A DNA stretch of 64,000 nt from Alphaproteobacteria bacterium LSUCC0396. GTDB lineage: Bacteria > Pseudomonadota > Alphaproteobacteria > Puniceispirillales > Puniceispirillaceae. The stretch is taken from the NCBI GenBank assembly GCA_041228345.1, contig CP166131.1, positions 372,001 through 436,000 on the forward strand. The letters run 5' to 3'. A program made the translations under genes and the position numbers. The notes beneath the pieces were generated by a model. That model searched no databases. It worked only from the letters and a program-made list of their open reading frames with translations, and was not told the origin of the DNA. Shown in pieces: positions 1 through 64,000 of this stretch; within the stretch, counting starts at the first letter, position 1, and each line of letters starts with the position of its first letter.

Positions 1-272
1 AGCAGAAATTCCATCACGCCTTCGCGCGCTTTTTTCACCCGATCAGTATCGGTACGAATAACCATACCGTCACCAGCTGGCATCGCGCATGACGCAATTG
101 GCTTTGGCGCGCGTTCCATATCAACAAGGCACATCCGGCAATTGCCAGCAATCGACAAGCGATCATGATAGCAAAAGCGCGGAATTTCTACACCAGCCGC
201 CTCGCACGCATGAAGCACGGTTGAGCCGTCTTCAACTTCCACTTCAACATCATTTACCGTCATTTTTGGCAT
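1..272 (-). CDS. nuoG: NADH-quinone oxidoreductase subunit G, N-terminal part (cut by window edge)
   Basis: NuoG is the large iron-sulfur subunit of the peripheral arm of respiratory complex I. Only about the first 90 residues lie in the window. They show the plant-type ferredoxin fold that starts this family, with the cysteine pattern FCYHDRL then GNCRMCLVD, which ligates the [2Fe-2S] cluster. The gene lies 15 bases after nuoF and is the seventh gene of the operon. The ATG at 272 starts [16 protein letters not shown]; the second ATG (263) is an alternative. The rest of the gene is beyond the left edge. Confidence 0.93.
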
Positions 273-287
273 GGTGCTGTCCGTTTC

Positions 288-1580
288 CTATTCTGCCGCA
301 TTCACAGCGTCAACCGCATGGCGCGCCGCAATCCGTCGTTCGATTTCGGGCCGGAAATGTTTGATAAGCCCCTGAATTGGCCATGCCGCAGCATCACCAA
401 GCGCACAGATTGTATGACCCTCAATCTGGCGTGTTACCTGCTCAAGCGTGTCAATCTCATGGCTTTCCGCCTCACCACGAACAAGCCGTTCCATCATCCG
501 CCACATCCAGCCAGTACCTTCACGGCACGGCGTGCATTGTCCGCAGGATTCATGCTTGTAAAAATATGATAGCCGCGAGATCGCCTTGACGACATCAGTG
601 CTTTTATCCATCACGATAATGCCGGCAGTGCCAAGGCCAGTTCCAGCATTGCGAAGGGCGTCAAAATCCATCGTCATGTCGGCACAGACATCTTTTGGCA
701 TCAGCGGCGTTGATGATCCGCCCGGAATAACCGCCAGCAAATTATCCCAGCCACCGCGAACCCCGCCAGCGTGCTTTTCGAGCAATTCACGAAGCGGAAT
801 GCCCATTTCTTCTTCAACATTGCAAGGGTTATTCACATGACCGGAAATACAGAAAAGCTTGGTGCCGGTGTTATTTTCCTTGCCAAGACCGGCGAACCAG
901 TCGGCCCCCCGGCGCAAGATTGTCGGCGCAACAGCAATAGATTCGACGTTATTGACTGTGGTTGGGCAGCCGTAAAGACCAACACCAGCGGGAAATGGCG
1001 GCTTTAGGCGCGGCTGGCCTTTGCGACCTTCCAGCGACTCAAGCAATGCGGTTTCTTCACCGCAGATATAAGCCCCCGCCCCGCGATGCAGGTAAATATC
1101 AAAGGCCCAGCCTGATTTTGCTGCATCCTTGCCAAGCAGACCCGCATCATACGCCTCGTCAATCGCGGCCTGAAGACGGCGCGCTTCATTCACAAATTCG
1201 CCGCGTATGTAAATATAAGCCGCATGGGCGCGCATCGCGAAACCGGCAATAACACAGCCCTCAAGCAATTTATGAGGCTCATGACGGATAATATCGCGGT
1301 CTTTACACGTGCCAGGTTCGGACTCGTCGGCATTGACCACCAGATAATGTGGCCGATCCTTAACCTCTTTTGGCATAAATGACCATTTCAGGCCGGTTGG
1401 AAAGCCAGCACCACCACGTCCACGCAGGCCAGAAGCCTTCATCCGTTCGACAATTTCATCATGCCCAAGCGCCAATATTGCGGCGGTCTTGTCCCAGTCG
1501 CCGCGCGCCTTTGCGCCCTTAAGCCCGGCATCACCCCAGCCATAGATATTGGTGAAAATACGGTCTGCATCATTAAGCAT
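288..1580 (-). CDS. nuoF: NADH-quinone oxidoreductase subunit F (FMN/NADH-binding)
   Basis: NuoF is the NADH-oxidising flavoprotein subunit of complex I. The 430-residue product has the glycine-rich [14 protein letters not shown] segment that helps bind NADH and FMN, an internal [13 protein letters not shown] segment typical of the family, and the C-terminal 4Fe-4S motif [15 protein letters not shown]. The reading frame stays open for 64 codons upstream, but the family start is MLNDADRIF at 1580, which overlaps the nuoE stop by 8 bases (ATGCTTAA). Length is normal for the family. Confidence 0.96.
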
Positions 1581-2229
1581 TGGCTTGGCTCCGCTTTTTT
1601 GTTGCGCCCGACGCCGCTGATTTTGGCTTTGCTGCCGCCAGCGTTGTTGCGCCGGTTGTTGCCTCAGATCCAGACCGACCGAGAACCGACCCAACCGGTA
1701 ATGGCGCATCAGCCTCAAGCGAGTCGAGAAGCGCACTGGTCGACTGATAGTCCAGATCTTCGTAAAAATCATCGTTCACTTGCAGAATAGGCGCATTTAC
1801 ACACGCGCCAAGACATTCAACCTCAAGCAACGAGAATTTTCCGCACCGAGATGTCTCGCCCGATGAAATTTGATAGCGATCCTTGATCGCGCGCATCATC
1901 TCATCCGAACCACGCAGCCAACAAGGGGTGGTGGTACAGGCTTGCAGGAAATATTTCCCAACAGGCTTTAGATTGAACATCGTGTAAAAGGTCGCAACCT
2001 CGAGAACACGAATTTCGGCCATATCCAGCTTTTTAGCGATTAGCTCAATCGCCTTCATCGGGATCCAGTTATCATGCTGGCGCTGCGCCAGATCAAGAAG
2101 CGGCATCACCGCACTCGCCTGACGCCCTTTTGGGTATTTTGCCACAATCCGCTTGATCTCTGCTTCATTTTCCTTGGAAAAGGCAAAGCTGTCAGGCTGA
2201 TCACTGGCAATACGGGCTTCAATACTCAT
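1573..2229 (-). CDS. nuoE: NADH-quinone oxidoreductase subunit E (2Fe-2S, thioredoxin-like)
   Basis: NuoE is the 24-kDa subunit of complex I that partners NuoF. The thioredoxin-like [2Fe-2S] domain occupies about residues 1-170, with ligands in [10 protein letters not shown] and [11 protein letters not shown]. The protein is 218 residues and ends in an Ala/Thr/Lys-rich tail (about residues 180-218, ending near [10 protein letters not shown]) that is low complexity and not part of the fold. Its start overlaps the nuoD stop by 4 bases (ATGA), so the two genes are translationally coupled. Confidence 0.95.
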
Positions 2230-3404
2230 CGGTCAATCTCACCAAAAACAATATCAAGCGATCCAATAATCGCCACTGAGTCGGCCAGCATATGACCGCG
2301 CGACAAATGATCTACTGCCGCCATGAAATAGAATCCCGGGGCGCGAATTTTGCACCGGTAAGGCTTGTTCGTGCCATCCGACACCAAATAAACACCAAAT
2401 TCACCCTTTGGCGCTTCGACAGCGGTATAGCTCTCTCCCTCGGGCACATGAAAACCCTCGGTATAAAGCTTGAAATGATGGATCAGCGCCTCCATCGAAT
2501 TCTTCATCTCACCGCGATGCGGCGGAGTCACCTTATGATCTGGTGCCATAACCGGCCCATCAGGCATCCCTGCAATCGCCTGCTCGATAATTCGCAGCGA
2601 CTGGCGCATTTCTTCAATCCTGACCAGATAACGCGCATAGCAATCACCGGTTTTGCCAACCGGGATATCAAAATCCATGTCATCATAGGCGTCATAAGGC
2701 TGGGTTTTACGTAAATCCCATGCAACCCCTGATCCACGCAGACACGGGCCGGTCATGCCAAGCGATAATGCGTCTTCCTCGGAAATCACCCCGATATCAA
2801 CGGTACGCTGTTTAAAGATACGGTTCTCGCTTAGCAGGGTTTCCATATCCTGAATAAAGGCGGGAAATGTTTTCGCCCAATTATTGATGTCGCGCAGCAA
2901 ATCATCAGGCAGATCCTGATGCACCCCACCGGGGCGGAAATAGGCAGCGTGAAGACGCGCCCCGCAAGCACGCTCATAAAATCCCATCAGATGTTCGCGC
3001 TCTTCAAAACCCCACAAAAGCGGCGTCATCGCCCCGACATCAATGGCAAAGGTTGTCAGGTTCAATAAATGGTTCAAGATACGGCCGATCTCGCAGTAGA
3101 GAACCCGGATATATTGAGCCCGGCGCGGCACCGTGATGCCAAGCGCCTTTTCAACCGACAACGCCCACGCGTGTTCTTGGTTCATCGGCGATACGTAATC
3201 AAGCCGGTCGAAATAAGGCAAAGCCTGCAGATAGGTTTTATGCTCAATCAGCTTTTCAGTGCCGCGATGCAGCAACCCGATATGCGGATCGGCGCGTTCA
3301 ATCACCTCGCCATCCATCTCAAGGACAAGCCGTAAAACCCCGTGCGCCGCCGGATGCTGCGGGCCAAAATTCATCGTTATCGGTTTGATTTGCATCTCTG
3401 CCAT
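2226..3404 (-). CDS. nuoD: NADH-quinone oxidoreductase subunit D (49-kDa)
   Basis: NuoD is the 49-kDa-type subunit of complex I that, with NuoB, forms the quinone-reduction site; it is homologous to [NiFe]-hydrogenase large subunits. The product begins with [23 protein letters not shown] and contains [29 protein letters not shown], both family hallmarks. At 392 residues it is full length and not fused to NuoC. It sits 18 bases after nuoC and overlaps nuoE by 4 bases. Confidence 0.97.
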
Positions 3405-3422
3405 GATGGTACCTCTAACCCC

Positions 3423-4082
3423 CTATTTCGCCGTTTTGTCAGGGTCAGATGCGGCTGGCTTGCCGCCAAGCTCGCTATGCATCCCTTCCCACGGGCTAAG
3501 GAAATCAAAATCGCGGAATTCCTGCACCAAATGAACCGGCTCGTTGATCACACGGCGCTGTGCATCATCATACCGCACCTCAACATGACCGGTTAGCGGG
3601 AAATCTTTGCGCAATGGATGGCCTTCAAAACCGTAATCGGTGAGTAACCGGCGCAGATCAGGATGGCCAGCAAAGAATATGCCGAACATATCCCAGACTT
3701 CACGCTCGGCCCAGTTTGCGGCCATAAACACGGCGGTAACCGACGGCACGGTTTGCCCTTCGGCGACCACCGCGACAACGCGCAACCGCATGTTATTTTC
3801 CATCGACAGCATCTGATAAACGACATCAAACCTGTCTTTACGCTCGGGGTAATCAACTGCAGTCAGGTCGATCAATTGGGTAAAGGCGGCCTGCCGATCA
3901 TCGCGCAGCAGCATCAGCAATTGCGCCACATCCGCGGCGTTCACCTGCACTTCAATCTCACCATGGACGACCTCAGATGACAGCGGCAGCCCCTGCCCGA
4001 TATCACGAAGGTGATCTGCCATAAGCTGAAGCGGCGGCTCGCTGGTATCGCCAACATTATCAATTAGGTCATTGTCATTCAT
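3423..4082 (-). CDS. nuoC: NADH-quinone oxidoreductase subunit C (30-kDa)
   Basis: NuoC is the 30-kDa subunit joining the peripheral arm of complex I near NuoB/NuoD. The diagnostic block is GHPLRKDFPLTGHVEVRYDD at about residues 150-175, preceded by AEREVWDMFGIFFAGHPDLRRLLTDYGFEGHP. The ATG at 4082 starts MNDNDLIDNVGD; the first 30 residues are acidic and poorly conserved. It lies between nuoB (50-base gap) and nuoD (18-base gap). Confidence 0.95.
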   Translation of the reverse strand: MNDNDLIDNVGDTSEPPLQLMADHLRDIGQGLPLSSEVVHGEIEVQVNAADVAQLLMLLRDDRQAAFTQLIDLTAVDYPERKDRFDVVYQMLSMENNMRLRVVAVVAEGQTVPSVTAVFMAANWAEREVWDMFGIFFAGHPDLRRLLTDYGFEGHPLRKDFPLTGHVEVRYDDAQRRVINEPVHLVQEFRDFDFLSPWEGMHSELGGKPAASDPDKTAK

Positions 4083-4132
4083 TGCAGCGCCCTTTCAAGG
4101 CTAGCTAACATAAAACGTTACGGAAAACTGGC

Positions 4133-4681
4133 CTAACTGCGTGCAATTGTTGCGGTGCGACGAATCTTTTTCTGTAGTTGCAATAGGCCGTATATCAATG
4201 CTTCCGCAGTTGGCGGGCAACCAGGCACATAAACATCAACCGGAACAATCCGGTCACAGCCACGAACCACGGCATAGGAATAATGGTAATAACCGCCGCC
4301 ATTGGCGCATGATCCCATCGACAGCACCCAACGCGGCTCTGGCATCTGATCATACACACGGCGCAATGCTGGTGCCATTTTATTGGTCAGCGTACCAGCC
4401 ACAATCATCACATCCGACTGGCGCGGGCTTGGCCGGAACAACATCCCATACCGGTCCATATCGTACCGGCTTGCGGCTGAATGCATCATCTCAACGGCGC
4501 AGCAAGCAAGACCAAAAGTCATCGGCCATAATGAGCCAGACCGCGCCCAGTTGAACAGTTTGTCCGCCTTGGCAATCACAAAGCCACGGTTGGTGATTTC
4601 ATCACCAACGGCGCGAAGGATAGCGTCTTGATCAGCGCCCGGCGGTATTGGCGATGCCAATGATGGATCCATCACTCCCAT
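4133..4681 (-). CDS. nuoB: NADH-quinone oxidoreductase subunit B (cluster N2)
   Basis: NuoB carries the terminal 4Fe-4S cluster N2 next to the quinone site. The cysteine motifs [24 protein letters not shown] and [16 protein letters not shown] are all present. Three ATGs are possible (4702, 4681, 4672). I chose 4681 (MGVMDPSL) because GGGAG sits 7 bases upstream; 4672 would give a TGATG junction with the nuoA stop, and 4702 would overlap nuoA by 31 bases. About 182 residues. Confidence 0.94.
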
Positions 4682-5037
4682 TCCAACGCTCCCTTTTTCC
4701 ATTCATAGATAAACCCGATAGTCAGGACAGCCAGAAACAGCATCATTGACCAGAAACCAAACAATCCGATACCGCCAAGCGCGACCGCCCATGGGAACAG
4801 AAATGCCACCTCAAGGTCGAAGATAATAAACAGAATCGCAACAAGGTAAAACCGAACATCGAATTGACGCCGGGAATCATCAAAGGCATCAAAACCGCAT
4901 TCATAGGCGGTCATTTTTTCGCTGTCAGGGCGCTGATTTCCGAACACAAAAGCAGTCAAAACAAAGGCAACGGATAGGCCGATTGCAATGGCAAAAAAGA
5001 CTGCGATCGGCAGATATTCACCAAGAAACAAATCCAA
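4672..5037 (-). CDS. nuoA: NADH-quinone oxidoreductase subunit A (membrane)
   Basis: NuoA is a small membrane subunit at the junction of the two arms of complex I. The 121-residue product has three predicted membrane helices (about residues 8-30, 62-82 and 88-110) and the loop motif [25 protein letters not shown] typical of NuoA/ND3. The start codon is TTG with AGGAG 8 bases upstream. It is the first gene of the minus-strand nuo operon, so the promoter should lie in 5038-5300. Confidence 0.95.
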
Positions 5038-5300
5038 TAGGGGCTCCTAGGTTTAGGGCTTGGGACTTACCCCTTTGGGAATAATTCAGCGCCGCTCTAA
5101 TTGCAAGTCGCAAAGCAGAAAAATATCGGATAAAAGCCAAATTTCTGGTAATTGCCCGACATCGCCATATCGGCCTACCGCAATGGCTGGTGTGGCGGCT
5201 GTTTTTAGGGGCGGTCACGACAGAAGGTTGCGTCCGGCATTGATCATTGCCTAAGCTGCAATAAAACCTCTAGCGCGACTACGAAATAAGGATTAACCCG

Positions 5301-5744
5301 ATGCAAAGCCCATCCTCATCAAATCAGATTCCCGACATGGCAGCCCTGCTTGGCTGGGGGGGGCTCGTTCCGTTTGGGCTGGCGGCATTGGGCACGCATA
5401 GCGGCGTTGATGCGCTGGTGCTTTATGGCTTTATCGGCGGTACGGCGTATGGCGCGATAATTCTCAGCTTTCTTGGCGCGGTGCATTGGGGGCTGACAAT
5501 GCAGGATAATCGCAGCCCCTATTGGTATGTCTGGTCGGTTACGCCGGCTTTATTGGGTTTTGCCAGCTTGCTGATCTTTGATGTAAATTACCGAATATTC
5601 GCGCTAATCCCGCTTTTTGGGCTGGCTTGGTCGGTTGATCATCAGGCCGCCATCCGCGGGTTAATCCCAGACTGGTATATGCGGCTTCGCACGCTATTAA
5701 CAGCCGGTGCGGTGATCAGTCTTGCGGCAATGTTGCTGGCCTGA
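5301..5744 (+). CDS. DUF3429 family membrane protein
   Basis: A 147-residue protein with about four to five hydrophobic segments and the blocks LGWGGLVPFG, SFLGAVHWG and SPYWYVWSVTPALLGF, which I recognise as DUF3429. No biochemical function is established for the family. It is transcribed divergently from nuoA and convergently with the next gene, whose stop is 8 bases away. The start is the ATG preceded by AAGGATTAACCCG. Confidence 0.8.
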   Translation: MQSPSSSNQIPDMAALLGWGGLVPFGLAALGTHSGVDALVLYGFIGGTAYGAIILSFLGAVHWGLTMQDNRSPYWYVWSVTPALLGFASLLIFDVNYRIFALIPLFGLAWSVDHQAAIRGLIPDWYMRLRTLLTAGAVISLAAMLLA

Positions 5745-5752
5745 AAAACTGC

Positions 5753-6619
5753 CTAGCGTGCGCGGATCATGATCAGATTACCACTGACCACAAGCCCAAG
5801 CCCGATCACCCCAAGCACACCCCATTGATAATTCTCAAAAATTGTCGATAGAAGCAAAGCAAAAACTGGAAATATGACGGTGGCATAGCCAGCCCGGCTA
5901 GCGCCGATCCTGCCGATCAGAACGAGATAACAGCTAAAGGTCAGCACCGACGAGACAATCGTCAACCAGAGTAATGAGCCGATATAGAGCGGGGTTTGCT
6001 CGATCATGAATTCATTGCCTGTGATGAGTGATCCGAGCCCAAGATAACCGGCGCCATAAACCATGCCCCATGCGGCTGACGCAAAAACCGGAATGGCTTG
6101 GCGCTGGCTATCTGCCGAGACCATATTGCCACTGCAAAAAAATAACGTGCCAATCAGACATAAAACAAGGCTGGGCAACGCGGCGTCTGAAACCCTTAAT
6201 TCCGGCCAATAAAGTAGCGCAACACCGCTAATGCCGACAACGGCTGCCAGCAAATGCAAAGCTGGCGGGCGCTGCCGGCCAAGAGCCGCCGTCATCAGTA
6301 CATTTACCAGCGAAGCGGTCGAAAAAACCACTGCCAGCAAGCCCGACGCCACACCATTGGCCGCATGGTAGAACAGGGTGAAATTGCCGGAAAAGATAAA
6401 CAGACCAAGCGCGGCAAACCGCCAGTGCAAACGCCAGTGAAACCATGTTGGCTGACCCGAAATATAGGCCAGCAGAAACATCATCGGCGCCGCCATCAAA
6501 AATCGCCAAAACAGTGATATTTCAGGCGCGACTACACCCAAATGCCATTTCAGCGGTAACCAGCTTGTCGACCAGCCAAACACCACGCCAGCATAGAGCA
6601 GCAGGTCAAATGGTGTCAT
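5753..6619 (-). CDS. EamA/DMT-superfamily transporter
   Basis: A 288-residue integral membrane protein with about ten hydrophobic helices in two similar halves, the layout of EamA-type exporters in the drug/metabolite transporter superfamily. Features include an initial FGWSTSWLPLKWHLGVVAPEISLFWRF helix pair and a second-half SCYLVLIGRIGASRAGYATVIFPVFALLLS block. The substrate cannot be read from sequence. It is 26 bases downstream of the lin0512 pair on the same strand and could be cotranscribed with it. Confidence 0.85.
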   Translation of the reverse strand: MTPFDLLLYAGVVFGWSTSWLPLKWHLGVVAPEISLFWRFLMAAPMMFLLAYISGQPTWFHWRLHWRFAALGLFIFSGNFTLFYHAANGVASGLLAVVFSTASLVNVLMTAALGRQRPPALHLLAAVVGISGVALLYWPELRVSDAALPSLVLCLIGTLFFCSGNMVSADSQRQAIPVFASAAWGMVYGAGYLGLGSLITGNEFMIEQTPLYIGSLLWLTIVSSVLTFSCYLVLIGRIGASRAGYATVIFPVFALLLSTIFENYQWGVLGVIGLGLVVSGNLIMIRAR

Positions 6620-6645
6620 AATGCCCCCTAACCAGCCGGCTTGAA

Positions 6646-7002
6646 CTAGGCAGCCACCCAGTCATCTGGATTAATATCAAGACAGGCTTCAACCGCCGCT
6701 GTGGCGATAACGGATCGTGTATTATGCACATCGTCAACGACATCTAGCCCGCCTTTAACCACCGTGACAATGGCGTTGCCACGAGGCAGCTTACCCGCGA
6801 CAATCGCCGCATCAACCTTGGATGGCTCCTGTACCGCAATGGTGACCCGCACTTCCATATCAGCATGGTCATAGCCCAGCGAGCGAAACAGAATCAGCGA
6901 GCTGTGATGCAGCGCATCATCAACGGCGCGGCACGCCGCCTTGGTATAATCCTCGCCATAAAGATCATTGCCAGTGCCCATTTCCAGAATAATTCGTTTC
7001 AT
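6646..7002 (-). CDS. lin0512-family conserved hypothetical protein, second copy of pair
   Basis: 118 residues beginning MKRIILEMGTGNDLYGEDYTKAACRAVDDALHHSSL. I recognise the lin0512 family (small proteins of about 115 residues, no known function) from the EMGxG, DYTKAACRAV and HHSSL blocks. Its ATG overlaps the stop of the paralogue upstream by 4 bases, so the two are coupled. The two proteins align end to end at moderate identity, suggesting a heteromer; that is inference. Confidence 0.75.
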   Translation of the reverse strand: MKRIILEMGTGNDLYGEDYTKAACRAVDDALHHSSLILFRSLGYDHADMEVRVTIAVQEPSKVDAAIVAGKLPRGNAIVTVVKGGLDVVDDVHNTRSVIATAAVEACLDINPDDWVAA

Positions 7003-7355
7003 GACGCAGCTCCTGCTGGCTCAAGATCAAGATAGACAACAACTGCCGCATTTGCGATTACCGTTGCCCCACCATCCGGCTTTGGCACATCAAGGCCGCC
7101 ATGAACAGCACGAACCGATGCCTGCCCATAAGGCAGCAGCGCCGCAACCTTGTCGGTATCGACGGCATCAGGCTTTTGTACGCCAATTTCCACCTCGATA
7201 ATCATCGCTGAACGATCAAGACCAAACGCATCGGCTATCGATAATGAATTATGCCATAACGCGTTTTCAAGCGCGCGGCAGGCGGCGCGTGTGTAATCCT
7301 GCTGTCGGAGCGAACTGCCCATGCCAAGCTCCATCACCATCCGTTTCTTTGCCAT
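6999..7355 (-). CDS. lin0512-family conserved hypothetical protein, first copy of pair
   Basis: 118 residues from the ATG at 7355 (MAKKRMVMELGMGSSLRQQDYTRAACRALENALWHNSL). The frame is open upstream to 7475, but the shorter start matches its neighbour and has AGGAAAG about 10 bases before it. It shares the E-x-G-x-G, DYT-AACRA and GGLDV blocks with the next gene, so this is a tandem duplication within one family. Function unknown. Confidence 0.75.
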   Translation of the reverse strand: MAKKRMVMELGMGSSLRQQDYTRAACRALENALWHNSLSIADAFGLDRSAMIIEVEIGVQKPDAVDTDKVAALLPYGQASVRAVHGGLDVPKPDGGATVIANAAVVVYLDLEPAGAAS

Positions 7356-7546
7356 GAATGAAAACTTTCCTAATCTAAAAAACACCAGCCCGATAATTGG
7401 TATCCGGCACGATTTGCAGTCATTACCCGCATTACCATGCCGCCAAAAACCCTTGCGGGCCGCATCCCTCGTCACCCGTTAGGCCATTAATATGATGTAT
7501 AATCGGTTGTTTTGGTAAAACCAACCAAAGAAGCATGGGGGCATGA

Positions 7547-7879
7547 TCAATCAAGCCCTAACGCCGCCCTAACATCAGCTGTCCAGCCAATAAAACTGGC
7601 ACTATCCGTTACGATAACCGGCCGCTTAATCAGGGTTGGATGAGCCTGTAACAAAGCCAGCGCAGGGTGCTGGCGCGCCGCGTCATCAAGGCCGCGCCAT
7701 GTCGTTGATTTGCGGTTCACCACCACATCATCACCATGCTGATCAAGCCAGTTTCCAAGCTGAGCACTGGTAACTGGATTTGCCCGCAGATCAATAAATT
7801 CAACGCTTTTACCCGCAGCTTGCAACGCCTTTAGCGCCTTTTTGCAGCTATCACAATTCTTCAGCCCATATAGTTTCAA
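7547..7879 (-). CDS. ArsC/Spx-family thioredoxin-fold protein (YffB-like)
   Basis: A 110-residue protein with the thioredoxin-like ArsC fold. The N-terminal motif LKNCDSC is a CxxC; NRKSTTWRGLDD and LIKRPVIV are the conserved middle and cis-proline regions. It resembles E. coli YffB and Spx more than true arsenate reductases, which rely on several cysteines or glutaredoxin. The start is TTG with AGGGAGG about 8 bases upstream. Its exact substrate is unknown; arsenate reduction should not be assumed. Confidence 0.82.
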   Translation of the reverse strand: MKLYGLKNCDSCKKALKALQAAGKSVEFIDLRANPVTSAQLGNWLDQHGDDVVVNRKSTTWRGLDDAARQHPALALLQAHPTLIKRPVIVTDSASFIGWTADVRAALGLD

Positions 7880-8000
7880 AAAACCCGCCTCCCTTAATTA
7901 CAGCCAGCTTAACAATTGGCTTTGATGCTGCCAATCCGATTTCCAACCAGATTGCCAATCCGAACACTAGACCTTGCAACAGCAAACTGAAACGCGCAAA

Positions 8001-8026
8001 TTAATCTGCCAAATTGATCTGCCAAA
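8001..8026. repeat. Tandem duplication of 13 bases at a possible start region
   Basis: Two adjacent 13-base copies differing at one position (ttaatctgccaaa then ttgatctgccaaa). The second copy contains the TTG that opens the following methyltransferase frame, so the extra 15 codons before the CTG at 8059 may be non-coding. Confidence 0.85.
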
Positions 8027-8706
8027 TAAACCCGTTTGATTGCTGTCAGGAGACAAAGCTGCTTCGCCGATTTCTTTATACCAGTTATGAGCGCCAGATA
8101 AACCGCGCCTATCGCAACAGGCTGGCCGATCGCGGTGCGAGCGCTCAAGGCGTTTTCTGGCGGTCGGAAACCAGCCAAATTGCGCGGTTTGATGCGTTGT
8201 TATCGCTGGTACATCAACTTGCACCGCAAAAACCGGTCACAATCGCCGATATCGGCTGTGGCTATGGGGCAATGCTTGATTTCATCAAAACCAAACCGGC
8301 CTATGCGCAAACAATCTATTGCGGCGTCGATATCAATGCCGCGATGGTAAATGCATGCAAGCAAAAACACCCATCCGAGCAAGCCTTGTTCAAATGTGGA
8401 AATGCGCCGCAAACCACGGTTGATTTTGCAATATTTTCGGGCACGTTTAACCTGACCCATTGTGATGATCCAGCGCTATGGATGGATTACATCTTTGACA
8501 GCCTCGAACGCTGCATGAAGAAGGCTCGTTATGCGCTTGTGCTGAACTTACTCGTTGCGCCACAGACAAAAATTACCCAGCAAATATTTTATGCCAACCG
8601 CGCCGCCTTTATCCGCCGTGCCGAGCAACAGCTTGGCCCTACGCACGCCCAATCAACCAAATATGTGTCCGGTGATGTCAGCTTTGTGATCACGCGGGCT
8701 AGCTGA
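8014..8706 (+). CDS. Class I SAM-dependent methyltransferase
   Basis: A Rossmann-fold methyltransferase. Motif I is IADIGCGYGAML (about residues 76-87), followed by the acidic end of strand 2 in IYCGVDINAAM and a motif-IV-like VDFAIFSGTFNLT. The N-terminal SYERQINRAYRNRLADRGASAQGVFWRSETSQIARFDAL region is not one I can assign to a substrate. The frame opens with TTG at 8014 without a ribosome-binding site; AGGAG at 8048-8052 lies 6 bases before a CTG at 8059, which may be the real start. The acceptor is unknown. Confidence 0.75.
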   Translation: MICQINPFDCCQETKLLRRFLYTSYERQINRAYRNRLADRGASAQGVFWRSETSQIARFDALLSLVHQLAPQKPVTIADIGCGYGAMLDFIKTKPAYAQTIYCGVDINAAMVNACKQKHPSEQALFKCGNAPQTTVDFAIFSGTFNLTHCDDPALWMDYIFDSLERCMKKARYALVLNLLVAPQTKITQQIFYANRAAFIRRAEQQLGPTHAQSTKYVSGDVSFVITRAS

Positions 8707-8731
8707 CTCTTTGGAGGCCAAATCTTTAGGG

Positions 8732-9604
8732 CTAAAAATCAATTACCATGCCGTCACAACCGACCGAGCAGCGCCCGTCAAAACCGCGGCTAGTTTCGGC
8801 CTGCCAATCGGCATCGCTGCAAATGTCGCGCTCGGGCGGGATAAGATGATGCAGCACCAGATGCCCAACATTGGCTGCACGGGCGGTTCGTCCCGCATCC
8901 TCAGCTAGGCTATGCGCCGCAAAAAGATGCTGTTTCAGACGGTCATCCCCGGTTTTTGTTTTCGCTACAACATAGTCTATGCCTTTTGCCAGCATCGCCT
9001 CATGCACCAGAACATCGCTGTTTCTGGCAAAATTGGCCAACGCCGGTAGATAGCGCGTATCACCGGAAAATGTGACCGATTTTCCCGCCGCATCAAAGCG
9101 AAGCGCATAGGAATCATCAATCGGCGGATGGTCGTTCCGCATCGCCGAGACGCAAAACCCGCCATCGTCAACAATCTTTACCAGATCCGGCGTTTTCGCA
9201 TCATAAATATTCACCTGAACCAGCGATTTAAGTGGCGGCCTGCCCTCGTCCTTGATACGGATCGCGATATCGAATTCCATCATTTCGCAAAACCGCTGCC
9301 AGATCAGCTCAAGACCAGGCGGCCCATGAACCGAGACCTGATGGTCAAGTCCGGCTGTCCACGCCGTATGAAGCAAGCCGCCAAATTCCAGAACATGATC
9401 AGAATGATAATGCGTGATAAAGACGTCAGTAAGGCCGGTCAGCGGATAGCCAGCCCTGACCATGCCGGCCGTGACGCCAAGGCCGCAGTCAATAATGATC
9501 GACCGGCCTGCGATCGAAAGATGTGATGATGTTGGCAAGAAAGATGCGCCCGGGGCGCGAAGCGATGGGCCGCCCTTTGTGCCAAGTAGAACCAGCCGTG
9601 CCAT
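8732..9604 (-). CDS. Metallo-beta-lactamase-fold hydrolase (RNase Z-like)
   Basis: A 290-residue MBL-fold hydrolase. The zinc motif THYHSDH is at about residues 83-89, the third ligand region is RNDHPPIDDS, the metal-bridging Asp is in SGDTRYLP, and the final His is in LVLHHLIPP. The N-terminal LLGTKGGP and the overall order resemble the RNase Z/arylsulfatase-like branch, but it lacks features that would prove tRNA processing. It is convergent with the methyltransferase, with about 25 bases between stops. Confidence 0.82.
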   Translation of the reverse strand: MARLVLLGTKGGPSLRAPGASFLPTSSHLSIAGRSIIIDCGLGVTAGMVRAGYPLTGLTDVFITHYHSDHVLEFGGLLHTAWTAGLDHQVSVHGPPGLELIWQRFCEMMEFDIAIRIKDEGRPPLKSLVQVNIYDAKTPDLVKIVDDGGFCVSAMRNDHPPIDDSYALRFDAAGKSVTFSGDTRYLPALANFARNSDVLVHEAMLAKGIDYVVAKTKTGDDRLKQHLFAAHSLAEDAGRTARAANVGHLVLHHLIPPERDICSDADWQAETSRGFDGRCSVGCDGMVIDF

Positions 9605-9658
9605 GATCTTTTATATCTGCCCCATAGTACCCGCGCCCATCACCATGATCTCTTCATT

Positions 9659-9733
9659 ACGATCGGGCTCTCTATGACGATCGGGCATGCCCCCCATGAG
9701 AATGATGCCCAAGAACGATGTCCAAGAACGATG
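9659..9733. repeat. Two short direct repeats in the intergenic gap
   Basis: acgatcgggc occurs at 9659-9668 and 9677-9686. Immediately after, ccaagaacgatg occurs at 9709-9720 and 9722-9733 (13-base period). No gene is evident in 9605-9864. Confidence 0.85.
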
Positions 9734-9864
9734 CCAGAAAATCACTAAAGAACAAACGCTAAAAAAACACCCAAGATGCCCAAAGATTTACCCGTTATTA
9801 TCCAGCGGTTATAAAGTCGCGGCGGGCTGGGCCATCGGGGCATCATTGGCAAGCGTGCTTCACC

Positions 9865-11025
9865 CTACCTAGCACGGGCGCGCGCAAGTGCCATGCTTGC
9901 TTCAACCGCTGCCATCCCTGCCACAAGCAATAACAGGCTGATTGATCCAAAACCCACGATCATCCAACCTGCAACCAACGGAAACCCAAATATACCGGCA
10001 AAATAAGTAAAGGCGAAAAGCTGTAATGTTTGGGCGACTAGTTCGCGCGATGCGTCCCGCGCCGTCATAGCCACCAAAATCGGATAAGACACGCCATAGC
10101 CGATGCCAAAAAGCACAGCAAACAGCCAGTAAAGATACCGATCACCAGAAATCAGGCAGAATAAAACAACGCTTCCACACATCACATATTGCAGGAAGGC
10201 AATTGTGAAATACGGATTATTCCCGCCGTTAAAGCGCGCCAGTACCAGTCTGAATATCACCACCGTTGCCGTGTAAATGAGGAAATAATCGGCGTAATTA
10301 AGCCCACGTTCATCGGCGTAAACCGTCTGAAAATTGCTGACACCCGCAAAAACGCTAGCACCTATAAAAACCATTGTGACCGGCCGCCATGCGGGCGAAC
10401 GCCAAATAGCCCTTATTGACGCTAGCGTAATCTTGGACTGTTCGGCTGAATTGGTGCTTATTGCGTGATTTTTGACCGGTTTCGCGAGGAAGAAAAACAT
10501 GATCGCAGACAGCACACAAAGTGCCGACGTCACCAAGAAAGCCGCAGCCACCGTCTGCCCCGCCGCCTCTAACAGCGCGGCAAGGACTGGCGAAAGTCCA
10601 AAACCAGCCATAACAGCGATCGAGAGCAATGTGAAAAAACGCACCCTAAATTCATCCGCTACAAGTTCGGTTAGCACAATAGGGCAAAGCGCATAGGCCG
10701 TGCCCCAGCCGAACCCAAGCAGCAGACTGGCGGCTAAAATCAAACTGCCAACCGCTGTCGCATTGCCATAAAAAGCCAAAGCAAGCGCGATCGCCAGACA
10801 CCCAATGGCGAGCATTTTCACCCTGCCGAAAGCATCTGAGAGATGTCCGCAATAATAAACGCTGAACAGCGTCGAAAGAACGGTAAACATCAGCATTGTG
10901 CCGACCGCCTTTTCATCCGAGCCCAGCCCTTCGAACAGCCGGGGCAGCATAAATGTCAACCCATATGCGCCGGCCTGTAAAAAAACGGCAAGGTAAAAGA
11001 CCATTAATGTGATGTTACGGCTCAC
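9865..11025 (-). CDS. Major facilitator superfamily transporter
   Basis: A 386-residue protein with about twelve hydrophobic helices. The loop between helices 2 and 3 has the MFS signature form GHLSDAFGRVKML at about residues 61-73. The start is GTG with GGAGAG 8 bases upstream. No residue pattern fixes the substrate; it resembles general MFS permeases. No co-directional neighbour is close. Confidence 0.87.
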   Translation of the reverse strand: MSRNITLMVFYLAVFLQAGAYGLTFMLPRLFEGLGSDEKAVGTMLMFTVLSTLFSVYYCGHLSDAFGRVKMLAIGCLAIALALAFYGNATAVGSLILAASLLLGFGWGTAYALCPIVLTELVADEFRVRFFTLLSIAVMAGFGLSPVLAALLEAAGQTVAAAFLVTSALCVLSAIMFFFLAKPVKNHAISTNSAEQSKITLASIRAIWRSPAWRPVTMVFIGASVFAGVSNFQTVYADERGLNYADYFLIYTATVVIFRLVLARFNGGNNPYFTIAFLQYVMCGSVVLFCLISGDRYLYWLFAVLFGIGYGVSYPILVAMTARDASRELVAQTLQLFAFTYFAGIFGFPLVAGWMIVGFGSISLLLLVAGMAAVEASMALARARAR

Positions 11026-11234
11026 AATTAAGCCTCTCCAAATCGGTTGAAGGCAAGATGGATATCCATTTTACTGGCTTCAAAAGATTTATATTTACAG
11101 CCAAAAAACTGGCGCGCAGGTGATGCGACCGCGCCCCAGATCATCCCCGTGACGAAATATCCCATAACGGATCGTGCAGTAACAGCCTAGCTAAGACGGC
11201 TAGGCGGTGAATGTCTAATTATTTTGGAAGATAA

Positions 11235-11311
<77 letters not shown>

Positions 11312-11583
11312 TTGAAACAAGGGCTTGTTGTGGAGCGTTTGTAGCATGGATTTTTTATCGGACAACCCCAAAAATGCGTTTCAACAGGCAAGAAATAAAA
11401 AAAACAACGATGCCAGTGCGCCATAGCGCCGAGTTATATCTTTATCAGTAACGTGAAACACGGGAATCAAATAAAAGACACGCCAATGACGCAATCCATC
11501 ACACGCCAATCGCGCAAGCCATCAGACCCCATCAAAAGGGCGTCTAGATCGTCATTATTTTTCATGGGGCACTAAAACGGGAA

Positions 11584-11659
11584 TGGTGGGTGGTGAGGGG
11601 TTCGAACCCCCGACCTACTCGGTGTAAACGAGTTGCTCTCCCAGCTGAGCTAACCACCC
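11584..11659 (-). tRNA. tRNA-Val (TAC)
   Basis: A 76-base cloverleaf on the minus strand with encoded CCA. Anticodon stem ACTCG/CGAGT encloses TTTACAC, anticodon TAC; acceptor GGGTGGT pairs with ACCACCC. Confidence 0.96.
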
Positions 11660-11699
11660 TTAACATTCCGGTACCATTGGTCACGCCAATGGCATAGAT

Positions 11700-11728
11700 A
11701 ACGCCGACCCTTATATCGGGCCGGCGTT
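11700..11728 (-). terminator. Probable terminator hairpin of the HU gene
   Basis: An 11-base stem (AACGCCGRCCC paired with GGGYCGGCGTT, one wobble) with a 7-base loop lies 19 bases past the HU stop. There is no T-run after it on the minus strand, so it may be a processing or stabilising hairpin rather than a simple intrinsic terminator. Confidence 0.6.
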
Positions 11729-11747
11729 AAAAAGGAAAGTCTAAAAT

Positions 11748-12023
11748 TTAGCTATTTACGGCGTCTTTCAGAGGAGCACCAGCTTTGAACTTAGGCTGCT
11801 TTGATGCTTTGATCTGAATGGTTTCGCCAGTTCTTGGGTTCCGGCCAGTTGTCGCTGCACGATGCGCAACTGAGAATGTGCCAAAGCCAACGATGCGGAC
11901 ATCGCCGCCTGCCTTTAATGCACCTGCGATGCTGTCAAAAACGCCATCGACGGCGCGGCCAGCGTCAGCTTTCGTGATGCCGGCTGCATCAGCCACCGCA
12001 GAAACGAGATCATTCTTATTCAT
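11748..12023 (-). CDS. hupB: DNA-binding protein HU
   Basis: A 91-residue histone-like HU protein that bends and compacts DNA as a dimer. It shows MNKNDLVSAVADAAGITKADA at the N terminus, GFGTFSVAHRAATTGRNPRTGE (the beta-arm with the intercalating Arg-Asn-Pro) and ends with KPKFKAGAPLKDAV-type sequence. It follows lon on the same strand, the order commonly seen in proteobacteria. Confidence 0.96.
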   Translation of the reverse strand: MNKNDLVSAVADAAGITKADAGRAVDGVFDSIAGALKAGGDVRIVGFGTFSVAHRAATTGRNPRTGETIQIKASKQPKFKAGAPLKDAVNS

Positions 12024-12113
12024 GGGAACCCCCTGTATATAGGTTTCGTTTACAAACTAAATCTTAGTCAAAACCTACACTGAATTCAGACATCGGGCAA
12101 AGGATTTTCTCGG

Positions 12114-12137
12114 AAAAACGGCCAAAAAATGGCTGTT
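12114..12137 (-). terminator. Possible intrinsic terminator after lon
   Basis: On the minus strand AACAGCCA and TGGCCGTT pair (one mismatch) around a TTTTT loop, followed by more T residues, just past the lon stop. This would separate lon from hupB transcription. Confidence 0.45.
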
Positions 12138-12162
12138 TAAGTTTCAGCATAATATAAAAGCA

Positions 12163-14577
12163 TTAATGCGCGACAATATCAGTTTTACTTTCACTCTTTT
12201 CGCCAACTGCAACCGTAGCATCATCACCAACAGCGGTTTCAAGTGCTGCTGGAATCGGTTCACGCACCAGTGCAACCGATAATGCCTGATCAACCATGGC
12301 CACCGGCACGATCTTAAGCGCACCCTTGATATTATCTGGGATCTCGGCAAGGTCTTTTTCGTTTTCTTTCGGGATTAATACCGTTTTCAATCCGCCACGT
12401 TGTGCCGCTAATAGTTTTTCTTTCAGCCCGCCAATTGGCAAAACGCGACCACGAAGCGTGATCTCGCCAGTCATCGCCACATCACGGCGCACTGCAATGC
12501 CGGTAATGGCCGAGATAATTGATGTTGCCATCGCCACACCGGCAGACGGTCCGTCTTTTGGCGTTGCCCCCTCTGGCACATGGACATGGACGTCATGCTT
12601 GGCCAGATCAGCAAGATCAATCCCATAGGTTTGCGCGCGTGACTTGATAAAGAATTCAGCTGCCTGAATCGATTCCTTCATCACGTCGCCCAGCTTGCCT
12701 GTGGCACTGGCCTTGCCCTTGCCCGGCACCTTCACCGCCTCAATATTCAGCAATTCGCCGCCGACTTCAGTCCAGGCAAGCCCTGTCGTCACACCAATCT
12801 GGTCATGATCCTCCATTTCGCCAAAACGGAACCGGCTTACGCCAAGATAATCTTCCAGATTGTCTGGCGTCACCTCGACTGAGGTTTTTTCACCGGCAAC
12901 AATCGCCGTTACCGTCTTGCGGGCAATTTTGGCAATTTCGCGCTCAAGATTACGCACCCCGGCTTCACGCGTATAGAGCCGGATAATCGCACGGACGGCA
13001 TCATCAGTGATGGCAATCTCACCAGCTTTCAACCCATGATCATCAAATTGCTTTTTCATCAGGTGACGCTTGGCAATTTCCAGCTTTTCATCTTCGGTGT
13101 AGCCTGACAGGCGGATGATTTCCATCCGGTCCATCAGCGGCTGTGGCATATTTAGCGTGTTTGCTGTGGTCACAAACATCACGTTCGAAAGGTCAAAATC
13201 GACTTCCATATAATGATCTTGAAACGCATTGTTTTGCGCTGGATCAAGCACTTCAAGAAGGGCCGATGTCGGATCACCGCGCCAGTCAGCACCCAGCTTG
13301 TCAACCTCATCAAGCAGGAATAGCGGATTGTTCATGCCAGCTTTTTTCATGCCCTGCAAAACCTTGCCGGGCATTGATCCGATATAGGTACGACGATGCC
13401 CACGGATTTCCGCCTCATCGCGAACACCGCCAAGCGCCATGCGCACATATTGCCGGCCAGTTGCCTTGGCGATTGATTTTCCGAGCGAGGTTTTACCGAC
13501 ACCTGGCGGCCCAACAAGACATAAGATTGGCCCCCGCATTGCCTTGGTGCGCTGCTGCACAGCCAAGAATTCGACAATCCGGTCTTTTACCTTTTCCAAA
13601 CCGTAATGATCTGCATCAAGCACGGCGCGCGCGGCAATAATATCTTTTTTCAGGCGGCTGGCTTTTTTCCACGGCAGCGCGACAATCCAGTCAAGATAGT
13701 TGCGAACAACGGTGGCCTCGGCACTCATCGGCCCCATGTTGCGCAATTTCTTCAGCTCGGCATTCGCCTTCTCACGAGCCGGCTTGGGCAATTTCAGCGC
13801 GGTAATTTGCGCCTCGATCTCGTCCAGCTCATTCATGCCATCCTCGCCCTCACCAAGCTCTTTCTGGATGGCCTTCATCTGTTCATTTAAGTAATATTCG
13901 CGCTGGGTCTTTTCCATCTGCCGCTTGACCCGGTTACGCACCCGCTTTTCAACCTGAAGCGCACCAATTTCGCCTTCCATGACGCCAAAAATCTTTTCCA
14001 GACGGTCATGCACGTCAAGTGTCTCAAGCAAATCCTGTTTTTCCGGGATTTTTACCGCCAGATGTGAGGCGATCATATCGGCAATTTTATCAGCGTCTTC
14101 AACCTGCTCTACCGCACTCAACACCTCGGTGGCGATTTTCTTGTTCAGCCTAATATATTGTTCAAACTGCTGGACTGTCGCACGGCCAAGCGCAGCCGTA
14201 TCAGCGCCGCGATCACCAGTTTGCTCAACCAGTTCTGCCTCGACAAACAGATAGCCTTTATCATCGGTCAATGTGTCACGGCGCATGTGCAAACGCTCAC
14301 CGCCTTCGACCAGCACCTTGACGGCCCCGTCCGGCAGTTTCAACAGCTGCAAGATTGTTCCAAGCGTGCCAGTTGTATAAAGACCATCAGCGTCAGGATC
14401 TTCAATACCGGCCTCAGTCTGGGTCGCCAGAATAATCTGCTTGTCCTCAGCCATAACAGCCTCAAGCGCCTTGATCGATTTTTCACGACCGACAAACAGA
14501 GGCACGATCATATGTGGAAATACCACAATGTCACGAAGCGGAAGAACGGGAAGCGCAGTTACAGACAATTCAGTCAT
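12163..14577 (-). CDS. lon: ATP-dependent protease Lon
   Basis: Lon degrades misfolded and regulatory proteins in the cytoplasm. The 804-residue protein has the N-terminal substrate-binding domain (LPVLPLRDIVVFPHMIVPLFVGRE), the AAA+ Walker A GPPGVGKTSLGKS, Walker B LFLLDEVDKLG, and the Ser-Lys proteolytic dyad in PKDGPSAGVAMATS and GGLKEKLLAAQRGG. A sigma-32-like promoter lies just upstream, fitting heat-shock control. The tail after the protease domain (residues about 775-804) is acidic and poorly conserved. Confidence 0.97.
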   Translation of the reverse strand: MTELSVTALPVLPLRDIVVFPHMIVPLFVGREKSIKALEAVMAEDKQIILATQTEAGIEDPDADGLYTTGTLGTILQLLKLPDGAVKVLVEGGERLHMRRDTLTDDKGYLFVEAELVEQTGDRGADTAALGRATVQQFEQYIRLNKKIATEVLSAVEQVEDADKIADMIASHLAVKIPEKQDLLETLDVHDRLEKIFGVMEGEIGALQVEKRVRNRVKRQMEKTQREYYLNEQMKAIQKELGEGEDGMNELDEIEAQITALKLPKPAREKANAELKKLRNMGPMSAEATVVRNYLDWIVALPWKKASRLKKDIIAARAVLDADHYGLEKVKDRIVEFLAVQQRTKAMRGPILCLVGPPGVGKTSLGKSIAKATGRQYVRMALGGVRDEAEIRGHRRTYIGSMPGKVLQGMKKAGMNNPLFLLDEVDKLGADWRGDPTSALLEVLDPAQNNAFQDHYMEVDFDLSNVMFVTTANTLNMPQPLMDRMEIIRLSGYTEDEKLEIAKRHLMKKQFDDHGLKAGEIAITDDAVRAIIRLYTREAGVRNLEREIAKIARKTVTAIVAGEKTSVEVTPDNLEDYLGVSRFRFGEMEDHDQIGVTTGLAWTEVGGELLNIEAVKVPGKGKASATGKLGDVMKESIQAAEFFIKSRAQTYGIDLADLAKHDVHVHVPEGATPKDGPSAGVAMATSIISAITGIAVRRDVAMTGEITLRGRVLPIGGLKEKLLAAQRGGLKTVLIPKENEKDLAEIPDNIKGALKIVPVAMVDQALSVALVREPIPAALETAVGDDATVAVGEKSESKTDIVAH

Positions 14578-14634
14578 TGGAACTTACCTTTAATTATATA
14601 AACTGGATAGGCCGCGCGATACGCTGCCACTAGC

Positions 14635-14665
14635 AGATATGGGGCTTGTGTGACCGGCTTTCAAC
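14635..14665 (-). promoter_or_regulatory. Sigma-32 (heat-shock) type promoter of lon
   Basis: On the minus strand GTTGAAA is followed after 14 bases by CCCCATAT, close to the RpoH consensus CTTGAAA - CCCCATNT. It lies between the clpX stop and the lon start, about 60 bases before the lon ATG. Confidence 0.7.
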
Positions 14666-14693
14666 CACCCGAACACACAAACAAACAGGGCAA

Positions 14694-15956
14694 TTAGGCG
14701 CCCTGTTCTGCACCTTGCGGGCGTTTTGCATGAACAACCAATGGTGCGGCGCCGTTATCGACAACATCAGCATTGATCACCACCTCTTCAATATCCCCTG
14801 TTGTGGGGATATCAAACATAGGCTCCATAAGGATGTTTTCCATGATGGAGCGTAATCCGCGCGCACCCGTCTTGCGCTCAATCGCCTTAGTGGCGACGGC
14901 TTTTAGGGCATCTTCACGGAATTCAAGGCGGACATCATCCATTTCAAACAGCTTTTGATATTGTTTCAAAAGTGCATTTTTTGGCTCGGTCAAAATTTGA
15001 ATCAGTGCGTCCTCATCAAGATCCTCCAGCGTTGCCACCACCGGCAGACGCCCGACAAATTCAGGGATCAGGCCAAATTTAATCAAATCTTCAGGCTCAA
15101 GATCGGCAAGAAGCTCACCGATTTTGCGGTCATCAGGATCGCGCACATCAGCACCAAAGCCAATGCCTGCGCCGGTATGGCGACCTGCAATCAACTTATC
15201 AAGACCGGCAAAGGCCCCCCCGCAAATAAACAGGATATTGGTCGTATCGACCTGCAAAAACTCTTGTTGCGGGTGCTTGCGCCCCCCTTGCGGCGGCACT
15301 GACGCGACAGTCCCTTCCATAATCTTCAACAAGGCCTGCTGCACACCTTCGCCCGACACGTCGCGGGTGATTGACGGGTTGTCTGATTTGCGCGAAATCT
15401 TGTCAACCTCGTCAATATAGACAATGCCGCGCTGCGCACGCTCGACATTATAATCGGCAGCCTGCAGCAGCTTTAGAATGATATTTTCCACGTCCTCGCC
15501 CACATAACCGGCCTCGGTCAATGTGGTGGCATCGGCCATAGTAAAGGGCACATCAAGCATCCGCGCCATGGTCTGAGCCAACAGCGTCTTGCCACAACCG
15601 GTTGGGCCGACAAGCAGGATATTTGATTTTGAAATCTCGACATCACCAGTGCGGCCATCATTTGCCAGACGCTTGTAATGGTTGTGAACGGCCACTGCCA
15701 GCACCCGCTTTGCGCGTGCCTGACCGATTACATATTCATCCAAAACATTTTTGATATCAGACGGGGTTGGCACGCCATCATGGCTTTTTGACAATTGTGT
15801 CTTGTGCTCTTCGCGGATGATGTCCATGCACAGCTCAACGCATTCATCGCAGATGAATACAGTCGGGCCAGCAATCAGTTTGCGCACCTCATGCTGGCTC
15901 TTTCCGCAAAAAGAACAGAACAAGGTTCCTTTTTCAGCATCATCTTTTTTTGCCAT
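14694..15956 (-). CDS. clpX: ATP-dependent Clp protease ATPase subunit ClpX
   Basis: ClpX unfolds substrates for ClpP. The 420-residue protein starts with the C4 zinc finger (FCSFCGKSQ then [10 protein letters not shown]), has Walker [14 protein letters not shown], the pore-loop region [11 protein letters not shown] and Walker [11 protein letters not shown]. It is downstream of clpP on the same strand with a gap of about 150 bases. In alphaproteobacteria ClpXP degrades CtrA; a CtrA-type regulator is encoded at 46.4 kb. Confidence 0.97.
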
Positions 15957-16108
15957 TTTACGGCTCCTGCGCTTGATCTTTTGGCCAGCATTACCGCCAG
16001 CCAGTGAAATGATTGCGGCCCCAGTCTAGAGCGCGACCATGATTAGTTACAAACAAATTCTGTGCCAAAGCCTAAAACAACGCCGCTGCAAGCATCAGCG
16101 TCGATGGC

Positions 16109-16774
16109 TTAGCTATCTGATTTCGGTGCTGGCCGCTTTTCGACTACCTGGTCAATAAGCCCAAAATTCTTTGCATCTTCGGCAGTCATGAAGGTGTCAC
16201 GATCCATAATTTTTTCAATTTGCTTGATTGTCTTGCCGGAATGTTTTTCATAAATCCCGTTCAAACGTTGGCGCAAATCAAGGATTTCCTTGGCATGAAT
16301 TTCGATATCTGTTGCCTGTCCCTGAAACCCGCCAGATGGCTGGTGAGTCATGATACGCGCATTGGGTAGGCTGAAGCGCTTGCCGGCCGCGCCAGCGGTC
16401 AGCAACAATGATCCCATGGATGCGGCCTGCCCCATACATACAGTCGACACCTCCGGCCGGATATATTCCATTGTGTCGTAAATCGCCAAACCAGACGTTA
16501 CAATGCCGCCGGGCGAATTAATATACATCGAAATATCCTTGGTTGGATTTTCCGATTCCAAAAACAGCAATTGCGAGCAAACCAGTGAGGCGACACCATC
16601 GTCAATCGGGCCGTTCAGGAAAATAATCCGTTCTTTTAACAGGCGCGAGAAAATATCATAAGCACGCTCCCCGCGATTGGTTTGTTCAACCACCATCGGC
16701 ACAAGATTGGCCTGCACCGGGTCGCTAATACGGTCTTGCACGCTGAAGGGAAAATTTCCGATACTTTGGCTCAT
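16109..16774 (-). CDS. clpP: ATP-dependent Clp protease proteolytic subunit
   Basis: ClpP is the serine-peptidase chamber of ClpXP/ClpAP. The 221-residue product has the nucleophile motif [14 protein letters not shown], the catalytic His in MTHQPSGG and the Asp in [19 protein letters not shown] lies 6-7 bases upstream of the ATG. It sits between tig and clpX, as in most proteobacteria. Confidence 0.97.
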
Positions 16775-17072
16775 TCACTGTCTCCTAGGACATCTTGCAA
16801 GACCGCAATTTGCAGCCCGTTTTTCTTTTTACAACGCAGTCACATCAACCCGGTGCCACCAAGCCCCCGCCACGGCGTTACGCCGCCGCAGATCGCCTTG
16901 CATCTAATATATGGGCATCGGCAAAAGCGGTTCAAGCAAAACCTCAATAAACCGCGGCCGATTTCAAGATTTTTAAGCGATAAAGCCAGCCTGCTTGCCG
17001 TCCGGCTAGCCTTCAGTGCTATCCAATTGCCCCGCAAATCATTAATCAATCGCGGCATAGCAGCATCAGACC

Positions 17073-17108
17073 AAAAAGGGCCGCCAAATCTGGCAGCCCT
17101 TATTTTTT
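17073..17108. terminator. Bidirectional intrinsic terminator after tig
   Basis: A 9-base stem (GGGCYGCCA paired with TGGCRGCCC, one wobble) around a 4-base loop, with AAAAA on the left and TTATTTTTT on the right, so it has a T-run in either direction. On the minus strand it ends tig transcription. Confidence 0.8.
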
Positions 17109-17170
17109 AAGACCTGACGTTTTAAGACCTAACGTTTTGGTTGCTAACGTCTTCGGGTTTAACGTCTTTG
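17105..17170. repeat. Short tandem repeats before the tig terminator
   Basis: ttaagacct-g/a-acgtttt occurs twice with a 15-base period, followed by two more copies of a core taacgtctt. All lie between the tig stop and its terminator hairpin. Confidence 0.8.
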
Positions 17171-17174
17171 GCGG

Positions 17175-18620
17175 TTACTTCTTTGCAGCGGCTTTCTTAG
17201 CTGCTGGCTTTTTCGCCGCGGCTTTTTTGGCTGCTGGCTTTTTCGTCGCTGCCGCCTCTTCCGGCTCTTTATAGAGCGTTTCAGCGTCGATTGTGACCTC
17301 GGTCACCTTGGCCATTTCCAAAACAAAATCAATGACTTTATCTTCAAAGATAGGGCCAGCGATTTGCTGCATTGCCTGTGGATTTTTTTGGAAATATTCC
17401 AAAACCATCTGTTCTTGCCCCGGGAAGCGGCGCGCTTCTTCAAAAACGGCGCGGCGTGTATCTTCTTCGGTGACTTCGATGTTGTTTTCACGGCCAATCT
17501 CGGTCACCAGCAGGCCAAGACGCACACGACGGATGGCAACGGTTTCAGCCTCTGCCTTGGCGTCGTCATCCATGCCTTCATCAGCGGCCGGATGATCATG
17601 CTCATGGTCGTGATCATGGTCGTGGTCGTGGTCGTGATCATGGTCGTGATCGGCAGCCTTCGGGTTCATCGCCCGCGCAACTGACTCATATTCCTGCTTA
17701 AACAGTGATGGCGGCACCTCAAAGGCTTCACCTTCAGCCAGCGCATCAAGAACGTTCTTCTTCACCAATTGACGGAGCGCCGTTTGGTGCTGGCCGTTTA
17801 TCTGCTCGGCAATCGCGTTTTTCAAACCATCAAGGTTTTCAAAGCCAAGACGTGTCGCCAACGCATCGTCAATGCTGGCATCGGCTTTTTCCTGAAGTTC
17901 GTTGATCTTGACCTCAAAAACAGCCAATTTACCGGCCAGATGAGGTGCTTGATACTCCTCGGGGAATGTCACGGGAACATCAATTGTTGTACCCGGCTTC
18001 GCGCCAACCAACCCGTCTTCAAAGCCCGGGATAAAGCTGTTTGAGCCAAGTTCAAGCGAGTGACCCTCAGCCGAACCGCCCTCAAAGGCTTCGCCATCGA
18101 TGCGGCCAATGAAATCGATAATCGCTACATCGCCCAATTTGGCGGCACGCGCCTTTGAAATCGGGGCAGTTGGACGATTTTCATCGGCGATCCGTGCCAA
18201 TGTCTCTTCAACCTCTTTTGGGTCGCTGTCGATCTTGGGCTTGTCGATGCTCAATTTACCAAGGTCCGGCATCGCGATCGCTGGCATTACCTCACACGCA
18301 AGTGACGCCTCAAGGTCTTTGCCCTCATCATATAATTTGATGTCCAGCTGCGGCTGGCTGGCAAGACGAAGATCATTGCCTTCTACTGCCTGTCGTGCGG
18401 CCTCATCCAGCGCTGCCTTGATGGCATCGCCACGAACCTGGTCGCTAAACCGTGATTTGACAACTGACATCGGCACTTTACCCGGGCGGAACCCCGGCAT
18501 TTTCACCGTTGTCGCGATCTCTTCCAGCTTTTTGGAAACTTCGGCGTCAATCTCGGCTGCAGTGATTATGATTTGATATTCACGCAACAGGCCTTCTGAT
18601 TTGGTCTCAGAAACATTCAT
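17175..18620 (-). CDS. tig: Trigger factor with His-Asp repeat insertion and Lys-rich tail
   Basis: Ribosome-associated chaperone and peptidyl-prolyl isomerase. The N-terminal ribosome-binding domain contains the GFRPGKVP signature at about residues 43-50; the FKBP-like domain (about 150-240) includes DVAIIDFIGRIDGEAFEGG. The C-terminal chaperone domain is interrupted at about residues 323-343 by an uninterrupted run of His-Asp/His-Glu pairs, a potential metal-binding strip that I do not know from typical trigger factors. The last 25 residues are Lys/Ala repeats. The 481-residue length exceeds the usual 430-450 because of these additions. Confidence 0.95.
   Translation of the reverse strand: MNVSETKSEGLLREYQIIITAAEIDAEVSKKLEEIATTVKMPGFRPGKVPMSVVKSRFSDQVRGDAIKAALDEAARQAVEGNDLRLASQPQLDIKLYDEGKDLEASLACEVMPAIAMPDLGKLSIDKPKIDSDPKEVEETLARIADENRPTAPISKARAAKLGDVAIIDFIGRIDGEAFEGGSAEGHSLELGSNSFIPGFEDGLVGAKPGTTIDVPVTFPEEYQAPHLAGKLAVFEVKINELQEKADASIDDALATRLGFENLDGLKNAIAEQINGQHQTALRQLVKKNVLDALAEGEAFEVPPSLFKQEYESVARAMNPKAADHDHDHDHDHDHDHDHEHDHPAADEGMDDDAKAEAETVAIRRVRLGLLVTEIGRENNIEVTEEDTRRAVFEEARRFPGQEQMVLEYFQKNPQAMQQIAGPIFEDKVIDFVLEMAKVTEVTIDAETLYKEPEEAAATKKPAAKKAAAKKPAAKKAAAKK
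17591..17651. repeat. Hexanucleotide tandem repeat encoding His-Asp pairs in tig
   Basis: The unit is six bases (catgac-like on the coding strand), repeated about ten times with C/T drift at third positions. The period is a multiple of three, so slippage changes the length but keeps the frame. Confidence 0.9.
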
Positions 18621-18830
18621 CGAACCATCTATCCTTTATCTTGCCATGACCGGGTTTCCGGCCGTTTCGTGATATGGCAGCACGGCCATATCGGTTTTTA
18701 CAGACCAGCATTAACATCAGCAAACCAATTGCCGTGACCGATCTCACTAATTTTTTTCGGGGCTGCAGGTGATGCCGCCCAGCCCTTGACCGTTTACCGC
18801 ACATGCGGCTGAACATTCGGTTCCGTCAGA

Positions 18831-18915
18831 TGGTGCGGGCGGAGGGACTCGAACCCCCACGACTTTCGCCACTGGTACCTAAAACCAGCGCGTCTACCAA
18901 TTCCGCCACGCCCGC
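18831..18915 (-). tRNA. tRNA-Leu (TAG)
   Basis: An 85-base minus-strand tRNA with a long variable arm and encoded CCA. The anticodon loop is TTTTAGG inside CTGGT/ACCAG, giving TAG; acceptor GCGGGCG pairs with CGCCCGC. Confidence 0.95.
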
Positions 18916-19009
18916 ACTTCGTCATCTGCTTCACTATGCTCGGCGTCCCTTTTTCCGCACCAAAGCGCGGCCAGAGACCCCAGTTTTCCCCATCAATTGT
19001 CAGGAGAAA

Positions 19010-19087
19010 TGGGGCGAGTGACCGGTTTTGAACCGGCGACCTCCAGTGCCACAAACTGGCGCTCTAACCAACTGAGCTACACCCGCC
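19010..19087 (-). tRNA. tRNA-His (GTG)
   Basis: A minus-strand tRNA with anticodon loop TTGTGGC inside CCAGT/ACTGG, giving GTG. It has the encoded G at position -1 opposite C73, the identity element for histidyl-tRNA synthetase. CCA is encoded; 78 bases including G-1. Confidence 0.96.
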
Positions 19088-19260
19088 ATCAGCAACGCGG
19101 CCGAACTCCCGTCTAATGAGGAACTGCCGACCCGAAACTGGACGCGAACATAATCCAAGCCTTGTCAGCATGCAAGGGGGTTTTACAGCTCTTTTTTCGG
19201 CGAAAATAAACGGCTTTCGCGCGGTTTCGTCACGCGTGGCAAGCCAACCCGCATCACAGA

Positions 19261-19707
19261 TCAGGCAGTTGGTGGCCGTCCGGGCTTGAACACACCGGTC
19301 GCACTCGCAACCAGCCGTTCATCCGGCGCGACAATCTCGCCCTCGGCGAAAAACAGCGATCGGCCAGCACCAGTACGCCGCGCCCTTGCCGTTGCAAACC
19401 CATCATCCAGCCGCAACGCCGACACATATTGCGTTGTCAAAGACAGCGTCAGCCCCGGATACAGACCATCTGGCTCGGGCCGAAAGCTGCCGCACATCGC
19501 CAATGCCACATCAAGCATACTGGCATAAAGCCCGCCATGCACCAGCCCAAGCGGGTTTAGATGATCGGCGCTAAGATCAACCCGTAACGACGCCATGCCA
19601 TCTTGCCACTCTAGGATCATGATACCATTCACCCGGTTAAACCCGCCCGAACGGTTCAGCGCATTGATGCGCTGGTCTTTATGCATGCCTATCATTGTTT
19701 GGCTCAT
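19261..19707 (-). CDS. PaaI-type hotdog-fold thioesterase
   Basis: A 148-residue hotdog-fold protein, probably an acyl-CoA thioesterase. The active-site segment NPLGLVHGGLYASMLDVALAMC (about residues 51-72) has the HGG motif and following helix of the PaaI/YbgC branch. The substrate is unknown. ATG at 19707 is used; M5 and M8 are alternatives. Confidence 0.83.
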   Translation of the reverse strand: MSQTMIGMHKDQRINALNRSGGFNRVNGIMILEWQDGMASLRVDLSADHLNPLGLVHGGLYASMLDVALAMCGSFRPEPDGLYPGLTLSLTTQYVSALRLDDGFATARARRTGAGRSLFFAEGEIVAPDERLVASATGVFKPGRPPTA

Positions 19708-19754
19708 CTCGCTGGGGTTGGCGCATCGGTTTGCTCAGTTTTGGGTCATTTAGT

Positions 19755-19803
19755 AGTGCTTTTCCGGCAGTGGTGCTTTTCCGGTAATGGTGCTTATCCG
19801 GCA
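19755..19803. repeat. Three imperfect tandem copies of a 17-18 base unit
   Basis: The core gtgcttttccgg is repeated three times with small changes (third copy gtgcttatccgg). The last copy covers the stop codon of the AhpD-like gene. Confidence 0.85.
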
Positions 19804-20393
19804 TTTGGCTCTGCTATTGGGAAATCACGGCCAAGGGCAAAAAATTCGGCGTTAGGGCGCATCGAGGTCAGGCTAGCCATGCGGTTTGACAGGGCAAACA
19901 AGCCGGTAATCGCGGCAATATCCCAAATATCATCATCGCTGAACCCATGCTGGTAAAGCATGGTGAAATCATCTTCATCGATATCTTGTGACCGGTTGCA
20001 CGTCTTAATGGCAAAATCCAGCATGGCCTTTTGCCGATCAGTGATATTGGCTTTTTTATAGTTCGTTGCAATTTCGTCGGCAATTACTGCCGATTTTTCA
20101 TAGATTCGCAGAATTGCACCATGCGCCACCACACAATAAAGACAATTATTTTCTGCCGAGGTCGCCACGACAATCATCTCGCGTTCACCCTTAGTAAGGC
20201 CGGATGCACGCCGCATCAGCGCCTCATGATAGGCCCAAAACGCGCGCAATTCATCGGGCCGGTGCGCCAATACCCAAAACACGTTTGGAACAAATCCCGC
20301 CTTTTCCGAGACATCATGAAATAATTGTTGAAGATCGGCCGGTAAATCTGCCAGATCCGGCACTGGAAAACGGCTGATCGCATCTAATGTCAT
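19794..20393 (-). CDS. AhpD/carboxymuconolactone-decarboxylase-like peroxidase-related protein
   Basis: A 199-residue alpha-helical protein of the AhpD-like superfamily. The redox core is SAENNCLYCVVAH, with the CxxC and downstream His of alkylhydroperoxidase-type proteins; FPVPDLADLPADLQQLF and GFVPNVFWVLAHRPDELRAFWAYHEALM match the 'uncharacterised peroxidase-related' branch. I chose the ATG at 20393 because GAGGA sits 5 bases upstream; the frame is open to 20444. Confidence 0.82.
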   Translation of the reverse strand: MTLDAISRFPVPDLADLPADLQQLFHDVSEKAGFVPNVFWVLAHRPDELRAFWAYHEALMRRASGLTKGEREMIVVATSAENNCLYCVVAHGAILRIYEKSAVIADEIATNYKKANITDRQKAMLDFAIKTCNRSQDIDEDDFTMLYQHGFSDDDIWDIAAITGLFALSNRMASLTSMRPNAEFFALGRDFPIAEPNAG

Positions 20394-20700
20394 ATTGTCC
20401 TCGTTTGATAAGGCGCCTACCGATAGGGCCGATCGCTCATTCATTTACGGTTACCATATCTTTGTCTTTTCCCGACGGCAACTATGCCTAATTTTTAGGC
20501 ATTATGCTTACACGAAGTGCAGATTTGTCAAAATATGCGCCGGAGCCACAGGTGGGCCGCCAGCGCCACTTGCCACCTTGCGCGGCAAACCTCAATAAGG
20601 CGTCATCTTTCATGTAGCCGCAGGTCGGCCGGCTTGTCGTACCGCAAGCGAAGCAATTGAGCGCTTCGCCCTCCATTGATAAGCCCAAACAGAAAAGTGA

Positions 20701-21045
<345 letters not shown>

Positions 21046-21141
21046 CCAACCGTAGGCCCATGAATTGAGTGGCCAAACTCAACCAGACCATGACTTCTTT
21101 GATTACGTAACTGCATAGACAAAACGGAAGGATACTTAACC

Positions 21142-22551
21142 ATGTCTGACGCAAAAAAAATCCTTGAAATGATTAAAGAGCACGATATCACGTATGTCGA
21201 CTTGCGCTTCACTGACCCGCGCGGAAAAATGCAGCATGTCACGCAGCACATCGACACCATCGATGAAGATGCGTTGAACGAAGGCTTTATGTTTGACGGC
21301 TCATCTATCGCCGGCTGGAAAGCCATCAACGAGTCAGACATGACTTTGATGCCTGATCTATACCGCGCCTACGTGGACCCATTCTTCGCTCAACCGACAT
21401 TGGCTCTTTTCTGTGACGTTTTGGAGCCATCAAGTGGTGAGGCTTATGACCGTGACCCCAGAGGAACTGCTAAAGCAGCTTTGACGTACCTGGAAACTAC
21501 TGGTATTGGAGACACAGCATTCTTTGGCCCTGAAGCGGAGTTCTTCATTTTCGAAGATGTCAAAATCGACGTGTCAATGAATCGTGGCCTTTACTCGGTC
21601 GACAGCGTTGAGGGCCCATATAACAGTGCTCGTAAGTATGACGAAGGGAATCTTGGTCACCGCCCCGGCGTAAAAGGTGGTTATTTTCCTGTGCCACCAA
21701 TTGACTCAGGACAGGACATCCGGTCTGAGATGCTATCAGTAATGGCCGACATGGGTGTGCCCGTTGAAAAGCATCACCATGAGGTTGCGCCATCTCAGCA
21801 CGAGCTAGGCATGAAGTTTGGCACGCTTTTAGAAACCGCCGATAACATGCAACTTTACAAATATGCAGTGCAACAAGTAGCTCACGCGTACGGCGTCAGT
21901 GCGACATTTATGCCAAAGCCAATTTCCGGCGATAACGGATCAGGCATGCATGTCCATCAATCTATCTGGGCTGATGGTAAACCGCTATTTGCCGGCAATC
22001 AATACGCGGATCTGTCCGAGAATGCCCTTTTTTATATCGGTGGCATCATCAAGCATGCCAAGTCGCTGAATGCGTTCACCAACCCTTCAACCAATAGCTA
22101 TAAGCGGTTAATCCCGGGTTATGAGGCCCCCGTTCTACTGGCCTACTCATCACGAAACCGGTCAGCATCATGCCGTATACCTCATGTGAATTCACCGAAC
22201 GGCAAGCGTGTTGAAGTCCGTTTCCCAGATGCGACAGCGAACCCATATCTGGCATTCTCAGCCATGCTGATGGCTGGCCTTGACGGTATCCTAAACAAAA
22301 TTCATCCTGGCGACGCAATGGACAAAGATCTTTATGACCTTCCACCAGAGGAACTGTCGCAAATCCCAACTGTTTGCGGCTCCCTTCGTGAGGCACTTGA
22401 TGCGTTAAATGATGATCGATCGTATCTCACTCAAGGTAACGTCTTCACTGATGATCAGATTGATGCCTACATAGCCTTGAAAATGGAGGACGTCATTCGC
22501 CTAGAACATACACCAGCACCTGTGGAATTTGATATGTACTACTCATATTAA
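21142..22551 (+). CDS. glnA: Glutamine synthetase type I
   Basis: Condenses ammonium and glutamate to glutamine. The 469-residue length is standard for the dodecameric type I enzyme. Hallmarks are [11 protein letters not shown], the ATP-binding [26 protein letters not shown], and the adenylylation site Tyr in DLYDLPPEE, so activity is expected to be adenylylation-controlled through P-II. A strong terminator follows. Confidence 0.98.
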
Positions 22552-22573
22552 ACGATTGGGCAATAGACTGAGG

Positions 22574-22602
22574 AAAAGGCGGGGCGTTGCCCCGCCTTTT
22601 TT
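22574..22602 (+). terminator. Intrinsic terminator of glnBA
   Basis: A perfect 8-base GC stem (GGCGGGGC / GCCCCGCC) with a GTT loop, preceded by AAAA and followed by six T. It lies about 25 bases past the glnA stop and would also work in the reverse direction. Confidence 0.92.
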
Positions 22603-22801
22603 AATGCCCGACGATTAACGGCAACGCCCATCGCCAGCCAATCGCAGCAGACCAATAACAATTTATTGGCATCAATCACAATATATTGGCGTTTACACAC
22701 CAGATCATTGCTAGATACGGTAGACAGACGCTATCCTACGCCGATATAGTGACGGCGCGCCGCATCCTGCCAGGCGCCGCTTTTAAACCGATGAGTAACT
22801 G

Positions 22802-24784
22802 ATGGCTGATCTTTTTGGCAATGCTGCAAAAACTGATGATTATGATGCATCCAACATTGAGGTGTTGGAGGGATTAGAGCCGGTTCGCCATCGTCCCGGA
22901 ATGTATATTGGCGGCACCGATGATCGTGCGCTGCATCATCTTGCCGCAGAAATTCTGGACAATTCAATGGATGAAGCGGTTGCCGGTCATGCAAACCGTA
23001 TTGATATTCATCTCGAAAGCGCTGACCGTCTGACCATCCGTGATAACGGCCGCGGTATGCCAACTGGAAAGCACCCAAAATTTCCTGATCAGTCGGCGGT
23101 GGAAGTCATTATGACAACGCTGCATGCCGGCGGTAAATTTTCTGGCAAAGCCTATGCCACATCGGGCGGGCTTCACGGTGTTGGCGCCTCGGTCGTGAAC
23201 GCGCTGTCCAGTGATCTGGTGGTCGAGATTGCGCGTGATAAAATCTTGCATCAACAGCGATTTTCTCGGGGCAAGCCGCTTGGCCCGCTGGTTGAAATTG
23301 GCACCGCCCCAAACCGACGTGGTACCTCGGTCAGCTTTACCCCTGATCCTGAAATTTTTGGCGCTGGCGCAAAATTCCGGCCGGCGACATTATACCGTAT
23401 GGCACGTTCCAAGGCCTATCTTTTTGCTGGCGTTGAAATCCGCTGGCGCTGTGATCCGGCCTTGCTTGGCAATGATGATGCTGTTCCCGGTGAGGCTAGC
23501 CTGCATTACCCGGGCGGGCTTGCTGATTATCTGAATGATGCAACAGCTGATAAAGCACTGATGATTTCGGCGCCTTTTGCCGAGGTGGCCGAACTTGACG
23601 GACAGAAATTTGAATGGGCGATCACATGGCTTGGTCCCGGTGAAGACGGATTTTTCCATAGCTATTGTAACACTGTGCCAACGCCATCTGGCGGCACGCA
23701 TGAAACCGGCTTTCGTCAGGCGGTTGTCCGTGGTCTGCGCAATTTTGGCGATTTGACCGGCAATAAAAAAGCCGCTGATATTACCGCCGATGACGCGCTG
23801 GCAGGTGGTGCCATCATGCTGTCAGTGTTTTTGCGCGATCCACAGTTTCAGGGGCAAACAAAGGACCGGCTGGTCTCAAATGATGCAACACGGCAAACCG
23901 AACAGGCGGTTCGTGACAGGTTTGACCAATGGCTATCAGCAGATGCCGGGCGTGCCACATTCCTGCTTGAGGCGGCCATTGACCGCGCGGATGAACGCAA
24001 ACGCCGCAAGAAAGAAAAGGAAGTCGCCCGTAAATCAGCGACCAGACGGTTACGGCTGCCCGGGAAACTGGCCGATTGTTCATCAAGCGACAGTGAATTA
24101 ACCGAATTATTTCTGGTCGAGGGTGACTCGGCGGGTGGATCAGCAAAACAGGCGCGTGACCGGAAAATTCAGGCGGTCTTGCCTCTGCGGGGGAAAATCC
24201 TCAATGTCGCCAGTGCGTCAACTGAAAAGCTAAGCGGTAATCAGGAATTATCAGACCTGTCGCTTGCGCTTGGGGTAAAGCCGGGCAAGGATTTCAAGCT
24301 GGATGATTTGCGCTATGGCCGGATCATCATCATGACCGACGCCGATGTTGATGGGGCGCATATTGCCGCGCTGTTAATGACCTATTTCTACCGGGAAATG
24401 CCGCAGCTTGTTGAATCGGGACGTCTTTATCTGGCACAGCCGCCGCTATACAGGCTTACGCAAGGCGGCAAAACCGTTTACGCGCTTGATGAAGACCAGC
24501 GTGAAAAAAGCCTGAAAACCGCCTTTGACGGGCGCGGCAAGGTCGAAATCAGCCGCTTTAAGGGCCTAGGCGAGATGCCACCGGCGCAATTGAAAGAAAC
24601 AACGATGAACCCTGCCAGCCGCCGCCTTTTGCAGGTATCACTGCCCCAGCGCGACTCTGTTGGCGCAGATTTGCGGCGTCACACCGATCAGCTGGTTAAT
24701 ACATTGATGGGCAAAAAGGCCGAATTACGCTTTGGTTACATTCGCGATCACGCCGAAGATGCGCTGGCCAATCTTGATGTTTAG
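22802..24784 (+). CDS. parE: DNA topoisomerase IV subunit B
   Basis: The ATPase subunit of topoisomerase IV, which decatenates replicated chromosomes. The GHKL ATPase domain has the ATP-lid and Asn motif (EILDNSMDEA), DNGRGMPTG and GGLHGVGASVVNALS; the TOPRIM domain has FLVEGDSAGGSAKQARDRKIQAVLPLRGKILNV and TDADVDGAHI. At 660 residues, without the GyrB-specific insertion, it fits ParE better than GyrB. The upstream gap (22603-22801) has two loosely similar caat-tattggc segments near 22660-22695. Confidence 0.93.
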   Translation: MADLFGNAAKTDDYDASNIEVLEGLEPVRHRPGMYIGGTDDRALHHLAAEILDNSMDEAVAGHANRIDIHLESADRLTIRDNGRGMPTGKHPKFPDQSAVEVIMTTLHAGGKFSGKAYATSGGLHGVGASVVNALSSDLVVEIARDKILHQQRFSRGKPLGPLVEIGTAPNRRGTSVSFTPDPEIFGAGAKFRPATLYRMARSKAYLFAGVEIRWRCDPALLGNDDAVPGEASLHYPGGLADYLNDATADKALMISAPFAEVAELDGQKFEWAITWLGPGEDGFFHSYCNTVPTPSGGTHETGFRQAVVRGLRNFGDLTGNKKAADITADDALAGGAIMLSVFLRDPQFQGQTKDRLVSNDATRQTEQAVRDRFDQWLSADAGRATFLLEAAIDRADERKRRKKEKEVARKSATRRLRLPGKLADCSSSDSELTELFLVEGDSAGGSAKQARDRKIQAVLPLRGKILNVASASTEKLSGNQELSDLSLALGVKPGKDFKLDDLRYGRIIIMTDADVDGAHIAALLMTYFYREMPQLVESGRLYLAQPPLYRLTQGGKTVYALDEDQREKSLKTAFDGRGKVEISRFKGLGEMPPAQLKETTMNPASRRLLQVSLPQRDSVGADLRRHTDQLVNTLMGKKAELRFGYIRDHAEDALANLDV

Positions 24785-24805
24785 CATTGTAGAAGGTTTA
24801 AGGCT

Positions 24806-25189
24806 TTGATCCGTCCGCAGACTGCAATCCGGATAATTGGCGGTGGCTTGGTGCTGCAGGGGCTGTTGTTTTATGGCTTTGCCACGCCATTGACGATCCA
24901 GATATTTCCGGGTGCAAGTGACGAGGCCGTTCATGTCGGCATGATTATGCGGCGCGGGCTTGCAGCAATGTCTTTTTTGGCCGGTCTGGTGATTTTTTTG
25001 GTTCGCGATGAAAGTGACCGCATCACCAAACGTGTTCTTTTTGGCTGCGGCATTGGGTTTGCCGCGATAACCCTGTCGATGGTCAAAATCATTGCCGATA
25101 AAGGTGCCTCTATCCCGCCACCAGCAATCACGCTTTACGGGTTGGTTGCGATCGTTGCGCTTTATCTGGCACTGCGCAAACAGCGTTAG
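24806..25189 (+). CDS. Small hypothetical membrane protein
   Basis: 127 residues with four hydrophobic helices (about 9-30, 47-66, 80-100 and 105-123). I do not recognise the family with certainty. It starts at TTG 21 bases after parE, with GAAGG and TTTAAGG upstream, so it probably rides on the parE transcript. Its stop overlaps the stop of the convergent hydrolase by 4 bases. Confidence 0.65.
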   Translation: MIRPQTAIRIIGGGLVLQGLLFYGFATPLTIQIFPGASDEAVHVGMIMRRGLAAMSFLAGLVIFLVRDESDRITKRVLFGCGIGFAAITLSMVKIIADKGASIPPPAITLYGLVAIVALYLALRKQR

Positions 25190-25887
25190 ACAACAGCCCT
25201 TTCAAACAAGGCCTCAAGCGCATTGCCCACCGCTTCGGGGGCTTCCATTGATGATAGATGCCCGACCCCGTCAAGCAGGCATAACTCGGCCTCGGCCGCT
25301 AGCCCGGCCATCTCAACCGACAATGCTGGCGGCGTCAGAATATCAAGCGTTCCGCATAACACCAAAAGCGGCGCGCTAAAGCTGGTTAGCGTGTCATGCT
25401 GCGCCCGCCGCCCCATAATGGCGGTTTGCTGCTGCACGAAACCTACCCGCCCGATATCGGCCGCCATCGCCAGAACATCGGCAACCAGCGCGTCATCCCT
25501 GATTGCAGCCGGTGATAACAGCCGCGGCATCAGATGGCGGGTAACGCCCTGAAAGCCTTTATGCTGGGCAAGGGCAATCGCGTGCTGGCGCTGTGCCTTA
25601 CTGGCCTCGCTATCATCCTGACAATTGGTGCTTAGCAATGCCATGCCGGCCATGCGTTGCGGTGCAAGCCGTGCCATCTCCAACGCCACATACCCGCCCA
25701 TTGAAAGGCCAACAGGCACAAGCGGCCCATCACATAGCCCAAGCGCAGCTCTGGCCATATCATGGATCGTATCATGGGACATAGTATCCGCAATCAGCCC
25801 GGGATCCGGCAGCATATTGCGCTGTTTGGCAAACAATAATTCGGTGCAAAGCAGGCCGGGAATAAAAATTGGCGTGAAAGGTAACAT
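25186..25887 (-). CDS. Alpha/beta-fold hydrolase
   Basis: A 233-residue hydrolase. The nucleophile elbow is GLSMGG (about residues 61-66), the oxyanion region is PGLLCTELLF near the start, the acid lies in LVLCGTLDILTPP, and the catalytic His is in GVGHLSSMEAPEAV. The compact lid and motifs are those of MhpC/BioH-like esterases. The substrate cannot be assigned. Confidence 0.83.
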   Translation of the reverse strand: MLPFTPIFIPGLLCTELLFAKQRNMLPDPGLIADTMSHDTIHDMARAALGLCDGPLVPVGLSMGGYVALEMARLAPQRMAGMALLSTNCQDDSEASKAQRQHAIALAQHKGFQGVTRHLMPRLLSPAAIRDDALVADVLAMAADIGRVGFVQQQTAIMGRRAQHDTLTSFSAPLLVLCGTLDILTPPALSVEMAGLAAEAELCLLDGVGHLSSMEAPEAVGNALEALFERAVV

Positions 25888-26048
25888 GTCAGGCTCGTTG
25901 CGGTAAGCGAATGAAAGATTGACCTATGCGGCAATCATCTGTATCACCAGCAACGTTGAAAGCCCATGAAAACCTATCAAATTGATTGGTAAAATCTCCG
26001 GATGTGGCGCCCAGACGTTTCTAGTCAATATCAATAAGGACATAATCC

Positions 26049-27587
26049 TTGAAATTTTCAGATCTTGGCCTCAGTGACGAGCTAAGCCGCGCCGTGGCAG
26101 ATTTAGGCTACACCAGCCCAACACCAATTCAGGAAAAATCCATTCCCGTCGTTCTGATGGGGCGAGATATTCTTGGCTCTGCACAAACGGGTACTGGCAA
26201 AACCGCGTCATTCACCTTGCCGATGATTGATATTCTAGCGTCGGGCCGTGCCAAGGCGCGCCTGCCTCGGTCACTGATCCTCGCACCAACCCGCGAGCTA
26301 GCTGCGCAGGTAGCTGAATCATTCGAAAAATTTAGCTCATACCACAAATTAAGCATGGCCCTGCTCATCGGCGGCGTCAGCTTTACTGACCAGAACACCG
26401 CGTTAAGCAAAGGTGTGGACGTGTTGATTGCAACGCCGGGCCGACTGCTTGACCATTTTGAGCGTGGCAAAGTGCTGTTGAACGACGTCAAAATTCTCGT
26501 GATCGACGAAGCCGACCGGATGCTCGATATGGGCTTTATCCCTGACGTTGAGCGGATCGCCGGTCTATTACCGCGGATGCGCCAGACGCTGTTTTTCTCG
26601 GCAACATTGTCGGATGATATTCAAAAACTCGGCGCAAAATTCGTGATGAACCCAAAAATCATCGAAGTCGCCCCACCGGCGTCAACAGCCGATACCGTTG
26701 CCCAGCATTTGATCTGGACGGATGTGAAAAAGAAACGGCAGGTTCTGCGCGATATTCTGCGTCATGAATCAGTAAAAAATGCAGTGATCTTTTGCAATCG
26801 CAAACGCGATATCGCAGAGTTGATCAAATCGCTAACACGGCATGGATTTTCCGCCGTTGCCCTGCATGGCGACATGACCCAATCAGCCCGGCTTGAGGCC
26901 CTGCAACGGTTCAAAGATGGCGACGTGCCATTGATGATCGCCTCGGATGTGGCGGCGCGCGGTCTTGATATTGCCGGCCTTAGCCATGTTTTCAATTTTG
27001 ACGTACCAAGCCATGCCGAGGATTATGTCCACCGGATTGGCCGCACCGGACGCGCCGGTAATTCTGGACGCGCCTTTACCATCGCCGCCAGCAAAGATGA
27101 TGTGAAGTATATTGGCTTTATCGAGAAATTGATTGGCAAACCAGTCCCGAAAATTACCGTCGTCGACGGCAAAGTTGTTGAGGATGATGGGGCAATATCA
27201 GCCAAAACAGGCGATAACAAAGGCGATAACAAGGGCGATATTGCTAGCAACGATAGCTCTGACGCCCCCCAAACAGCAATTGATGGTGCCAAAGCCGCGC
27301 CAAAGCGCCGGTCGCGCAATGGACGGGCGGAAAAATCGACTGATAAATCGACTGAAAAAACAGCCGAAAAATCGACTGAAAAAACAGCTGAAAAATCGAC
27401 CGAAAAAACAGCTGAAAAATCAATCAAAGGCGCCAAAGACGCGTCGAAATCAGCCAAATCTGCACAGGATAAAAAGCCGGTTACAGGTAAAAACCGCAAT
27501 CGGGACGATGAATTACCATCACCGCCAGATTGTTCGGGAAACACGCTGGTTGAAACCGGCCATGTGCCGGCCTTTTTGCGGCGCTGA
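26049..27587 (+). CDS. DEAD-box ATP-dependent RNA helicase (RhlE-like)
   Basis: RNA-unwinding ATPase. It has the Q motif (FSDLGLSDELSRAVADLGYTSPTPIQ), motif I AQTGTGKT, Ia PTRELA, II VIDEADRML, III FFSATL, and VI HRIGRTGRAG. The core ends near residue 380; the remaining 130 residues are low complexity with nearly identical KSTEKTAE repeats and a basic tract, as often seen in RhlE-type proteins that bind RNA non-specifically. The start is TTG with AAGGA 8 bases upstream. Confidence 0.92.
   Translation: MKFSDLGLSDELSRAVADLGYTSPTPIQEKSIPVVLMGRDILGSAQTGTGKTASFTLPMIDILASGRAKARLPRSLILAPTRELAAQVAESFEKFSSYHKLSMALLIGGVSFTDQNTALSKGVDVLIATPGRLLDHFERGKVLLNDVKILVIDEADRMLDMGFIPDVERIAGLLPRMRQTLFFSATLSDDIQKLGAKFVMNPKIIEVAPPASTADTVAQHLIWTDVKKKRQVLRDILRHESVKNAVIFCNRKRDIAELIKSLTRHGFSAVALHGDMTQSARLEALQRFKDGDVPLMIASDVAARGLDIAGLSHVFNFDVPSHAEDYVHRIGRTGRAGNSGRAFTIAASKDDVKYIGFIEKLIGKPVPKITVVDGKVVEDDGAISAKTGDNKGDNKGDIASNDSSDAPQTAIDGAKAAPKRRSRNGRAEKSTDKSTEKTAEKSTEKTAEKSTEKTAEKSIKGAKDASKSAKSAQDKKPVTGKNRNRDDELPSPPDCSGNTLVETGHVPAFLRR
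27343..27422 (+). repeat. Tandem repeat in the helicase tail
   Basis: A 24-base unit (aaatcgactgaaaaaacagc-type) occurs about three times with a partial fourth copy, encoding the KSTEKTAE repeats. A smaller 9-15 base repeat (ggcgataacaa) precedes it near 27209-27240. Confidence 0.88.
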
Positions 27588-27600
27588 GTTTATCTCTCGT

Positions 27601-30222
27601 CTATGCGGGTGACGGCAGGTCGGCCAGCGCCTTGTCAACAACCTCACGAAGATCATTTGACTGCGCCTGTTTCTGCACCTTTTGCAGAACCGCACCCATT
27701 TTTGCCCGCCGTTCGGGCGCATAATGCGCCATCCGCGTTAACGGCAACGCCATCCGCGCCGCAAGCTGGGCATTGCGGGCGTCGATCTCGATAAGGCAAT
27801 CACCGATAAAATCAAAACCAGACCCGTCCTCGGCATAGAAACGCAGCGGATTACCGGACATAAACGCCCCCAGAACCGCTCGTAATTTATTCGGATTATT
27901 CGGATCAAAGGCGGGATGCGTCATCAATTCGCCAAGCCGCTCAACCGTTCCTGATATGCTGGACATTGCCTCCATCATGAACCATTTTTCCATGACAAGT
28001 GGGCTGTCTTGCCAGCGATCATGAAACACCTGCAACGCGGCCGTGCGCGCCTTGTGATCACAATTGTTCAGTGCGGCAAGTGCGCCTTGTGACAAGGTCA
28101 TGTTTTCGTCATGCACCTGTGCCGATGCCAGCTTGATCGCAGCCTCATCGCCAGCCGCAACACCAAACGCCAGCAGACGGTTCAACAAAGCCCGCCCCCC
28201 CGCAGTAGCGGCAAGATTTCTAGCGTTTTGAGCGCCAAGCCCAGCCGTGATCTGCGGCGCCAATAGCCGCCCCAGCCCAGCCTCAACCGCGCGGCGCGCA
28301 GTAAACAGAGCCACCGGATCAGCAGGCTGCATCCGGCTTTCCAGAACCGAGATAGCTGGCAAGGTTAACAGGCCGGATTTGAACATATCCAGCAAATCAG
28401 GATCAGCAAGGCTGTTTGCATAAGCCTTCGCCAGCGCCGTAATTGCCGCCTCATCAACAAGGTGGGCAGGGTCATTAGCCACCGCAAGAATAAGGTCGGC
28501 AAGCAGCGTTTGCGCCGCATCCCAGCGATTGAACATATCCGCATCAAAAGCCATCAGATGCAAGCGTTCAGCCGATGACAAATCATCATTTAGAATAACC
28601 GGCGCGGAAAAATTACGCAGCAGGCTTGGCACAACCGGCGAAGCGGTTGCCGGATAGAGCGGCTGTAGATGCGCCGCTTCGCTGATCAGGATAACCTGCT
28701 CGTCGCTTAAGGGGCCATCGGGGGCAAGGCGAAATGGAACGATCTCGCCAGCGTCACCAACCAGCCCGATACGCACCGGAATCGGCAATGGCAAGCGGGG
28801 CGTCTTTGCCATGGTGTCCGGGATCGTTTGGGTAAACTCAATCGCGAGTTCGGTATCATGGGCGCTAGCAACCCTGCGGGCCGTAAGTCCGGGGGTTCCG
28901 GCTTGTGAATACCAGCCAGAAAATACCGTCAGATCAACCGAATTTGCATCAGCAAGCGCAGCGATAAAATCATCACAAGTAACCGCGTCTCCGTCATGCC
29001 GTTCAAAATAAAGATCGGTTCCACGCCGGAATCCGTCCTTGCCAAGATAGCCTGCAAGCATCCGGATAACTTCAGCGCCCTTTTCATAGACGGTTGCAGT
29101 GTAGAAATTATTTATCTCACGGTAACTCTCTGGCCGGATCGGATGCGCGGTTGGGCTGCGATCCTCGGGGAATTGCGCTGCACGCAACATCGACACATCA
29201 TCTGCGCGTTGCAGGCCAGCATCATGCATATCCGCCGAAAAACACTGGTCCCGGAATACCGTCAGCCCCTCTTTCAAGGTCAGCTGAAACCAATCGCGGC
29301 AGGTCACGCGATTACCGGTCCAATTATGAAAATATTCATGCGCTATAATCGATTCAACACGATGTAAATCGGTATCGGTTGCGGTTTCTGGGTCAGCAAG
29401 AACAAATTTGCTGTTAAAGATATTCAACCCCTTATTTTCCATCGCGCCCATATTGAAATGGCTAACAGCTACGATCTGGAACAGGTCAAGATCATATTCA
29501 AGACCATAAACCTCCTCATCCCAACGCATCGAGCGCTTGAGCGAATCCATCGCATGATGAGTAAGGTCAAGATTGCCCTTTTCAACATAGATATGAAGAT
29601 CAACCCGCCGCCCCGACATGGTGACGAAATGATCAATTGCGCAATCCAGATCACCAGCCACGGCAGCAAACAGATAGCTGGGCTTTGGGTGCGGGTCATG
29701 CCAGATCGCAAAATGCCGACCATTGCCGCAATCGCCAGTTTCAACAAGATTGCCATTCGACAGCAATTGCGGATAGCGCTGCGCCGCCTCCAGCCGAACA
29801 GTAAAGATGCTCATAACGTCGGGGCGATCCGGATAAAACCCGATCCGGCGGAACCCCTCAGGCTCGCACTGGGTGCAATACATGCCGCCAGAAAGGTACA
29901 GTCCTTCCAATGCGGTATTGGTTTCGGGGTGGCACTCGGCAATCGTCTCAATGACGCAATTCCTGTCAATGCCATCAATGTAAAGGCCGGTTTGATCCAG
30001 CCGATACGCATCTTTGGCAAGCGGCTTGCCATCAATCGTCACAGTATGAAGCGTTAAATCGCGGCCATCAAGCTGCAACGTTTGCCCGCCAGTAACCGCA
30101 GGATTGGGCGTAATTTGCAATTTGGTCGTGACCATTGTTTCTTGGTCATGAATATCGATATTCAGATCAACATTTGTCACCAGAAAGGCTGGCGGCGTAT
30201 AGTCTTCGCGGCGTTTCAGCAT
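27601..30222 (-). CDS. pepN: Aminopeptidase N
   Basis: A zinc aminopeptidase of family M1 that removes N-terminal residues from peptides. It has GAMENKGLNIFNS (exopeptidase motif) and IIAHEYFHNWTGNRVTCRDWFQLTLKEG, the HExxH-x18-E zinc site. The 873-residue length and the C-terminal helical domain match the bacterial PepN branch. The frame extends to 30279, but that would overlap gcrA by about 50 bases; the ATG at 30222, 5 bases past the gcrA stop, is preferred. Confidence 0.95.
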   Translation of the reverse strand: MLKRREDYTPPAFLVTNVDLNIDIHDQETMVTTKLQITPNPAVTGGQTLQLDGRDLTLHTVTIDGKPLAKDAYRLDQTGLYIDGIDRNCVIETIAECHPETNTALEGLYLSGGMYCTQCEPEGFRRIGFYPDRPDVMSIFTVRLEAAQRYPQLLSNGNLVETGDCGNGRHFAIWHDPHPKPSYLFAAVAGDLDCAIDHFVTMSGRRVDLHIYVEKGNLDLTHHAMDSLKRSMRWDEEVYGLEYDLDLFQIVAVSHFNMGAMENKGLNIFNSKFVLADPETATDTDLHRVESIIAHEYFHNWTGNRVTCRDWFQLTLKEGLTVFRDQCFSADMHDAGLQRADDVSMLRAAQFPEDRSPTAHPIRPESYREINNFYTATVYEKGAEVIRMLAGYLGKDGFRRGTDLYFERHDGDAVTCDDFIAALADANSVDLTVFSGWYSQAGTPGLTARRVASAHDTELAIEFTQTIPDTMAKTPRLPLPIPVRIGLVGDAGEIVPFRLAPDGPLSDEQVILISEAAHLQPLYPATASPVVPSLLRNFSAPVILNDDLSSAERLHLMAFDADMFNRWDAAQTLLADLILAVANDPAHLVDEAAITALAKAYANSLADPDLLDMFKSGLLTLPAISVLESRMQPADPVALFTARRAVEAGLGRLLAPQITAGLGAQNARNLAATAGGRALLNRLLAFGVAAGDEAAIKLASAQVHDENMTLSQGALAALNNCDHKARTAALQVFHDRWQDSPLVMEKWFMMEAMSSISGTVERLGELMTHPAFDPNNPNKLRAVLGAFMSGNPLRFYAEDGSGFDFIGDCLIEIDARNAQLAARMALPLTRMAHYAPERRAKMGAVLQKVQKQAQSNDLREVVDKALADLPSPA

Positions 30223-30227
30223 GGGCG

Positions 30228-30626
30228 TTAGTTTGAGTCGCGCGACGTTGTATAGGCTTCTTGGCAATGTGTCAGGCAATAGGGCTTGCCCGGAACAATC
30301 ACATCACCGCAAAATACAAAACCGTTTTTCTTTGGATCGCCGGTCGGCCAACAGCATTTACTGCGCGACCATTCAAGCTGGCGTAACTCAAGGCGCAACG
30401 GCAGATTTTCAACCGGTTCAGGCACAACAACCTTTGGCTTTTCAACCTTTGGCCGGCTGATTGGTGATGGGCGCTTGGGCAGCCCCATCCGATGCGCCTT
30501 ACCCGCAATCGCATTACGCGAAACGCCAAGAGCCTCGCCAATTTGCGAAATGGACAGGCCTTGTGACCACAGCTCTTTTAGCTTTTCAAGGCGGTCATCA
30601 GTCCAAACATTTGCGGTATCAGTCAT
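30228..30626 (-). CDS. gcrA: GcrA family cell-cycle regulator
   Basis: GcrA is an alphaproteobacterial transcription factor that binds sigma-70 and acts at promoters carrying GAnTC sites methylated by CcrM. The 132-residue protein starts with the characteristic WTDDRLEKLKELWSQGLSISQIGEALG-VSRNAIAGKAHRMGLPKRPSP helix-turn-helix region and ends with the Cys-rich sigma-binding segment (CCWPTGDPKKNGFVFCGD and KPYCLTHCQEAY). It lies directly upstream of pepN. Confidence 0.93.
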   Translation of the reverse strand: MTDTANVWTDDRLEKLKELWSQGLSISQIGEALGVSRNAIAGKAHRMGLPKRPSPISRPKVEKPKVVVPEPVENLPLRLELRQLEWSRSKCCWPTGDPKKNGFVFCGDVIVPGKPYCLTHCQEAYTTSRDSN

Positions 30627-30717
30627 TCACATCCTCGTTTTCAACAACCATGCCATCGTTGGTTGCCCAGTTATAGCTGTCTGATCCGGCGAACTCAATG
30701 ACCGAATCGGTGATTGG

Positions 30718-31557
30718 CTATAGCGCGCCAATAAATTTCCCTATCAGGTCGATCTGGTAATCCAGCATATGCCGCCCATAGTGCACCTTATGTCCAGCCA
30801 TTTTTGCCGCTGCCAGCCATCGTGTTTCGGCTGGCACCATGATAATATCGGCAATCACCGTTTCCGATCGCACCGCATCCAATGCCAACGGCAAATCATC
30901 ATCAGGCTTCAGGCCAAGGCTGGTGCCATTAATGATCATATCAGCATCCACGCCGTTACAATCAGCAAGCGGCATCGCAACCACCGCGGTAAAGCCAGTT
31001 TTTTCACCTAGCAACCGCGCCAGATTTTCGGCCTTTTCAACACTCCGGTTTGCGATAATCAATTTGCCAATTTTTGCCTCGGTCAATGCCGCCGCAATCG
31101 CCCGTGCAGCCCCGCCAGCACCAATTAGTAGAATTGTTCGACCAGCCAGCTGATACCCATTGCCAATACAGCCGGCCACAAATCCGGCGCCATCAAAATT
31201 ATCACCATGCATCAGGCCATCAGCATCAAAGCGAACCGCGTTGACCGCGCCGGTTAACTGCGCCGCCGTGCCCAGCGTATCGCATAAATCAGCCAGCGGC
31301 ATTTTATGCGGAATTGTCACCGCCAGCCCGCCAAAATTAGGCATCGCACGCAACCCGTCAATCACCCTAGCTAGCCGATCTGGCGGCGCCTCAATCGGTA
31401 CCATGATATGCGGCAAACCAGCCGCGGCAAAGCGCGGGTTAAACACCATTGGCGCCCGGACATGATCAACCGGATGCGCAATAACGCCAAAGATGCGCGT
31501 CGTGCCCTCAACCCATGGCATATCATCTGGCAATTTATGTTCCGGTGGCAAAGACAT
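30718..31557 (-). CDS. Shikimate dehydrogenase-like protein (AroE family, variant substrate site)
   Basis: An NADP-dependent oxidoreductase of the AroE/quinate-dehydrogenase family. The Rossmann GAGGAARAI motif, catalytic Lys in VTIPHKMP and Asp in DNFDGAGF are present. The N-terminal substrate loop, usually with an S-x-S that holds the shikimate carboxylate, reads HPVDHVRAPMVFN, so both serines are absent. This places it with SDH-like paralogues rather than clearly with biosynthetic AroE. I chose the ATG at 31557 (MSLPPEHKL); longer frames begin with GTG at 31611 and run through a hairpin. Confidence 0.78.
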   Translation of the reverse strand: MSLPPEHKLPDDMPWVEGTTRIFGVIAHPVDHVRAPMVFNPRFAAAGLPHIMVPIEAPPDRLARVIDGLRAMPNFGGLAVTIPHKMPLADLCDTLGTAAQLTGAVNAVRFDADGLMHGDNFDGAGFVAGCIGNGYQLAGRTILLIGAGGAARAIAAALTEAKIGKLIIANRSVEKAENLARLLGEKTGFTAVVAMPLADCNGVDADMIINGTSLGLKPDDDLPLALDAVRSETVIADIIMVPAETRWLAAAKMAGHKVHYGRHMLDYQIDLIGKFIGAL

Positions 31558-31577
31558 TAGCCCTGTTCCCATTGCAT

Positions 31578-31598
31578 AAGCGCCGTGGCACGGCGCTT
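31578..31598. promoter_or_regulatory. Perfect inverted repeat upstream of the AroE-like gene
   Basis: AAGCGCCGT and ACGGCGCTT form a perfect 9-base stem around GGC, 20 bases before the preferred start. It could be an operator or a leader hairpin. Confidence 0.6.
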
Positions 31599-31611
31599 GT
31601 CTTGAACCCAC

Positions 31612-31918
31612 GCTAAGGGCTCATCATCAACCGGCCAATCAACCGGCCACTAAATTGACGTCAAGCTATGCGCGCTATTGATGAAATGCAAGTCATGCCT
31701 GCCTTAATCCTAGCAAATCTTGGCCATATTTAGGCCAAGCTATGACCCCGAAATAAGCATTAGCACGCCTATTTTTGGCCTCTATTCACCATGATTATAT
31801 GCTGGTGACACCGGCATTGGCTGGGGCATCACCCACAGTCTTGGCGGGTGCCGGTGTCAACATGGACATCTCCATCAATGACAATTCTATGACAAAACAC
31901 GGCCAAAGGAACATCTTT
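31612..31918. other. Intergenic region between AroE-like and EF-hand genes
   Basis: 307 bases. It holds two tandem 12-base copies of atcaaccggcca (31626-31637 and 31638-31649) and a large inverted repeat at 31806-31859. I see no coding sequence before the ATG at 31919. Confidence 0.6.
31806..31859 (+). promoter_or_regulatory. 11-base inverted repeat in the EF-hand gene leader
   Basis: tgacaccggca (31806-31816) and tgccggtgtca (31849-31859) are perfect reverse complements separated by 32 bases, about 60 bases before the EF-hand start. It may form a leader stem-loop. Confidence 0.6.
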
Positions 31919-32296
31919 ATGAAACAGCGTTATTTTCCCTACATCATTGGCGCCAGCTTGCTTATCTCTGGCAGTATTATCACCGGACTTGCCAATGCCG
32001 ATATCGAAACGTCTGCGCACAAACGCGCCAAGGTTATGGCAAAGAAACTCGATACGAATAATGATGGTCTGATCACGCTTGATGAGCTGACCAGCCGTCA
32101 GGACCGGCGCTTTCAGCATCTCGACCGCGACAGGAATGGCACCCTCGACAAGTCCGAGTTCAACGCCCGTATGATCGCGATGTTTAACCGCATGGATATG
32201 AATGGCGATGGCGCCTTGGATGACAATGAAATGTCACAGATAAAACAGCACCATCATGGCAAAATGAACGGCAAGACGGGCCAGCATAACAGCTAA
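31919..32296 (+). CDS. Secreted EF-hand calcium-binding protein
   Basis: 125 residues: a hydrophobic signal peptide (about 1-25, ending near GLANA), then three EF-hand loops DTNNDGLITLDE, DRDRNGTLDKSE and DMNGDGALDDNE, then a His-rich end (KQHHHGKMNGK). It is expected in the periplasm and to bind Ca2+. The start at 31919 is supported by AAAGGA upstream and by the signal peptide; the frame is open further upstream. Partner unknown. Confidence 0.85.
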   Translation: MKQRYFPYIIGASLLISGSIITGLANADIETSAHKRAKVMAKKLDTNNDGLITLDELTSRQDRRFQHLDRDRNGTLDKSEFNARMIAMFNRMDMNGDGALDDNEMSQIKQHHHGKMNGKTGQHNS

Positions 32297-32314
32297 GCCG
32301 GCACCCGGTCTTTA

Positions 32315-32350
32315 CCATCTAACGGCCCATCTAACGGCCCAGCTACCGGC
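32315..32350. repeat. Three tandem copies of a 12-base unit
   Basis: ccatctaacggc occurs twice in a row, followed by ccagctaccggc. It fills the short gap between the convergent EF-hand and msrB genes. Confidence 0.9.
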
Positions 32351-32362
32351 CTTGGCGTACCG

Positions 32363-32767
32363 CTAATCGCTAGTGTCATCAATAAAATCGAGTGACGCAG
32401 AATTAATGCAATAGCGAAGGCCGGTTGGTTGTGGGCCATCGGGGAACACATGGCCCAGATGCGCATCACAGCGATCACAATGCACCTCGGTGCGGCGCAT
32501 AAAAAAGCTTTCATCTACGGTTTTGCCGATATTAGCCTCGTCAATTGGCGCGTAAAAACTAGGCCAGCCTGATCTTGAGTCAAATTTCGTATCGGATGAA
32601 AATAGCGGCGTTCCACAACAAATACAGTGATAGCTGCCCGCCTCATAATGCTTGTCAAGACGCCCGCTAAACGCTCTTTCGGTAGCATGATTACGGGTAA
32701 CCTGATATTGCTCCTCGGTCAGCTGCGCGCGCCACTCATCATCTGTTTTGACGATTTTTTCACTCAT
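32363..32767 (-). CDS. msrB: Peptide-methionine (R)-S-oxide reductase
   Basis: Repairs methionine-R-sulfoxide in proteins. The 134-residue protein has both zinc CxxC pairs (CICCGTPLF and [12 protein letters not shown]), the [11 protein letters not shown] block, and the catalytic Cys in [14 protein letters not shown] at 32767, 3 bases after the molybdoprotein stop, so the two genes are probably cotranscribed. Confidence 0.96.
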
Positions 32768-32770
32768 ATT

Positions 32771-35098
32771 CTAGACCCTTTCATCATTGTGCCCTCGGGC
32801 CTGTTTGGCTCTCATGGCATTGAAAATCGCCAATGGTGTCGCTGGCATATCAATATGGGTTATGCCAAGCGCATCACAAATGGCCGAAATCATCGCTTGC
32901 GGCGCCCCAATGGCACCGGCCTCACCCGCCCCCTTGATGCCAAGCGCATTATTTGCACAAGGCGTATTGCGCATACTGATCTTGAAACCGGGAAAGTGAT
33001 CGGCACGTGGAAGCGCATAATCCATTAGTGAACCTGAGATAAGCTGACCCGACTCGTCATAGACAACATTTTCCAAAAGCGCCTGACCGACCCCTTGGGC
33101 AATGCCGCCATGTATCTGGCCAGCAAGCGTCATCGGGTTAATCACAAGCCCAAAATCATCAACCACATGATAGCTGACAATTTCAACCGCCGCGGTGGCC
33201 TGATCAATATCCACCTCGACAATATGGCATCCATAGGGATAGGTTGCCCCGTCGGTCTCATAAGGCTGCGCGCAATTCAGCCGGTGTAATGCGCCCGGCA
33301 CTGCAAGATGCCGGACAAGTTCTTCAAGCGCGATTGACTGGTTCGTATCCGCTCGCAAGAACAGGCCATCATCAAACCGCAAATCATCCGGATCACAACT
33401 CAGATGTTCGGCTGCAAATGGCATCGCGAGATCAATGATTTTTGCCGCTGCCAGTGCCGTTGCCGAACCAAGCACCGCGGTCATACGCGCACCGCCGGTT
33501 GTGCCGCGTGGGCTGCGGTTGGAGTCACCTTGAATGACGGTAATAAGATCAGCATCATACCCAAGCCGGTCTGAGAGAATTTGCGTTACTGTGGTCTGAT
33601 GCCCCTGCCCGTTACATTGCTGCGAGCCGTGTAGAATAATCCGCCCATCATCCTGAAATTCGATATCAACACCCTCATCAGCACCGCCGCCGCACTGTTC
33701 AAGATACATCCCAAAGCCGATACCGCGCAGCTTGCCCTGTTCCGCCGACGCTGCCTTGCGGCCGGCAAAACCGGCAACATCGGCGATGTCGATTGCCATT
33801 TCGAACAATTCCGTCATTTCACCGGAATCGATCACGCCCCCCGAAACCATTTCATAGGGGATTTGGCTTGACTTGATCATATTGACCCGGCGCACATCAA
33901 TGCGGCTTTTGCCGGTTTTAGCGGCGATATGGTCCATCAGCCGTTCAATCAGATAATTGGCCTCTGGGCGACCGGCACCGCGATAGGCGTCAATGGCTGG
34001 TGTGTTTGTCATGACGCCAATCACCCGCAGGCTTGCCGCTTGGATATCATAATTGGTGGTTAGGGTTCGGCTTCCCGATAAAGTCGGAATATAGGTTGAG
34101 TAATTCGACAGCCACGCACCAAGATTAGCGTGCGCGGTAACCTGAAGCGCCAATACACGGCCATCCTTATCAAACGCCGCACGCGCCCGTGACCGGTTAT
34201 CACGGCCATGCAAATCAGATACAAACCCGTCAGACCGTGCCTGCTGCCAGCGCACCATTTGCCCAAGACGCCGTGCCGCCCAAGCCACGCATACCTGTTC
34301 AGGATGCAGAAAAATCTTAAAGCCGAAACTGCCACCCACATCGCCAGTTTGAACCCTCACATCAGCGCGTTCCATTGATAGTGCTGTGGCAATCTGGTCG
34401 GCAATAACAACAGCGCCTTGTGTTCCGCACCAGATATCTAGCGTGCCATCACGCGCACCCGGCGCGGCAACAATCGGGCGGGTTTCCATCGAATTAATCA
34501 CAATGCGGTTATTCACCACATCAATCTCAATGATCTGATGTCCGGCCTTGGCGGCGTCATCCATCGCAACTTGGGCCTCGTCAAGTTTACCAGCCCCCCA
34601 TTCAAAGGCGATATTATTGGGATAACAGGCATAAAGCTGGGGTGCACCATCCTTCATCGCGGCGTAAATGTCGGTCACCGCGGGCATAGTTTCAAACTCT
34701 GCCTCGATCAACTCGACCGCAGAATTGGCAATCTCCTCAGTTTCGGCCACGACCATCGCAACGATATCACCAGCATGGCGATTGATATCACGCACCATGG
34801 CAGGCTTGCTGACAAGATGCATCTTGCCGCCACCGATCAATGGCGGTCGATATTGGCACTGAATGTCGCCGACCTTGTCAGCGTCAAGATCGGCTTGTGT
34901 CGCGACCAGATGAACCCCGCCCAGCTGCTGCGCTGGCGCTACGTCAAGCCGCACCAGCCGCGCATGCGCAAACGGGGCCCGCAAGAACGCAACACGCAAA
35001 CCCTGCCCGGGGGCAACATCATCGCTATAGCAGCCAGCCCCGACCAGCAACCGGCGATCTTCGATACGTGCAGTTGATTGTCCAATTCCAAATTTCAT
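32771..35098 (-). CDS. CoxL/xanthine-dehydrogenase-type molybdopterin subunit, encoded alone
   Basis: A 775-residue large subunit of the molybdenum hydroxylase family. An N-terminal a/b hammerhead domain (about 15-125) precedes the molybdopterin-binding domain, with GDVGGSFGFK and AIDAYRGAGRPEANYLIE. AYRGAGRPE is the form-II CoxL-type loop; the form-I carbon-monoxide dehydrogenase loop (AYRCSFR) is absent. Conserved active-site Glu is in IKGAGEAGAIGAPQA. No small 2Fe-2S or FAD subunit lies adjacent, which such enzymes normally need. The substrate is unknown. Confidence 0.88.
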   Translation of the reverse strand: MKFGIGQSTARIEDRRLLVGAGCYSDDVAPGQGLRVAFLRAPFAHARLVRLDVAPAQQLGGVHLVATQADLDADKVGDIQCQYRPPLIGGGKMHLVSKPAMVRDINRHAGDIVAMVVAETEEIANSAVELIEAEFETMPAVTDIYAAMKDGAPQLYACYPNNIAFEWGAGKLDEAQVAMDDAAKAGHQIIEIDVVNNRIVINSMETRPIVAAPGARDGTLDIWCGTQGAVVIADQIATALSMERADVRVQTGDVGGSFGFKIFLHPEQVCVAWAARRLGQMVRWQQARSDGFVSDLHGRDNRSRARAAFDKDGRVLALQVTAHANLGAWLSNYSTYIPTLSGSRTLTTNYDIQAASLRVIGVMTNTPAIDAYRGAGRPEANYLIERLMDHIAAKTGKSRIDVRRVNMIKSSQIPYEMVSGGVIDSGEMTELFEMAIDIADVAGFAGRKAASAEQGKLRGIGFGMYLEQCGGGADEGVDIEFQDDGRIILHGSQQCNGQGHQTTVTQILSDRLGYDADLITVIQGDSNRSPRGTTGGARMTAVLGSATALAAAKIIDLAMPFAAEHLSCDPDDLRFDDGLFLRADTNQSIALEELVRHLAVPGALHRLNCAQPYETDGATYPYGCHIVEVDIDQATAAVEIVSYHVVDDFGLVINPMTLAGQIHGGIAQGVGQALLENVVYDESGQLISGSLMDYALPRADHFPGFKISMRNTPCANNALGIKGAGEAGAIGAPQAMISAICDALGITHIDMPATPLAIFNAMRAKQARGHNDERV

Positions 35099-35172
35099 TT
35101 ATCTGGCGCTCCCACTTGATCTAGCGTCGTTCCGGCGGCCAACACGACCTGCCATAAGCCGAAGGCCCGTCG

Positions 35173-35778
35173 TTAGTCATTAAATTGGCGGTACGCCGCA
35201 TAAATACGGGTGCCGGTTGTTACCCAGCATAGCAGCCCGAACAGCAACGCCATGATACTGAAATAGTCAGGCCAGATAAGCATTGCAAGAAGCAGCAGAA
35301 CGGTTTCCGCGCCTTCGGTCAAGCCGCCAAGATAATAAAATGTTTTCTTGCCACGAATTTCAGTTGTGACCTGATGCTTTTCAGCAAGAATGGCAAAGCC
35401 GAGAAAGCTGCTGGCGGTGCCGATAAAGCTGAAAATCAGGAACGCTGCAGCGAGCGCATTTTCCGGCCGCGCCAGCGCAAAGGCAAATGGGATTGCACTG
35501 TAAAAAATAAAATCGCTGACAATATCAAGATAACCGCCAAAATCGCTGGACCGGCTAGCCCGCGCCACCGCCCCATCGATCCCATCAGCAATGCGGTTCA
35601 GCAACACCAGCCATAAGGCCGTTTGAAACATCTCAAATGTCACACAGCCTGCCGCAAGCAAACCAAAGCCAGCCCCAGCGAGTGTAACCTGATTAGCTGT
35701 AACCCCAAGCCTGACCAGAGCGCGCCCAACCGGATTTAACAGCTGGTCAATCATTGGCCGAATTTGGGCGTCAAACAT
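35173..35778 (-). CDS. CDP-alcohol phosphatidyltransferase
   Basis: A membrane enzyme that joins CDP-diacylglycerol (or similar) to an alcohol. The 201-residue protein has about six helices and the full motif DGIDGAVARASRSSDFGGYLDIVSD, matching D-x2-DG-x2-AR-x8-G-x3-D-x3-D. Which alcohol is used (serine, glycerol phosphate, inositol) cannot be told. It lies 5 bases after the decarboxylase-like gene on the same strand, in the position where pssA would be expected. Confidence 0.88.
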   Translation of the reverse strand: MFDAQIRPMIDQLLNPVGRALVRLGVTANQVTLAGAGFGLLAAGCVTFEMFQTALWLVLLNRIADGIDGAVARASRSSDFGGYLDIVSDFIFYSAIPFAFALARPENALAAAFLIFSFIGTASSFLGFAILAEKHQVTTEIRGKKTFYYLGGLTEGAETVLLLLAMLIWPDYFSIMALLFGLLCWVTTGTRIYAAYRQFND

Positions 35779-35783
35779 GATCT

Positions 35784-36479
35784 TTAACCCTGTTTGGAGG
35801 CAGGTCTGCGGGCGAATTGCGCCACCACAGTCTCACCAGCAATCACATGCTGGCCTCGCTTTATTGTGATTTTGCAATCAGCGGGCACATAAAGATCGAC
35901 CACCCCTGCGATGCGCGCCATCCCGATCGGACTGCCGGCCTGCACTAGCTTTCCTTCAGCCAAGCGGCAAACCAATTGACGCGCGGTCTTGCTGCCAAGC
36001 TGTACCAGCACAATATCGCGGTTAAACGCATCGCGAATATAGATTTCGCGCCGCTCATTCACCTGCCGTGCTGCCTGCCAGCTTGCCGGATTATCGCCCC
36101 ACGAGGTGAACAGCCCGGGCAGCAGCAGATTTTCAACAATATGGCCGGTGATCGGGCTGGTCTGCAATTGCAAGTCGCTAAGGCGTGTTTGAATGGTGAT
36201 GCACCGTGCCACGCCAGCCGTGTCACTCATCATGCCATCAGGGAAATTTGTTGTCGTAATATCCAGAATTAAGCCATCTGTAGGCGCATAGATCGACTGC
36301 TCGTCAGCTGCTGTTTGCCGGTTTGGCACCCGCAAACCATGCGCCAGCCACACCATGAGACCAAGCGCAAAACACCCTATCGGTAAAGAAATCAAACTGG
36401 TTACGATTGTTACAATCCCGGCCATAGCAAGCACCGGCCAGCCATCATCAGCGATTTTCCAGTCAGATCCAGATATCAT
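35784..36479 (-). CDS. Phosphatidylserine decarboxylase-like protein lacking the catalytic serine and histidine
   Basis: A 231-residue protein with two N-terminal membrane helices and the short (archaeal/alphaproteobacterial) Psd layout: YAPTDGLI corresponds to SPADG, then SPITGHIVENLLLPGLF, NERREIYI, and the C-terminal RIAGVVDLYVP. In active Psd the last block reads FGSRVDV and the Ser is cleaved to form the pyruvoyl group; here Gly-Ser is replaced by Ala-Gly. The usual N-V-H-V-N before the SP block reads L-Q-L-Q, losing the His. It should not self-process or decarboxylate by the known mechanism. Confidence 0.75.
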   Translation of the reverse strand: MISGSDWKIADDGWPVLAMAGIVTIVTSLISLPIGCFALGLMVWLAHGLRVPNRQTAADEQSIYAPTDGLILDITTTNFPDGMMSDTAGVARCITIQTRLSDLQLQTSPITGHIVENLLLPGLFTSWGDNPASWQAARQVNERREIYIRDAFNRDIVLVQLGSKTARQLVCRLAEGKLVQAGSPIGMARIAGVVDLYVPADCKITIKRGQHVIAGETVVAQFARRPASKQG

Positions 36480-36520
36480 CTTCTTGCCTCATTCACGACA
36501 CGAGGTTCGTTTCCGGCCTC

Positions 36521-36544
36521 AATAATAGCTCCAATAATAGCTCC
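36521..36544. repeat. Two tandem copies of a 12-base unit
   Basis: aataatagctcc is repeated exactly twice, followed by a diverged copy (agtaatc). It lies between the Psd-like and LysM genes. Confidence 0.9.
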
Positions 36545-36603
36545 AGTAATCATCTGGTTATCGGCTGGCCAATCCAAAATGCCGTTTGACAATGCCGATC
36601 GGT

Positions 36604-37719
36604 TTAATTTTGATCGGCGATTGGGCTGGTCGATTTTGGAACCGCAAAAATCTGCTTTGGGTAAATCAGGTTTGGATCGCTAATATCCTGCCGGTTGCGC
36701 CGCACGATATCGACATATTTCACCCCGTCACCTAGCTGATGATAGGCAATGCGCCACAAAGCATCACCTTTGTTCACAACGATCAGAGGCGAGCCATCCT
36801 GACCTTTGGCAAGGTCGCGCGCACTAATCGGCAGATCATAATGCGCAATCACCTGATTGGCCTCATCATAAAGCTCAAAGCGAAGATGGTTCACCTTCAC
36901 ATTGACATCCAGACTACCGGCAATTTGCCAATCCCCATCGGCAAGCACCAACGCCTCGCCAAAGCTACGCTTTGGATCAGTTGCCGTTACCTTGATGCCG
37001 CCGCGCGATGAGCCTGATATCAGAATATTACTCGCATCGCGCCAGACAATGGCACTTGGCGCCAGAGCGGCAAGCGGGGTTGCACCGATAACCGGCTGAG
37101 GCTCAGCAGCCGAGGTTTCTACAGTCGCATTATCGGGGCTGGTTGCCGGTTGCGCCAGATCGGCATCATCCGGCGACTGAATTAACACAGGCACTTCGGT
37201 GGCGGTTTCTGGCAATAGCGCAACCAAGGGCTTGGTGTCGGCATCTTGATATATTTCTAACGCCAGACTGCGATCGGCAAGCTCGGTCAAGCCGTCCGGA
37301 CGTTCCATTGCAACAGAAATGAGATGCTGGCCGGGTGCGAGCATTTTTTCCAGCACAATGACCCATTCACCACTGCCATCGGCAATCGTTTCGCCAAGCA
37401 GAATATCGCCTTCAAAAATACTGATTTTTGAATTCGGGGCAGCCGTACCGGCAAAGACTGCCGCACCATCAGGCTTGACCCGCGCCAGATCTATAATCAA
37501 TGGCGGTGGCGAGGCCGCACCGGTGCGCAAATTTGATTGCGGCGAGACTGAAGGATCGCTGCCTGCCGGTTCCAAAACCGTAGGCGCCGGCTTTGATATA
37601 TCAATTGATTGGCTTTGCGGCTCTATCTGCCGAGTTTCATCATCAAGAAACACCATCGAGAGCGCAATCGCAACCAGAACTCCACCAACCGCAAAAAGAA
37701 TGTAGAGTATCCAGCGCAC
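36604..37719 (-). CDS. LysM-domain protein with N-terminal membrane anchor
   Basis: 371 residues. A single N-terminal hydrophobic helix (about 3-24) suggests an inner-membrane anchor with a periplasmic body. Two Ig-like/beta-sandwich segments (FAGTAAPNSKISIFEGDILLGET and ISGSSRGGIKVTATD) are joined by a Pro/Ala/Thr-rich linker. A C-terminal LysM domain (about 315-365: VVNKGDALWRIAYHQLGDGVKYVDIVRRNRQDISDPNLIYPKQIFAVP) should bind peptidoglycan. The start is GTG. The exact function is unknown. Confidence 0.85.
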   Translation of the reverse strand: MRWILYILFAVGGVLVAIALSMVFLDDETRQIEPQSQSIDISKPAPTVLEPAGSDPSVSPQSNLRTGAASPPPLIIDLARVKPDGAAVFAGTAAPNSKISIFEGDILLGETIADGSGEWVIVLEKMLAPGQHLISVAMERPDGLTELADRSLALEIYQDADTKPLVALLPETATEVPVLIQSPDDADLAQPATSPDNATVETSAAEPQPVIGATPLAALAPSAIVWRDASNILISGSSRGGIKVTATDPKRSFGEALVLADGDWQIAGSLDVNVKVNHLRFELYDEANQVIAHYDLPISARDLAKGQDGSPLIVVNKGDALWRIAYHQLGDGVKYVDIVRRNRQDISDPNLIYPKQIFAVPKSTSPIADQN

Positions 37720-37825
37720 TTATGTGGTTTCCTGTCCCATCGAGATTGACTGTTAACAGAGTAATCCTAATTGCGTTAAGGTTCAATGTCAGTTAGGTGC
37801 AGGTCTGGTATTAAAAGGATTCCGA

Positions 37826-38389
37826 ATGAAAAAAGTTTGTGTATTTACAGGTGCCGCAGCCGGCACCAACCCAACCTATAAGGATGGTGCCTATCAATTG
37901 GGCCAGATGATCGGATCGCGTGGTTTGGGGCTGGTCTATGGTGGCGGTAAACGAGGCCTGATGGGCGCTGTCGCTGATGGGGTGTTGGCCGTCGACGGCC
38001 GCGTTACCGGCATTATTCCCCAGTTTCTGGACAATGTAGAGGTTGGGCATAAAGGCGTTACCGACCTTCATATTATCGATTCAATGCATGAGCGCAAAGC
38101 CATGATGTATGATATGGCTGACGCCTTTATCATTCTTCCGGGCGGGCTTGGCACGTTGGATGAAACGATGGAGATCATCACATGGCGACAATTGGGACTG
38201 CATAAAAAACCGATTATCATCGTCAATCTAAACGGCTATTGGGATTCAATGCTGACCATGTTTCAAAACATTATTGATCAGGGCTTTATGCATCACGGTC
38301 ACACTGGTCATTTCGATCATGTTGATGATCTGGACAGTTTAATGGACCAGCTTGATACCATTTTCCCGCCAGATCAAACGCGTATATGA
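37826..38389 (+). CDS. LOG family protein (cytokinin riboside 5'-monophosphate phosphoribohydrolase type)
   Basis: A 187-residue Rossmann-like protein. It has the GGGKRGLMGAVADG dinucleotide-like loop and the LOG signature PGGLGTLDETMEIITWRQLG. Members cleave nucleoside 5'-monophosphates to base and ribose 5-phosphate; the substrate range in bacteria is broad, and cytokinin activation is only the plant role. Divergent from the LysM gene, with about 100 bases between the starts. Confidence 0.9.
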   Translation: MKKVCVFTGAAAGTNPTYKDGAYQLGQMIGSRGLGLVYGGGKRGLMGAVADGVLAVDGRVTGIIPQFLDNVEVGHKGVTDLHIIDSMHERKAMMYDMADAFIILPGGLGTLDETMEIITWRQLGLHKKPIIIVNLNGYWDSMLTMFQNIIDQGFMHHGHTGHFDHVDDLDSLMDQLDTIFPPDQTRI

Positions 38390-38562
38390 CGCCTGATATC
38401 CGGCAAAAGAACCCCCGATAATGACAGATGGACACTGACTCAATCCGACCAAATATCATTATCAGGGCAATATCAAGGGCGAAATCACCGTATGATTTGA
38501 AATCTTTAATGTAACCGCCACGTCGGCAAGAGGCTGCTGGCCTTTGCTCTCGCGGCAATTCC

Positions 38563-40794
38563 TTATCCGATGATGCTGTTAAATGTTGCGCTTGGCCGCA
38601 TGACCTTATCAACTTTAACAGTATCGGCGTGGTAATAACCGCCAAGGTCGCACGGCTTGCCTTGGGTTGACGCTAATTCGGCGACGATTTTATCTTCATT
38701 TTGTGACAATGATGCAGCCAGCGCAGCAAAATCATCGCGCAAATCCTGATCGCCGGTTTGTGCGGCAAGCGCCTCAGCCCAGTAGCGTGCAAAATAATAA
38801 TGGCTGTCACGCGTATCGGTCTGGCCAACACGGCGGGCTGGCGACTTGTCATTTTCCAACAGCCGCTGCGTTGCAATATCGACTGCCTTGCCAAGAACAC
38901 CGGCCTTGCTGTTACCCGTTGACTCGGCGATGAAGTTCAGTGATTCCCCCAAGGCGCAAAACTCACCAAGCGAGTCCCAGCGCAGATGCCCCTGCTCAAC
39001 CAATTGCTGGACATGCTTTGGTGCCGACCCACCGGCACCCGTTTCGAACAGGCCGCCGCCATTCATCAGCTTGACCACGGACAGCATCTTTGCCGAGGTA
39101 CCAAGCTCTAGGATCGGGAACAGATCGGTTAGGTAATCGCGAAGCACATTCCCCGTGATCGAGATACAATCCTTGCCAGCGGTAATCACCTCAAGCGAGA
39201 ATCTGGTGGCCTCACGCGGCGCCATGATTTTAACCGATGACAGCGCAACACCAAGCTGATCAAGCATTGATTTCACATAAGCAATGATTTCCGCATCATG
39301 TGGGCGCGCCTCATTCAGCCAGAATACCGCTTCGGCACCAGTCGCCTTCTGCCGGGCAAGGCCAAGCTTGACCCAATCTTCGATCGGCGCCTTATTGGTG
39401 CTTGATGAACGCCAGATATCGCCTTTTTGAACCTGATGTTCATGCAGTATCTCACCATTTTCCAACACATAGCGCATGACACCATCTTCGGTCATCTGAA
39501 AGGTTGTCGGATGTGATCCATATTCCTCGGCCTTTTGCGCCATTAGTCCGACATTGGATACCGAGCCAGCAGTCGCCGGATTCAGCGCGCCGTTCTTCTT
39601 GAAGAAATTGATCGCCTCTTCATACACCGGCGCATAGGAATTATCAGGAATGACGCATTTGCAATCCTGCTCGGTGCCATCTGGCCCCCAGCCCTTACCG
39701 CCAGCGCGGATCAGCGCTGGCATTGACGCGTCAATAATGACATCTGACGACACATGGAAATTACTCAGGCCCTTGTCCGAATTCACCATATAAAGCGGTG
39801 GGTTAGCCTCAAAACACGCCGCCAGATCAGCCTCTAGCGCGGCGCGCTTATCATCGCCAAGCGTTGCAATCCGCGCCTCAAGATCGCTAAGGCCAAGGTT
39901 GTAATCCATGCCCAGATCGCGCAAGACGTCACCATGTTTTGCAACAAAATCCTCAAGCAGAACGGCAACGGCCTGACCAAAAATGATTGGATCGGAAACC
40001 TTCATCATGGTTGCTTTTAGATGGACTGAGAACAACACGCCCTTTTTCTTTGCATCAACCAGCTCGTCACGCAGAAACGCCCGCAAGGTCGCAAGGCTCA
40101 TGAATGACGCATCAACAACGGTTCCGGCCTGTAAATTCAGCCCCTCTTTCAGCACGGTAACAGCACCAGCGGCATTTTCGAATTCGATCCTTGCCTTGCC
40201 GGCCTGTGCGGCGGTTAGCGTTGCAGATTTTTCATTCGAGAAAAAATCACCTGATGGCATTGATGACACATGGGTTTTCGAGTCGGCCGACCAAACGCCC
40301 ATCGAATGCGGGTTATTTTGCGCATAGATTTTAACTGCCTGCGCCGAACGCCGATCAGAATTGCCCTCGCGCAGAACCGGGTTGACCGCGCTACCCTTGA
40401 CCGCATCATAACGTGCGGCAATCGCGCGCTCTTCATCATTTGCCGGTGCAACGGGGTAATCGGGCAGATTATAGCCTTGCGACTGCAATTCAGAGATCAC
40501 GCCAACCAGCTGCGGGATTGATGCTGAAATATTCGGCAGTTTGATCACATTGGCGCCAGGTGTTTTCACCCACTCACCAAGCTCGGCCAGATCGTCCGAC
40601 TGGCGCTGGGTTTCGGTCAGCATTTCAGGAAATGCGGCAATCACCCGCCCCGCAAGCGAGATATCACGACGCCCGACAGTTAATCCGGCGGGCCTTACAA
40701 ACCGGTTGATAATCGGCAAGAGTGACGCGCTGGCAAGTTCTGGTGCCTCGTCGACCTTGGTGTAGATTAGATCAGGATTGGCGTTATCTGACAT
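38563..40794 (-). CDS. icd: Isocitrate dehydrogenase (NADP+), monomeric type
   Basis: Oxidatively decarboxylates isocitrate to 2-oxoglutarate in the TCA cycle. The 743-residue product belongs to the large single-chain IDH type rather than the 45-kDa dimeric type: it starts with [23 protein letters not shown], has [27 protein letters not shown]-type and [30 protein letters not shown] blocks. No neighbouring TCA genes are present in the window. Confidence 0.96.
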
Positions 40795-40874
40795 GATGAT
40801 TGCCTTTTAAAATGATGTTCACAACACACCCCAACTGCGGGGCAAAGAGAATGAGGCCATTGCCAACACCCCAT

Positions 40875-43514
40875 TTAGAGGGCGGCGGAAACGGCCTTTA
40901 TTGCATCGGCTGCCTTATCTGCATCGGGGCCGCCGGCCTGTGCCATATCTGGCCGGCCACCACCACCGCCACCGCCAAGCGCCGCCGAGCCAATTTTCAC
41001 AAGATCAACTGCATTTTTCCGGCCAGCAAGATCGGCCGTTACCGCAACAACGATCGACGCCTTGCCAGCATCGGTTGCCACCAGACAGATTACCGCATTT
41101 TCAACCGACGATTTGATTTCATCAGCCATTGATTTTAGCTCACGCGCGGGGGTGTCGTCGAGCAATCGCCCCACAAAATTAATCCCATTGATGACATCAC
41201 TGTCCTTACCGCCAACGCCCCCACCGGCGGCCAGTTTACGACGCAACTGGCTTATATCACGCTCGGCTTTTTTGCGGTCATCAACCAGTTGAGCCACACG
41301 TTCGGCAAGCTGTTCCGGGGCAATTTTCAAGAGATCCGCCGTTTTAGTCAAAATTGCATCACGCCCCTCAATCCAAGCCAGCGCGCCCTCGTGCGTTACC
41401 GCCTCGATCCGGCGCACGCCGCCAGCAACAGCAGATTCTGAAATAATTTTAAGCAAGCTGATATCGCCTGTCCGGCCAACATGGGTTCCGCCGCATAATT
41501 CGACCGACCACGCCTTGTTCGGGTTATCGTCGGCAACGCCGCCCATCTGCACAACGCGCACTTCATCGCCGTATTTTTCGCCAAATAGCGCCAAAGCACC
41601 AAGCTCAATCGCGGCGTCGGGGGTCATGATACGGGTAGTAACGTCTGAATTCATCCGAATTCGCGCATTCACAATCTGCTGTACCTGCTTTAACTCGTCC
41701 GGCGAGACGGCTTTTTGATGGGAAAAGTCAAACCGCAGCCTGTCTGGACTGACAAGCGAGCCCTTCTGCGCAACGTGATCACCAAGCACAAGCCGCAGCG
41801 CCTCATGCAAAAGATGCGTTGCCGAATGATTGGAACGAAGCCGCAACCGCCGCGAGACGTCGATTTGCAACCGCACATCCTGCCCTTTGGCAAGCGTGCC
41901 TGCCTCGACCTCAATTTGATGGATAAACAGGCCAGACGGGGTTTTCTGGGTATCGGTTACGCGCGCAGACCCGCCATCCCAGCTGATCGTCCCAACATCG
42001 CCTATTTGGCCGCCAGACTCGCCATAAAACGGGGTTTGATTCACCACCATTCGCGCCTTGTCACCCTTGCCAACATTGTCAATCTCGGCATTTCCATCGA
42101 CCAGGGCGGTAACAATCGCCTCGGCCGTGTCCGCGCTATAACCAAGAAATTCGGTGGCTTCCAAATTTTGCGCCAGATCAAGCCAAATGGTTTCGGTGGC
42201 GCTGTCACCAGACCCGCTCCATGCCCGACGCGCATTCGCCTTTTGCGCATCCATCGCGGCGTTAAATCCGTCAAGGTCAACCTGCCAGCCATAGCCACGC
42301 ATGAAATCTTGGGTAAGATCAAGCGGGAACCCGAATGTGTCATAAAGTTTGAACGCCGTGGCCCCGTCCAGCGTGCCGCCTGATGCCTTGCCAGCGACCT
42401 CATCATTTAAGATCCGCAGCCCGCGACCAAGCGTTTCCTTAAAACGTGTTTCCTCAAGTTTTAATGTCTCGGTAATCAGCGATTGCGCCCGTCCAAGTTC
42501 GCCATATTGCGCGCCCATCTCGGCAACCAATGTTGGCACAAGCCGGTACATTGTCGGATCGGTGCACCCCATTTGATGAATGTGCCGCATCGCCCGCCGC
42601 ATGATCCGGCGCAACACATAGCCCCGCCCCTCATTTGAAGGCAAAACACCATCAGCGATCAAAAAGGAGGATGCCCGCAGATGATCGGCGACCACCCGGT
42701 GCGATACATTATGGGCGCCGTCCGCATCCGTGCCGGACACATCAGCCGACGCCTCGATCAGTGATCGCATCAAATCAATATCGTAATTATCATGCTTGCC
42801 CTGCAGGACGGCGGCGATACGCTCTAGCCCCATGCCAGTATCAATAGACGGCTTTGGCAGATTGATACGTTGGTTCGGCATCTGCTCAAACTGCATGAAA
42901 ACCAGATTCCAAATCTCGATAAACCGGTCACCATCTTCATCAGGAGACCCCGGCGGGCCACCCGGAATATGATCACCATGATCAAAGAAAATTTCGGAAC
43001 ACGGGCCGCAAGGACCGGTATCACCCATCGCCCAGAAATTATCAGAAGTGGCAATGCGGATAATGCGATCATCGCCAAGGCCGGCAATTTTTTTCCACAG
43101 ATTGGCTGCCTCATCATCCTCGTGATAGACGGTCACCAGCAATTTTGACGCATCAAGACCATATTCCTTGGTGATTAAACGCCATGCAAGCTCGATCGCA
43201 TTTTCCTTGAAATAATCGCCAAAGGAAAAATTACCGAGCATTTCAAAAAATGTATGATGACGCGCCGTATACCCAACATTTTCCAGATCATTATGCTTGC
43301 CACCGGCGCGCACACATTTCTGCGCAGTGGTGGCCCGAACATAATCACGCGTCTCGGCACCGGTAAACAGGTTTTTGAATTGCACCATTCCCGAATTGGC
43401 AAACATCAGGGTCGGATCATTTTGTGGTACAAGCGGACTAGAGGCGACAATTTCATGTCCGTTCTTGCCAAAATAATCCAAAAAAGTGGCGCGGATATCA
43501 TTCACACTCGACAT
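40875..43514 (-). CDS. alaS: Alanyl-tRNA synthetase
   Basis: Charges tRNA-Ala. From the ATG at 43514 ([23 protein letters not shown]) the product is 879 residues. The class II core has [13 protein letters not shown]; the editing domain has the zinc motif [14 protein letters not shown] and [12 protein letters not shown]; the C-terminal oligomerisation/DHHA1 region ends with [15 protein letters not shown]. The frame extends upstream to 43592, but those residues are not conserved. Confidence 0.97.
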
Positions 43515-43891
43515 AAAAACTGCCCCCAGTACAGCATCTGGCTCGCGGCGGTTTATCCCTGCTGATAACCAACAAAAAAATACACCGCGCAAAACCCATT
43601 TAATTGCGGTTATTATCTACCCGCCGTAGGGGGTATCTGTCCAGATCAACTTGATTAAATTGATTGGAATTCATCCAAGAACCCCCTCGAAAGCCCCTCG
43701 GAATCCAATTGCGTTTTGGCGCTAGCCGCATAACTATGTTGCGGCGTCTCTCACCAATCCTCGCGGACAGAAAATGGCCAGCCCCGAAAACGAGACTGAC
43801 CATTAACATGTTTTACATGACACCCGCGCCGGATACTGACACGACAATGCCAGTTTTTTATATCTGGTGCGCCGGGCTAAATTGCGCCGGG
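43515..43891. other. Intergenic region between recA and alaS
   Basis: 377 bases with no convincing gene. It contains an 11-base direct repeat gcgccgggcta at 43869-43879 and 43884-43894 (15-base period), the second copy overlapping the recA stop. Nothing else stands out. Confidence 0.6.
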
Positions 43892-45004
43892 CTAGGGTGT
43901 GTTGGGTAAATCAGGCAAATCGGGCGAGTCCGGCAACTTTGCCTCCTCACTATCGGCGATAGAGTTATCCAGCATCTGATCGCCAACAAGTCCCGCATTC
44001 TGCCTGATCGCCCCTTCGATTTCGGCAGCAAGTTCCGCATTTTCACGCAGGAAATTCTTTGCGTTCTCGCGGCCTTGGCCAATACGCTGCCCCTTATAGG
44101 AAATCCATGCCCCCGATTTATCAACAATACCAGCAGCAACACCGAGGTCGAGCAATTCACCCATTTTCGAGATGCCCTCGCCATACATGATATCGAATTC
44201 AATCGTTCTAAATGGCGCCGCAACCTTATTTTTCACGACCTTAACACGGGTCTGGTTACCAACCACCTCATCACGGTCCTTAATCGCGCCAATCCGGCGA
44301 ATATCCAGACGCACAGAGGCGTAAAATTTCAACGCGTTACCACCGGTTGTCGTCTCCGGATTGCCAAACATAACGCCGATCTTTAGGCGAATCTGGTTAA
44401 TAAAAATCACCAGACAGTTTGAGCGTGCAATTGACGATGTTAGCTTGCGTAAGGCTTGACTCATCAAACGCGCATGAAGCCCAACATGATGGTCGCCCAT
44501 TTCGCCTTCTAATTCGGCACGCGGCACCAACGCGGCAACCGAGTCAACAACAAGCACATCAACCGCTCCAGACCGAACCAGAGTATCGGCAATTTCAAGT
44601 GCCTGCTCACCGGCATCAGGCTGCGAAATCAACAGATCATCAATATTGACCCCAAGCTTGCGCGCATAAGCCGGATCGAGCGCATGTTCAGCGTCAACAA
44701 ATGCACAAATGCCGCCGTCTTTTTGCGCTTCGGCAACAGCATGAAGCGCCAGCGTGGTTTTCCCTGATGATTCTGGGCCATAGATTTCAACAATCCGCCC
44801 TTTCGGGAAACCGCCAATACCAAGACCAATATCAAGGCCTAGCGATCCAGTCGAAATCGCCTGTACATCCACCGCAGATTCGCGTTGGCCAAGCTTCATG
44901 ACCGAGCCCTTACCAAAGGCCTTTTCAATCTGCCCAATCGCCGCTTCAAGCGCCTTGTTTTTATCATCACTCTTCATTTTGAGATCCACTACAACTCCAG
45001 CCAT
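43892..45004 (-). CDS. recA: Recombinase RecA
   Basis: Catalyses strand exchange and SOS co-protease activity. The 370-residue protein has Walker [14 protein letters not shown], the [10 protein letters not shown]-type segment ([14 protein letters not shown]), L1/L2 region [24 protein letters not shown], and an acidic C-terminal tail ending [15 protein letters not shown] lies 5-6 bases before the ATG. I see no obvious SOS box in the 500-base gap upstream. Confidence 0.97.
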
Positions 45005-45250
45005 TTATGCCTCCTTAGTTGCACAACCACCGACACCTGTCCATGCTTATATCAACGCCCCTACCCGTCTTTGCTGTCCCGATATCCATGAACAACGCGG
45101 CCCAGTATTTATGGCCCAGTATCTAAAGTCCCCAGTAAGCCATTTTGCGTAACGGCGTTTTGCGGGGCGCCGTTTTGAGCGTTAGTCGCCATGATGTACC
45201 TGTTTTGTTCTAATTGCAAGCATATTTTCACCTTTTGTTCCATTTTTATC

Positions 45251-45303
45251 GCTTGGCTGGGTTTTTGGCTCGGCTGTTTTTTGGCTTGGCTGGGTTTTTG
45301 GCT
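45251..45303. repeat. Direct repeat of a 20-base block, 33-base period
   Basis: gcttggctgggtttttggct occurs at 45251-45270 and again exactly at 45284-45303; the spacer cggctgttttttg is itself similar to part of the unit. Confidence 0.9.
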
Positions 45304-45430
45304 TCGCCGATTTTAGGGGGCAGCGGGGACGCAGGATGATGCCGTCTTATTCATGTGCAGACGACAAGACTGATACAAAGGCAAGGCCGAACAGCCACGT
45401 TTATGCCCAGTAGGTTGATACCCAACTTGA

Positions 45431-45462
45431 TTGGCGCCCAAATCGGTTGGCGCCCAAATTGG
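45431..45462. repeat. Tandem duplication of a 16-base unit
   Basis: ttggcgcccaaatcgg is followed directly by ttggcgcccaaattgg. Confidence 0.92.
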
Positions 45463-45511
45463 CTGGGTGGCACGGTGGCTGTTTTTTATTGATCCCTATT
45501 TCAGGCAGGCT

Positions 45512-46051
45512 CTAATCGTCGCGGTGGACGCGCTCCATACGCTCGTGGCGTTCTTGTGCATGCAGGCTGAGCGAGGCAATGGGCCGCGCCTCGAGACGCC
45601 GCAGATTAATCGGCTCGTCAGTTTCGACGCAATAGCCATAGCTGCCATCTTCAATACGCCTCAATGCCGCCTCGATTTTTTGCAATAATTTGCGCTCACG
45701 ATCCCGCGTTCTAAGGTCAAGCGCCGCATTGCTTTCGATTTGCGCACGATCCATTTGGTCTGGCTGGTGCAAGTTTTCCTGCGACAATCCAGTAATGGTA
45801 CCGTTTGCATCATCCAACAATTCAGCTTTCCATGCTTCCAATTTCCGCTGGAAATACAGCAGCTGCATGGGGTTCATGAATTCTTCGTCTTCGCTGGGTC
45901 GATAATCTTCTGGCAACATGTTCTGCGCAATCGTACCCGCCTTAACTTTGGCTTGCTTTTCTACTTTGGCGCGCGCCGCACTCTTCGTCATGTCCGCATT
46001 ATCCGGCAAGACAATCTGCGTTTCGTCGGAAATAGCCTTTTTGGTCTTCAT
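45512..46051 (-). CDS. dksA: DksA-type RNA polymerase-binding protein with degenerate zinc finger
   Basis: DksA binds the RNA polymerase secondary channel and acts with ppGpp in the stringent response. The 179-residue protein has the coiled-coil acidic tip region (GLSQENLHQPDQMDRA) and the YGYC...INLRRLEARPIASL block at the C terminus. Of the four zinc-finger Cys only the first remains (YGYCVETDEP then LSLHAQER). Such one-Cys DksA proteins are known from alphaproteobacteria such as Rhodobacter. ATG at 46051 is chosen; the upstream frame to 46192 is not conserved. Confidence 0.93.
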   Translation of the reverse strand: MKTKKAISDETQIVLPDNADMTKSAARAKVEKQAKVKAGTIAQNMLPEDYRPSEDEEFMNPMQLLYFQRKLEAWKAELLDDANGTITGLSQENLHQPDQMDRAQIESNAALDLRTRDRERKLLQKIEAALRRIEDGSYGYCVETDEPINLRRLEARPIASLSLHAQERHERMERVHRDD

Positions 46052-46371
46052 TTCATCACCTTCGTAATCAAATTGAAGTTTGCCGTAAAGACGGCCGTAA
46101 AGAGTGGTGTCGGATACACTGAATCGAATTTTACCGCAAGTGCATTCTGGCCAAAAATGCCTATCCGTTTTCGTGCAACCATTAAAAAACATTATTAAAA
46201 ATTAGTCACGCATATGTAATTTGTGACCACGCTGTTACCCGCTTAACCTTTTGAATATCAGAGATCAGCGCGAGATCCCTCAGTTTTTGAGATGTGACAA
46301 TGGTTCTGTTAAGTTCGCGCAAAAAGCAAGAGTGATAAAATTGTAACCGGAATCGAGAGAGAGTTTTCAAA
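46052..46371. other. Divergent control region between dksA and ctrA
   Basis: 320 bases. It holds a 12-base tandem near-copy (gccgtaaagacg at 46082-46093, gccgtaaagagt at 46094-46105), one GAnTC site (GAATC at 46350-46354), and a partial CtrA-like box (TTAA, 7 bases, AATA) at 46243-46257. Promoters for both genes must lie here. Confidence 0.6.
46350..46354. promoter_or_regulatory. GAnTC (CcrM-type) site before ctrA
   Basis: GAATC, 18 bases before the ctrA ATG. In Caulobacter a methylated GAnTC near ctrA makes it a GcrA target; a gcrA homologue is at 30.2-30.6 kb in this window. A single 5-base site can occur by chance. Confidence 0.45.
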
Positions 46372-47076
46372 ATGCATGTACTCATAGTTGAAGATGATCC
46401 AATTGTCGCAGATGTTCTTGGCATGACAATAGAGGAAGCTGGCCACTTCAAGACAACGGCAAACACTATCGAAACAACGCTATTAGAATTAAAGCACAGT
46501 CGAATCGACGCTATCCTGCTTGACCTTAACCTTCCCGATGGTGACGGAACCCGACTTGCTCGATTGGTGCGGAAAAACCATATGCTTGTTCTCATATTGG
46601 TAATTTCCGGCAATAGCGGCATTGATGAAAAGATTACTGCGCTTGGCGCGGGTGCTGACGGATATCTGACCAAGCCATTTGACCGCTATGAATTAATGGC
46701 GAATCTGGATGCCATTATGCGGCGCACGCATGGTCATGGATCAGCGACAATTTCGGTCGGTAATCTGATTTTCGATCTTAGTCGAAATTACGCGAAAGTC
46801 GGTGAAAAACGGCTTGATCTGACCGCGAAGGAATTCCGTATCATTGAGTTTCTGGCGCTTCGCAAGGGTGCCGTCCTCAGTAAAGACGCACTCTTGAGCC
46901 ATCTTTATGGCGGCATTGATGAGCCAGAGCCAAAAATCATCGATGTGTTCATTTGCAAGCTTCGTCGCAAGCTGGTCGATAATGGCACCGAAGGCCTCAA
47001 CATCGATACAATCTGGGGACAAGGCTACACATTAAGAGAAATCCGCGATTATCAGGCGCTGGAGAAAACTGGTTAA
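46372..47076 (+). CDS. ctrA: CtrA-type cell-cycle response regulator
   Basis: An OmpR-family response regulator that controls replication and division genes in alphaproteobacteria. The receiver has the acidic pocket EDD, phospho-Asp in LLDLNLPDGDG and Lys in TKPF; the winged helix has LTAKEFRIIEFLALRKGAVLSKDALLSHLYGGIDEPEPKIIDVFICKLRRKL and WGQGYTLRE, very close to CtrA. The receiver half is less like Caulobacter CtrA than the DNA-binding half. 234 residues. Confidence 0.92.
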   Translation: MHVLIVEDDPIVADVLGMTIEEAGHFKTTANTIETTLLELKHSRIDAILLDLNLPDGDGTRLARLVRKNHMLVLILVISGNSGIDEKITALGAGADGYLTKPFDRYELMANLDAIMRRTHGHGSATISVGNLIFDLSRNYAKVGEKRLDLTAKEFRIIEFLALRKGAVLSKDALLSHLYGGIDEPEPKIIDVFICKLRRKLVDNGTEGLNIDTIWGQGYTLREIRDYQALEKTG

Positions 47077-47412
47077 ATTTTAAAAACCAGGTTTTGCACC
47101 TTAATTTTGACCAGTGCCTGTTGAGGCTGCGCCTGCTCCTCCAATCCATCTCCCTTTTGGGGGTGGTAATGGCGCAGCCTCCCCCCTTGTCAACGCCGCC
47201 CCGCCTTTTCGCGCTGGCGGGCACTCTTTTTCTTACCATTGAGTCTCGGATTATCTTGTGCCGGATTATCCGGTACCGGATTACCTATTAAGCAGCGCCC
47301 AACTTTAGATTTGGCGCGAAACAGGCTTGCCAGCAGCCAGCCATTCATGGCAGGACATAAACTGGCCCTTTTGGTGCCTTTTCGTAATCCCTAACGCCAT
47401 GGATTTAAGCCT
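47077..47412. other. Intergenic region after ctrA
   Basis: 336 bases. It contains three cggatta cores at an exact 15-base period (47247, 47262, 47277). I see no terminator with a T-run and no convincing gene; a minus-strand frame at 47305-47448 is possible but weak. Confidence 0.55.
47247..47283. repeat. Three tandem copies of a 15-base unit
   Basis: cggatta occurs at 47247, 47262 and 47277, within diverged 15-base units. Confidence 0.8.
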
Positions 47413-47601
47413 TTGCTTTATTTCAGTCTCGGTGAATTTGTGATCCATCCAGATCAACCCAATTGGGGAATTGGTCAGGTCCAGTCGATCGTTGGGATGA
47501 ACGTAACAGTTAACTTTGAGCATGCCGGCAAACAAATGATCAATTGCAATGTCATCAACCTTGCTCGCGCGCCGCGTCCGGGCAAATCATCGTCTCATTA
47601 A
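47413..47601 (+). CDS. DUF3553 small protein
   Basis: 62 residues. The core GEFVIHPDQPNWGIGQVQSIVGMNVTVNFEHAGKQMINCNVINL is the DUF3553 domain (G-x2-V-x-HP-x2-P-x-WG-x-GQVQS), a small beta-barrel-like module also found fused to some helicases. The only available start is TTG at 47413, because an in-frame stop lies just upstream; no clear ribosome-binding site is visible. Function unknown. Confidence 0.75.
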   Translation: MLYFSLGEFVIHPDQPNWGIGQVQSIVGMNVTVNFEHAGKQMINCNVINLARAPRPGKSSSH

Positions 47602-47803
47602 TTGGCAAATGACTCGCCGCACGACTAGCTAGTTGCTATATTTTTTCTGGCTAGAGTAATTCACATCACCGGCATGACCCTATGTCGCATGGCAAGCGAG
47701 ACAATATTAGTCTATCCCTAGCGATCGTTTTTTATAGATTTTTTTAGCCATTGACTTTAGCAGTCGTAGCGTGAAGCGCCGCCGCGCCGTAGGAGAGCTG
47801 TCC

Positions 47804-49024
47804 GTGAACTATCGCGAGATCCTGAAAAGCAAGCTGAATCAGCTGAAAAGCGAAAGTCGCTACCGCACCTTTGTCGAATTGGAGCGCCAGACCGGCTTGC
47901 ACCCCCACGCCGTTTGGAACAGCCCTGACGGCCCCAAGGACGTCGTTATCTGGTGTTCGAATGATTATCTCGGTATGGGGCAGAATCCGGACGCGGTAAA
48001 AGCGTTGACCAACGCGATTGATACGCATGGCACCGGTGCAGGTGGAACACGCAACATTTCAGGAACCAGTGCGGCCATCGTTGCATTGGAAGCCGAGCTT
48101 GCGGAATTGCATGGCAAAGAGCGTGCGCTTGTTCTAACCAGCGGCTATGTTGCGAATGAGGCTAGTATCAGTGCGATTGCCGGCCTGTTTGATGATATAT
48201 TGATCCTGTCGGACGAAATGAACCATGCCTCGATCATTTCCGGCATCCGTTATGCGCGCTGTGACAAAGTGATTTTTCGGCATAATGATTTTGCGCATCT
48301 TGAAGAATTGCTGGCCGCCCAGCCACTTGACCGGCCCAAGCTCATTATTTTTGAATCCGTTTATTCAATGGATGGCGACACCAGCCCGATTGCCGAGATT
48401 GTTGCCCTTGCCGAGACATATAACGCGCTTACCTATCTTGATGAGGTGCATGCGGTCGGTATGTATGGCGACGAAGGCGGCGGCATCGCCCAGATGCGCG
48501 GTCTGCAGGATCGGGTTGACATGATCCAAGGCACGCTTGGCAAGGCATATGGCGTTATTGGCGGCTACATTGCGGCTGATGATGTGATCTGTGATGCTGT
48601 CCGCAGCTTTGGTTCGGGCTTTATTTTCACCACAGCCTTGCCGCCAGCATTAGCGCATGGTGCCTTGGCCTCGGTTCGGCATTTGCGCCGCAGCACCAAC
48701 GAGCGCCAAGCTCAGCAACGGCAGGCCACAAGGTTAAAGACGAAATTACGTGATGCCGGCCTGCCACTTCTTGAAGGCGACACGCATATTATTCCAGTCA
48801 TGGTTAGAGACGCCGCAAAATGCAGCCGGATCTGCCAGATTCTGTTGCAGGAATTTAGCATTTACGTCCAGCCGATTAATTATCCGACAGTGCCAGTTGG
48901 CACAGAAAGACTGCGCCTTACCCCCGGCCCGCTGCATAGCGATGCGATGATTGATGATCTGGTGGCATCTCTGTTGAAAGCCTTTGCCATCGCCAGCGAC
49001 GAACAGGCCAAACAAACGGGGTAA
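47804..49024 (+). CDS. hemA: 5-aminolevulinate synthase
   Basis: A PLP enzyme that condenses glycine and succinyl-CoA to 5-aminolevulinate, the first step of tetrapyrrole synthesis by the C4 route used by alphaproteobacteria. The 406-residue product has [37 protein letters not shown] and the PLP-Lys in [14 protein letters not shown]. The frame is open from 47771, but the GTG at 47804 gives the family start MNYREIL and has AGGAGAG 6 bases upstream. Ferrochelatase follows 195 bases later. Confidence 0.96.
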
Positions 49025-49219
49025 ACCGGGGTGGGCTGGCGCGGCATTGCTGGAAAAATGACCCGGCTTTACCCCGCAAGGCTGGATTTTACCCCGTACA
49101 ACCCTTACATAGGCAGTGGGCGCGTATGGATATATGCCTCAGTGATGTTACGGCCGCTATTCGGTGAATTGCGGCTCGGTCTATTATCTTGCCTCAACGG
49201 CTATTGATGGAATGTGATT

Positions 49220-50329
49220 ATGCCAATTACCCCTATCCCGTCCGATCATCCCAAATTCCCTGGCCGCGGTAAAACCGGCTTGCTATTGGTAAATCTTGGC
49301 ACGCCCGATGGTACCGACACAAAATCCATGCGTCGCTATCTAAAACAATTTCTATCTGATCGTCGGGTGATTGAAGTACCGCGCCTTCTTTGGTGGATAA
49401 TCCTCAATGGCATCATCTTGAATGTCCGGCCGCGAAAATCGGGCGATGCTTATGCGCGTATCTGGCTTAAAGATGATCCCGACGGATCGCCGCTGCGCCG
49501 CATTACACGGTTGCAGGCCGAACATGTGGCCAAAAGCTTTCAGCGCGATGATTTGATCACCGATTACGCGATGCGTTATGGCAACCCGTCAATCCAGTCG
49601 CAAATGCAAAAGCTGCAGGATGCCGGATGTAGCCAGATTTTGGTGATGCCGCTTTACCCGCAATATGCCGCCTCGACAACCGCGACAGTAAATGACGAAG
49701 TGTTCAAATGGGCGCTTGATCTGCGCTGGCAACCGGCGATCCGGACCGCACCACCATGGCATGACCATCCGGTTTATATTAAAGCGCTGGCAGACTCGGT
49801 GCGCAAATCGGTGAAGAAAAACGGTATGCCCGATGATTTGGTGATCTCGTTTCACGGCATTCCAAAAAGCTATTTTGTCGGCGGTGATCCTTATCATTGC
49901 CAATGTATGAAAACAGCGCGCCTGCTTCGTGAAGAGCTTAAGTGGGACGAGGCGCATTTTCATGCAACCTTTCAGTCGCGTTTCGGCTCGGAACCATGGC
50001 TTCAGCCCTATACCGACAAAAGCGTTGTCGCACTTGCCGAAAATGGCTCAAAGCACGTTGCGATTATGGCGCCCGGATTTGTCGCAGATTGTCTGGAAAC
50101 GCTTGATGAGCTTGATATCGAGCTGCATGAGGAATTTATCGAACATGGCGGCGAGACCTTTACCTATATCCCGTGTCTGAACGACAGTTCGGCGGGGATG
50201 AAAGTGATTGAGCAAATTGCCACGGAAAATCTTGCTGGCTGGGTAGACTCGCCAAAAACAGCACCAGCCAAGAAAGCGGCTCCTAAAAAGGCACTGGCCA
50301 AAAAAACTGGGTCAAAGGCTCGGAAATAG
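49220..50329 (+). CDS. hemH: Ferrochelatase
   Basis: Inserts Fe2+ into protoporphyrin IX, the last step of protohaem synthesis. It has LLVNLGTPDGTD at the N terminus, the catalytic His in ISFHGIPKSY and SRFGSEPWLQPYT, plus the C-terminal CLETLDELDIELHEEF block. The last 25 residues are a Lys/Ala-rich tail beyond the catalytic domain. ATG at 49220 is preferred over the in-frame GTG at 49214. The window thus encodes the first and last haem-pathway steps close together. Confidence 0.95.
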   Translation: MPITPIPSDHPKFPGRGKTGLLLVNLGTPDGTDTKSMRRYLKQFLSDRRVIEVPRLLWWIILNGIILNVRPRKSGDAYARIWLKDDPDGSPLRRITRLQAEHVAKSFQRDDLITDYAMRYGNPSIQSQMQKLQDAGCSQILVMPLYPQYAASTTATVNDEVFKWALDLRWQPAIRTAPPWHDHPVYIKALADSVRKSVKKNGMPDDLVISFHGIPKSYFVGGDPYHCQCMKTARLLREELKWDEAHFHATFQSRFGSEPWLQPYTDKSVVALAENGSKHVAIMAPGFVADCLETLDELDIELHEEFIEHGGETFTYIPCLNDSSAGMKVIEQIATENLAGWVDSPKTAPAKKAAPKKALAKKTGSKARK

Positions 50330-50336
50330 GGTAACC

Positions 50337-50517
50337 GCTTACCAACCATCACCTGCAGAAACCAGATTTTGCGACCATACGGCGTTACCCGCAAACCAAG
50401 GCCTTTTATTTTTTTATCAAGGGTGTTATATCCTTGGATACGAGCGGGAACCGCCACTATACGGTTCCGGGTGTCGGATGTAACAGGCATATTTGAGATC
50501 CTCAAACTGGCTGTCAT
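50337..50517 (-). pseudogene. Relic: N-terminal end of a P4-type integrase
   Basis: On the minus strand, from the ATG at 50517 (or 50490), residues such as YNTLDKKIKGLGLRVTPYGR then KIWFLQVMVGKR match the arm-type DNA-binding domain that opens P4-like tyrosine integrases (K-GLGLRVTP-G-K-W-x-LQ). The similarity stops at about 50337, within ten bases of the hemH stop, and the catalytic domain is absent. I read it as the remnant of an excised or degraded element beside tRNA-Gly. Confidence 0.65.
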
Positions 50518-50619
50518 CTGGTGGTAAAATGGTTAGTTAAAAATATTATAATACCCACCAAATGGCGTTTTATTTGAGAAATATTTCGTTACTATTCAAA
50601 CACCTAAGAACGCTCGCGT

Positions 50620-50693
50620 GCGGCGTTTGTGTAGTGGTAAGACCTTAGCCTTCCAAGCTAAAGACGCGGGTTCGATTCCCGCACGCCGCTCCA
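50620..50693 (+). tRNA. tRNA-Gly (TCC)
   Basis: A 74-base plus-strand tRNA with encoded CCA. The anticodon stem TTAGC/GCTAA encloses CTTCCAA, giving TCC; acceptor GCGGCGT pairs with ACGCCGC. Its 3' end lies 86 bases before the integrase gene, the usual place for a tRNA attachment site. Confidence 0.96.
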
Positions 50694-50708
50694 ACTACAC
50701 TCACAAAG

Positions 50709-50772
50709 GGTCTTAGGACCGAGATACAAGTTACTGTTTCTAAACGATTAGCGTTCTAGAACAGGAGTTTGT
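50709..50772 (+). repeat. Left copy of a 64-base inverted repeat (integrase leader)
   Basis: The leader just before the integrase start. It aligns without gaps to the reverse complement of 52726-52789, with 51 of 64 positions identical and most differences transitions. It begins with the imperfect palindrome GGTCTTAGGACC and includes CAAGTTACTGTTTC, AAACGATTA and the ribosome-binding ACAGGAGTTTGT. Confidence 0.9.
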
Positions 50773-50778
50773 TGTCCT

Positions 50779-51921
50779 ATGGTGTGGGTAAGGTTGCCGG
50801 TATACTTTTACAAAAGAAACGAAACTTTTTACTTCTCTCGGTCAATTCCATCTGACCTTCAGCATCGCTTTAAAAAACGTAAAATTGAAGTATCACTCCG
50901 AACAAAATCGGAATCAAAAGCAGCCAAATCTGCTGCGGCGCTGTCTGATCGGCTCGAGCGATATTGGGACAGTCTCCGGATGGAGATGATCTATTCACGG
51001 GAACTTGGCCTGAGGGTAGCGCCAGACGCTAAGACCACTATCAGTGCCAAAAGCTTTCCTATGACAGAGGCGCTGGCGCTCTATCATCGTTTGAAAGGTG
51101 GTGGAAAGACAAAGCTGTTCTTCGAGTCCTCAGAGCGAAGCATGCGCTGCCTGATAGATTGTCTGGGGCATGATGATTTGGCGGCAATTGAAGTTTCAGA
51201 TGCTGGTCGGTTTAGGGATTATTTGTTTGATCGGGGCATGTCTTCATCATCATTAAAGCGAGTGTTTTCATCTGTGCGAGCGGTGATCAATCTCGCCATT
51301 CGAGAAGAGGGCCTATCCATCAATAACGTGTTCAGTGGCACATTCATTCCAGACGATGACGCCAAAACACAACGCTTACCCATCCCAACTGATGTACTAC
51401 TAACCATTCAGGATGAATGTATGCAGATGGATGATGAACCACGATGGTTGATTGCCCTTATTAGCGATACCGGCATGCGTCTTTCAGAAGCCTGTGGGTT
51501 GCTGATATCAGATATATGTTTGGATGCTGAATTGCCACACATCAACCTTGTTGCGCATCCTTGGCGGCGGTTGAAGACAGGGCCTAGCTCGAGGTCAATT
51601 CCACTGGTCGGCACTTCGCTCTGGGCAGCAAAACAAGTCATAAAGCAGGGCCATCAATTTGCCTTCCCAAAGTACTGCAACGAGTCCAAGTGCAATGCCA
51701 ATTCTGCAAGTGCAGCGCTTAACAAATGGCTTAAGCCTCGTGTTCCCAACGGATGCGTTATCCACTCGTTCCGACATAGCCTGAGAGACAGGCTGAGGGC
51801 TGTCGAATGTCCTGCAGATATTATTGACACCATTGGCGGTTGGACCACAGAGGGAGTTGGCCATCAATATGGTACGGGACACAGCCTTTCTACTAAATAT
51901 AAGTGGGTTTTAAAATTTTAA
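50779..51921 (+). CDS. Tyrosine-type site-specific integrase
   Basis: A 380-residue tyrosine recombinase. The N terminus (YFYKRNETFYFSRSIPSDLQHRFKKRKIEVSLRTKSESKA) is an arm-binding domain; a core-binding region follows (about 90-190). The catalytic domain has Arg in DTGMRLSEACG, HSFRHSLRDRLR (HxxR), the GGW position and the nucleophile Tyr in GHQYGTG. It appears intact. It lies directly downstream of tRNA-Gly in the same direction, consistent with integration there. AGGAG lies 12 bases before the ATG, longer than usual because the leader has a 6-base insertion relative to its partner copy. Confidence 0.93.
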   Translation: MVWVRLPVYFYKRNETFYFSRSIPSDLQHRFKKRKIEVSLRTKSESKAAKSAAALSDRLERYWDSLRMEMIYSRELGLRVAPDAKTTISAKSFPMTEALALYHRLKGGGKTKLFFESSERSMRCLIDCLGHDDLAAIEVSDAGRFRDYLFDRGMSSSSLKRVFSSVRAVINLAIREEGLSINNVFSGTFIPDDDAKTQRLPIPTDVLLTIQDECMQMDDEPRWLIALISDTGMRLSEACGLLISDICLDAELPHINLVAHPWRRLKTGPSSRSIPLVGTSLWAAKQVIKQGHQFAFPKYCNESKCNANSASAALNKWLKPRVPNGCVIHSFRHSLRDRLRAVECPADIIDTIGGWTTEGVGHQYGTGHSLSTKYKWVLKF

Positions 51922-51948
51922 GTTATGTCTCCAGATTTGAGCGCGATT

Positions 51949-52725
51949 CTAGTTTAGAAAAGCGCTGGTCAAAACTGGGAAGCTTGAAAAGCCAAAACGG
52001 CCTTGCTGCTCCGCTTTTTCAAGTTGAGACTTCCAATCTGAAACTTCTTCTTCAGACACGCCCTGAGTTAAGGCAAAATTTGCCATTATCGCTTCAGTAT
52101 ATCTTGCAGGTGAGTTTCCGTCTCTTCTTGTTATCACAAAAGCTAAAGATTTATCTTTTATGTTTCTAAAGCCCCTACGCTCAAGCTTTCCGGGAAGTTC
52201 CATTGGGAGCATTTGATGGCTACAATGCGCTTTAAACGCATCATGAACTTTTTCATTTAACTTTTCATCAGCACCGTAAAATTTAAAGTGATCCCATAAA
52301 ATAGAGACGTTCACGAACGCACCACCAGGCTTCAAAACACGAGTAATTTCGTCTAAAGCTGGGTCAACATCGGGGATATATTCTAGAGCCTGCGTTGATG
52401 TTGCTGAGTCGCAACAATCACTCTGCAGTTCACTGTCATCTGCACTTCGTTCAATCAACTTGATTATGGCAAGCTCTGAGCAGCGCTGACTAGCTTGTTC
52501 TAGCTGGGCTTTACTTGGGTCTAATCCATAAATAGTGCCGGAGCTGCCGACAGCTTTAGCTAAATGCGGCAGAAGATAACCAGCACCACAACCAATATCT
52601 ATGATGACATCACCAGCTTGGATTTGCATTTCATTTAGTATTTCATTTCGTCGAGTAGTTCCTGCAATACTCTCTGCCATGAGACGTGAAAGTTTGCCTA
52701 AGTCACTATCAAAATCAATACCCAT
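51949..52725 (-). CDS. Class I SAM-dependent methyltransferase (cargo of integrase module)
   Basis: 258 residues. Motif I is VIIDIGCGAGYLLPHLA (about 40-56), followed by YGLDPSKAQLEQA, ATSTQALEYIPDVDPALDEITRVLKPGGAFVNV (motifs IV-VI of the UbiE-like branch). The C-terminal part (LSLAFVITRRDGNSPARYTEAIM-type) is specific and gives no substrate. It is convergent with the integrase (27 bases between stops). Its leader is nearly identical to that of the integrase, and its codon use is A+T-rich like the integrase. Horizontal acquisition is likely. Confidence 0.85.
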   Translation of the reverse strand: MGIDFDSDLGKLSRLMAESIAGTTRRNEILNEMQIQAGDVIIDIGCGAGYLLPHLAKAVGSSGTIYGLDPSKAQLEQASQRCSELAIIKLIERSADDSELQSDCCDSATSTQALEYIPDVDPALDEITRVLKPGGAFVNVSILWDHFKFYGADEKLNEKVHDAFKAHCSHQMLPMELPGKLERRGFRNIKDKSLAFVITRRDGNSPARYTEAIMANFALTQGVSEEEVSDWKSQLEKAEQQGRFGFSSFPVLTSAFLN

Positions 52726-52789
52726 ACAAACCCCTGTCCCAGAATGTTAATCGTTTGGAAACAGTCACTTGAGTCGCGGTCCACGGACC
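52726..52789 (-). repeat. Right copy of a 64-base inverted repeat (methyltransferase leader)
   Basis: Read on the minus strand it runs straight into the methyltransferase ATG. It begins with the perfect palindrome GGTCCGTGGACC, then CAAGTGACTGTTTC, AAACGATTA and ACAGGGGTTTGT. See the left copy for the alignment. Confidence 0.9.
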
Positions 52790-53161
52790 TTGGAACTTGG
52801 AGAATGGTGCGCTCGGGAAGAAGTTCGATGCCTACCCACAGCGCCAATCCGTGACTGAATCCATCAATATCAATAGCTTAACAAATCATCACATATGGTC
52901 AACTATCAAAACCTTACCTGCAACCTTACCTGAACCAAGTTCCGTGGTTCGAGGGCCACGTTTCGACGCCCAAGGCCCGAGTTTCACGGACCACTGCCCA
53001 GCAGCCGCCGATCAAGCGTCAGGGTTACTGAGGACGTTTTTCTGTTAGACTTGGCCTTGGTTATAGGGGTGGGGTCTAGATTGGCCAGGGCTTGCGTCTC
53101 AGAGGGCCGGTTTACTTGATTGGTTGGTGAAGGCAGTGAAGGCTAATTTTGTTTGGAATAA
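52790..53161. other. Non-coding remainder between methyltransferase and tRNA fragment
   Basis: About 370 bases with no convincing gene. It contains GC-rich partial palindromes (for example gtggttcgagggccac near 52944-52959) and a CCAAGTTCC at 52935-52943 that also occurs on the minus strand at 52792-52800. It may contain decayed attachment or leader copies. Confidence 0.45.
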
Positions 53162-53210
53162 CGGAATCATAATCCGCGTGTTGGGGGTTCGAGTCCCTCC
53201 TCCGCTACCA
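53162..53210 (+). pseudogene. 3' half of a tRNA-Met-like gene (probable attachment-site remnant)
   Basis: 49 bases resemble the 3' half of an elongator tRNA-Met: part of the anticodon arm CGGA-ATCATAA-TCCG (anticodon CAT), variable loop, T arm GGGGG-TTCGAGT-CCCTC, acceptor strand CTCCGCT, A and CCA. The 5' half (expected acceptor AGCGGAG and D arm) is absent upstream. This is the form left at the far end of an element that integrated in a tRNA-Met gene. Confidence 0.75.
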
Positions 53211-53352
53211 TTTCTCTTAATACAATCAATATTTTACAGCGTCTCAGAAATATTTTTGAGGTGTTTTTTGCATTACACACCTCTTACACACTTTTCTGTT
53301 GGCTTCCAGTCGCGCAAGACTATATCGTTTTTATAGTGATTGGATGTGTTAG

Positions 53353-53556
53353 ATGCCTGTTTTGTGTGAAGATTCTGTGTTGATTATGGATGGAGCGGTA
53401 AAGCTCTACAGGCGTCAGAGAAGCCGTAAATGGCAGGCGGCCTCCCAAATAGACGGCCAATATATTCGCATCTCAACAGGTAAGAGCGATTTGGACGAAG
53501 CCAAGCAGGCCGCGATTAGCCGTCTTGTTCCGGTGGATCCACCAATTTTGTTTTAA
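53353..53556 (+). pseudogene. Relic: N-terminal end of a second tyrosine integrase
   Basis: 67 codons. GAVKLYRRQRSRKWQAAS then QIDGQYIRISTGKSDLDEAKQAAI matches the N-terminal domain of phage-type integrases (LYRR-x-S-x-WQA-x-IDGK-x-IR-ST-DLDEAK). Similarity stops at about 53520, at the 3' end of the cupin gene, and no catalytic domain follows. It is 143 bases downstream of the tRNA-Met-like fragment in the same direction, as expected for the integrase of an element at that site. Confidence 0.7.
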
Positions 53557-53926
53557 AATTGGCAGGGGCAACGATTTCAAGAACTTCAAAATCATCTGAA
53601 CAGGCGATCTCGCGATGTTTGATCATTGGCGTTTGCAACACCGTATCGCCTTTGCGAATGGTATGCTGACCTTGGCCCTCATATTCAAAAGTCGCCCAGC
53701 CATTCAAAACATAGACCATTTGAAAGCTACATTCATGGATATGCCATGACTGGATACCCTCATCATTATCATGTTCGTTGCGCCGAATAACATGCGCCAC
53801 AAAGTCACCATTGGTAGCGGCTTTGATGCCCAGATCACGATATTCAAAAATATCACGCAAGCCAGGCGTCCAAGCCGCCCCATCGGCGACATGATGCACA
53901 AAATTCCAGCTTTTGTTCTTGGTCAT
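53516..53926 (-). CDS. Cupin-domain protein
   Basis: 136 residues forming a single cupin barrel. Motif 1 is HIHECSFQMVYVLNGWATFEYEGQ (metal ligands His, His/Glu) and motif 2 is GDTVLQTPMIKHREIACSDDFEVLEIVAP. It could be a metal-dependent small-molecule enzyme or a binding protein. Its 3' end overlaps the integrase relic on the other strand, which marks an insertion/deletion junction. Confidence 0.83.
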   Translation of the reverse strand: MTKNKSWNFVHHVADGAAWTPGLRDIFEYRDLGIKAATNGDFVAHVIRRNEHDNDEGIQSWHIHECSFQMVYVLNGWATFEYEGQGQHTIRKGDTVLQTPMIKHREIACSDDFEVLEIVAPANFKTKLVDPPEQDG

Positions 53927-53981
53927 GATCTTTGCTCTTTCTCTGGTGTGGCTCGAGGCCTGTTAGACATAAAATCAAGCC

Positions 53982-54593
53982 TTAGCTTGCCAGCGGTGCC
54001 GCGGCTCTGTCAAACAGGCTATAATCGCGGGTTGTGGTAAATAACGCCGCCGCCCCTGCCCCTGATTTGGCAATCGCATCAGCTAGCCCAGCGGTTTGAT
54101 TTGTGCATCTAGCGATCAGTAAATAGCTGTCAGGATCAGTTAATGATTTAAAATGACAGGTGATATCAAAATTTGCCATTGCCCCGGCAATATTGGCCGA
54201 CGACGCAAAGGCCAGTGTTAGAATAAAATTCTCGGTGTTTTCTGCGTCGGCTGGTGGCGCATTGGTGACCGTACCGCTTGTCCAGTTCCAGATATTTTGT
54301 CCAACACGAATACGGTAATCTGCAAAAATATTTTTGATACCGTCCATTTGCGCATGGCGATGCTGTTGATTGCGCCGCCACGCCGCCAGATGCGCCTCAC
54401 TTTGCCAAAGCTGATGCGACAAAATAACGTCCGGGTCGTCAACCGAGGCATAGCGTTGCAGCCATACAAGCCCATCATGCTCTGCTAAGACTGGCTTTAG
54501 CTGGTCAACATGGGCAAAATAGGCCTGCCGGCATCCAGGCTTTGGCCGCATTTCAAAAAACAATCCGGTGGCTGAGGATAGCTGATCCGCCAT
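53982..54593 (-). CDS. Antibiotic biosynthesis monooxygenase (ABM)-domain protein
   Basis: 203 residues. The N-terminal half (about 9-100: GLFFEMRPKPGCRQAYFAHVDQLKPVLAEHDGLVWLQRYASVDDPDVILSHQLWQSEAHLAAWRRNQQH) is a dimeric alpha-beta barrel domain of the ABM type. The second half has a similar strand-helix pattern (ITCHFKSLTDPDSYLLIARCTNQTAG) and may be a diverged second copy. Probably in one transcript with the cupin gene, 55 bases downstream. Confidence 0.72.
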   Translation of the reverse strand: MADQLSSATGLFFEMRPKPGCRQAYFAHVDQLKPVLAEHDGLVWLQRYASVDDPDVILSHQLWQSEAHLAAWRRNQQHRHAQMDGIKNIFADYRIRVGQNIWNWTSGTVTNAPPADAENTENFILTLAFASSANIAGAMANFDITCHFKSLTDPDSYLLIARCTNQTAGLADAIAKSGAGAAALFTTTRDYSLFDRAAAPLAS

Positions 54594-54899
54594 AAAACCT
54601 CGTATAATATAGCCGTTGTTAAACTCGTTTAAATCCTGCGCCTCTCGCCAGACCCGAATATGGCGGCGACGTCAGTTCATGATCCAGACTATCAGTCTTG
54701 CATATCATAGGCTGGCTATCTAAGAAAATGCACAAAATCATTTGCAAAAATGGTCTAAACATCAGATTAAGATAGTACATGCGCGAACGCTTTTTTTACA
54801 TCTTGCTTATAAATAGGCTCGCTAGTCTGTAAAAAAGTGATTGAAGCAAACAAAACTGACGAAAAGACATCCGATGCGTTTAAATGTTGTTTTTGCATA
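54594..54899. other. Divergent intergenic region before the EamA-type transporter
   Basis: 306 bases; no gene or clear regulatory motif seen. The transporter frame is open from a GTG at 54837, but conserved sequence begins at the ATG at 54900. Confidence 0.5.
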
Positions 54900-55781
54900 A
54901 TGGCGAGGTCTCAGCCGATAAAAGCCGCATTCTGGATGGTTGGGGCGATGGTGTCGTTCAGCCTGATGGCAATTTCCGGGCGTGAATTGGCGCCTGAACT
55001 CAACACTTTTGAGATTATGTTTTTCCGTTCGCTCATCGGGCTGGTCATTGTTGTTTCGCTTGGGGCGATAACGGGCAGTTTGACACAGATTAAAACAAAT
55101 CGGCTTGGCCTGCATTTTTTGCGAAATACGGCGCATTTTACTGGCCAGAATCTATGGTTTTTAGCGGTCGCTTTTATCCCCTTCTCACAGCTTTTCGCGC
55201 TGGAATTTTCAACACCCATTTGGGTGGCCTTACTCGCCCCATTATTTTTAGGAGAGGCGCTGACTCAGCGCCGGTTAATTGCTGTCGGTTTAGGGTTTGC
55301 TGGCGTTTTAATCGTGGCGCGCCCAGATATGCAACAGCTTAACCCAGCCATTTTGGCGGCAATCGCCTGTGCTATATGTTTTGCCTGTTCCTTAATGGCG
55401 ACCAAAAAACTGACATCGGATCAGTCAATTACCTGTATTTTATTCTGGCTCACATTTATGCAACTTGGCATGGGCCTTATGGCGGTCATGGTCACTGGTG
55501 GCGTGCGGTTAACAACTGGCATTGACACGATGTGGGTACTCATTGTGGGGATTGGTGGTCTCACCGCCCATTTTTGTATTACAAAAGCCCTGTCATTGGC
55601 ACCGGCAATCGTCGTGATACCGCTTGATTTCATGCGTTTGCCGCTTATTACGGCAATTGGCTTTGTGACCTATGCCGAGCCATTTGAATGGCCGGTTGTA
55701 TTTGGCGCCCTGCTTATTTTCACGGCGATTTTAATCAATTTGCAAACCGAGCGTCAAAAAAATAGGGCAGAGAGCCACTAA
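54900..55781 (+). CDS. EamA/DMT-superfamily transporter
   Basis: 293 residues with about ten membrane helices in two halves (first half: AAFWMVGAMVSFSLMAISGRELAPELNTFEIMFFRSLIGLVI; second half: PAILAAIACAICFACSLMATKKL). The conserved LQPLFALEFSTPIWVALLAPLFLGE-like block is of the RhaT/EamA type. The substrate is unknown. The start choice (ATG 54900) is based on homology to the family N terminus. Confidence 0.85.
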   Translation: MARSQPIKAAFWMVGAMVSFSLMAISGRELAPELNTFEIMFFRSLIGLVIVVSLGAITGSLTQIKTNRLGLHFLRNTAHFTGQNLWFLAVAFIPFSQLFALEFSTPIWVALLAPLFLGEALTQRRLIAVGLGFAGVLIVARPDMQQLNPAILAAIACAICFACSLMATKKLTSDQSITCILFWLTFMQLGMGLMAVMVTGGVRLTTGIDTMWVLIVGIGGLTAHFCITKALSLAPAIVVIPLDFMRLPLITAIGFVTYAEPFEWPVVFGALLIFTAILINLQTERQKNRAESH

Positions 55782-55818
55782 AATTGCTGTTACGGGTGCA
55801 TTTTAGCCAACCAAATTT

Positions 55819-56703
55819 TCAATCTTTTTGCGACTGTTTGATCGCCTTTAAAATGGCCGAAAAATCCGCATTAGCGGCATTACCTTGCCCCGCGAAATTT
55901 TGATATAATGCCAGCGCCGCCTTGCCAAGGGTGGTATTGGTTCCAGTCATAGTGGCGGCGTCGGCGGCAAGCGCCAGATCCTTGACCATCATGGCGGTTG
56001 AAAATCCCGGCTTATAGTCGTTATCAGCCGGGCTTTTAGGCCCGACACCAGGCACCGGACAATAGCTGTTCACCGACCAAGAGCTTCCTGATGAGGTGCT
56101 GACAACATCGAATAATTTTTGACGATCAAGCCCCAAATTATCGGCAAGGGCAAAGGCTTCGCATGTTACAATCATGGTGGCGCCAAGAATCATGTTATTA
56201 CATATTTTCACCGCCTGACCGGCACCAGCATCACCGCAATGAATTGTGCGCTGACCCATAATATCAAATAACGGGCTGGCCATCGCCAGCGCCTGTGGCG
56301 TACCGCCAACCATAAAGGTCAAAGTGCCGGCGCCAGCGCCGCCCACTCCGCCTGATACCGGCGCATCAAGCCCATACAGACCCGCCGCTTCAATAATTGT
56401 CGCAACTTTCCTGGCGGTGTCTATGTCGACCGTCGAACAATCGATGAAACAGGCCGATTCTTGCATTTCTGGGATGATCTTTTTTGCCACATCAAGCAAC
56501 GCCGCCCCATTGGGAAGCATGGTGACAACAATATCGCGACCCCGCGCCGCGCTGGCCGCATCATCGGCAATAGCCAGTTGATCGGCAACGGCGTGGCATA
56601 GATCCGGGTTTAAGTCAAAGCCGGTAACGTCATGCCCGGCATGCACCAGATTCCGGGCCATCGGCGCGCCCATATTGCCAAGCCCGATAAAGCCAATTTT
56701 CAT
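55819..56703 (-). CDS. 3-hydroxyisobutyrate dehydrogenase-like (beta-hydroxyacid dehydrogenase)
   Basis: An NAD(P)-dependent dehydrogenase of the beta-hydroxyacid family. It has the Rossmann IGFIGLGNMGAPMARNL, the substrate motif DAPVSGGVGGAGAGTLTFMVGG and the catalytic Lys in GQAVKICNNMILGATM, followed by helical domain II. These match MmsB-type enzymes of valine catabolism, but tartronate-semialdehyde reductases look similar. AGGAGA 7 bases before the ATG at 56703 fixes the start. 294 residues. Confidence 0.88.
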   Translation of the reverse strand: MKIGFIGLGNMGAPMARNLVHAGHDVTGFDLNPDLCHAVADQLAIADDAASAARGRDIVVTMLPNGAALLDVAKKIIPEMQESACFIDCSTVDIDTARKVATIIEAAGLYGLDAPVSGGVGGAGAGTLTFMVGGTPQALAMASPLFDIMGQRTIHCGDAGAGQAVKICNNMILGATMIVTCEAFALADNLGLDRQKLFDVVSTSSGSSWSVNSYCPVPGVGPKSPADNDYKPGFSTAMMVKDLALAADAATMTGTNTTLGKAALALYQNFAGQGNAANADFSAILKAIKQSQKD

Positions 56704-56847
56704 AACATGTCTCCTGATTTTATCTGTCAGCATCTGTCATCGTAACGCATTGCCGCACTGGTCTGCTGTAATCTTCCAGGAGAGGCGCGAAATGCGCTAT
56801 GCCTATTCATCTAAAATGGTAATTTATGTTTTTGCAAAGGAAACATC

Positions 56848-58443
56848 ATGCGCAGTCTTCAACGCCCTGGGCGCTCGCCCGTTCTTGCGCCAGAGGGGAT
56901 GGCAAGCACATCCAGCCCACTTTCAACACAAGCCGCCGTGTCGGTTCTGCAAAATGGTGGTAATGCTATGGATGCGGCAATTGCCGCCTGTGCGGTTCAA
57001 GGCGTTGTTGAGCCGCAATCGACAAGTATTGGTGGCGATTGTTTTTGCCTTTATGCCAAGGTTGGTAGCGATAAAGTCATCGCCATAAATGGATCTGGGC
57101 GGGCCCCGCTTGGACTTAGCGCTGAATGGCTTTTGGAACAGGGCATTAACGAAATTCCGCAACAATCGCCGCATGCGGTTACTGTGCCAACGGCCGTTGA
57201 CGCCTGGGTTCAGTTAAACCGTGATTATGGATCAAAACCACTTGGTGATTTGTTACAGCCGGCAATTGGTTACGCGCGCCATGGCTTTCCAATCGGCCGG
57301 CGTGTTGCCGCCGATTTTGCCGAATGCCATGCACTTTTGACGGGTGATGCGGATATTGGCGCGGTCTATTTTAATGATGGCAAGGATTACAAATTTGGTG
57401 ACCGGTGCAGCAATCCAAATCTTGCCAAAACCCTCGAAGCGATTGCCGCGCATGGCCGTGACGGTTTTTACAAAGGCTGGGTCGCAGAAGATATTTTGGC
57501 AAAGCTACAATCTTTGGGTGGGCAGCATGTGCAGGCTGATTTAGATGCCGCTGTCGCCAATTATGTGACTCCGATTAAAACCAATTATAGGGGCTATGAT
57601 ATTTGGGAATGCCCACCAAATGGGCAAGGCCTGATTGCACTTATGTTGCTTAATATCATGGGAGGCGTTGATAAATTCGGCGACCACCCAATTTCGGTGC
57701 AACGTATGCACCATGAAATTGAGGCTGGCCGTCTGGCTTACCGCGACCGTAATCTCTATCTGGCCGATCCAGATTTCAGTGATGTGCCGGTGGAAACGAT
57801 TCTCAGCGCCGATTACGCCACGGCGGTTCGCGGCCAGATTGACCCTGACAAAGCACATGCTGATTTACCACCCTCGCTGTTGCCAGCCCATAAACATACT
57901 GTCTATATCTCGGTCATTGATAAAGACCGTAATGTGTGTAGCTTTATCAATACCGTATTTCACAGCTTTGGCGCTGGTTTGATGGCTCCAGAATCAGGGG
58001 TTGTCTTGCAAAATCGGGGGCAGGGCTTTGTTGTTGAACCGGGTCATCCTAACTGTATTGCGCCCGGCAAACGGCCCCTGCATACCATTATTCCCGGCAT
58101 GGCAACCAAAGATGGCAAGGCTGCCATGTCTTTCGGCGTAATGGGGGGTGAATATCAGGCCTTTGGCCATATGCAATTCCTCACACGGCTTTTGGATTAT
58201 GGTATGGATGTTCAAGAGGCGCAGGATATGCCGCGCTTTTTCCCAGATCCCTCTAGCGATGTTGTCGAGGTGGAAGAACCAATCAGCGAAGATGTTCGCG
58301 CAGCATTGCGGGCGCTTGGACACAATATTCAACCGGCTGTTAGACCCATTGGTGGATCCCAGGCCATCCTCATTGATTGGGATAAGGGCTTGCTGATCGC
58401 CGGATCCGATCCTCGTAAAGATGGGTGTGCAATGGGCTATTAG
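56848..58443 (+). CDS. Gamma-glutamyltransferase family enzyme
   Basis: An Ntn-hydrolase of 531 residues. The N terminus (RPVLAPEGMASTSSPLSTQAAVSVLQNGGNAMDAAIAA) and the cleavage/nucleophile block TVYISVIDKDRNVCSFINTVFHSFGAGLMAPESGVVLQNRG identify the GGT family; the nucleophile Thr aligns with the first Thr of the TTH-x-S motif, although the second Thr and His are V and Y, as in YwrD-like members. There is no signal peptide, so it is probably cytoplasmic and may act on substrates other than glutathione. The stop is convergent with the SABATH gene. Confidence 0.9.
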   Translation: MRSLQRPGRSPVLAPEGMASTSSPLSTQAAVSVLQNGGNAMDAAIAACAVQGVVEPQSTSIGGDCFCLYAKVGSDKVIAINGSGRAPLGLSAEWLLEQGINEIPQQSPHAVTVPTAVDAWVQLNRDYGSKPLGDLLQPAIGYARHGFPIGRRVAADFAECHALLTGDADIGAVYFNDGKDYKFGDRCSNPNLAKTLEAIAAHGRDGFYKGWVAEDILAKLQSLGGQHVQADLDAAVANYVTPIKTNYRGYDIWECPPNGQGLIALMLLNIMGGVDKFGDHPISVQRMHHEIEAGRLAYRDRNLYLADPDFSDVPVETILSADYATAVRGQIDPDKAHADLPPSLLPAHKHTVYISVIDKDRNVCSFINTVFHSFGAGLMAPESGVVLQNRGQGFVVEPGHPNCIAPGKRPLHTIIPGMATKDGKAAMSFGVMGGEYQAFGHMQFLTRLLDYGMDVQEAQDMPRFFPDPSSDVVEVEEPISEDVRAALRALGHNIQPAVRPIGGSQAILIDWDKGLLIAGSDPRKDGCAMGY

Positions 58444-58447
58444 CCCT

Positions 58448-59569
58448 TTATACGGTTTTTTCAATATCCAGCACAATATGGACGTAATCCATAGCGTGAC
58501 CGGTTGGTTCGGCGGCGACTGTATCGCGGTAGGCATTGTAAAACCCGTCGACGATCTGATCAGCCTCATCGGTTGAGCGATCTTGCAGGGCTGTTCTAAA
58601 GACTGTTTCTGACCAGGAACGCATCGTCGGGATCAGGCTGTCGGCATAATCATCATTCGACATAGTGCCGCCAACCCCGCCAGCATCCAGAAAGGCCGCT
58701 TCATAGGGGCATTTGGTCAATTTGCTATGACAGGATTTCAGCGAGAGACCGGCACGCCGAACGGCACTATCAGGGTCGTTAAATGGTGCGCAGAATTCAT
58801 CCATGGTGCGATAATATTGCGCAAAACTGGCGCGCTGATATTCATCAGCGGTAATTGTTCCATCGTTATAAAGCGCCTGCCAGAATTGATGAAAATGGTC
58901 GAACATATGTTCGCCACCGGTATTACCAAGATAGCGGCCCTGTTCGTCAATGCCAAAATTAAGACAGATAAACCGGCCGCCCGGCATCAATTCAGCCGCC
59001 CTTGCCAGCAAAATATTTTCCCAGTCTTTTGCGGCCTGGCTGGCAAAGGCGGCCTGACTTTCGGCATCGGCGCATGCGGCATGAACATGCGTCGGGATCT
59101 CCATTGGCTTGACAGATACATAATGCATGGCGGTGGCGCTAAATCCCAGATTTAGCGAATTGTCGGCCATCAATTGCTGGTGAAAGCCGGTACCGCACCC
59201 ATGCACAAACACATTGTCATAATGGCTTTGATAGGCGTGCGCCGGATTACCTTGCATACCCTGCATCATGCGGAATAGCGTTGAAAAATCATTGCTGGCA
59301 AGGTCGGTATACAACATTTCGATTTGCCGGTTGTCACCAGCGCCGCGGCAATGGCCGATAACCATATCCCACATTTCGCGGCTGGTTCCCCCATCGGCGG
59401 CACCAAAATCGGCTATGCGCAATTTTTGGGTTTGCGGACAATGCGTCAATGCGTCAATTACCATAGTGGCGGCATCATTGATGACATTACGGGCCCCAGC
59501 GGTGCGTTCCGAATAATAGCCTGAACCGCGCATGGCAAGAACGGCTTGTGTGTTAATTCCCTTTGCCAT
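58448..59569 (-). CDS. SABATH-like carboxyl methyltransferase
   Basis: 373 residues. GYYSERTAGARNVINDA, IADFGAADGGTSREMWD, MLYTDLASNDFSTLFRMM, GFSATAMHYVS and GGRFICLNFGID follow, in order, the motifs of the SABATH family (SxSYxxNxxxQ; DLGCSSG; NDLPxNDFNxLF; SSxSLHWLS). SABATH enzymes methylate carboxylates or ring nitrogens of small molecules and are best known from plants (salicylate, jasmonate, theobromine). AAGGAGG 6 bases before the ATG at 59569 fixes the start. It lies 35 bases after dctM on the same strand, so it is probably the last gene of the TRAP operon. Confidence 0.78.
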   Translation of the reverse strand: MAKGINTQAVLAMRGSGYYSERTAGARNVINDAATMVIDALTHCPQTQKLRIADFGAADGGTSREMWDMVIGHCRGAGDNRQIEMLYTDLASNDFSTLFRMMQGMQGNPAHAYQSHYDNVFVHGCGTGFHQQLMADNSLNLGFSATAMHYVSVKPMEIPTHVHAACADAESQAAFASQAAKDWENILLARAAELMPGGRFICLNFGIDEQGRYLGNTGGEHMFDHFHQFWQALYNDGTITADEYQRASFAQYYRTMDEFCAPFNDPDSAVRRAGLSLKSCHSKLTKCPYEAAFLDAGGVGGTMSNDDYADSLIPTMRSWSETVFRTALQDRSTDEADQIVDGFYNAYRDTVAAEPTGHAMDYVHIVLDIEKTV

Positions 59570-59604
59570 TTCTGCCTCCTTAAAATCAGACCCTAAATAC
59601 TCAC

Positions 59605-62256
59605 TTAAAATTGCAAGGAAATATTCTGATGCTGGGCAAGACAAGGTATGATGACCTCAACCTGATCAGACGTTAGACGGTCTTGCTCGCGAAGGCCAAG
59701 ATTATATCTTGCAAAGCTTTCAAATGACGCCAGTTCAGCCCGCAAAGAAGCACTGGCCGCGGCCCGCCACGCTACCTCTGATGCAATGTTGGCGCGGGTT
59801 TCATCAATCAATTTCATTGCTTTTTCTAAATCAGGCGACTTGCTGTCAATGGCGCGTCTGGCGTCCGACAAAGTCTTTGCCGCATCCCGTGCTTCGGGAA
59901 TTTGGTTAAGCGCGCTGTAATTCTCTTTCACCCTATCCAAGATCTCCTCAATGGGTGAGGTCGCCGCGTCTGATTTGATCTTTTGCAACTGGTCACCAAT
60001 TGCCGCCAAGTCTGCTTTGGCATCAATCGCCGCGACCACCAGCCTTATATCAGCATAGGCCTGATCTGATTGACGGCGGAACTGCATCCGCGCCCGGTTC
60101 AACTGGGCGGTGAGCTTTTTAAATTCTTTATTGGTATCTTGCCAGTCGGCGGGGATAAGCCCACGCTTTTCGGCAATTTCATTTTCAAGCTCGGCAATCC
60201 GGTCTTTGATACTGGCTTGTTTGCCGACGTCATCGGTTCCCCGCACAGCGCGGTTCAGGTTTTTAATTTCAGCCTCGTCCTGGCGGATAATGCGTTCAAT
60301 CGCCCTGACCTCTGCATGAATAGGCGCATAGGCAACAGCCGCCTGATCCATGGCCGCCTTGGCGTTTTCAATCTCGGCCACCCGGTCAAAAATGCTCGCG
60401 GCGTTAGTGATATTTTTGGCCATAGCACTTTGCCTTTTTTGTGGGAGGGCTGACAAATCAGCGGCTTTGAGCTGATCCAGCTGCGCCATATAAGCAGTCT
60501 GGTTATTGTCATAGAAATCGAACAAATAATCCTCAAGGCAGAGTTGCAAACGCGGGTTTTTCGGTGGTGGGGCTGTCTCACTCGACAAGAATGTGCGTGT
60601 TGGCAGATAATTCACTAAGCTGGGGTTAAAACCAACAATCGCCAGACCAGCAATTTGCAGGGCGATAAAGGGAATAACGCCTTTATACATATCCAACGTT
60701 TTGACCGCCTTGCTGGCGACCCCGCGCAGATAGAACAAGGCAAAGCCGAAAGGCGGCGTCAAAAATGAGGTCTGAATATTGAGGCCAATCATCACCCCTA
60801 GCCAAACAGCCGTAACATTAGCCGATGGGTCAGCCAACAAAATAGGCGCGACAATCGGCACAACAACAACAGCGATTTCGATAAAATCAAGGAAGAAGCC
60901 AAGTAAGAAAATCACCAGCATGACGACGATAAACTGCGCCCAAAACCCGCCTGGCAGGCTTGACAGAAAATGTTTGACGATTTCTTCACCGCCAAACCCA
61001 CGGAATGCCGCCGTCAGCATCGCCGCACCAAGCAAGATGATAAACACCAGCGAGGTTGTCTTGGCGGTTTCGGCCATAACATCGCGCAAGGTATCTTCGA
61101 TGGTATAGGCGCGCCAGCCACTCCAGAAAATACCAGCCAGCAAGCCCAAGACCGCGATGGTAACAAAGCCAAGCGCGATCCAGTCAGAGGTTTCGGTAAT
61201 GGTTTTGATGCTGAGGTTAAAATTACTCGAAATCAGCCAAATGAGGAGCAAGGACGCGATTGTCAAAATAGCCGGGTAAAAAGCTGTTTTTGTGCCCTCA
61301 CGCAATTTATAGCCAGACATCAGCAAGGCGCCAATCGCCCCAATTGCGCCAGCCTGATTGACCGTTGCAACACCTGCAATGATTGATCCCAGCACCAAAA
61401 AGATCAGCAAAAGAGGCGGCAACAATGCCAGCGCCACCTTGATCAAAAACGAACGTTCCAACAATTTGCCATCATAAGGCACCGCCGGCGCCAATTTCGG
61501 GCGAATCAATGCGGCAACCAAAATATAGGCCATATATAGCCCAACAAGAATGATACCGGGCAAAAACGCGCCTAGAAACATATCGCCCGCACTTGTTGAG
61601 ATGATATTGAATTCAGATGGCATGCTGAACTGGCCAGTCGCCTGTTTATAAAGGTCCTTGCGCATGGTGGCCGCCTGATCAGCCGCGCTTGCCAGCTGGT
61701 CGGCCAGAATAATCAGCACGATTGAAGGCGGAATAATCTGCCCCAATGTGCCAGAGGCGCAAATCGCCCCTGTCGCCAATGGCTTTGAATAATTATTGCG
61801 CAACATCGCCGGCAGCGAAATCAACCCCATGGCCACCACGGTCGCACCAACGATACCGGTAGTCGCGGCCAATAAGCCCCCAACAAATACCACCGAAATG
61901 CCAAGACCGCCGGGAATAGGCCCAAATAGCTGGGCCATTGTGACCAAAAGATCCTCGGCAATTTTTGATCGCTGTAACATAATCCCCATAAAGATAAAGA
62001 GGGGGATGGCAATTAAGGTATCGCGTTCAACTTCCCAATAAATACCGCGGAAATTGGTAACCCCAGCCGTCAGCCATTCAATCGGGCCGTCCTGCACAAA
62101 ATAGGCACTGCTATCACCCTGGAATATTAGCCCCGTCAAACCAGCCAGCAGGATTGTTACAATAGCTGACCCCGGTAATGCAAAGGCAACCGGATAGCCC
62201 GAGCCAAGGGCATACATCATCAGCAAAAACAAAATTGTGAGGAAAACAAGTTCCAT
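59605..62256 (-). CDS. dctM: TRAP transporter large permease (DctM) with long coiled-coil C-terminal extension
   Basis: 883 residues. Residues 1 to about 560 are a multi-helix membrane domain with DctM blocks such as AIPLFIFMGIMLQRS, GGLGISVVFVGGLLAATTGIVGATVVAMGLISLPAM and PPFGFALFYLRGV. DctM proteins are often about 430 residues; the membrane part here is itself longer. Residues about 565-860 form a hydrophilic, charge-rich region with heptad-like alpha-helical stretches (RDEAEIKNLNRAVRGTDDV, DRIAELENEIAEKRGLIP), probably a coiled coil on one side of the membrane. Start overlaps the dctQ stop (TAATG). Confidence 0.9.
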   Translation of the reverse strand: MELVFLTILFLLMMYALGSGYPVAFALPGSAIVTILLAGLTGLIFQGDSSAYFVQDGPIEWLTAGVTNFRGIYWEVERDTLIAIPLFIFMGIMLQRSKIAEDLLVTMAQLFGPIPGGLGISVVFVGGLLAATTGIVGATVVAMGLISLPAMLRNNYSKPLATGAICASGTLGQIIPPSIVLIILADQLASAADQAATMRKDLYKQATGQFSMPSEFNIISTSAGDMFLGAFLPGIILVGLYMAYILVAALIRPKLAPAVPYDGKLLERSFLIKVALALLPPLLLIFLVLGSIIAGVATVNQAGAIGAIGALLMSGYKLREGTKTAFYPAILTIASLLLIWLISSNFNLSIKTITETSDWIALGFVTIAVLGLLAGIFWSGWRAYTIEDTLRDVMAETAKTTSLVFIILLGAAMLTAAFRGFGGEEIVKHFLSSLPGGFWAQFIVVMLVIFLLGFFLDFIEIAVVVVPIVAPILLADPSANVTAVWLGVMIGLNIQTSFLTPPFGFALFYLRGVASKAVKTLDMYKGVIPFIALQIAGLAIVGFNPSLVNYLPTRTFLSSETAPPPKNPRLQLCLEDYLFDFYDNNQTAYMAQLDQLKAADLSALPQKRQSAMAKNITNAASIFDRVAEIENAKAAMDQAAVAYAPIHAEVRAIERIIRQDEAEIKNLNRAVRGTDDVGKQASIKDRIAELENEIAEKRGLIPADWQDTNKEFKKLTAQLNRARMQFRRQSDQAYADIRLVVAAIDAKADLAAIGDQLQKIKSDAATSPIEEILDRVKENYSALNQIPEARDAAKTLSDARRAIDSKSPDLEKAMKLIDETRANIASEVAWRAAASASLRAELASFESFARYNLGLREQDRLTSDQVEVIIPCLAQHQNISLQF

Positions 62257-63272
62257 TACCCAACAACCTCTTCGCTTGTCTCTTCATCAGACAGATTTTC
62301 CTTGATGTCAGCCATTGAGGTGAACAGGTAAGCGGTAAATTGAAAAATCATACTGAGCGCAAAAACCACTAAAAACGCCGCCATAAGATATTTGACATAC
62401 ATGCCAAAACCGCTCATTGAGGTTTCAAAATTCATCATCGGACTGTTGATAAGGCTGGATTTGCCCCACAAGCCGCGCACCAGAATCAACCAGCAAAGCG
62501 GAATACCAAAAAACACTGTGCCAATGATGTTCAGCACAGATTTCGTGCGGCGGGTCAGCCCGGCATAAAGCACATCAACGCGAACATGGCCATCTTCTTT
62601 TAAGGTATAGGCCGAGGCGAACAAAAACAGGGCGGCATACCAAAATCGCACTAAGTCACCCATAAAGGTCTGTTCGTAACCATAAATGAATCGCGCCAGT
62701 ACAATCAAAAATTCGGCAACAACAACCAGCAAAGTCAGCCAGATTAAGGACACTGACTTTTCTTTCAACGCGATCAACCCGGCCACAATTATCAGCGGAA
62801 TATGAACATAAAAGCCGCGATCACTTGGCAGGGCAATAGCGGCGCCACCGGCCTCGCCAAGAATAATTTTATGAAAGCCTTCAACCCGTAAAAAAGACAA
62901 AAACGCATCAGCCACGCCGACCAATAGCACGCTCCAAAATGCCAAACGAACGATGTAGGCAGAGGTGCGATCCATCCAATCGGCATCAGCACGCAAATCA
63001 GCCGATTTTAATGTATGGTAAATTGCAAAGCCAACAGCACCCAAAACAATCGCCGTTTGCCCAAACCCAAGCGCCGTCAAGCCGCCACTGTAGCCTTGTT
63101 TCGGCTGGCTGACACCAAAGGCGTCGCCAAGTCCGAGTGTGTTGATGACCCCGGGCGCATCAATGCCAAAAATCAGAAAATTATTGATCACATAAATAAG
63201 CGCTAGCAACGCACTGGCCAGACCGGCCAACCGTAGCGCAGAAAATACCGTAATTTGAGATAAAGGCGCCAT
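62256..63272 (-). CDS. dctQ: TRAP transporter small permease (DctQ) with N-terminal extension
   Basis: 338 residues, about twice the usual DctQ. The C-terminal half (about 165-320) has the four-helix DctQ domain, including the family-type FASAYTLKEDGHVRVDVLYAGLTRR. The N-terminal 150 residues add about three more hydrophobic helices. Together with DctM it forms the membrane part of a tripartite ATP-independent periplasmic transporter driven by an ion gradient. Confidence 0.88.
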   Translation of the reverse strand: MAPLSQITVFSALRLAGLASALLALIYVINNFLIFGIDAPGVINTLGLGDAFGVSQPKQGYSGGLTALGFGQTAIVLGAVGFAIYHTLKSADLRADADWMDRTSAYIVRLAFWSVLLVGVADAFLSFLRVEGFHKIILGEAGGAAIALPSDRGFYVHIPLIIVAGLIALKEKSVSLIWLTLLVVVAEFLIVLARFIYGYEQTFMGDLVRFWYAALFLFASAYTLKEDGHVRVDVLYAGLTRRTKSVLNIIGTVFFGIPLCWLILVRGLWGKSSLINSPMMNFETSMSGFGMYVKYLMAAFLVVFALSMIFQFTAYLFTSMADIKENLSDEETSEEVVG

Positions 63273-63297
63273 AAGATTGCTTTAAAATAAATCAAAG

Positions 63298-63330
63298 AAA
63301 AAGGGGCCTGCCGATGTTCTGGCAGACCCC
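63298..63330 (-). terminator. Intrinsic terminator between dctP and dctQ
   Basis: On the minus strand GGGGTCTGCC and GGCAGGCCCC form a 10-base stem (one wobble) around an 8-base loop, followed by TTTTT. It lies in the 67-base gap between dctP and dctQ. Partial termination here would give more binding protein than permease. Confidence 0.85.
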
Positions 63331-63339
63331 CGATAAGTC

Positions 63340-64000
63340 CTAACGCAACGCAGCGTTACGCTTCATTGTGTAGGCAACGTCGTTCAACTGAACATAGTCA
63401 CCAACGGTTTTGCGTGCCGCCATGCATGAGTCATGAATTTTCTTGGCCAGTGGCGAATGCACCTCGACCTCGGCATAGACTTCGTCTGAGCCACGCTTAA
63501 AGGCAGCATAAACGTCATCGTTAAATTCACGAACCTCAACGCCTTGCTGCTGCACCAGACGTTCCAGCGCGGCACCATTTTTGGCGTTATATTCGGCCAT
63601 GATATTGTCATTTTCAGCCTGCGTTACCGCGGTAATTAGGGCCTGATCTGACTTGCTGAGGCTTCCCCAGAATGAGGCATTAAAGCCCATCGCTAGCTGC
63701 GATGCTGGCTCATGCATGCCTGGGAAATAGTAATATTTTGCCGCTTCATAGAACTTCATGGCTTCATCGTTCCATGGGCCCACCCATTCGGTGGCTTCAA
63801 TGGCACCAGATACAAGGTTTTCATAAATCTGGCCACCTGGCAATGATACCGGCGACGCGCCAAGTTTGGCCATAACGTCACCACCAAGGCCCGGAATACG
63901 CATTTTTAGGCCTTTGAGGTCTTCGGCTGAATTGATTTCCTTGTTAAACCAGCCGCCCCACTGAACGCCGGTGTTACCGCAAGGTAAACATTTAAGGCCA
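63340..64000 (-). CDS. dctP: TRAP transporter substrate-binding protein (DctP/TakP type), C-terminal part
   Basis: The periplasmic receptor of the TRAP system; the N terminus is beyond the right edge. About 219 residues are visible, with GNTGVQWGGWFNKEINSAEDLKGLKMRIPGLGGDV, SLPGGQIYENLVSGAIEATEWVGPWND and YYFPGMHEP. These blocks match the branch containing TakP, which binds 2-oxo acids, so a carboxylic acid substrate is likely (inference). The frame stays open to base 64000. Confidence 0.93.
   Translation of the reverse strand, partial: GLKCLPCGNTGVQWGGWFNKEINSAEDLKGLKMRIPGLGGDVMAKLGASPVSLPGGQIYENLVSGAIEATEWVGPWNDEAMKFYEAAKYYYFPGMHEPASQLAMGFNASFWGSLSKSDQALITAVTQAENDNIMAEYNAKNGAALERLVQQQGVEVREFNDDVYAAFKRGSDEVYAEVEVHSPLAKKIHDSCMAARKTVGDYVQLNDVAYTMKRNAALR

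Follow-up and report, generated by a model that had tools for sequence, protein, structure and literature searches.

Inverted tRNA-derived attachment-site sequences around the integrase of an island family found mostly in marine bacteria

At this locus a tyrosine integrase gene and a methyltransferase gene converge, and the sequence running up to the start codon of one is repeated, inverted, in front of the other. The question raised is what such paired leaders are for: whether they delimit a small mobile module, place two genes under common control, or belong to the recombination sites of something larger. The window, i.e. the whole stretch of 64,000 nt that was analysed, is G000:C1:372001-436000 of a single-contig genome of 2,592,803 bp that probably belongs to SAR116. 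An earlier note on this DNA had counted 51 matches over 64 ungapped positions between the two leaders, and the count was borne out. The exact arms were found again by a repeat search (50709-50772 versus 52726-52789; 64 nt, 80 % complementary, 1,953 nt apart), and the 51/64 matches of an ungapped arm-versus-arm scan exceed anything expected of background similarity, the highest count among 2,000 first-order shuffles of this region being 34. The genes converge and each arm has its palindrome, as described, and so too are the CAAGT-ACTGTTTC and AAACGATTA boxes present.

The tRNA-Gly island and its attachment sites

The inverted repeats bounding the proposed 2.1-kb module are real, but the module is not the whole element. 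It is part of a tRNA-Gly island of ~15.8 kb (attR at +15816 from the tRNA end), of which only the left part is located inside the window (Table 1). Integration is at the 3′ end of the tRNA gene, which is restored. Both ends of the element could be defined, as the 23 nt core at the tRNA recurs exactly and in direct orientation 2.5 kb past the window end; direct core repeats at the far end are also found in two relatives (G019 and G015). The tRNA-Gly site is variably occupied. G010 carries the tRNA-Gly with amtB ~0.76 kb away and no integrase, and other elements occupy the site in G008 and G004.

Table 1. Features of the tRNA-Gly island (window positions unless a contig is named)
Feature	Position	Strand	Remark
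tRNA-Gly(TCC), integration target	50620..50693	+	ARAGORN
attL core, 23 nt (tRNA 3′ end + 8 nt flank)	50679..50701	+	exact repeat at attR
Integrase leader, inner (P′-type) arm 1, Gly-type	50702..50778	+	includes arm 50709-50772
Tyrosine integrase, 380 aa	50779..51921	+	DUF6538 N-terminus + Phage_integrase domain
Passenger, class I SAM-dependent methyltransferase, 258 aa	51949..52725	-	
Inverted inner arm 2, Arg-type	52726..52798	-	includes arm 52726-52789
Inverted att core 2, TTCTTCCCGAGCGCACCATTCTCC	52799..52822	-	near tRNA-Arg(ACG) 3′ end
Block D (outer, P-type arm), inverted	52823..53139	-	opposite-orientation copy beside attR
Island cargo block	53140..64000	.	extends to ~ window-equivalent 66191, outside window
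attR core	G000:C1:438511-438533		2.5 kb past window end; exact copy of 50679-50701

On the left side the order is tRNA-core-leader-integrase, and on the right side, inverted, it is D-core-leader-methyltransferase. The methyltransferase-side arm thus extends outward into an inverted tRNA-like core and then into block D. A search of the genome against itself showed that 52820-53139 recurs at 438192-438511, 13 kb away, with 97 % identity and in opposite orientation, and that this second copy of D runs straight into CCGCACGCCGCTCCAACTACACT, the attR copy of the core. Judged by sequence context, the leaders of the earlier note are inner arms of tRNA attachment sites. The suggestion made there that the repeats are recombination ends holds up in the form of att core plus arm; as ends of a self-contained unit they do not stand, the repeat being an arm shared by two full attachment sites.

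The two cores of the window's element differ (Gly versus Arg-like), and arm similarity therefore ends at 50709. The integrase-side arm is closest to the arms of tRNA-Gly elements, and the methyltransferase-side arm is closest to those of tRNA-Arg elements. On this comparison the window's element is a mosaic with arms from Gly-type and Arg-type versions, an origin that explains both the unlike cores and the modest arm identity of 80 %, which is low for an integrase family whose usual within-element value is higher. The catalytic residues R234, K266, H329, R332, W355 and Y364 of the integrase are invariant in the family alignment. The methyltransferase scores far under the cut-offs of all named equivalogs, and its low dN/dS against relatives indicates that it is maintained under purifying selection.

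Other remnants are apparent in and around the island. A tRNA-Met(CAT) gene, present as its 3′ half (53166-53213), is followed at 53353-53556 by a 67-aa integrase-N-terminus-like fragment with no Pfam match; together these look like the left terminus of a defunct tRNA-Met element within the island, and the genome has near copies in several other places. Immediately to the right of attR, a leader-like remnant (L029:4535-4600) probably stems from an earlier tandem element. Additionally, a 119-aa HGGxSTG protein, weakly terminase-small-subunit-like, is encoded near attR outside the window (L029:3291-3647) and occurs in islands L127, L128, L140, L208 and L212; a link to phage packaging is possible.

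Recurrence of the layout and turnover of its parts

The methyltransferase with a convergent integrase and two leaders was found in three relatives (G002, G004 and G051). On the methyltransferase side all three have the order D, tRNA core, leader, with the core being Phe in G002, Arg in G004 and Gly-like in G051. A search for the integrase turned up the layout free of the methyltransferase as well, with the inverted core-leader close behind the integrase in G019 (tRNA-Arg) and G020 (tRNA-Gly GCC) and farther away in G015 (tRNA-Asn) and others. Where a locus is complete, successive cores face opposite ways, forward at the tRNA, reverse behind the integrase and forward at attR (G019, -1302/+13315; G015, -1593/+15456; own-genome tRNA-Thr, -1253/+4289/-6210/+10058), and matching D ends flank the cargo on both sides.

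Sequence upstream of the integrase is found inverted downstream in at least 20 of the 29 integrase loci examined in the source genome and its relatives, at up to 100 % identity over 65-107 nt. When public genomes were scanned with an 11-integrase alignment, 80 loci were obtained, 56 of them long enough to test. With a locus counted as positive when an inverted copy was found at E <= 1e-4 within 10 kb, core and leader were present in inverted copy at 39 of the 56, mostly over 75-100 nt at 97-100 %. No inverted copy was found in the other 17/56, in some only because of a short contig. Mismatched upstream/downstream pairs, combined at random from different loci as controls, gave 17/300 positives, and a stretch 520-700 nt upstream gave 1/49. 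Integrases of the PF13356 type showed an inverted copy in 0/20 cases and longer DUF6538 integrases in 0/10, while beyond the window's family the testable integrases of 385-422 aa were all positive (4/4). In the tree, positive tips (47/62) are spread across all main subclades of the ~380-aa DUF6538 integrases, and negatives are scattered. The layout is thus recurrent throughout one integrase family, mostly of marine bacteria. A positive outlier among the long integrases is L295, a 422-aa integrase beside tRNA-Ser(GCT) and outside the main clade, with an inverted repeat of 160 nt (100 %) that takes in the first 47 nt of the gene.

Target tRNAs across the integrase group are Gly, Arg, Leu, Thr, Phe, Asn, Ser and Glu. 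The outer boundary of the repeat on the tRNA side is usually 14-18 nt inside the tRNA 3′ end, with clean cases at Arg, Thr, Leu, Gly, Phe, Glu and Asn. The inner edge falls on either side of the integrase start codon, mostly within ~30 nt, and the start codon is often included when a long query is used. Ruegeria sp. TM1040 has the repeat beside tRNA-Phe on its finished megaplasmid (NC_008043.1), and the inverted copy, 85 nt at 100 %, begins 1 nt behind the stop of the integrase (WP_011537162.1). Assembly artefacts and chimeras of single-cell amplification were rejected as a general cause, because finished replicons carry the layout (the source genome, G019, G301 and Ruegeria TM1040). Contigs among L146-L225 often end no more than ~200 nt from the integrase gene; breakage of the assembly by inverted repeats is the most likely cause, and the likely reason that so many contigs of the integrase clade stop there. 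In L210 two complete tRNA-Leu(TAA) genes with leaders (2165-2252 and 7567-7654) are inverted around the integrase; the pair may have arisen by inversion in nature or as a chimera during single-cell amplification.

D copies tend to be more alike within an element than between elements. D identity is 97-100 % within elements (five cases) and 79-92 % between elements, the within-element pairs being those of G019 (100 % over 271 nt), G015 (98.9 % over 189), own tRNA-Thr (100 % over 179), L199 (99.6 % over 223) and the window's island (97 % over 317). The D pairs of G004 and G002 are only 91-92 % identical, no closer than D copies of different elements. A matching D at attR was confirmed in about five to seven elements, most public-locus sequences stopping before the right end. 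Arms are likewise homogenised within elements, but in the window's subfamily the partner arm is the nearest relative for only 11 of 20 arms, and there the own and G051 elements are mosaics.

Where integrase and inverted leader leave room between them, a convergent ORF often begins at or near the leader end. Besides the methyltransferase and several unknowns, DUF2938 membrane proteins, a SOUL haem-binding protein and a polysaccharide lyase-like protein are among such passengers. DUF2938 passengers are located in four separate loci (L171, L183, L187 and L217; Pfam-checked in two). L199 and L203 are elements of 93 % identity, of which only L203 has an ORF between integrase stop and inverted leader. 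Between the source genome and G002 the methyltransferase is 95-98 % identical at the nucleotide level and the integrase 83-90 %, a gap indicating that the two halves have separate recent histories. Likewise, L154, L155 and L160 have integrase block and D in common, and their cargo is unrelated from ~220-250 nt past the distal core. Going by these comparisons, the methyltransferase is one of several replaceable passengers.

A candidate second recombination site and the alternatives

In elements mobilized by tyrosine integrases the integrase acts at the tRNA core, and excision is the reaction attL x attR. The island is best read as a tRNA-targeting integrative element with two complete, opposite-facing attachment sites, the inverted one of which is probably a working second recombination site, a reading held with slightly better than even confidence. 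Each attachment site consists of D block, tRNA-derived core and leader, with D and leader being what we take to be the two att arms. One leader enters the integrase, and the other, inverted, follows closely after the integrase itself or after a single convergent passenger gene, in the present case the methyltransferase. Recombination of the direct pair attL x attR by the integrase would release a circle, and because excision is between direct cores, the predicted circle would contain two complete inverted D-core-leader sites. The two attP would split this circle into a block with the integrase and an optional passenger and a block with the cargo, and the attP next to the integrase would serve for integration at the tRNA. 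If the inverted site were functional, the two blocks would be exchangeable or invertible, and recombination between the arms would be able to keep them alike. The integrase-side site of the window's element matches the current target, tRNA-Gly, and the inverted Arg-like core appears as if an earlier target had been kept.

The tRNA gene is located on the integrase side in 30 loci, on the other side in none and on both sides in one (L210). If both sites were used equally, or the element flipped freely, about half would be expected on each side, and thus the 30:0 bias argues against free inversion. Two-way integration, with either integrase or passenger first, was rejected as the main reading on this bias. 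Either integration makes use of the integrase-side site alone, or elements in the other isomeric form are lost. The methyltransferase behind a 5′-truncated tRNA-Arg in G059 was not counted as a passenger-first case, as only integrase remnants are present.

Co-regulation of cargo enzyme and recombinase, raised by the earlier note, is ruled out as the main reason for the repeat, since a tRNA core lies inside it in most examples and the second gene is absent in many. A reading as twin regulatory leaders, in which the second copy puts the passenger under the integrase promoter and operator, would account for passenger ORFs whose starts lie at the inverted leader or close to it (with offset 0 in L179, L189, L203 and L217), and for a methyltransferase leader in which all 64 nt before the start codon are retained. 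It is nevertheless unlikely, as the 14-18 nt of tRNA would be needless for a promoter, D past the core is duplicated as well, and in L167, L191, L193, L199 and Ruegeria the repeat is present without a second gene, 1-5 nt behind the integrase stop or overlapping it. Additionally, no sigma-70-like promoter was found in either window leader, which is weak evidence in this clade.

Tandem arrays and relics are found at tRNA genes here (L030, L033, L100, L102 and L108), and the layout could in principle be a side effect, without function, of successive head-to-head insertions at a single tRNA. The presence of the layout in all main ~380-aa DUF6538 subclades and at eight tRNA types, with arms homogenised within the element, makes this quite improbable. 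For CTXphi, two inverted attP located 90 bp apart are active only when folded as a single strand (PMC4246890), and arm identity of up to 100 % would suit such pairing into a hairpin as the real attP. A folded site is very unlikely for the present elements, however, whose arms lie 1.2-6 kb apart around their own integrase, compared with 90 bp and host Xer in CTXphi, and which keep the direct core repeats (attL/attR) as in double-stranded excision. Least probable of all is a 2-kb transposon-like unit inserting alone, with core plus leader as terminal inverted repeats, for in spite of the sharp outer repeat edge inside the tRNA and units down to 1.3 kb, the flank outside the distal core consists of conserved D and not of host DNA, this D being common to elements in different tRNA genes and present again at attR.

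Significance and comparison with known systems

Textbook integrative elements have one attP. The earlier note had known of no described element of this design, and no description of inverted att sites around the integrase was found for tRNA islands or DUF6538 integrases, subscription literature being outside the search; as far as found, the inverted-attachment-site layout has not been described before. Across a whole clade of integrases, resident in the tRNA islands of SAR116 and further Alphaproteobacteria, a second, inverted site is retained behind the integrase gene. If this site works, the elements would possess built-in exchangeable blocks (integrase plus passenger, and cargo), which would explain both the turnover of cargo behind the same integrase and the single genes riding along. 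The inverted repeat also provides a simple sequence signature for locating both ends of such islands.

The elements are like other tRNA islands with a tyrosine integrase in that the integrase is beside the tRNA, the core is the tRNA 3′ end, a direct repeat is located at the far end, and tandem arrays and variable cargo occur. They are unlike them in having a second inverted core and leader (and D, where seen) behind the integrase, the feature seen in none of the 20 PF13356-type loci. Relatives of the integrase were absent from IMG/VR, and distant ones only were found in phage records. Tycheposons, known from Prochlorococcus and reported in Methylophilaceae too (PMC10872708), are similarly marine, tRNA-bounded and equipped with a tyrosine recombinase and large cargo; inverted attachment sites are not mentioned in that paper (‘inverted repeat’, 0 occurrences). 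CTXphi shares two attP sequences in inverted orientation (attP1/attP2), but these are 90 bp apart, rely on host XerC/XerD and have no integrase gene between them. For the tRNA-targeting tyrosine integrase of Thermococcus pTN3, inversion of DNA flanked by oppositely oriented att sites has been demonstrated (PMC5495485). By analogy this makes inversion plausible here, although the pTN3 inversion is between chromosomal tRNA genes and is not built into the element.

The yeast 2-micron plasmid has two inverted repeats with recombination sites for Flp, separating two unique regions, with the recombinase encoded in one. The predicted circle is alike in plan, having an inverted pair of sites and the recombinase in one region; unlike the plasmid, the element integrates in tRNA genes, and only one isomer is seen. 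Neither CTXphi nor the 2-micron plasmid agrees with the elements in what defines it. There is a slight chance that the circle works in a 2-micron-like manner, with inversion between the attP copies during replication leading to a rolling circle. In that case many joined copies would be produced, which might be spread between cells with a helper and then reintegrate at a tRNA via the integrase-side site.
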